From Rickettsia typhi (GTDB taxonomy: Bacteria; Pseudomonadota; Alphaproteobacteria; Rickettsiales; Rickettsiaceae), in assembly GCA_945878545.1 (NCBI GenBank), contig CAMCTQ010000024.1, forward strand, positions 1 through 12,519: a stretch of 12,519 bases of DNA. Direction: 5' to 3'. The first letter of the stretch is position 1, and the number at the start of each line of letters is the position of its first letter. The translations under genes and the position numbers were made by a program. The notes under the pieces are model-generated. The model was not told the DNA's origin, made no database searches, and saw nothing but the letters and a program-made list of their open reading frames with translations. Positions 1 through 12,519 of the stretch are shown here, piece by piece.

Positions 1-691
1 TATTAGCTTTTTCTTTCGCTGCTTCTGGTGCTATCTTTCCACAAAACCACTCTGATTGTAGCATTAATAGCCCCTTAATAGGGCTATCAATATTGCCAGC
101 GGCTTTTATAGATGCTTCGAAATCACCTTTTCGATAATTAAAAAGCCATTGGTGAAATATAACCTCTTCGTCATTTGGCTTGTATATATCAGCTTGTTTG
201 AGATAATTAAGCGCCTTTTCCGTATTATAATCTGATATAGATATAGCTAAATTAAAATAAATATTATGCAATAACTCTGTTTTAGTTTGATGGCTATTTT
301 GCTTCCACCGTTCTCCAGACTGCTGATAGTCTTTCATAGTAAGATCTTCACGTAGAGCGCCTTGCATAGCGAGCAAAACATAACCCCACTCCTCAATAGC
401 AACGTCTTTGTCTTTTTCTGGTAGACCTAAAGCTGCTTCGAATGCCACTTGACCATAGCGATATGCTTCCTCTGTAAAACCTGCTGCAATTGCCTTTCTG
501 CATAATTCATTATTTTTATTAGCTGTATCAATAGCACTATATAATTTTTTAGCATTAGAAAAATCATATGCTGCAAGAGCTTTAGCATCGAGCTGCTTAG
601 CTTTTTGTTGAAGCCTATTCAGAGCTTGCTTACTCATATCGAGCTGCTTAGCTTTTTGTTGAAGCCTATTCAGAGTTGCTTGCTTACTCAT
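1..691 (-). CDS. TPR-like helical repeat protein, N-terminal part (cut by window edge)
   Basis: An open frame of 230 codons runs on the minus strand from an ATG at 691-689 to the left edge without a stop, so the C-terminus lies outside the window. The protein is almost all predicted helix and soluble. Residues around 145-170 (NLAISISDYNTEKALNYLKQ followed by ADIYKPND) have the spacing and the closing P-N-D of a tetratricopeptide repeat, and a second helical pair follows (HQWLFNYRKGDFEASIKAA). There is no signal peptide or membrane segment. TPR proteins usually act as protein-binding scaffolds; nothing visible shows the partner or whether an enzymatic domain follows. The first 35 codons are two near-identical units (see repeat entry), so a second in-frame ATG at 637-635 is an equally plausible start. 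The ribosome site for the first ATG is poor (AAGG about 13 bases upstream). The frame is certain, the family assignment moderate. Confidence 0.72.
   Translation of the reverse strand, partial: MSKQATLNRLQQKAKQLDMSKQALNRLQQKAKQLDAKALAAYDFSNAKKLYSAIDTANKNNELCRKAIAAGFTEEAYRYGQVAFEAALGLPEKDKDVAIEEWGYVLLAMQGALREDLTMKDYQQSGERWKQNSHQTKTELLHNIYFNLAISISDYNTEKALNYLKQADIYKPNDEEVIFHQWLFNYRKGDFEASIKAAGNIDSPIKGLLMLQSEWFCGKIAPEAAKEKAN
587..691 (-). repeat. In-frame tandem duplication at the 5' end of the TPR-like gene
   Basis: Two adjacent units, 691-638 (54 bp) and 637-587 (51 bp), read MSKQATLNRLQQKAKQLD and MSKQALNRLQQKAKQLD. They are nearly identical at DNA level apart from 3 extra bases in the first unit, which add a Thr. 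Both begin with ATG, so the duplication carries the start codon with it. The near identity suggests a recent event. Each unit is a basic, Gln-rich amphipathic helix. Confidence 0.93.
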
Positions 692-766
692 GATTATTAG
701 ATTACCTTAAGAATTTATAAATAAATACTATTTTGTCCTTTTTGAATAATTCGCTTTTTTAACACG

Positions 767-772
767 ATTATA
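767..772 (-). promoter_or_regulatory. Possible -10 box for the TPR-like gene
   Basis: The 120-bp spacer between the regulator and the TPR-like gene contains a perfect TATAAT on the minus strand about 75 bases before the first ATG. No good -35 hexamer lies 16-18 bases upstream of it, and the spacer is very AT-rich, so this is only a candidate. No terminator is visible after the regulator. Confidence 0.25.
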
Positions 773-811
773 TTGTTCACCAAAAGTGTATTTTATCAGA
801 GGGAGTAAGGC

Positions 812-1189
812 TTACGCAGCCTTTTCCCTTGCTAGAGACTTTACAAGTGTATTTACGGCATTTTGATGTTCTGTGTTCTCAATTTTCATAAAATTACGCG
901 AAACCTCGATACACATACGTTGATGATGGGTTACTACTTGTTCGTAATTACCAGATTCTATACCTTCGTAAAAATAAGATATATTTTTGTCTAGAGCTTT
1001 TGATATTAAAACTAATCTTCCTACAGAGATTCTATTACTACCTTTTTCGTATTTTTGTAATTGCTGATGTGTTACACCGATAACTTTTGACAATTGTTGA
1101 CGTGATAATCCTTTTGCTAGCCTTAAAGAATATATCTTGCCCCCAATGAATTTATCAATTTCCTCTATATAATCATTTTTGCGAGCCAT
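812..1189 (-). CDS. XRE (Cro/C1)-family transcriptional regulator, 125 aa
   Basis: A small DNA-binding protein with a helix-turn-helix of the Cro/C1 type at about residues 15-70: the stretch LSRQQLSKVIGVTHQQLQKY holds scaffold helix and recognition helix, and is followed by the characteristic EKGSNRIS and a helix ending in NISYFYEG. The C-terminal 45 residues (from MCIEVSRNFMKI) form a helix common in alphaproteobacterial relatives and may serve dimerisation. Length is typical. The start is well supported, with GGAGG seven bases before the ATG. Small XRE regulators of this kind are frequent in Rickettsiales, where the Ehrlichia and Anaplasma proteins EcxR and ApxR control secretion or developmental genes; equivalence here is not shown. 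It is divergent from the YihY-family gene, and the 28-bp dyad upstream could be an autoregulatory operator. Targets are unknown. Confidence 0.9.
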   Translation of the reverse strand: MARKNDYIEEIDKFIGGKIYSLRLAKGLSRQQLSKVIGVTHQQLQKYEKGSNRISVGRLVLISKALDKNISYFYEGIESGNYEQVVTHHQRMCIEVSRNFMKIENTEHQNAVNTLVKSLAREKAA

Positions 1190-1234
1190 AGCCTGCCCTC
1201 CATTTAAATTAATTAGTTAACAATATTTATAATA

Positions 1235-1262
1235 GTTACAATATATCAAATGATATAGTAAC
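1235..1262. promoter_or_regulatory. 28-bp imperfect dyad upstream of the XRE regulator (candidate operator)
   Basis: The outer arms GTTAC and GTAAC are perfect complements, and nine of the ten outermost base pairs match. A related half, GTTAACAATAT, sits 20 bases away at 1216-1226. On the minus strand a weak promoter for the regulator (TTGTGT, 17-base spacer, TATTGT) would overlap the dyad, the arrangement expected for self-repression by a Cro-like protein. The region is so AT-rich that part of the symmetry may be chance. Confidence 0.35.
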
Positions 1263-1361
1263 ACAAGATTTACGATATTACAATGATTTATTTAATATTT
1301 TTTAAGATTTATAACGCAACATTCTACAATTCTTTTCTTTTCAGTATGGACTATTAAGACA

Positions 1362-1390
1362 TTGAAAAATTTAAACAAACCATATATACC
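1362..1390 (+). promoter_or_regulatory. Predicted sigma-70 promoter of the YihY-family gene
   Basis: TTGAAA at 1362-1367 is followed after exactly 17 bases by TATACC at 1385-1390. Transcription would begin near 1397, giving a leader of about 28 bases. The -10 box overlaps the left arm of the palindrome at 1386-1400. Confidence 0.45.
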
Positions 1391-1400
1391 TAATAGGTAT
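1386..1400. promoter_or_regulatory. Perfect 15-bp palindrome over the -10/+1 region (candidate operator)
   Basis: ATACCTA-A-TAGGTAT is a perfect 7+1+7 inverted repeat with three G:C-containing positions per arm region in an otherwise A+T spacer. It covers the predicted -10 box and start point of the YihY-family gene, the position where a dimeric repressor would block RNA polymerase. The neighbouring XRE protein is one possible ligand, which is inference. Confidence 0.45.
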
Positions 1401-1425
1401 TAGAATTAGATAATTATATTTATAA

Positions 1426-2280
1426 ATGAAAAGAATTATTATTAATTTATACAGATCAGTAGTAAAGATGATTGACCATGACGGAATCGAACATTCTGGT
1501 TATATGTCATTTATGGTATTGCTTTCGATCTTTCCATTTTTTATTTTTATTTTAGCTTTTACAGGTTTTTTTGGGGCTTCGGAGCTTGGAGAGAAATTTA
1601 TTCAACTTGCTCTTGAAAATATGCCAACCCAATCGATTGATTCTATCAGAACTAGGGTTAAAGAGCTTGTTACCACCCCACCCCAAGGTCTTTTAACTCT
1701 TGCTATAGTAGGAAGCCTTTGGACATCCTCATCTTTTGTAGAGTGTGTAAGAACCATTTTAAATCGTGTATATGAGATAAAATCTCCACCGAGTTATTTT
1801 TTAAGAAGAATGTTGAGTATTGCCCAGTTCCTATTCATAAGTACAATGATATGTCTTGCCATGTTATTACTTATTATCATTCCTATTGGATTGCAAAAGC
1901 TGCCTAAGTTTATGAATTTGATAGAAGATTATAAAACTGTATTAAACTTTTCTAGGTATTTCCTAATATTTTTATCTCTATTTTTTACTGTGTGCTCGTT
2001 ATATTACTTGATTCCAAACATAAAACTTAGGCTCTTAGAAGTTATCCCTGGAGCGTTCTTGAGCGTGGTTTTATGGGTGTTAAGTGGGTATTTATTATCA
2101 ACGTATTTAGTTTATTACAATCAGTTAAACATAGTTTATGGTTCTTTAGGAAGTATTATAGTAACCCTAATTTTCTTTTATATAGTTAACATGATATTTA
2201 TTCTGGGAGCAGAGTTCAATTATCTTATGAGAAACAATGTTGATGATAATTCACAGAATAATGGGAAATTAAATAATTAA
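1426..2280 (+). CDS. YihY/BrkB (UPF0761) family inner-membrane protein
   Basis: A 284-aa integral membrane protein with six hydrophobic segments at about 27-50, 88-105, 130-155, 176-197, 205-228 and 238-262. Family hallmarks include the first membrane segment after a GYMSFMVLLSIFPF stretch, the loop PPQGLLTLAIVGSLWTSSSF, the short helix VRTILNRVYEI, and the last segment ending in ILGAEFNYLMR. The family was once annotated as ribonuclease BN by mistake and as virulence factor BrkB from Bordetella; its biochemical role is not settled, and transport or envelope functions have been proposed. Length matches the family, with a short Asn-rich tail. No Shine-Dalgarno sequence precedes the ATG, but this start gives the usual N-terminus. 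It lies 58 bases before hemA on the same strand and may share its transcript. Confidence 0.88.
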   Translation: MKRIIINLYRSVVKMIDHDGIEHSGYMSFMVLLSIFPFFIFILAFTGFFGASELGEKFIQLALENMPTQSIDSIRTRVKELVTTPPQGLLTLAIVGSLWTSSSFVECVRTILNRVYEIKSPPSYFLRRMLSIAQFLFISTMICLAMLLLIIIPIGLQKLPKFMNLIEDYKTVLNFSRYFLIFLSLFFTVCSLYYLIPNIKLRLLEVIPGAFLSVVLWVLSGYLLSTYLVYYNQLNIVYGSLGSIIVTLIFFYIVNMIFILGAEFNYLMRNNVDDNSQNNGKLNN

Positions 2281-2338
2281 GTATTTCTAAAACAACTGAT
2301 TATCTGTATAGTGAACTAGGTTATAAATAGAGAGAGAA

Positions 2339-3562
2339 ATGTATAATTACCAAGCTGCTTTTGAAAATCAGGTTAATCAGATAAAAACTGAAGGAAGATA
2401 CAGAAATTTTGTAGGCTTACAAAGAAAAGCCGGAGAGTTTCCAAAAGCCTTGTGGGGGAAAGATAGAAAAAAAACTATTACAATGTGGTGTATAAATGAC
2501 TATCTTGGTATGAGTCAGCACCCTATTGTCTTAGAAGCTGCTACCAAAGCACTAGTTGATAATGGTGTTGGTTCTGGTGGTACCAGGAATATTGGTGGTA
2601 ATAATTATTCTATCGAAGAATTAGAAAATGAAATTGCAGATCTCCACAACAAAGATTCTGCGTTGGTTTTTACTTCCGGATATGTTTCTAATGATGCTAG
2701 TTTAGCTTCTCTTGCAAAGATTCTGCCTGATCTCGTTTTCTTTTCAGACGAGCTTAACCACGCATCTATGGTAGCTGGTATTAGGAATTCAAGAAGCGAA
2801 AAACATATTTATAAACATCTTGATGTCAATCACTTAGAAGAGCTTCTTAAATCAGTTGATATAGGGAGACCAAAAGTTATTGCTTTTGAATCGGCTTATT
2901 CCATGGATGGTCAAATATCTCCTATAAAGGAAATTTGCTTACTTGCTAAAAAATATAATGCCATAACTTATATTGATGAAGTACACAGCGTTGGACTTTA
3001 TGGTAAAAGAGGAGCTGGCATTGCTAATATGCTTGGTTTTGAGAATGAAATAGATATTATTCAGGGAACGTTGGCTAAAGCTTATGGGGTTATTGGCGGT
3101 TATATAGCAGGAAACAAAGATATGATAGATGCTATTAGATTAACTGCTAGTGGCTTTATTTTTACCACCTCTCTGCCACCGGTTATTACAGCAGCTGCAA
3201 AAGCTAGTATCGCACATCTTAAGAATTCGGATAAAGAAAGGATTAAACATCAAGAAGTTGTAGCTAAAATAAAAGAATCTTTTAAAAAAGCTGGCATTAG
3301 TTTTTATCGCAATGAAAGTCATATTGTGCCTATAATTATTGGCGACCCTGAGAAAACAAGACTAGCTTCGCAGCTATTAATTGATAGACATAATATTTTT
3401 GTTCAACATATAAATTTTCCAACTGTACCAAGGGGTACAGAACGTCTGAGGATAACACCTACCCCAGCTCATACCGATCAAATGATCGAGCAGTTAACTC
3501 TGGCTTTGGTTGATGTCTTTGGTGAACTTGAGATCAAATTAAAGTTTGAGGAAGCCGCTTGA
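2339..3562 (+). CDS. hemA: 5-aminolevulinate synthase
   Basis: This PLP enzyme condenses glycine with succinyl-CoA to 5-aminolevulinate, the first step of heme synthesis by the C4 (Shemin) route of alphaproteobacteria and mitochondria. At 407 aa it is full length for a bacterial enzyme. It belongs to the alpha-oxoamine synthase fold: the N-terminus has TEGRYRNF and WCINDYLGM for substrate binding, the Gly-rich [10 protein letters not shown] at 78-87, [10 protein letters not shown] from residue 213 with the Asp that contacts the PLP ring nitrogen, and GTLAKAYG at 243-250 in which Lys247 is the PLP-binding lysine. An AGAGAGAG ribosome site lies just before the ATG. No heme-regulatory Cys-Pro motif is visible at the N-terminus. 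The gene may be read from the YihY-family promoter upstream. Assignment over other oxoamine synthases rests on the N-terminal signature and the overall similarity to Rickettsiales HemA. Confidence 0.96.
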
Positions 3563-3636
3563 GTCAACTAACGTCGCAACGAGGAGAGTATCTTGGTGCA
3601 CTGTTGATTAACCCAAAAAAAATGACGATAACTTTT

Positions 3637-3665
3637 TTGAACGCTATTTAAGCATTTGTTATATT
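3637..3665 (+). promoter_or_regulatory. Predicted sigma-70 promoter of lgt
   Basis: TTGAAC at 3637-3642 and TATATT at 3660-3665 are separated by exactly 17 bases. The start point would fall near 3672, giving a leader of only about 12 bases that still holds a weak AAGAAG before the lgt ATG at 3685. Confidence 0.5.
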
Positions 3666-3684
3666 TCTCAGACTTTAAGAAGCT

Positions 3685-4491
3685 ATGATTGATTTTCCTA
3701 ATATTAATCCCGTAATATTCTCTGTCGGACCTTTAGCGGTTTCTTGGTACTCCCTTGCTTACGTAGTTGGAATTTTATTTGGATGGTATTATGCAAATAA
3801 ATTGATTTTGCTGCACCCTCTTGGTATTAACAAAAAACATACCGAGGATTTTGTTAGTTGGGCCATTATTGCTGTTATTATTGGCGGTAGACTTGGTTAT
3901 GTATTCTTTTATGATCCAGAAAAATATCTAGCTAATCCGATTGAGATTTTTAAAACCTATGAAGGCGGTATGTCTTTTCATGGCGGAATATTTGGTGTAG
4001 GACTAGCTTCATATTTATATTGCAGAAAAAATCAAATTAGATTCCTTTCTTTTACCGATATTTTAGCCATTGTAGCACCAATTGGTCTTTTCTTAGGAAG
4101 ATTAGCAAATTTTATCAACGCAGAATTATATGGCAGACCCACAGATGTTCCTTGGGCAGTAATTTTTCCCTACAGCGATGGCTTGCCAAGACATCCAAGC
4201 CAATTATACGAAGCCTTACTAGAAGGACTGGTATTATTCTTGATCATGTTATATTTTACTTATAGACATAAGTCTCTAGCAAATCCTGGTAGAATGTCCG
4301 GGGTCTTTTTGATTTTTTATGGTATCTTTAGAGCTTTCATTGAGTTTTTTAGAGAACCGGATGTTAAAATTGGTTTTATTGCGAAGTATTTTACCCTGGG
4401 TCAGTTATTATGTATACCAATGATTTTACTTGGTATATACCTATTAACTTATAGCACTAAGCATATTGTTCAACATGGCAATAGATTATAA
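3685..4491 (+). CDS. lgt: Prolipoprotein diacylglyceryl transferase
   Basis: Inner-membrane enzyme that moves a diacylglyceryl group from phosphatidylglycerol to the lipobox Cys of prelipoproteins, the first step of lipoprotein maturation. The 268-aa length is normal and several hydrophobic segments are evident. Diagnostic motifs are all present: GGMSFHGG with His99 (E. coli His103), the family signature [13 protein letters not shown] at 138-150 with Arg139 (E. coli Arg143), [12 protein letters not shown] at 170-181, and [11 protein letters not shown] at 216-226, which corresponds to the region of the second essential arginine. The start gives the usual N-terminus ([16 protein letters not shown]). 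The stop lies inside the next gene, so the two are probably translationally coupled. Confidence 0.97.
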
Positions 4492-5554
4492 AATAAGATC
4501 AATCATTAAAGATTTTGGTCATATTAAAATCGATGATATGATGAGAGAGGTATTATCAATTAATCCCAATTCATATTATAGATCCACAACATCAATTGGC
4601 GCAGATGGCGACTTTATAACATCGCCGGAAGTTTCTCAACTTTTCGGTGAAACTATCGGATTTTGGGTAATTGGTAAATGGCAGGAGCTGGGTTGTCCTA
4701 AAGATTTTGCTTTAGTTGAACTAGGACCCGGTCAGGGGATACTAATGCGCGATTTAATGCGCGTAACTAAATTAGTACCAGAATTCACCAAAGCTGCCCA
4801 GCTTTTTCTCTATGAAATAAACAAAAATTTTATTAAAAAACAAAAAGATAATATTTCCTTTGCTCAACAAAGAATGAACTGGATTCATGATATTAATCAG
4901 CTTCCTTCAAAGCCTTGTATTATAATTAGTAACGAATTTTTTGACGCCCTACCCATTAAACAATACATAAAAATTCGTCATACCTGGTATGAATCAGTTG
5001 TAATATGCGATCCAACAGACAGTTTGCTTAAGTTTGACAAAATAGAATTAAATAAGGCTTTATTTAATCAGCTAGACAATGACCATAAAAATGCTCAAGA
5101 TGGTGCGTTGATAGAAGAATCCGCTGAATCACTGGAAATAACGCGTAAAATAGCAATTCATTTAGTTAAATTTGGTGGTGCCTGCTTAACTATTGATTAT
5201 GGCTATAATATCGAACTATTTGAGCGCACTAGAAATCAATATAATTCAACCCTTCAAGCAGTAAAAAACCATCAATATCACTCCATAATTGATTCACTTG
5301 GAGAGGCAGATCTTAGCGCCCACGTTGACTTTAATGCTCTAAAAAATGCTGCTCTGCAAAAAGGTATAGGAAACATCACTATCTCTTCTCAGCACGATTT
5401 TTTAGTTAATAACGGAATAATTATTCGTGAACAACAGCTAAAGAGTAAATCATCAGCAGATTATACCGCAATTCTGAATAACCAACTCTACCGATTAATT
5501 GCCAAAGAACAGATGGGAGAAATATTTAAAGCTATGGAGTATATAGTCCTTTAA
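4475..5554 (+). CDS. MidA/NDUFAF7-family SAM-dependent methyltransferase
   Basis: Class I SAM-dependent methyltransferase of the DUF185/COG1565 family. The mitochondrial member NDUFAF7 (MidA) dimethylates an arginine of the complex I subunit NDUFS2, so a role in NADH dehydrogenase assembly is likely but not proven in bacteria. Visible hallmarks counted from ATG 4475 are the N-terminal [20 protein letters not shown], the SAM-binding [16 protein letters not shown] from residue 81, and [12 protein letters not shown] at 153-164. The 359-aa length is slightly short for the family. The frame is open from a TTG at 4466 (three extra residues), but the ATG at 4475 fits better. With that start it overlaps lgt by 17 bases. 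The pairing with lgt looks like simple operon sharing. No terminator is seen before the convergent gene 43 bases downstream. Confidence 0.92.
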
Positions 5555-5597
5555 GTTGAATTAGAGGTTCCACAAAGTCTTCTTAGCAAATTAGGAA

Positions 5598-6197
5598 TTA
5601 TTCAAGAAAGTTCCCACTTATGTCTATATTACTTCCTAGACCTACAATTGGTGTTTCTTGCTGGTCAGATTTTTCTATCATTACAGGTAATATTGGAGAT
5701 ATTGATTGGTAAATCATTGGGAAGTGTATACTTGAATGATAATAATCAACAACAATTTTACCCAAAACTTTTGGCATAAAAAATTCTAATATCTTAGGCA
5801 ACAAAATGCTCGTATCAATCACACTAACAAATTTGTCTCCTTTATTATATTCTGCTAAAATTTCCATTTTAGTGAAAGTTGCAATCAGCATAGTTTTTAC
5901 GAACCTTATCTGCTCTACTCTTTCTTGCTTAATTTTATTGCTTGATACGAAAATATTGTATATTTCATCATCGCTAATTTGTGTTGGTATCAATATTTTT
6001 GTAGATTTTGTTAATCTCGAATATCTACTATCAAATTGATGGCGTCGACAAATAACTTGTTCACCGCTTTCTTCGTCCATTTCTAAGGCTTTAATGGGTA
6101 TTAATATATCTCGCTCAGGAGTTTGGTTAAGAACTTTTGACAACATTGATAATAATAAATCTGTATCAAAACCTAGATATTGCTGTGGTTTTTTCAT
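5598..6197 (-). CDS. Orphan protein at the end of the lysC-kdpBC operon, 199 aa
   Basis: I do not recognise a family. The protein has no signal peptide and no clear membrane segment, although residues around 130-170 are rich in hydrophobics (SILLPKILEFFMPKVLGKIV). The N-terminus is mixed and charged, with a basic stretch CRRHQFDSRYSRLTK near 50-64. The start is well supported, with AAGGA five bases before the ATG. It begins 20 bases after the kdpC stop on the same strand, so it is almost certainly the last gene of the operon. Its position suggests a link to the Kdp subunits, for example a partner or regulator, but that is guilt by association only. It could also be an unrelated Rickettsiales-specific gene. 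Base composition resembles its neighbours. Confidence 0.75.
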   Translation of the reverse strand: MKKPQQYLGFDTDLLLSMLSKVLNQTPERDILIPIKALEMDEESGEQVICRRHQFDSRYSRLTKSTKILIPTQISDDEIYNIFVSSNKIKQERVEQIRFVKTMLIATFTKMEILAEYNKGDKFVSVIDTSILLPKILEFFMPKVLGKIVVDYYHSSIHFPMIYQSISPILPVMIEKSDQQETPIVGLGSNIDISGNFLE

Positions 6198-6217
6198 AGT
6201 TTCCTTACATTGTTATG

Positions 6218-6751
6218 TTAATAAGGTTTGGGATAACCGTCTAATGCAGCATTAAGGATAGAAGTATTCACTATATCTAGTTCAAAAAATATTTTTTGCT
6301 TATAAAGCGTGTTTTGGTCAATTAATGTATAAATTTCATTAATATCAATTCCCCTAGCTTTTGATACCGTTAGAGCCTGTGATAGTGCTTCTCTTCTTGT
6401 AATAAACGGATCGTGCTTGCTTGAGGATGTTGTCATCATCGTTACATCATAATGACTAACTTTTTCATCGTAATTGCGAATTAATGTTTCTTTGAAATCA
6501 GCATTATAGAGAGCTACATCACACTCGGGATCAAACTCTATATTTGGTCTAGCCTTAAAATACTTTGCATCTCTAAGGTGTTGAGCTATTAGATAAGATC
6601 CTCTAATGTTATTGTTTCTATCCACAATTAGACTCCCTTTTATTTTTTCTGGCCAAAAATTATGGCCAATTAAATAAATCGCTAAGGTGTAAAGGGTTAT
6701 AGATATAAGACAAACACTATATAACACTGAACTTAACATTAAGTTTTTCAT
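6218..6751 (-). CDS. kdpC: Potassium-transporting ATPase subunit KdpC, divergent
   Basis: KdpC is the single-span accessory subunit of the KdpFABC potassium pump and contacts KdpA in the known complex. Here 177 aa (E. coli 190) begin with a membrane anchor at about 7-29. Recognisable blocks follow: WPEKIKGSLIV (compare WFPWQANGSLI), IRGSYLIAQ, AKYFKARP, TTSSSKHDPFITRREAL (compare TASASGLDNNITPQAA), VSKARGIDINEIYTLI, and a final VNTSILNAALDG (compare VNIVELNLALD). The ATG overlaps the kdpB stop as TAATG, so translation is coupled. The usual segment YNPQASGGSNL after the RPS motif is replaced by FDPECDVALYN, so a highly conserved stretch is lost. With no kdpA seen, whether this subunit works in K+ uptake is uncertain. 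Confidence 0.9.
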   Translation of the reverse strand: MKNLMLSSVLYSVCLISITLYTLAIYLIGHNFWPEKIKGSLIVDRNNNIRGSYLIAQHLRDAKYFKARPNIEFDPECDVALYNADFKETLIRNYDEKVSHYDVTMMTTSSSKHDPFITRREALSQALTVSKARGIDINEIYTLIDQNTLYKQKIFFELDIVNTSILNAALDGYPKPY

Positions 6752-8769
6752 TATATTAATCCAACCCTATAAATAATAAATTCAATCAATTTAATAAATA
6801 AGAATGGAGAAATTACTCCTCCAAAACCGCACAATAAAATTATACGCCATAAGTATGTTTTGTTTTTCTCTATTTTTAAATCATAGAAAATTAATGGTGT
6901 AAGGCACGGTATTATCAATGCATTAAAAATGACAGAAGCAAGTAAGGCACTCTCTGGTGACTGAAATTGCATAATATTTAATTTTGCTAAGGCAGGAAAT
7001 GCTGTGCTAAATAACGCTGGTACAATAACAAAATATTTTGCTAAATCAGAAGTTATAGAATAAACGGTTAACGCCCCTCTTCTTACAGTAATTTTTTTGC
7101 ACTCATTCTTTAATTCAAGTAGTCCAGATAAATCATAACTTTTTGCTATAATATTACCTGATAAAATAGAATGAACTTGGCTTTTGTCTTCAAAAGTATA
7201 ACCTATATCAGCCTGGGCCAGTGCTAGTGCATCATTGACTCCATCGCCACACATAGCAACAACAAAACCCTTTTCTTGAAAAGATCTAATTAATTCAAGC
7301 TTTTTTTCTGGTGTGCTATCAGCATAAAAGGTTTTTATACCAAGTTTTTTTGCAATATAAGATGCCGTAATGCTATTATCTCCAGTAACCATTATTGTGG
7401 GGATTCCTGCCTCTTGAATATTAGAGATTTGTTGCACGATCCCCTTTCTAAAGCTGTCACGCAAATTTATGACACCAAAAATCCTTTTATTAACGGTAAG
7501 AATCAAAGGAGTTCCATGTGTTTTTGCTATCTCATTTGCTATATCCTGAATCTCTTCAGGAAGATTTTGTATAGTTTTTCCAAGGTATTTTGCTATAGCA
7601 CGCAGACTTCCCTTTCTAATTTCGATATTATTATAATTACATCCGCTAATAGGGTTTGATGCTGAAAATGGCAAATATTCGTATGAGTCAGTTTTTATTT
7701 CTTTATTTAAAAGTCTGGCGTTATTTATGGCAAATGATGTTATACTTTGCCCTTCTTGGGTGCTATCCTCTATAGAAGACAAATATAAGTATCTAAAATA
7801 ATCTTCTTTGCTGCCTTCTGAAGTTGTTCTGAACTGAATCATTTCTCTTTGGCCAAAAGTTAAGGTTCCTGTTTTATCAAGTAGCACAATGTTAATATCA
7901 ACTGCATTGTCAAAAGCTATTTGATCTTGAACGATAATATTGTGAGCAGCAAGTTTTGTCTTGCCATTAAAAATAATAGCTCTTTGTAGTCCAGATATTG
8001 TAGTCGGTAATAAAATCACTATTAGATCAATAAGATAAATTATTGGCATTTCTAAACCAACATAACCAGCAAGTACCCATATAACAAAAATCACACTAAT
8101 AAATAGAACTGATAAACCTAATATCAGCCTCTGCAAAGCCATCTCAGAAGGCATTGCTTGCCTATTTATATTTCGAAGTAATTTTGTTACTCTAGTAAAA
8201 AATGATTTATGACTAGAGAAACTAACCTTCATTACAATCCAGTCACTTCCTTCTACTATGCTTCCTGTAACTAATATATTATCCTTGTTTGGGCTTTTTA
8301 GTTTTAGCTCTAAGGCTCCAGTAGTATCTGTCTCATTAATATAACTGACACCTTTTACTACTTCTCCGTCAAAAGGTATTTCATCGCCACCTTGTAGTAA
8401 AATTAAATTACCAGATTTTATAGAATCTTTTCTAACCTTTTTATAATTAGTAATATCCACAAGAGAACTTAACTTCTTAACTAATCTACCACCACTACCA
8501 ATTCTTTCTAAAATAAGATCTGAATTTTGACCAATAGATATAGATTCTGCTAATGAAGAGAAAAACACAGTCATCCACAACCAGAAAGTCATTTGACCGT
8601 AAAGGAATATATTATCAGTTTGGTAAAATATCTGTTGAAGGAAGATAATCAAAGCAATGCAACCAAGAACAAAAAGAAGTAAAAACACAGGGTTTTTTGC
8701 TTGATGGGCTAATTTCATTCGGCTAAAAGCATTTCTAATTACAGATTGCTTTAACTTTTTGCTTTGCAT
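6751..8769 (-). CDS. kdpB: Potassium-transporting ATPase ATP-binding subunit KdpB, catalytic motif altered
   Basis: KdpB is the P-type ATPase subunit of the Kdp pump in the inner membrane. At 672 aa (E. coli 682) it is complete. Seen in order: first membrane helices at about 27-75, the actuator domain, PTTISGL in M4 from 255, the phosphorylation motif DKTGTLT with Asp298, the nucleotide-domain SGCNYNNIEIRKGS with the KGS lysine at 386, VTGDNSITA from 461, CGDGVNDALALAQADIG from 507, and M5 SDLAKYF with Asp575 and Lys578, equivalent to E. coli Asp583 and Lys586. The C-terminal membrane part matches KdpB specifically (SPESALLASVIFNALII). The oddity is in the actuator domain: the TGES loop reads TGAL at 150-153, so the dephosphorylation glutamate and the regulatory serine (E. 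coli Glu161 and Ser162) are both missing. GDGTNDAP also reads GDGVNDAL. The start lies 7 bases after the lysC stop with no clear ribosome site, suggesting coupling. Confidence 0.94.
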   Translation of the reverse strand: MQSKKLKQSVIRNAFSRMKLAHQAKNPVFLLLFVLGCIALIIFLQQIFYQTDNIFLYGQMTFWLWMTVFFSSLAESISIGQNSDLILERIGSGGRLVKKLSSLVDITNYKKVRKDSIKSGNLILLQGGDEIPFDGEVVKGVSYINETDTTGALELKLKSPNKDNILVTGSIVEGSDWIVMKVSFSSHKSFFTRVTKLLRNINRQAMPSEMALQRLILGLSVLFISVIFVIWVLAGYVGLEMPIIYLIDLIVILLPTTISGLQRAIIFNGKTKLAAHNIIVQDQIAFDNAVDINIVLLDKTGTLTFGQREMIQFRTTSEGSKEDYFRYLYLSSIEDSTQEGQSITSFAINNARLLNKEIKTDSYEYLPFSASNPISGCNYNNIEIRKGSLRAIAKYLGKTIQNLPEEIQDIANEIAKTHGTPLILTVNKRIFGVINLRDSFRKGIVQQISNIQEAGIPTIMVTGDNSITASYIAKKLGIKTFYADSTPEKKLELIRSFQEKGFVVAMCGDGVNDALALAQADIGYTFEDKSQVHSILSGNIIAKSYDLSGLLELKNECKKITVRRGALTVYSITSDLAKYFVIVPALFSTAFPALAKLNIMQFQSPESALLASVIFNALIIPCLTPLIFYDLKIEKNKTYLWRIILLCGFGGVISPFLFIKLIEFIIYRVGLI

Positions 8770-8776
8770 CTAATCA

Positions 8777-9994
8777 TTATCCAACATTAATTTTAAAATG
8801 CTTGTGTAATAATTTAATAGCCTTTTCCGTGTCCTGATCTTCTAATATTGCCGTGAACTTAGTTTCAGTCACATCAATTTCTTTTACTTTTATCTGGTGA
8901 TTGTTTAATAGATCAATAATACCAAAACAAATACCATTATCATTCTTTATACCATACCCAACGGCTGTTACTGTAGAAATGTTTGATTTAATGTCGTAAA
9001 CTAATATTTTAGAGAGGTTTTTTAAACTATTTAACACTGACTCAAATTTATTTTTATCAGCTAAACTTGCAATTAAAACAATTTTGTTGGTGTCGCGAAG
9101 CTCTACTTTATCTACAATTAAGCTTTCTTCAGTAAATTTCTTGATTACTTCTAGAAAACTATTTGACGCACAAGTGATTTCAATTTGTATAATATTTTTA
9201 TTTGATGTTATCGCAGTAATTAATCTATTTTCCATTTTTAGTCTCTTATCAAAATTTTTTGAACTTATTAACGTTCCTGGATCGTCATCAAAAGATGACA
9301 AAACTCTCATATCAAATTTATATCTACTCGCGGCAAGAGCCGCTCTTGGATGCAGAACCTTGGCACCGTAACTACTTAAGGCAAGCATCTGATCTGTAGA
9401 AATATAATCAATTTTAGAGGCGTCATGAACAATCCTCGGATCGGCGGTAAACACTCCTAGAACATCAGTATAAATATCCGCTCTATCTGCACCAATCGCA
9501 GCTGCAATAAGAGCGGCGGTTGTGTCAGATCCTCCTTTACCAAGAGTTGTAATTTGCTGGCTGGTCGTAACGCCCTGAAAACCAGTAATAACAGGTATAA
9601 CATCATTTTCTAATAAATTATGGATAAATTCTGAATTAATTGATTCTACCTTAGCATTGGCAAAAACATCATCTGTCAAAATAGGTATTTGCCATCCTTG
9701 TATTGATCTTGCTTTTAGCCCAAGTCTTTGTAATTCAAGAGCAACTAAGCCAGAAGTCAATATCTCTCCACTACCAACAACAGCATCGTATTCCTGCATG
9801 TGGTTATATGAATTTAACTTCGACACCTCATTACATCTGCTAATTAAAGAATTAGTAACGCCGGCCATTGCAGAAACAACTATCACAAGCTTGTGACCAG
9901 CTTCATACTCTTTTAAGATAATTCTTGCTACTTTCTGGATCCTCACCACATCTGCAACTGAGGTGCCACCAAATTTTTGGACAATTAAAGCCAT
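8777..9994 (-). CDS. lysC: Aspartate kinase (monofunctional)
   Basis: Cytosolic enzyme that phosphorylates aspartate to aspartyl-4-phosphate, entering the pathway to diaminopimelate, lysine, threonine and methionine. In genome-reduced intracellular alphaproteobacteria it chiefly serves peptidoglycan via diaminopimelate. The 405-aa length fits the LysC-alpha type. Motifs are KFGGTSV at residues 7-13, VVSAMAGVTNSL at 39-50, VGSGEILTSGL from 73, GKGGSDTTAALIA at 152-164, YTDVLGVFTADPR at 175-187 and SYGAKVLHPRA at 208-218, followed by two regulatory ACT domains over about 265-400 where lysine or threonine feedback normally acts. No homoserine dehydrogenase fusion. It is the first gene of an operon with kdpB and kdpC, an unusual combination with no evident metabolic link. 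Confidence 0.97.
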   Translation of the reverse strand: MALIVQKFGGTSVADVVRIQKVARIILKEYEAGHKLVIVVSAMAGVTNSLISRCNEVSKLNSYNHMQEYDAVVGSGEILTSGLVALELQRLGLKARSIQGWQIPILTDDVFANAKVESINSEFIHNLLENDVIPVITGFQGVTTSQQITTLGKGGSDTTAALIAAAIGADRADIYTDVLGVFTADPRIVHDASKIDYISTDQMLALSSYGAKVLHPRAALAASRYKFDMRVLSSFDDDPGTLISSKNFDKRLKMENRLITAITSNKNIIQIEITCASNSFLEVIKKFTEESLIVDKVELRDTNKIVLIASLADKNKFESVLNSLKNLSKILVYDIKSNISTVTAVGYGIKNDNGICFGIIDLLNNHQIKVKEIDVTETKFTAILEDQDTEKAIKLLHKHFKINVG

Positions 9995-10034
9995 AGATTT
10001 TACTTACAAACAGCTGTTATTTTAATCGTTGAAC

Positions 10035-10063
10035 ATTCTATCAGTTTAGAGTAACCTTTTGAA
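10035..10063 (-). promoter_or_regulatory. Predicted promoter of the lysC-kdpBC operon
   Basis: On the minus strand TTCAAA (10063-10058) is followed after 17 bases by TAGAAT (10040-10035), which matches the -10 consensus at five of six positions. The start point would be near 10028, leaving a leader of about 34 bases. No riboswitch-like structure fits in so short a leader, and no KdpE-like site could be recognised. The ubiG promoter must lie in the same 114-bp spacer on the other strand, but no convincing pair of hexamers was found for it. Confidence 0.45.
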
Positions 10064-10108
10064 GAATAATTTGTTAATTAAGCCACTTATCCTAAACTTG
10101 AGAATTCT

Positions 10109-10855
10109 ATGACTAAAAAATCATCAATTGATCAAAATGAATTAAACAAATTCAGCAAGACATCAGAACAGTGGTTGGATAAATCTGGCGAATTTAAAAT
10201 TTTACATAAAATAAATCCCCTAAGATTAAAATACATTAGTGACAAAGTCATAGAACATTTTAATCTTAGACCAGCAACTAATCCTTTAAAACCGTTAGCA
10301 CACCTTGATATTATAGATATTGGTTGCGGTGGAGGGTTAATGAGCGTTCCTATTTGCAAACTCGGAGCAGAAGTTACAGCTATAGATGCAAATGCGTCCA
10401 ATATCAAAGCATTGTCTGAATATTCAGACAAGAATAATCTTAAGATCAATTCTATTAACATTACTGTCGAAGAATATATTAGCAAATACCCAGACAAACT
10501 ATACGATGTTGTATTATGTCTAGAGGTTATAGAGCACGTCGCAAATCAACAGGAATTTGTTCAAAACTTGTTAAAATTATTAAAACCAACAGGGATTCTT
10601 ATTCTATCAACTATAAACCGTACCATAAAATCTTATGCTCAAGCGATAATTGCAGCAGAATATATCTTAAAATGGGTTCCTACTAATACGCATGATTATT
10701 CGAAATTTCTAAAACCATCCGAACTAAACAATATCCTTAAACAAAACGATTTTTATTTGAAAGATCTTACCGGTCTTAAATTCAATCCCATAATAAATAG
10801 CTGGTACTTATCAGATGATATAGATGTGAATTACTTTGCTTGTATTATCAAGTAG
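10109..10855 (+). CDS. ubiG: Ubiquinone biosynthesis O-methyltransferase UbiG
   Basis: SAM-dependent methyltransferase that carries out both O-methylations of ubiquinone synthesis (2-polyprenyl-6-hydroxyphenol and 3-demethylubiquinol). The 248-aa length is typical. The SAM-binding loop IIDIGCGGGLMSVP lies at 68-81, the acidic residue of strand 2 in AIDAN at 91-95, and VLCLEVIEHV at 135-144. The stretch from residue 170 (NRTIKSYAQAIIAAEYILKW, then VPTNTHDYSKFLKP) is the UbiG-specific segment, including the THD-KF block, which separates it from other small methyltransferases. The N-terminal EQWLDKSGEFKILHKINPLRLKYI is also characteristic (FKxLHxINPxRLxYI). Divergent from lysC; a weak GAG ribosome site lies seven bases before the ATG. 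Confidence 0.97.
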   Translation: MTKKSSIDQNELNKFSKTSEQWLDKSGEFKILHKINPLRLKYISDKVIEHFNLRPATNPLKPLAHLDIIDIGCGGGLMSVPICKLGAEVTAIDANASNIKALSEYSDKNNLKINSINITVEEYISKYPDKLYDVVLCLEVIEHVANQQEFVQNLLKLLKPTGILILSTINRTIKSYAQAIIAAEYILKWVPTNTHDYSKFLKPSELNNILKQNDFYLKDLTGLKFNPIINSWYLSDDIDVNYFACIIK

Positions 10856-10861
10856 AATCTT

Positions 10862-10898
10862 AAAAAAAATGGGACAGGTGAAATATCAACTGCCCCAT
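10862..10898 (-). terminator. Intrinsic terminator of the 130-aa orphan gene
   Basis: Arms 10869-10880 and 10887-10898 (12 bases each, two mismatches, loop of 6) form a G+C-rich hairpin, followed on the minus strand by eight T residues (10869-10862). This is a classical factor-independent terminator for the minus-strand gene ending at 10932. On the plus strand it lies just after ubiG but lacks a following T run, so it would stop ubiG transcription less well. Confidence 0.85.
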
Positions 10899-10931
10899 AT
10901 ATGTAACTAGTTAGAAAATTAATTCTTTTAA

Positions 10932-11324
10932 TTAAGCCGCAGCTGCTGCCATTGTCAAGTCCAAATCTTCTTGATTGAGCCCAACTAAAACAGCATCGCC
11001 CATGTCATCAGCTATATCAGATGTTACAAGTTTTGCTAAGCTAACTTTTAGATTTTCTGCTTCTGTTGCCTCTGTCACCCCAGCTTCTAATACATCATTA
11101 AACCCTTCGGCAAATTCATTGCCTAAATCTTTCAATGTTTCCCAAGCAAAAGTGGCTGCTTCTTCCACAACTTTTAAAACGACTTTCCCAGCATGAGTCA
11201 GACCACCTACTATAGTGTGACTAACAAATTTTACTCCATGCAAAACAAAAGCTTTAGGTGTTGATTTAATTATACCCAAGACAAATGCACCAGGTTGGTT
11301 CCATATTGTTTCAAATTTTATCAT
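10932..11324 (-). CDS. Orphan 130-aa protein with poly-Ala C-terminus
   Basis: I do not recognise this protein. Residues 1-45 are basic and hydrophobic, with no standard signal peptide (MIKFETIWNQPGAFVLGIIK). A predicted amphipathic helix follows at about 43-75 (HAGKVVLKVVEEAATFAWET onward), then an acidic, Ala-rich C-terminal half. It ends in five alanines after LDLTM. The reading frame is credible because it is bracketed by a candidate promoter and a clear terminator, uses neighbour-like codons, and shows an amphipathic pattern. The ribosome site before the ATG is weak (AGG eight bases upstream). It appears to be transcribed alone. A surface or secreted role is conceivable for an intracellular bacterium, but that is a guess with no motif behind it. 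Confidence 0.65.
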   Translation of the reverse strand: MIKFETIWNQPGAFVLGIIKSTPKAFVLHGVKFVSHTIVGGLTHAGKVVLKVVEEAATFAWETLKDLGNEFAEGFNDVLEAGVTEATEAENLKVSLAKLVTSDIADDMGDAVLVGLNQEDLDLTMAAAAA

Positions 11325-11358
11325 ATATTTACGCCTGTTTAGTTGTTAATAAAAATAA

Positions 11359-11403
11359 CTAACTTTTACTAGCATTAATATAAATCTAGTAAATTTTAGT
11401 TAG
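11359..11403 (-). other. Hairpin in the predicted leader of the 130-aa gene
   Basis: TTTACTAG (11365-11372) pairs with CTAGTAAA (11386-11393) as an 8-bp stem, and CTAAC (11359-11363) with GTTAG (11399-11403) as an outer 5-bp stem separated by a bulge. The structure would lie in the 5' leader of the minus-strand transcript, about 35-80 bases before the ATG. It is A+T-rich and may be weak. Confidence 0.35.
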
Positions 11404-11464
11404 CATATACAACTTATAGTAAGTTATTATCAATGTCAATAAACTAACTTAGAAAGTTAAGTTA
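11360..11464. repeat. Cluster of TAACTT/AAGTTA dyads
   Basis: TAACTT or its complement AAGTTA occurs at 11360, 11421, 11445, 11454 and 11459, with two more at 11528 and 11604. Two form perfect or near-perfect dyads: 11411-11425 (AACTTA, 3-base gap, TAAGTT) and 11445-11459 (TAACTT, 3-base gap, AAGTTA). At this base composition about 0.4 copies would be expected in 250 bp by my rough estimate. The cluster lies on and upstream of the 130-aa gene's candidate promoter and could be a multi-site operator. Confidence 0.45.
11413..11439 (-). promoter_or_regulatory. Candidate promoter of the 130-aa gene
   Basis: A perfect TTGACA on the minus strand (11439-11434) is followed after 15 bases by TATAAG (11418-11413). 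The spacer is short by two bases, but both hexamers are good. The -10 box lies inside the perfect dyad AACTTA-TAG-TAAGTT (11411-11425). The leader would be about 80 bases long. Confidence 0.4.
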
Positions 11465-11520
11465 TATTAATTAGCCAAGTGTTTTTGGCTTACAATCAAG
11501 CATTTAATAAGCAACAACAG

Positions 11521-11616
11521 AACTAAATAACTTTAATATTCCAGAATTTTTTTAATAAAAAAAGGTGCAGTCAAGTTCTTGACTGCACCTCCAATATATA
11601 CGCAAGTTATTTAGTT
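11521..11616. repeat. Nested inverted repeat around the BON gene terminator
   Basis: AACTAAATAACTT (11521-11533) and AAGTTATTTAGTT (11604-11616) are perfect 13-bp complements that enclose the 28-bp terminator hairpin. No target-site duplication was seen at the ends. It could be an extended terminator structure or a small palindromic element. Confidence 0.55.
11557..11590 (-). terminator. Intrinsic terminator of the BON-domain gene
   Basis: AGGTGCAGTCAAG (11563-11575) and CTTGACTGCACCT (11578-11590) form a perfect 13-bp inverted repeat with two bases between the arms, in practice a stem of about 11 bp with a 6-base loop. On the minus strand it is followed by seven T residues (11563-11557). 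It stands 65 bases after the stop of the BON-domain gene. Confidence 0.9.
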
Positions 11617-11654
11617 GGTTAAAAACTTGATCTTATTAGCGTCTTATTAAAAAT

Positions 11655-12170
11655 TTACGGATAACCGATGCTTGTTTTAACAGATTTTACGCCCTTAATC
11701 TCTTTAGTAGCGACAACAACAGTATCCACATCCATTGCTCTTGCAACGTTACCAAATATATGTACTACCTGATCAATAGTTTCAACATGGAGATTATAAC
11801 CTTCAGCTATTTTTTTATTTATATATAAGTGCCTAATTTTGCCTTTAACTTTCGCAGTAATTATGGCATCACTCATGATAGACCTACTATCTTTCACTTT
11901 AAGTTGAGTATCTACTACATCTATCACGTTATTCACACTAGAAGCAACTTCTATTGCTCGGTGAGCTTGTAAACTTGTGTCTACCTCACCTTTTAGAGAT
12001 ACTACCCCATCTTTAGTTAACACTTCTATATTCTTTGGTATATCTCTCTCCTGCGCTAGTCTTGATTTTACTTCTGCTGTAATAGCTGGATCATCATTAA
12101 TAGTTGCAAATACCACAGATGTAGTGGCCATTAAGATAAGTATCATTGTATTGATTTTTCTAACTAACAT
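11655..12170 (-). CDS. Exported protein with two BON domains (OsmY-like)
   Basis: A 171-aa protein with an N-terminal signal peptide (basic MLVRK, hydrophobic core to about 19, likely cleavage after VFA at 20-22) and no lipobox Cys, so a soluble periplasmic location is likely. Two BON domains follow at about 27-92 and 100-170. Each shows the pattern of a helix (ITAEVKSRLAQ; IITAKVKGKIRH), a strand with central Gly (VLTKDGVVSLKGEV; VETIDQVVHIFGNV), a second helix and a closing hydrophobic strand with VxxV (VNNVIDVVDTQL; IKGVKSVKTSIG). BON domains are thought to bind phospholipid, and OsmY-like proteins help protect or remodel the envelope under osmotic stress. The ATG has a good ribosome site, GGAG eight bases upstream. 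It is transcribed alone, with its own promoter and terminator. Confidence 0.92.
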   Translation of the reverse strand: MLVRKINTMILILMATTSVVFATINDDPAITAEVKSRLAQERDIPKNIEVLTKDGVVSLKGEVDTSLQAHRAIEVASSVNNVIDVVDTQLKVKDSRSIMSDAIITAKVKGKIRHLYINKKIAEGYNLHVETIDQVVHIFGNVARAMDVDTVVVATKEIKGVKSVKTSIGYP

Positions 12171-12215
12171 AATTTCTACTCCTAAATTACTTTGTGATTG
12201 ATTTATGGTTATTTC

Positions 12216-12244
12216 AGAATATCATGTAATAACTATAAGTTCAA
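12216..12244 (-). promoter_or_regulatory. Predicted promoter of the BON-domain gene
   Basis: On the minus strand TTGAAC (12244-12239) and TATTCT (12221-12216) are 17 bases apart. The start point would be near 12209, giving a leader of about 40 bases with the GGAG ribosome site. Confidence 0.45.
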
Positions 12245-12289
12245 TATAATTTATTGTTTAAACTTAAAAAAGACGTTGCTAAATAATAA

Positions 12290-12519
12290 CTACTGAATTT
12301 CAGTAATATTGGCAATAAAACGCCATGGTTTATCGGTTGCTTTATTAATTCCTATACGCGGTGTAACAGTAATATTTTTAATATTACTTCCCTCAGTTAA
12401 ATAAAGATTATCGCTGTTTGCTAAATTAATCCCGTTATCTCTTTTTGTAATACCCAAATATCGGCATATTTTTCCTGGTCCATTAAGATAAATATTTGGA
12501 AGTTTTAAACCTCGAATTA
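12290..12519 (-). CDS. mpg: 3-methyladenine DNA glycosylase, C-terminal part (cut by window edge)
   Basis: The last 75 residues of an AAG/MPG-type glycosylase run from the right edge to a TAG at 12292-12290. The family removes 3-methyladenine and other alkylated purines from DNA, starting base-excision repair. Diagnostic features are NGPGKICRYLGITKRDNG with the invariant NGP-K block, the segment TPRIGINKATDKPWRF, where TPRIGI and KPWRF are family signatures, and a short tail FIANITEIQ. The usual length is about 185-200 residues, so more than half lies outside the window. The usual insertion around A-G-E-W before KPWRF is shortened (NKATDKPWRF). It is the upstream minus-strand neighbour of the BON-domain gene, with 119 bases between them and no clear terminator. 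Confidence 0.9.
   Translation of the reverse strand, partial: IRGLKLPNIYLNGPGKICRYLGITKRDNGINLANSDNLYLTEGSNIKNITVTPRIGINKATDKPWRFIANITEIQ

Follow-up and report, generated by a model that had tools for sequence, protein, structure and literature searches.

The TGES glutamate is regarded as a hallmark of cation P-type ATPases, and in KdpB this residue, Glu161, hydrolyses the phosphoenzyme. The closest described system to the locus reported here is KdpFABC of Escherichia coli, for which several structures have been solved (PDB IDs: 6hra, 7bgy, 5mrw, and others). According to the available text of the respective reports, the E161Q variant of the E. coli pump has no ATPase activity and is trapped in an E2-P state that is insensitive to ADP (PMC7535926), phosphorylation of the neighboring Ser162 acts as a brake at high K+ (PMC7535926, PMC9651954), and Asp583 and Lys586 of KdpB are needed for coupled transport (PMC12247778). 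For KdpA, the portions available of two accounts describe Arg400 as bridging to Asp300 and Asp302 of KdpB (PMC6255902), and the E370K replacement as raising the Km of the ATPase from 0.023 to 75 mM and nearly abolishing activity and transport (PMC12247778). In the open literature that we searched, judged partly by title, no paper on Kdp in Rickettsiales was found.

The window, i.e., the whole stretch of 12,519 nucleotides that was analysed, carries on its minus strand lysC, kdpB, kdpC, and an orphan ORF, in this order (Table 1). The gap between lysC and kdpB is 7 bases, kdpB and kdpC share one base (TAATG), and 20 bases separate kdpC from the orphan, an arrangement described in the initial annotation and confirmed by the ORFs. 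LysC thus occupies the place directly upstream of kdpB where canonical kdpFABC has kdpA. The window KdpC scores 83.6 bits against its Pfam profile (cut-off, 24.1) and is below every NCBIfam KdpC cut-off listed. For KdpB, the top NCBIfam model is TIGR01497 (494.1 bits over residues 3–666), the cut-off of which (527.9) is not reached; the closest solved chains are those of E. coli KdpB, and the window protein has the KdpB fold. A tblastn search of the window with two Rickettsiaceae KdpA queries, with KdpB as the positive control, gave chance matches alone (best E, 0.77, over 18 residues), in agreement with the absence of KdpA from the window noted at the outset. The orphan ORF has two matching protein clusters, one of which is the orphan itself; it does not follow kdpC in loci L001–L003, with L004 ending too early to show it, and does not belong to the conserved kdp unit.

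Table 1. Features of the kdpBC locus in the window
Feature	Position	Strand	Evidence and remarks
lysC, aspartate kinase, 405 aa	8777..9994	-	ORF; identified through PF00696 and TIGR00657; directly upstream of the kdpBC unit
kdpB, divergent KdpB-type P-type ATPase, 672 aa	6751..8769	-	ORF
TGAL codons, degenerate TGES motif	8311..8322	-	KdpB residues 150–153
DKTGT codons, intact phosphorylation site	7864..7878	-	KdpB residues 298–302; 0 parsimony steps among 56 rows
kdpC, 177 aa	6218..6751	-	ORF; PF02669; one-base overlap between its start and the kdpB stop
Lineage-specific orphan ORF, 199 aa	5598..6197	-	No match to Pfam or NCBIfam profiles; outside the conserved unit

The window organism is known here from this contig alone, and the presence of kdpA was taken from the genomes of its relatives. 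Profile searches of 85 Rickettsiaceae genomes matched KdpA in 20 (65 without a match), KdpB in 19, and KdpC in 18, all of the latter two inside the 20 KdpA-bearing genomes. The KdpB count rises to 20 if a short, cut-off kdpB start found after lysC near a contig end in G030 is included; kdpB of G029 is likewise cut by a contig end. KdpA therefore accompanies KdpB in 19/19 genomes and KdpC in 18/18, and a mere loss of the partner of KdpBC does not hold. The TIGR01497 cut-off was passed by one of the 85 genomes; among 398 Pseudomonadota genomes, 134 matched the model and 133 passed.

A contig scan with KdpB retrieved four Rickettsiales relatives, one of them the complete Megaira genome CP084576; in each, the order is lysC–kdpB–kdpC and kdpA lies at another place in the genome. 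Among the 20 kdp-bearing genomes, kdpA–kdpB–kdpC is intact in two (G020 and G021), where a TlpA-like gene is transcribed divergently from kdpA, and kdpBC is separated from kdpA in 18; in contrast to E. coli, the Rickettsiaceae genes lie mostly at two loci. A comparison of this locus among relatives had been called for initially, and showed that separated kdpBC follows lysC in 15 of the 18 genomes, the exceptions (G019, G085, and G086) having lysC elsewhere; because of this recurrence the lysC–kdpB order is not due to chance. Of 12 loci measured, 11 have the two genes overlapping or at most 20 bases apart, and lysC is present without kdpBC in four relatives devoid of Kdp (G025, G027, G032, and G033). 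The TlpA-like gene, so labeled by us although its product matches Redoxin and AhpC-TSA in Pfam, adjoins kdpA in 19/20 genomes (exception, G086). Since kdpA keeps this neighbor in intact and separated genomes alike, kdpBC moved and kdpA stayed, and a relocation of kdpA is ruled out. The initial annotation had offered that either kdpA had moved or KdpBC had lost or changed its role; the separation of kdpA and a change in KdpB both hold, but the genes that moved were kdpBC.

In the KdpB tree, which is a quick one, the intact-operon rows fall outside the other 53 rows of the alignment (support, 99, with a long-branch warning at the intact-operon rows), and one split is therefore the simplest account. 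G019, G085, and G086 lie in a first branch of these 53 rows, so that the place behind lysC was either reached later or lost there. The kdpABC operon was thus broken by kdpBC moving out, once by the simplest account, and kdpBC mostly became a tail of the lysC gene.

The Rickettsiaceae branch of the KdpB alignment comprises 56 rows, three in the intact-operon group and 53 others, after sequences shorter than 600 aa and near-duplicates had been dropped before tree building and G004 (a run of N), G026, and G029 (both with kdpB cut by contig ends) had been excluded. Of the 53 rows, 15, the window included, could be viewed in their gene context, and the other 38 are protein clusters; clusters P0072 and P0237 were assigned to the intact-operon group by sequence, and the remaining ones were placed outside it on the basis of sequence or, in the case of KdpA, by default. 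The 71 outside rows consist of the best matches of one search, E. coli, and 24 other Rickettsiales. TGES is found in 71/71 outside rows versus 0/56 branch rows, and also in all 90 further KdpB loci sampled across Pseudomonadota (the best 30 of 136 matches and 60 picked from the lower-scoring part). In the TGAL of the window protein, the positions of E. coli Glu161 and Ser162 are taken by Ala152 and Leu153, respectively, followed by Glu154 at position 163. A misalignment of the motif is ruled out by the presence of Gly160 in 56/56 branch rows and by the concordance of two alignments. Glu161 is retained in 71/71 outside rows, 3/3 rows of the intact-operon group, and 15/53 others (18/56 in the branch), including two of the 15 separated rows with seen gene context (G019 and G034; G031 has Asp). 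Ser162 is present in 71/71, 0/3, and 1/53 rows, respectively, cluster P0031 being the only branch row that shares this residue with E. coli KdpB.

The remainder of the catalytic machinery and the K+ path residues of KdpB are conserved. Gly160, Asp307, Lys308, Phe232, and Pro264 are present in every KdpB row compared (71 + 3 + 53), and Asp583 and Lys586 are kept in 55/56 and 54/56 branch rows (52/53 and 51/53 outside the intact-operon group), both being lost in P0049. The window protein keeps all four path residues (Phe232, Pro264, Asp583, and Lys586), together with the DKTGT phosphorylation site and the P-domain motifs. Parsimony steps among the 56 rows were counted on a tree computed after removal of the motif columns. 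At position 161 there were 18 steps when every letter change is counted (75th percentile of all sites) and 8 changes when scored as Glu versus not-Glu; positions 162 and 163 took 9 and 17 steps, respectively. The DKTGT residues, Lys499, and Asp522 took none, and 0–1 steps were counted at the sites examined in the phosphorylation and P-domain motifs. In the AlphaFold model, residues 148–152, at the position of TGES, have pLDDT below 50, and the model therefore cannot tell which residue sits at the phosphate.

KdpA was compared over 29 outside rows and 58 branch rows, after rows shorter than 530 aa and near-duplicates, including two of four outside rows, had been dropped. Three of the branch rows belong to the intact-operon group; of the other 55, 16 have seen gene context and the rest are protein clusters. 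Glu370 is present in 28/29 outside rows and in 0/58 branch rows, where it is replaced by Lys (52), Arg (5), or Asn (1). Position 374 is Gly in 29/29 outside rows and acidic in 58/58 branch rows; this acid, four residues past Lys370, suggests a compensating change. Position 394 is basic in 58/58 branch rows, and Arg400 is lost in 57/58, with its E. coli partner, KdpB Asp300, still found in 54/56. Asn112 is present in 29/29 outside rows and 3/3 of the intact-operon group (two genomes and cluster P0237), and gives way to Gly in 47 and to Ser in 8 of the 55 others, among which position 344 is mostly Asp (36/55). With respect to E. coli KdpA, the branch is thus marked by E370K, G374E, loss of Arg400, N112G/S, and mostly Asp at 344. 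Among the same 55 rows, Gly232 and Gly345 are kept in all and Gly468 and Gln116 in 54, the sole row without Gly468 being that of G003, with a broken first frame and an out-of-frame tail. An intact kdpA elsewhere, with conserved subunit interfaces, had been named in the initial annotation as a refutation of its proposal. This holds only in part: most relatives have an open, full-length gene, but with altered residues in the path and at the KdpB contact.

Pairwise dN/dS, proposed earlier as a check on kdpB and kdpC, was 0.095–0.150 for kdpB (6 pairs), 0.088–0.196 for kdpC (5 pairs), and 0.035–0.136 for kdpA (4 pairs), and 0.078–0.143 for the comparison genes lysC and ubiG; the values for G020–G021 (dS saturated) and for kdpC of G002–G024 (dS zero) were set aside as meaningless. 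The low overall range (0.035–0.196) and the conserved catalytic sites rule out old pseudogenes, as had been argued from the sequence of the window. The kdpA gene is broken in 2/20 genomes: in G024 it is interrupted by an ORF that encodes transposase and integrase domains, and in G003 it is split into two ORFs. In these two genomes the kdpB and kdpC frames are open. The break in G024 is recent, because its kdpB shares 99.3% identity with the kdpB of G002, where kdpA is open. In G028, the kdpB profile match contains one TAA, which by its coordinates lies before the ORF start. Taken with their co-occurrence, kdpA, kdpB, and kdpC form a set under purifying selection.

The 26 Kdp loci of other Rickettsiales families, from the same order of bacteria and with the same subunits, differ from those of Rickettsiaceae: kdpB is beside kdpA in 24/26 loci (one having none within 1500 bases and one being cut by a contig end), TGES is present in 24/24 and Asn112 in 26/26, and the best full-length KdpA scores are 677–818 bits versus 419–494 bits in Rickettsiaceae. 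A canonical Rickettsiales kdpA, that of G233, lacks a kdpB within 1500 bases, so that gene separation alone need not go with protein changes. The intact-operon Kdp of G020 and G021 shares with the rest of the branch the loss of Ser162 and KdpA Lys370, Asp374, and Arg394, but differs in having kdpABC together in both genomes and in retaining Glu161 and KdpA Asn112. From the tree, it is likely that the serine brake and the tunnel charges were changed while the operon was whole; the changes at Asn112 and Glu161 are confined to rows outside the intact-operon group.

KdpD and kdpF of the E. coli system were looked for without success: no KdpD-domain match over the cut-off was found in the 85 genomes, the weak matches below it (9/85) all being in genomes without Kdp, and in 10 genomes a limited search, covering 260 bases upstream of kdpA, gave no consistent short hydrophobic ORF corresponding to kdpF. 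Judged by its sequences, the Rickettsiaceae system is Kdp by descent and is not canonical KdpFABC by defining motif and regulation. Among other K+ uptake systems, TrkH was found in 0/85 genomes and Kup in 3/85 (G030, G037, and G038), all three with KdpA; Kdp is therefore the sole one of these three families in 17/20, and a replacement of Kdp by TrkH or Kup is not supported.

From these features, the Rickettsiaceae pump probably works differently from textbook Kdp. As an even chance, we propose a divergent, still selected KdpABC that would have no serine brake and would serve as a constitutive, low-affinity K+ transporter for a K+-rich host cytosol, turning over without Glu161. The KdpABC complex would still assemble, and KdpB would still autophosphorylate on the DKTGT aspartate; the enzyme would no longer be a scavenging pump that is switched off by serine phosphorylation, but most likely a transporter of constitutive activity and low affinity matched to the K+-rich cytosol, in which the phosphoenzyme may turn over slowly or with the aid of another residue. 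Counting against the low-affinity reading are the retention of Glu161 in 15/53 rows outside the intact-operon group, the broken kdpA of two genomes, and the canonical kdpA of G233 without a nearby kdpB. Moreover, E370K is nearly dead in E. coli, so that the branch state could mean loss rather than tuning, and E161Q is dead and trapped in E2-P, so that a pump that turns over is not assured. Slow pumping and mere gating of K+ flow are indistinguishable from sequence.

Such gating is the basis of a rather doubtful alternative, in which the hydrolytic cycle would be incomplete, the aspartyl phosphate formed from ATP would set the conformation of the KdpA–KdpB path, and K+ flow would follow ATP/ADP rather than being pumped. 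In its favor, it is the hydrolysis half alone of the active site that has been freed (18 steps at Glu161 against 0–1 at the phosphorylation and P-domain sites). It is also in keeping with the change of Thr159 in 4/53 rows, the occurrence of Gln at 161, the laboratory-dead substitution, in three rows, the absence of any acid at 161 or 163 in 14 of the 38 rows without Glu161, and the replacement of filter residue Asn112 by Gly or Ser in all 55 KdpA rows outside the intact-operon group. However, the stuck E. coli E161Q does not respond to ADP, at least in the available text of that report, and reversibility is thus not expected from that model (PMC7535926); furthermore, the residues needed for coupled transport, Asp583 and Lys586, are almost invariably kept. 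We know of no precedent in Kdp for a phosphorylation-gated valve. That KdpABC has become a channel-like valve of this kind, tracking ATP/ADP in a K+-rich host after giving up the dephosphorylation residue and keeping autophosphorylation, seems doubtful to us.

An ordinary pump with an unchanged Post-Albers cycle, in which a nearby acid, Glu or Asp at 163 (Glu154 in the window protein), would replace Glu161, appears unlikely. Of the 38 rows without Glu161, 24 carry an acid at 163 or have Asp at 161, but in the remaining 14 both are absent, 17 steps were counted at position 163 itself, and the invariant Gly160 speaks against a shifted motif. Decay, in which a K+-rich cytosol would make Kdp dispensable and its loss would be under way, beginning with erosion of the motif, is quite improbable. 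The 65/85 family genomes without a KdpA match, the disrupted kdpA genes of G024 and G003, and the P0049 row without Asp583 and Lys586 could be taken in its favor; against it are the low dN/dS, the zero-step catalytic sites across deep divergence, and the shared new states of KdpA (Lys or Arg at 370 in 57/58 rows and an acid at 374 in 58/58). Finally, a different role of KdpBC, as an ATPase linked to lysC and independent of KdpA, to which the absence of kdpA beside kdpBC, the close spacing to lysC, and the open kdpB and kdpC in the two genomes with broken kdpA might point, is very improbable in view of the invariable company of KdpA and of the kdpBC genes lying away from lysC in G019, G085, and G086.

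The normal state of the branch includes KdpA E370K, a change nearly lethal to the E. coli pump in the laboratory as far as the available text of that study goes (PMC12247778). The branch also constitutes a natural mutagenesis series on the need for the TGES glutamate, with 18 steps at position 161 and none at the phosphorylation site. In support of the low-affinity reading, the Km of 75 mM of the E370K variant is near the K+ level of the eukaryotic cytosol, which is ~100 mM.

Profile searches of 85 Rickettsiaceae genomes for the K+ importers KdpA, TrkH, and Kup gave no match to any of the three families in 65 of them. Broken copies of kdpA were found in two genomes of the family, G024 and G003. 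In G024, a transposase ORF of 394 aa, carrying the domains rve and HTH_Tnp_1, splits the gene, while that genome's kdpB and kdpC are both open. The kdpA of G003 is spread over two ORFs that overlap, as either a frameshift or an error in the assembly could produce. In addition, a 668-aa protein (P0182) contains KdpA (PF03814) and an M23 peptidase domain in one chain, representing either a fusion or a frameshift; the M23 peptidase gene is the next gene after kdpA in many relatives.

The surroundings of kdpBC were also surveyed. The kdpBC pair itself is loosened in G035, since 918 bases lie between the two genes. The ORF following kdpC in the window matched two protein clusters, including its own.

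Locations of features at the kdp loci
Feature	Location	Position	Family or domain match
199-aa ORF	window 5598-6197	20 bases after kdpC	none
Gene-transfer-agent-like tail protein, 1193 aa (G028)	L072:3061-6642	directly downstream of kdpC	GTA_TIM, Phage-tail_3
kdpB and kdpC (G035)	L080:2893-6384
Split kdpA (G024)	L074:6464-9441
Two-ORF kdpA (G003)	L102:4840-6439

Outside Rickettsiaceae, the Rickettsiales genome G233 (locus L140) has a canonical kdpA (771 bits), which may also stand apart from kdpB, because no kdpB match was detected within 1500 bases on each side. Another such genome, G188, has two kdpA matches, C6 and C13 (818 and 569 bits).
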